From contig NYZA01000013.1 in NCBI GenBank assembly GCA_002686955.1, positions 1 to 8,136 on the forward strand: a stretch of DNA of 8,136 nucleotides, in the 5' to 3' direction. Positions within the stretch are counted from its first letter, which is position 1; the number at the start of each line of letters is the position of its first letter. Shown here piece after piece: positions 1-8,136 of this stretch. Under the pieces are notes generated by a model. That model had not been told where the DNA came from and searched no databases. It worked only from the letters and a program-made list of their open reading frames with translations. The position numbers were made by a program, and so were the translations under genes. This stretch comes from Gemmatimonadota bacterium. Its GTDB lineage: Bacteria; GCA-2686955.

Positions 1-589
1 CCCCCTTTTCGAGCTGCTCTTCGAGGGCATGCATGGAACCGCGGCGGGAGATGGTCCGCGCGCCCGCCGCGCTTCGCCTGTCGCGCAACACTCTATCGAG
101 TGTCTCGTTCTTCGCTGGAGTCGCGGGCACGCAGAGCTCGAAGCCTCTCAGCGAAAACACGGCCCCCAACATCTCGAAGGCCCCGAGATGAGGAACGAGC
201 AAGAGCGCACCGCCCTCGCGATTCGCTCGCCGAAAGAGATCGATCTCCGCCGGCTCCACGTCGATGCAGCGCGCAACCGATTCCGGATGAGGCGCTCTGG
301 CCAGCATGTCTATCCCGTTCCGTCCGGCCTCACGGAACACCGCGCGCGCCATCCGCTTCGCTCTGCCGCGGTCAACCCCGTGGATCTCCTCGATGTTGCG
401 GACAGCCAAGCGCCACGAGCCTCGCGCCAGCCGGCGGGCGGCGCCTCCGGCGCCCTCGCCAATCAAGAGAGCGAGCGGCCTCGGCAGCAGGCGGAGCGCG
501 CCCGGAAGCGTTCGAAAAGCCACCACGGCCATCGCATGCCGGATCGGGCGGAAGGTGCGTCGCACCCAGCGTCGAAGGTCTCGCGCCAT
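1..589 (-). CDS. LpxL/HtrB-family lipid A late acyltransferase (partial, C-terminus beyond left edge)
   Basis: The first 196 residues of a lysophospholipid/lipid A acyltransferase of the LpxL/LpxM family, which adds secondary acyl chains to lipid A at the inner membrane. Seen: the HX4E catalytic motif as HLGAFE at residues 134-139, preceded by the hydrophobic strand GGALLLVP (126-133), and a downstream ISRRGS (180-185) matching the conserved Arg/Gly segment after the motif. The N-terminal 20 residues are Arg-rich and precede a moderately hydrophobic stretch, consistent with membrane association. The ATG at 589 follows the stop of the upstream KdsA-like gene after one codon (TAG ATC ATG), in the same reading frame, so it is probably translationally coupled; no clear Shine-Dalgarno is seen. 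LpxL enzymes normally prefer Kdo-bearing lipid IVA, which fits the neighbouring inner-core genes. The exact member (LpxL, LpxM, or a broader acyltransferase) cannot be fixed from the N-terminal part alone. Confidence 0.85.
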   Translation of the reverse strand, partial: MARDLRRWVRRTFRPIRHAMAVVAFRTLPGALRLLPRPLALLIGEGAGGAARRLARGSWRLAVRNIEEIHGVDRGRAKRMARAVFREAGRNGIDMLARAPHPESVARCIDVEPAEIDLFRRANREGGALLLVPHLGAFEMLGAVFSLRGFELCVPATPAKNETLDRVLRDRRSAAGARTISRRGSMHALEEQLEKG

Positions 590-592
590 GAT

Positions 593-3202
<2,610 letters not shown>

Positions 3203-5029
3203 GTGAACGACGCCCGACGAATAGCAGGAGCCATGCGACCCGAGTGGCCGATCTTCGTTCTCTCGATGGTCGCCACTCTGCTCTATGTGCTGCTCAATTC
3301 AGCCTCGATCTGGCTGCTCGGCTCGGTCGTGCACACCGTATTCGCCCCCGTGCCGGAGCCGAGCGCCCTCGCCGAGGCCGCAGGGTCGATCAACGCGCAG
3401 CTGAAGAGTTGGACCGCCTACTGGCTATGGGCCGACACGCCGATCGACACCCTGCGCCGGGTCGCCTGGGCGCTCTTCTGGATCTTCCTGCTCAAGAACT
3501 TCGCCCTCTACGCGAAGAACACCTCGGTCGCCTGGATGCAGACCCGCCTGCTGACCCGTCTGCGCAAACTCCTCTTCGACCGGCTCCTGGTGCTGCCGAT
3601 CGGCTTCTATGACCAGCGGCGGACCGGTGAGCTCGCTTCGATCGTGATCAACGACGTATCGAAGATCCGCGCCAGCCTCACCAACAGTCTGCAGCGCCTG
3701 ATGACCGAACCGATCAACGTGGTCGCCTTTCTGGGGCTGCTCTTCGTCATCAACTGGCGATTGACGATCGCGGCGGGGCTGATGTTCCCGATCTCGGCCG
3801 CACTGATCCACTGGATGGGCACGAGCATCAAGCGGAAGTCGCGGCGGACCAGCAAGCAGATCGCCGGCGTGATGGGCGTGCTCCAGGAGACCCTCACCTC
3901 GATCCGCATCGTTCAGGCGTTCACGATGGAAAAGGCCCAGTCGGAGCGATTCGATCGGACCTCGCGCCGATTCTCCGCTCTGCTCTACCGCCAGGCCCGC
4001 CTCGCGAACCTCTCCTCCCCCGCCACCGAGATGATCGGCGTGAGCATCGGGATCGTGCTGCTCTGGATCGGCGGTCGAGAGGTGCTCACGGGGAGCGGAA
4101 TGGAATCGGAGGACTTCATCCGCTACCTCTTTCTCCTCTTCTCGGTGATGCAGCCGGTCCGGAATCTGGCGCGCGTGAACAACCAGATTCAGGACGGATT
4201 GGCGGGGGCGGGACGGGTATTCGGGCTGCTCGATACCGTCCCCTCGATCGTGGACCGGGAAGGCGCGAGTCCGATGCGCGGATTCTCGGAATCGATCCAC
4301 TTCGAAGCGGTCGAGTTCACGTACGAGGGGGCGGAGGGGCCGGCGTTGGACGCGATCGAGCTCGAGATCGCTTCGGGGGCGACCGTCGCTCTGGTCGGGA
4401 GCAGTGGCGCGGGGAAATCGACCCTGGTCGATCTGATCCCACGCTTCTACGAAGCCCAAGGGGGCTCACTGCGAATCGACGGCGTCGACGTGCGGCAGCT
4501 GACCCTCGCCTCACTGCGCGGGCTGATCGGGGTCGTGCCCCAAGAGACGGTTCTTTTCGACGCCACTCTCGCCGAGAACATCCGCTGCGGCCGCCCCGGA
4601 GCCTCGCGGGAGGAAGTGCGCGCGGCGGCGGAAGCGGCCCATGCTCTGGAGTTCATCGAGGAGCTGCCGGAAGGCTTCGACACCCGAATCGGCGAGCGCG
4701 GGTTGCGCCTATCGGGAGGGCAGCGCCAGCGGATCGCGATCGCCCGCGCCGTCCTGAAAGACCCCCCGATCCTGATCCTCGACGAGGCCACCTCCTCGCT
4801 CGACAGCGAATCGGAGCGGGAGGTGCAGCGGGCGATCGACGAGCTGGTGCGAGACCGCACGGTGATCGTCATCGCCCATCGCCTGTCTACCGTGCTCCAC
4901 GCCGATCGCATCGTGGTACTCGACAGGGGGCGCATCGTCGAGACCGGAACGCACGAAGAGCTGATGCTGCGAGCAGGGAGCTACAAGCGGCTCCATCAGA
5001 TGCAGTTCGCGGCGGGGGCGGGGAAGTGA
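3203..5029 (+). CDS. msbA: MsbA-type lipid A/LPS flippase, ABC exporter half-transporter
   Basis: A 608-residue type IV ABC exporter half-transporter (membrane domain fused to ATPase) of the MsbA/lipid-exporter group, expected to flip lipid A-core across the inner membrane. The membrane domain has a first segment near 17-43, a second near 87-105 and further pairs up to about residue 320. The ATPase has Walker A GSSGAGKST (399-407), a Q-loop in VVPQETVLF, the signature LSGGQ (503-507), Walker B ILILDE ending at Asp527-Glu528, and the H-loop His559. The loop between the first two membrane segments is about 45 residues, longer than in E. coli MsbA. The start is a judgement: GTG 3203 gives an N-terminus (RRIAGAMRPEW) like other exporters. 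It is the first gene of the plus operon, with neuA starting 4 nt after its stop. The cargo is inferred from the waaA and lpxL neighbours; the fold alone would also fit a multidrug exporter. Confidence 0.88.
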   Translation: MNDARRIAGAMRPEWPIFVLSMVATLLYVLLNSASIWLLGSVVHTVFAPVPEPSALAEAAGSINAQLKSWTAYWLWADTPIDTLRRVAWALFWIFLLKNFALYAKNTSVAWMQTRLLTRLRKLLFDRLLVLPIGFYDQRRTGELASIVINDVSKIRASLTNSLQRLMTEPINVVAFLGLLFVINWRLTIAAGLMFPISAALIHWMGTSIKRKSRRTSKQIAGVMGVLQETLTSIRIVQAFTMEKAQSERFDRTSRRFSALLYRQARLANLSSPATEMIGVSIGIVLLWIGGREVLTGSGMESEDFIRYLFLLFSVMQPVRNLARVNNQIQDGLAGAGRVFGLLDTVPSIVDREGASPMRGFSESIHFEAVEFTYEGAEGPALDAIELEIASGATVALVGSSGAGKSTLVDLIPRFYEAQGGSLRIDGVDVRQLTLASLRGLIGVVPQETVLFDATLAENIRCGRPGASREEVRAAAEAAHALEFIEELPEGFDTRIGERGLRLSGGQRQRIAIARAVLKDPPILILDEATSSLDSESEREVQRAIDELVRDRTVIVIAHRLSTVLHADRIVVLDRGRIVETGTHEELMLRAGSYKRLHQMQFAAGAGK

Positions 5030-5033
5030 AGCG

Positions 5034-5729
5034 ATGATCGCTCCCAACCCTCGCGTCTCCGCTCTGATCCCCGCCCGGGGAGGCAGCAAGGGGCTCCCCC
5101 GCAAGAACCTGGTGCCCTTTCTCGGCGAGCCGTTGGTCGTGCACAGCGTTCGGGCTGCGCTCGAGGCGCGCTCGGTCACCGATGTGGTGGTCTCGACCGA
5201 CGACGATGAGATCGCGGAGGTGGCTCGCGGGCACGGCGCTTCGGTGTTGCGACGTCCCGGAGAGCTCGCGTCCGATACGGCCACGACCGAGAGCGCGATC
5301 GACCATTTTCTGCGCTCCGGAGAGGGACCCGCCCCCGACCTGATCGTGCTCTTGCAGCCGACCAGTCCGCTGCGCCCCGCCGGAGCGATAGACGAGGCGG
5401 TCGCGAAGCTCGTCGAGGGTGGATTCGACACTTTGCTCTCTCTCGCGCCGACGCATCGCTTCTATTGGACTGTCGAGGGGGAACGGGCGGAGCCGCGATA
5501 CGATTTCATGATCCGCCCGCGGCGACAGGATCTGGGGCTCGATGAGATCGCGTATGTCGAGACAGGGTCGATCTACGTGTTCACGCGGGAGCACTTCGAA
5601 CGCTCGGGCAACCGCCTCGGGGGGCGGATCGGCCATGTGATACATTCCGAGCCCTATGCACTGGAGATCGACACTCCAGCCGACCTCGCGGCACTCGAAG
5701 CGCTCGCTCGATCGTTGGATCGCCCGTAG
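5034..5729 (+). CDS. neuA: CMP-nonulosonate synthetase (NeuA-type acylneuraminate cytidylyltransferase)
   Basis: A 231-residue single-domain cytidylyltransferase that activates a 2-keto-3-deoxy sugar acid with CTP to give the CMP-sugar. Seen: the nucleotide-binding loop IPARGGSKGLPRKN (12-25), STDDDE (54-59), LLQPTSPLR (106-114), RPRRQD (161-166), ETGSIY (176-181), and the metal-binding segment EIDTPAD (211-217) with Asp213 and Asp217. ARGGSKG, RPRRQD and the ExGS segment are typical of CMP-sialic/KDN/legionaminic synthetases. They are shared with animal CMAS rather than with KdsB, the CMP-Kdo synthetase. It lacks the C-terminal HAD-like domain of animal CMAS, but such a protein is encoded separately two genes downstream. 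A purine-rich GGGAAG lies 7 nt before the ATG. The exact substrate (KDN, Neu5Ac or another nonulosonate) cannot be read from sequence alone. Its position between msbA and waaA suggests that its product is the donor for WaaA. Confidence 0.9.
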   Translation: MIAPNPRVSALIPARGGSKGLPRKNLVPFLGEPLVVHSVRAALEARSVTDVVVSTDDDEIAEVARGHGASVLRRPGELASDTATTESAIDHFLRSGEGPAPDLIVLLQPTSPLRPAGAIDEAVAKLVEGGFDTLLSLAPTHRFYWTVEGERAEPRYDFMIRPRRQDLGLDEIAYVETGSIYVFTREHFERSGNRLGGRIGHVIHSEPYALEIDTPADLAALEALARSLDRP

Positions 5730-6800
5730 ATGAAGGAATCGGTTTCAGCCCCTGCTCCCAGCTTTTCGGCGGGCGATCGCACGATCGGCGGCGACGCTCC
5801 CTGTTATGTCATCGCCGAGCTCGGTATCAACCACCAGGGAGATCCGGCGGTCGCCCGCAGCCTCATCGAGGCTGCGGCCCTCGCGGGGGCCGACGCGGTA
5901 AAGCTACAGAAGCGAAATGTCGATCGGATCCTCACTCGTGAAGGCCTCGATATGCCGTACCTCAATCGGCACAGCTTCGGCGAGACCTACGGGGAGCACA
6001 AGCGGGCACTCGAGCTCTCCGAGAGCGATTTCGCGGGGCTTCGCGACCACGCGGCCGAGCGTGGGCTACACTTTCTTGCGTCGGGCTGGGACGAAGAAAG
6101 CATCGATTTTCTTTTCGAGCTCGGGGTGCCCTTCTTCAAGATGGCGTCGGCCGATCTGACGAATCCGCCCCTTCTGCGGCACACGGCACGCAAAGGGCGC
6201 CCGGTGGTTCTTTCGACCGGGATGGCCTCGATGAGCGAAGTCGAGCGGGCGCATTCGCTCGTACGCGAGCTCAACCGATCGATCGCTCTGCTCCAATGCA
6301 CTTCGACATATCCGAGCCGTTTCGAAGAGATCGATCTACGTGTGATCGAAACCTACCGCTCCGCTTTTCCCGAAACAGTGATCGGTTACTCAGGGCACGA
6401 ACGCGGAATCTCGGTGTCGGCGGTGGCGGTCGCGCTGGGCGCCAAGATCGTCGAGCGACACTTCACTCTCGATCGCACCATGAAGGGGGGCGACCATGCG
6501 GCCTCGCTCGAGCCGCAGGGTTTCGCGAAGATGGTGCGCGACATCCACCACGTGGAAGAGGCGCTAGGCTCGGCCGACAAGCGAATGCACGACACGGAGG
6601 CTCCGATCCGGTTGAAGCTCGCGAAAAGTATCGTTACCGCTACGCGGATTCGCCGCGGTGAGACGATCCAACAAGACGCACTCACGACAAAGGGCCCGGG
6701 GACCGGCATATCCCCCGCGCATCTGGACGAGGTGATCGGCCGCAAGGCCGCGCGCGATCTCGACCCGGATCGTGTGATCAGGCCGGACGACCTCGTATGA
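5730..6800 (+). CDS. neuB: NeuB/NANS-family nonulosonic acid (9-phosphate) synthase
   Basis: A 356-residue PEP-dependent nonulosonate synthase: TIM barrel (about 20-285) plus C-terminal SAF/antifreeze-like domain (about 295-355). Barrel landmarks: VIAELGINHQGD (27-38) with Glu30, Lys58 in VKLQK, QCTSTYP (189-195), the metal-binding His223 in GYSGHE and His244 in VERHFT, and GGDHAASLEP (253-262). From memory it resembles human NANS more than Neisseria NeuB. Both share a segment around HSFGETYGEHKR (81-92), FLASGxDE (115-122) and VPFFK (133-137). NANS uses ManNAc-6-P or Man-6-P to give Neu5Ac-9-P or KDN-9-P, and the phosphatase encoded next supports a 9-phosphate route. In the SAF domain, the Arg that binds the N-acyl group in Neisseria NeuB (RPG motif) appears as Gly322 (KGPG), so an unacylated substrate giving KDN is possible. 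Its ATG directly follows the neuA TAG, and its stop overlaps the next start by 4 bp. Confidence 0.92.
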   Translation: MKESVSAPAPSFSAGDRTIGGDAPCYVIAELGINHQGDPAVARSLIEAAALAGADAVKLQKRNVDRILTREGLDMPYLNRHSFGETYGEHKRALELSESDFAGLRDHAAERGLHFLASGWDEESIDFLFELGVPFFKMASADLTNPPLLRHTARKGRPVVLSTGMASMSEVERAHSLVRELNRSIALLQCTSTYPSRFEEIDLRVIETYRSAFPETVIGYSGHERGISVSAVAVALGAKIVERHFTLDRTMKGGDHAASLEPQGFAKMVRDIHHVEEALGSADKRMHDTEAPIRLKLAKSIVTATRIRRGETIQQDALTTKGPGTGISPAHLDEVIGRKAARDLDPDRVIRPDDLV

Positions 6801-7315
6801 AGGTGAATCGAGAGCGCACGATCCGCGAGAAGGCTCGGAAGATCGGTCTTGTAGGCACCGACATCGACGGCGTCTGGACCGATGCCCGCATGTATTACGG
6901 CCCAGATGGGGAGCTGATGAAGGGTTTTTCGACCTACGACGGCATGGGCGTCGCGCGGCTGCGGGCGGCCGGCATCCCCACCGCGATCCTCACCTCGGAA
7001 GATACTCAGATCGTCGCCCGCCGCGCCGAGAAGCTGGCGATCGGCGATGTACATTTGGGTGTGACCGACAAGCTGGAGTGCATGCGACGAATCGCGGACG
7101 AACGGGGCCTCGATCTCTCCGAGATCGCCTATATCGGTGACGACACAAACGACATCGACCTGCTCGAAGCGGTCGGTCTTTCGGCCTTGGCGCCACAGAG
7201 CCCCCTCGTGGGTCGCCTCCAGGTCGATCTGGTGGTGAGCCGGCGCGGCGGCGAGGGGGCGTTTCGGGAGCTGGCGGAGCTGATCCTCGATGCCCGCGCC
7301 GAGCCGAGGCGCTAG
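6797..7315 (+). CDS. KdsC-like C0 HAD phosphatase, probably nonulosonate-9-phosphate phosphatase
   Basis: A 172-residue, cap-less (C0) HAD phosphatase of the KdsC/YrbI family; such proteins act as tetramers and remove the terminal phosphate from a keto-deoxy sugar acid. Catalytic set: motif I Asp22-x-Asp24 in TDIDGVWTD, motif II Thr66 in ILTS, motif III Lys92 in TDKL, and motif IV GDDTND (114-119). The C-terminal GGEGAFRE (151-158) matches the conserved tail that reaches into the neighbouring subunit's active site. Two positions bear on substrate. Glu68 (LTSED) and Lys79 (AEKL), 11 residues apart, correspond to Glu56/Lys67, recalled as the specificity pair of Bacteroides KDN-9-P phosphatase. 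Kdo-8-P phosphatases such as E. coli KdsC have Arg (TGRK) at the first. This favours a 9-carbon substrate, in keeping with the neuB homologue it overlaps by 4 bp. It could still be a KdsC of relaxed specificity. Confidence 0.87.
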   Translation: MKVNRERTIREKARKIGLVGTDIDGVWTDARMYYGPDGELMKGFSTYDGMGVARLRAAGIPTAILTSEDTQIVARRAEKLAIGDVHLGVTDKLECMRRIADERGLDLSEIAYIGDDTNDIDLLEAVGLSALAPQSPLVGRLQVDLVVSRRGGEGAFRELAELILDARAEPRR

Positions 7316-7328
7316 GGCCCGCGGCGAA

Positions 7329-8136
7329 ATGAACGACCCGCCTCTGCTCAAGGCGTACAACGCGCTGCTACCGGTGGCGAGGGTCGCGATGGCGGCAGCG
7401 CCACTCTTCAGCGAGAAACTGGCGCGAAGGCGGCGCGAAGCGACCCTCTCCGTAGACCTGGCGGTGGAGGAGGTCGATCGCCTTCGCTCCGACGGACGGC
7501 GCGTCGTGCTCTGCCACGCGGCTTCGGCGGGTGAATTCGAGCAGCTCAAGCCTGTGCTGCGGCGGATCGACAGGAAGCGACATATTATCGTACTGAGCTT
7601 CTTCTCGCCAACGATTCGCGACCCGGCCACCGCGAGCGATCTCGCCGACGCCGCCTGCTACCACCCCCTCGATTATCGTCGCGAGGCCGATCGCTTCTTT
7701 GCCCGCCTGCGCCCCGCCGACTACCTGATCACTCGCCACGATCTTTGGCCCAATCACCTCGCCGCCGCCCGCCGTGCCGGCGCGCGAACCGTGCTGATCA
7801 ACGCCAATCTGCACGCTCGCTCCCTCCGACTTCACCCATGGGCCCGACACGCCACCCGCGCTCTCTTCTCGCTCCTCGATCGCGTTCTCACCGGCTCGGA
7901 GCGGCTGCGCGCCCGCCTCGCCGCCGTGATCGATCCCACCCGAATCGCGGTCACCGGAGATACGCGCCTCGATCAGGTCTGGGAGCGGTCACGCTCCAGC
8001 GGCGGCCCGCCGCCCCTGCCGACCCCCTTCCTCGATCAACGGCGGGTGCTCGTCCTGGGCAGCGTACTCGAGAGCGACGAGCGGGTCCTCTTCGAGGGGT
8101 TTCGCCGGGCCTTCGCGAGGCCGAACGCCTCGATCG
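7329..8136 (+). CDS. waaA: WaaA/KdtA-family (Kdo) transferase homologue (partial, C-terminus beyond right edge)
   Basis: The first 269 residues of a GT-B glycosyltransferase of the WaaA family, which transfers Kdo from CMP-Kdo to lipid IVA on the inner face of the inner membrane. Seen: an N-terminal weakly hydrophobic anchor (about 6-28), HAASAGEFEQ (63-72) with the proposed catalytic base Glu69, and FFSPTIRD (91-98). These are followed by HDLWPN (137-142), INANLHARS (157-165), VTGDTRLDQV (208-217) and, opening the donor-binding C-domain, LGSVLESDE (243-251). Two motifs deviate: the usual ELWPN glutamate is Asp138, and the usual GST.xGEE-like segment reads GSVLESDE. It starts 13 nt after the phosphatase stop with a poor ribosome site. 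Because the CMP-sugar genes upstream are of nonulosonate type, the donor here may be a CMP-nonulosonate. The other start options were not convincing, as this ATG gives the normal N-terminal length. Confidence 0.87.
   Translation, partial: MNDPPLLKAYNALLPVARVAMAAAPLFSEKLARRRREATLSVDLAVEEVDRLRSDGRRVVLCHAASAGEFEQLKPVLRRIDRKRHIIVLSFFSPTIRDPATASDLADAACYHPLDYRREADRFFARLRPADYLITRHDLWPNHLAAARRAGARTVLINANLHARSLRLHPWARHATRALFSLLDRVLTGSERLRARLAAVIDPTRIAVTGDTRLDQVWERSRSSGGPPPLPTPFLDQRRVLVLGSVLESDERVLFEGFRRAFARPNASI

What the first reader, a model, noticed from the sequence alone, without database searches (positions are those of the whole stretch)
5034..8136. A complete 9-carbon nonulosonate pathway sits between the lipid A flippase and the Kdo-transferase homologue
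Seen: neuA-, neuB- and phosphatase-type genes are packed between msbA and waaA, with junctions of 4, 0, -4 and 13 nt. Known: WaaA uses CMP-Kdo, made by KdsA, KdsC and KdsB; NeuB/NeuA enzymes make CMP-sialic acid, CMP-KDN or related sugars. Inference: the donor for this WaaA may be a CMP-nonulosonate, giving a lipid A anchored by KDN or a sialic-acid-like sugar instead of Kdo. I know of no described bacterium that uses this as its standard inner-core linker. The alternative is that the trio serves another glycan and merely shares the operon.
Basis: partly seen in the sequence, partly recalled or inferred. Interest (0 to 1): 0.85.

Follow-up and report, generated by a model that had tools for sequence, protein, structure and literature searches.

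The report
Sialic-acid-like sugar replacing Kdo in endotoxin
In several little-known bacterial phyla, including marine Marinimicrobia, the genes for Kdo, the eight-carbon sugar that normally joins the endotoxin lipid to its sugar chain, are missing, and a gene set for a nine-carbon sialic-acid-like sugar (most likely KDN) sits next to the joining enzyme, which suggests that these bacteria build endotoxin on a different linker sugar.

Summary
The window holds msbA–neuA–neuB–HAD phosphatase–waaA with junctions of 4, 0, -4 and 13 nt. The host genome has one WaaA, one NeuB and one LpxC, but no KdsB or KdsD; its only KdsA homologue (window 593-1444) has lost its active-site residues. neuA–neuB–HAD–waaA is conserved in MAGs labelled Neomarinimicrobiota (Fidelibacterota), Calditrichota, Cloacimonadota and Fibrobacterota. 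In 120 Neomarinimicrobiota genomes the operon NeuB occurs in 30 and KdsA in 75, with no overlap (Fisher p = 2e-17, not corrected for ancestry). WaaA next to NeuB forms one clade across these phyla, keeps the catalytic G/E, and has clade-specific changes at a residue thought to position Kdo (Aa E98 to R, 27/27) and in two conserved motifs. The phosphatase carries the three KDN-9-phosphate phosphatase residues in 30/30; the synthase lacks the arginine that holds the N-acetyl group of ManNAc. Best explanation: the operon makes a CMP-nonulosonate, most likely CMP-KDN, and a dedicated WaaA subfamily puts it on lipid A in place of Kdo. No report of such an LPS was found in the open-access library searched. 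The chemistry is inferred, not measured.

The parts
2..589 (-). LpxL/LpxM-type lipid A acyltransferase, truncated by the contig end
   Evidence: PF03279 52.7 bits, over cut-off
593..1444 (-). relict KdsA (Kdo-8-P synthase homologue): open frame of 283 aa, active-site residues lost
   Evidence: TIGR01362 229 bits against cut-off 314; 35 of 74 positions invariant in reference KdsAs are changed, among them C->A30, N->A66, D->E99, H->C101, K->V142, R->G171, H->R203, E->D241, D->G252
1441..3111 (-). pyrG, CTP synthase (pyrG-kdsA is a common gene pair, own knowledge)
   Evidence: NF003792 809 bits
3206..5029 (+). msbA-type lipid A flippase (start codon uncertain; the longest frame starts at 3083)
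   Evidence: TIGR02203 MsbA is the best NCBIfam model, 522 bits, cut-off 602; an msbA end also precedes neuA in G001/L044
5034..5729 (+). neuA-type cytidylyltransferase (CMP-nonulosonate synthetase)
   Evidence: PF02348 98 bits; best solved relatives are CMP-sialate synthetases (9t4z PpNeuA, 6ifd, 1qwj), far above KdsB chains
5730..6800 (+). neuB-type nonulosonate(-9-phosphate) synthase with SAF domain
   Evidence: PF03102 274 bits; Gly322 stands where N. meningitidis NeuB has Arg314
6797..7315 (+). C0-type HAD phosphatase, KDN-9-phosphate phosphatase type
   Evidence: best hits NF058599 and PDB 3e81/3e8m = BT1713; E68, R76, K79 match BT1713 E56, R64, K67
7329..8136 (+). waaA (GT30) of the nonulosonate-linked clade, truncated by the contig end
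   Evidence: PF04413 111 bits; tree; clade-specific residues; model of the G001 orthologue matches A. aeolicus WaaA 2xci at Z 29.1

Best explanation
The operon supplies the sugar that WaaA puts on lipid A, and that sugar is a nine-carbon nonulosonate instead of Kdo. Proposed path: the NeuB-type enzyme condenses PEP with a hexose 6-phosphate (most likely mannose 6-phosphate) to a nonulosonate 9-phosphate; the HAD phosphatase removes the phosphate; the NeuA-type enzyme makes the CMP-sugar (most likely CMP-KDN; CMP-Neu5Ac is second choice); and a dedicated WaaA subfamily transfers it to the lipid A precursor, which MsbA then flips. In many relatives a GT29 sialyltransferase-like gene in the same cluster probably adds further nonulosonate or uses the same donor on the core. 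Shown here: gene content and order, absence of KdsA/KdsB/KdsD, mutual exclusion with KdsA, one WaaA clade with changed residues near the active site, and KDN-type marker residues. Inferred: the reactions, the identity of the sugar, and its linkage to lipid A.
For: (1) Host genome: one WaaA, one NeuB, LpxC present, no KdsB over cut-off, KdsA only as a relict, no KdsD. (2) neuA-neuB-HAD-waaA order in loci labelled Neomarinimicrobiota, Calditrichota, Cloacimonadota and Fibrobacterota, and in the host's family. (3) Of 29 genomes with the operon NeuB: KdsA over cut-off 0, KdsB over cut-off 2 (both beside another kind of aldolase, not beside KdsA), KdsD over cut-off 0 of 30 searched, LpxC 30 of 30. 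(4) 120 Neomarinimicrobiota genomes: operon NeuB in 30, KdsA in 75, overlap 0, p = 2e-17; among 102 with WaaA: 29, 71, overlap 0, neither 2, p = 2e-23; NeuB and WaaA adjacent on one strand in 27 of 30. (5) Background: 54 of 58 WaaA-bearing genomes in a broad sample have KdsB over cut-off; two of the four exceptions are this family. (6) WaaA next to NeuB is one clade, support 99-100, nested among Kdo-type WaaAs, with Aa98 = R, Aa57 = I and NAR -> NAN in 27 of 27 while G30 and E31 are kept; the review PMC6286764 reports that E98 matters for activity and may position Kdo. (7) Phosphatase E56/R64/K67 in 30 of 30; NeuB Arg314 -> Gly in 32 of 32.
Against: No enzyme was assayed and no LPS analysed. 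The host and its family member are incomplete (84.5% and 83%), and the other operon genomes are nearly all draft MAGs whose completeness was not shown. The 120-genome test is not corrected for shared ancestry; the number of independent switches was not established. Two operon genomes have KdsB-like enzymes and one (G105) a partial KdsD-like SIS protein. The phosphatase scores 166 against NF058599's cut-off of 180. Kdo-type WaaAs of the neighbouring branches also lack E at position 98 (mostly T/S/K there, R in three), so that position alone is not proof of a new donor.
Confidence: 0.84

Rival explanations
1. The NeuB-, HAD- and NeuA-like enzymes are a replaced Kdo pathway: NeuB condenses PEP with arabinose 5-phosphate to Kdo-8-P, the HAD acts as KdsC, NeuA as KdsB, and WaaA still transfers Kdo.
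For: It explains the mutual exclusion with KdsA and the link to waaA equally well; the HAD belongs to the subfamily that includes KdsC.
Against: No A5P isomerase over cut-off in any of 30 operon genomes; the phosphatase carries the KDN-9-P markers E56/R64/K67; NeuA is closest to CMP-sialate synthetases, not KdsB; WaaA changed residues near its active site; the P. parvum Kdn-9-P synthase gave no product with Ara-5-P (PMC6200933).
Confidence: 0.07
2. The nonulosonate goes to another glycan (outer core, capsule, or the GT29 product) and only shares the operon; WaaA uses some other donor or scavenged Kdo.
For: GT29 sialyltransferase-like genes lie near the operon in 19 of 33 loci, so other users of the donor probably exist.
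Against: Most of these genomes have no other recognisable way to make a CMP-octulosonate, yet keep WaaA and LpxC; HAD and waaA stay adjacent even where no GT29 gene is seen; WaaA split into its own clade together with the operon.
Confidence: 0.06
3. Variant of the best explanation: the sugar is Neu5Ac (from ManNAc-6-P) rather than KDN. Its probability overlaps with that of the best explanation.
For: BT1713-type phosphatases and CMP-sialate synthetases can act on both sugars (family knowledge); NeuA's best PDB relatives include CMP-Neu5Ac synthetases 1qwj and 6ifd.
Against: Arg314, which holds the N-acetyl group in N. meningitidis NeuB (own knowledge of 1XUZ and 4IPI), is Gly in 32 of 32; the best phosphatase model and the best PDB hit are KDN-9-P phosphatase; the best NeuA hit is PpNeuA, probably the P. 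parvum CMP-Kdn synthetase (inference from the name).
Confidence: 0.25
4. Kdo genes are missed because of incomplete MAGs.
For: Host 84.5% and G001 83% complete.
Against: KdsA is absent in 30 of 30 operon-NeuB genomes against present in 75 of 90 other Neomarinimicrobiota, joined with absence of KdsB and KdsD; LpxC was found in 30 of 30 by the same method.
Confidence: 0.03

Closest known systems
Canonical Kdo2-lipid A pathway (KdsD, KdsA, KdsC, KdsB, WaaA/GT30)
   Same: GT30 transferase with a CMP-activated 3-deoxy-2-ulosonate as donor, next to lipid A genes
   Different: Donor pathway is NeuB/HAD/NeuA (nine carbons); KdsD, KdsA and KdsB absent; WaaA forms a separate clade with changed residues near the active site
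KDN pathway of Bacteroides thetaiotaomicron (BT1713 and neighbours) and Prymnesium parvum (PMC6200933)
   Same: Man-6-P to KDN-9-P to KDN to CMP-KDN logic; phosphatase markers E56/R64/K67 of BT1713
   Different: There it is not known to be tied to waaA or to loss of Kdo; the destination of KDN in B. thetaiotaomicron is not known to be lipid A (own knowledge)
Eight-carbon variants at the lipid A linkage: Ko (Granulibacter, PMC8036547; also Burkholderia, Acinetobacter) and Kdo8N (Shewanella), PMC3210612
   Same: Replacement or modification of the linker sugar
   Different: Those are eight-carbon sugars related to Kdo, not products of a separate nonulosonate pathway
Loktanella rosea LOS with alpha-Neu attached to Kdo (PMC3210612)
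   Same: Nonulosonate in the innermost core
   Different: Neu is attached to Kdo, and Kdo still links to lipid A

Membership tests
WaaA / GT30 (lipid A ulosonate transferase) | Glycos_transf_N domain over the curated cut-off | tested here: met
   PF04413 110.9 bits against 23.9
WaaA / GT30 (lipid A ulosonate transferase) | catalytic G30-E31 (A. aeolicus numbering) | tested here: met
   27 of 27 clade members
WaaA / GT30 (lipid A ulosonate transferase) | GT-B fold as in 2xci | tested here: met
   model of the L037 WaaA, pLDDT 92; 2xci Z 29.1, rmsd 4.3, 345 aligned
WaaA / GT30, Kdo-specific type | E at position 98 (A. aeolicus), reported to be important for activity | tested here: not met
   R in 27 of 27; E in 36 of 39 of the general group; but mostly T/S/K in the Kdo-type WaaAs nearest in the tree, so the feature does not define Kdo use there
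WaaA / GT30, Kdo-specific type | transfer of Kdo from CMP-Kdo | not testable with these tools
   needs an enzyme assay; no Kdo pathway found in the genomes
KDN-9-phosphate phosphatase (NF058599, BT1713) | score over the curated cut-off | tested here: not met
   166.2 bits against 180, though it is the best-scoring model
KDN-9-phosphate phosphatase (NF058599, BT1713) | E56, R64, K67 | tested here: met
   present in the window and in 30 of 30 clade members
NeuB-type nonulosonate synthase | NeuB domain plus SAF domain | tested here: met
   PF03102 274 bits, PF08666 43 bits
N-acetylneuraminate synthase (TIGR03569) | score over the curated cut-off, and Arg314 | tested here: not met
   338 bits against 399.65; Gly at the Arg314 position in 32 of 32
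Kdo-8-P synthase KdsA (window 593-1444) | score over cut-off and intact active site | tested here: not met
   229 bits against 314; catalytic positions changed
CMP-Kdo synthetase KdsB (the NeuA-type gene) | TIGR00466 over cut-off | tested here: not met
   33.8 bits against 155.2
Canonical Kdo2-lipid A pathway in the host genome | KdsD, KdsA and KdsB present | tested here: not met
   genome 84.5% complete

The most novel reading that the evidence does not exclude
A dedicated GT30 subfamily makes lipid A anchored by KDN (or another nine-carbon sialic-acid-like sugar) in several bacterial phyla, including part of the marine Marinimicrobia/SAR406 group, so that Kdo is not the universal inner-core linker of LPS among bacteria that use WaaA; GT29 sialyltransferase-like enzymes then extend a sialic-acid-type core.
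Probability: 0.75. Interest if true: 0.92.

Novelty: new variant of a known kind. Interest (0 to 1): 0.87.

Why it matters
Kdo is treated as the constant sugar of LPS: it is used to detect and quantify LPS, its synthesis is a drug target, and genome annotation calls every WaaA a Kdo transferase (for example the KSB1 study PMC9012183 infers Kdo2-lipid A from lpx and kdtA genes). If these lineages use KDN or a sialic-acid-like sugar instead, Kdo is replaceable, Kdo assays miss some abundant marine bacteria, and a sialic-acid-type sugar sits at the heart of an endotoxin. It also gives a testable case of how GT30 donor specificity changes, with a genome (the window's) that still carries the dying kdsA.

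Tried and rejected
G050 and G058, the other WaaA genomes without KdsB in the broad sample, were read: neither has the operon at its waaA; G058 has a normal KdsA, G050 only a weak KdsA-family hit, so they look like incompleteness or something else. A broad search of 386 genomes for the operon NeuB found, beyond the host family, only G378 at 54% identity and others at 48% or less; their neighbourhoods were not followed up for waaA. The KdsB-like genes of G086 and G087 were examined: they stand beside a gene of the HpcH/HpaI aldolase type (Pfam-tested for L092, by sequence for L091), so they probably make another ulosonate. Paper searches for a lipid A linked by KDN, sialic acid or a nonulosonate gave no such report; one search failed on a term; the library holds open-access papers only. 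Position 98 of WaaA was considered as sole proof of donor change and rejected, because neighbouring Kdo-type WaaAs also lack E there.
Full report
1. Observation. The window is one whole 8136-base contig (G000:C13). On the plus strand it carries msbA (to 5029), a neuA-type gene (5034-5729), a neuB-type gene (5730-6800), a HAD phosphatase (6797-7315) and waaA (from 7329, cut by the contig end). Family assignments are clear. On the minus strand lie pyrG (1441-3111), a KdsA homologue (593-1444) and a lipid A acyltransferase (2-589).

2. The host genome. G000 (84.5% complete) has one WaaA, one NeuB, one LpxC, no KdsB over cut-off and no KdsD over cut-off. Its only KdsA match is the window gene. That gene keeps an open frame of 283 codons, but 35 of 74 positions invariant in reference KdsAs are changed, including C->A30, N->A66, D->E99, H->C101, K->V142, R->G171, H->R203, E->D241 and D->G252, which covers the positions of the metal and substrate ligands known for KdsA (own knowledge). 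It stands next to pyrG, as kdsA often does (own knowledge). I read it as a relict of the lost Kdo pathway. The one family member held, G001 (a MAG deposited as 'Gemmatimonadetes bacterium'), has the same msbA-neuA-neuB-HAD-waaA order (59-70% identity) and no KdsA match.

3. Conservation. A scan of GTDB genomes with the two NeuBs found a clade of about 59-70% identity in Neomarinimicrobiota (NCBI: Fidelibacterota), a Calditrichaceae MAG, a MAG labelled Cloacimonadota and a Chitinispirillum MAG (Fibrobacterota). In 19 of 31 loci neuA-neuB-HAD-waaA is contiguous in full; neuB-HAD adjacency holds in 29 and HAD-waaA in 25; the exceptions include contig ends, insertions before neuB and a few loci where waaA was not detected nearby (L057, L060) or lies on the other strand (L072). 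NeuBs of less than about 50% identity in the same scan have no waaA match nearby. L068 shows msbA, an lpxL-like gene, and lpxA-, lpxC- and lpxD-like frames around the operon (the lpx frames assigned from sequence by eye).

4. Loss of Kdo synthesis. In 29 genomes with the operon NeuB, KdsA is over cut-off in none (the weaker hits near 120 bits have the length and score expected of DAHP synthases), KdsB in two, and in 30 genomes KdsD is over cut-off in none, with one partial hit in G105, while LpxC is found in 30 of 30. The two KdsB-like genes stand beside an HpcH/HpaI-type aldolase.

5. Mutual exclusion. In 120 Neomarinimicrobiota genomes drawn evenly from the phylum, operon NeuB (54% identity or more) is in 30, KdsA in 75, both in 0 and neither in 15, 13 of which also lack WaaA. 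Fisher p is 2e-17, or 2e-23 among the 102 genomes with WaaA. NeuB and WaaA are adjacent on one strand at the distance of about one HAD gene in 27 of 30; in the other three the WaaA is on another contig or not found. These p-values ignore shared ancestry. WaaA is thus retained in both groups, and only its donor pathway changes.

6. The transferase. WaaAs next to NeuB form one clade with 99-100% SH-aLRT support across all these phyla, nested among Kdo-type WaaAs. They keep S28, G30 and E31. Clade-specific residues are R at position 98 (27/27), I at 57 (27/27, G in nearly all others) and N in the NAR motif (27/27). Position 98 is one that the review PMC6286764 names as important for activity and possibly contacting Kdo's carboxylate. 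Kdo-type WaaAs of the neighbouring branches mostly have T/S/K at 98, so this residue marks the clade but does not by itself prove a donor. An AlphaFold model of the G001 protein (pLDDT 92) has A. aeolicus WaaA as its best structural match, Z 29.1.

7. Which sugar. A phosphatase in the pathway implies a 9-phosphate intermediate, as in the KDN and vertebrate-type Neu5Ac routes, and argues against pseudaminic and legionaminic acid (family knowledge). The best phosphatase model is KDN-9-P phosphatase and the best PDB chain is BT1713; the residues E56, R64 and K67, which mark that enzyme (own knowledge of the BT1713 structure paper), are kept in 30 of 30. The NeuB-type enzyme has Gly at the Arg314 position in 32 of 32; Arg314 binds the N-acetyl group of ManNAc in N. 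meningitidis NeuB (own knowledge). The NeuA-type protein is closest to PpNeuA and animal-type CMP-sialate synthetases. Together these favour CMP-KDN over CMP-Neu5Ac, about two to one in my judgement. The P. parvum Kdn-9-P synthase uses only Man-6-P, not Ara-5-P or ManNAc-6-P (PMC6200933).

8. Neighbours. GT29 sialyltransferase-like genes occur within the flanks in 19 of 33 operon loci and in none of the other NeuB loci. Bacterial GT29 genes are known from sequence (PMC5811610). They may add a second nonulosonate to the core. CDP-glycerol-type, LicD and IspD-like genes recur nearby.

9. Comparison with the known. Known linkers of lipid A are Kdo and eight-carbon relatives (Ko, Kdo8N; PMC3210612, PMC8036547). 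In Loktanella a neuraminic acid is attached to Kdo, not to lipid A (PMC3210612). I found no paper in the open-access library that describes a nonulosonate as the lipid A linker. Subscription papers and preprints were not searched.

10. Verdict. What is missing is chemistry. Probability that WaaA here uses a nonulosonate: 0.84; that it is KDN, given that: about 0.65-0.7.

Noticed in passing
L046 8689-9318 +, L068 6629-7261 +, L064 6333-7004 - and 16 more operon loci: GT29 sialyltransferase-like genes lie near the operon in 19 of 33 loci and near none of the unrelated NeuB loci.
   Followed up: partly
window 593-1444 (-): A KdsA homologue with an open frame but a destroyed active site, next to pyrG: either a dying gene or one re-used for something else.
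   Followed up: yes
L091 1492-2262 and L092 1477-2277 (+), genomes G086 and G087: KdsB-like cytidylyltransferases paired with an HpcH/HpaI-type aldolase in genomes without KdsA; perhaps another CMP-ulosonate pathway built on a pyruvate aldolase.
   Followed up: partly
L046 6075-8649, L068 4231-6660: CDP-glycerol-type glycerophosphotransferase, LicD, a cytidylyltransferase and an IspD plus short-chain dehydrogenase fusion beside the operon, suggesting a core that carries phosphoglycerol or phosphoribitol.
   Followed up: no
L076, L077, L078, L079, L088: neuA-HAD-neuB clusters without waaA in genomes labelled Actinomycetota and Chloroflexota-type; probable KDN or Neu5Ac pathways for other glycans.
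   Followed up: no
genomes G118 and G163 (Neomarinimicrobiota): WaaA present but neither KdsA nor the operon NeuB found; incomplete genomes or a third donor.
   Followed up: no
G105, L103: A partial KdsD-like SIS-domain protein (181 bits) in one operon genome, the only strong A5P-isomerase-like hit of 30.
   Followed up: no
G378:C213:3937-4947 (L145): A NeuB of 54% identity to the window's in another family of the broad sample; not checked for a neighbouring waaA.
   Followed up: no
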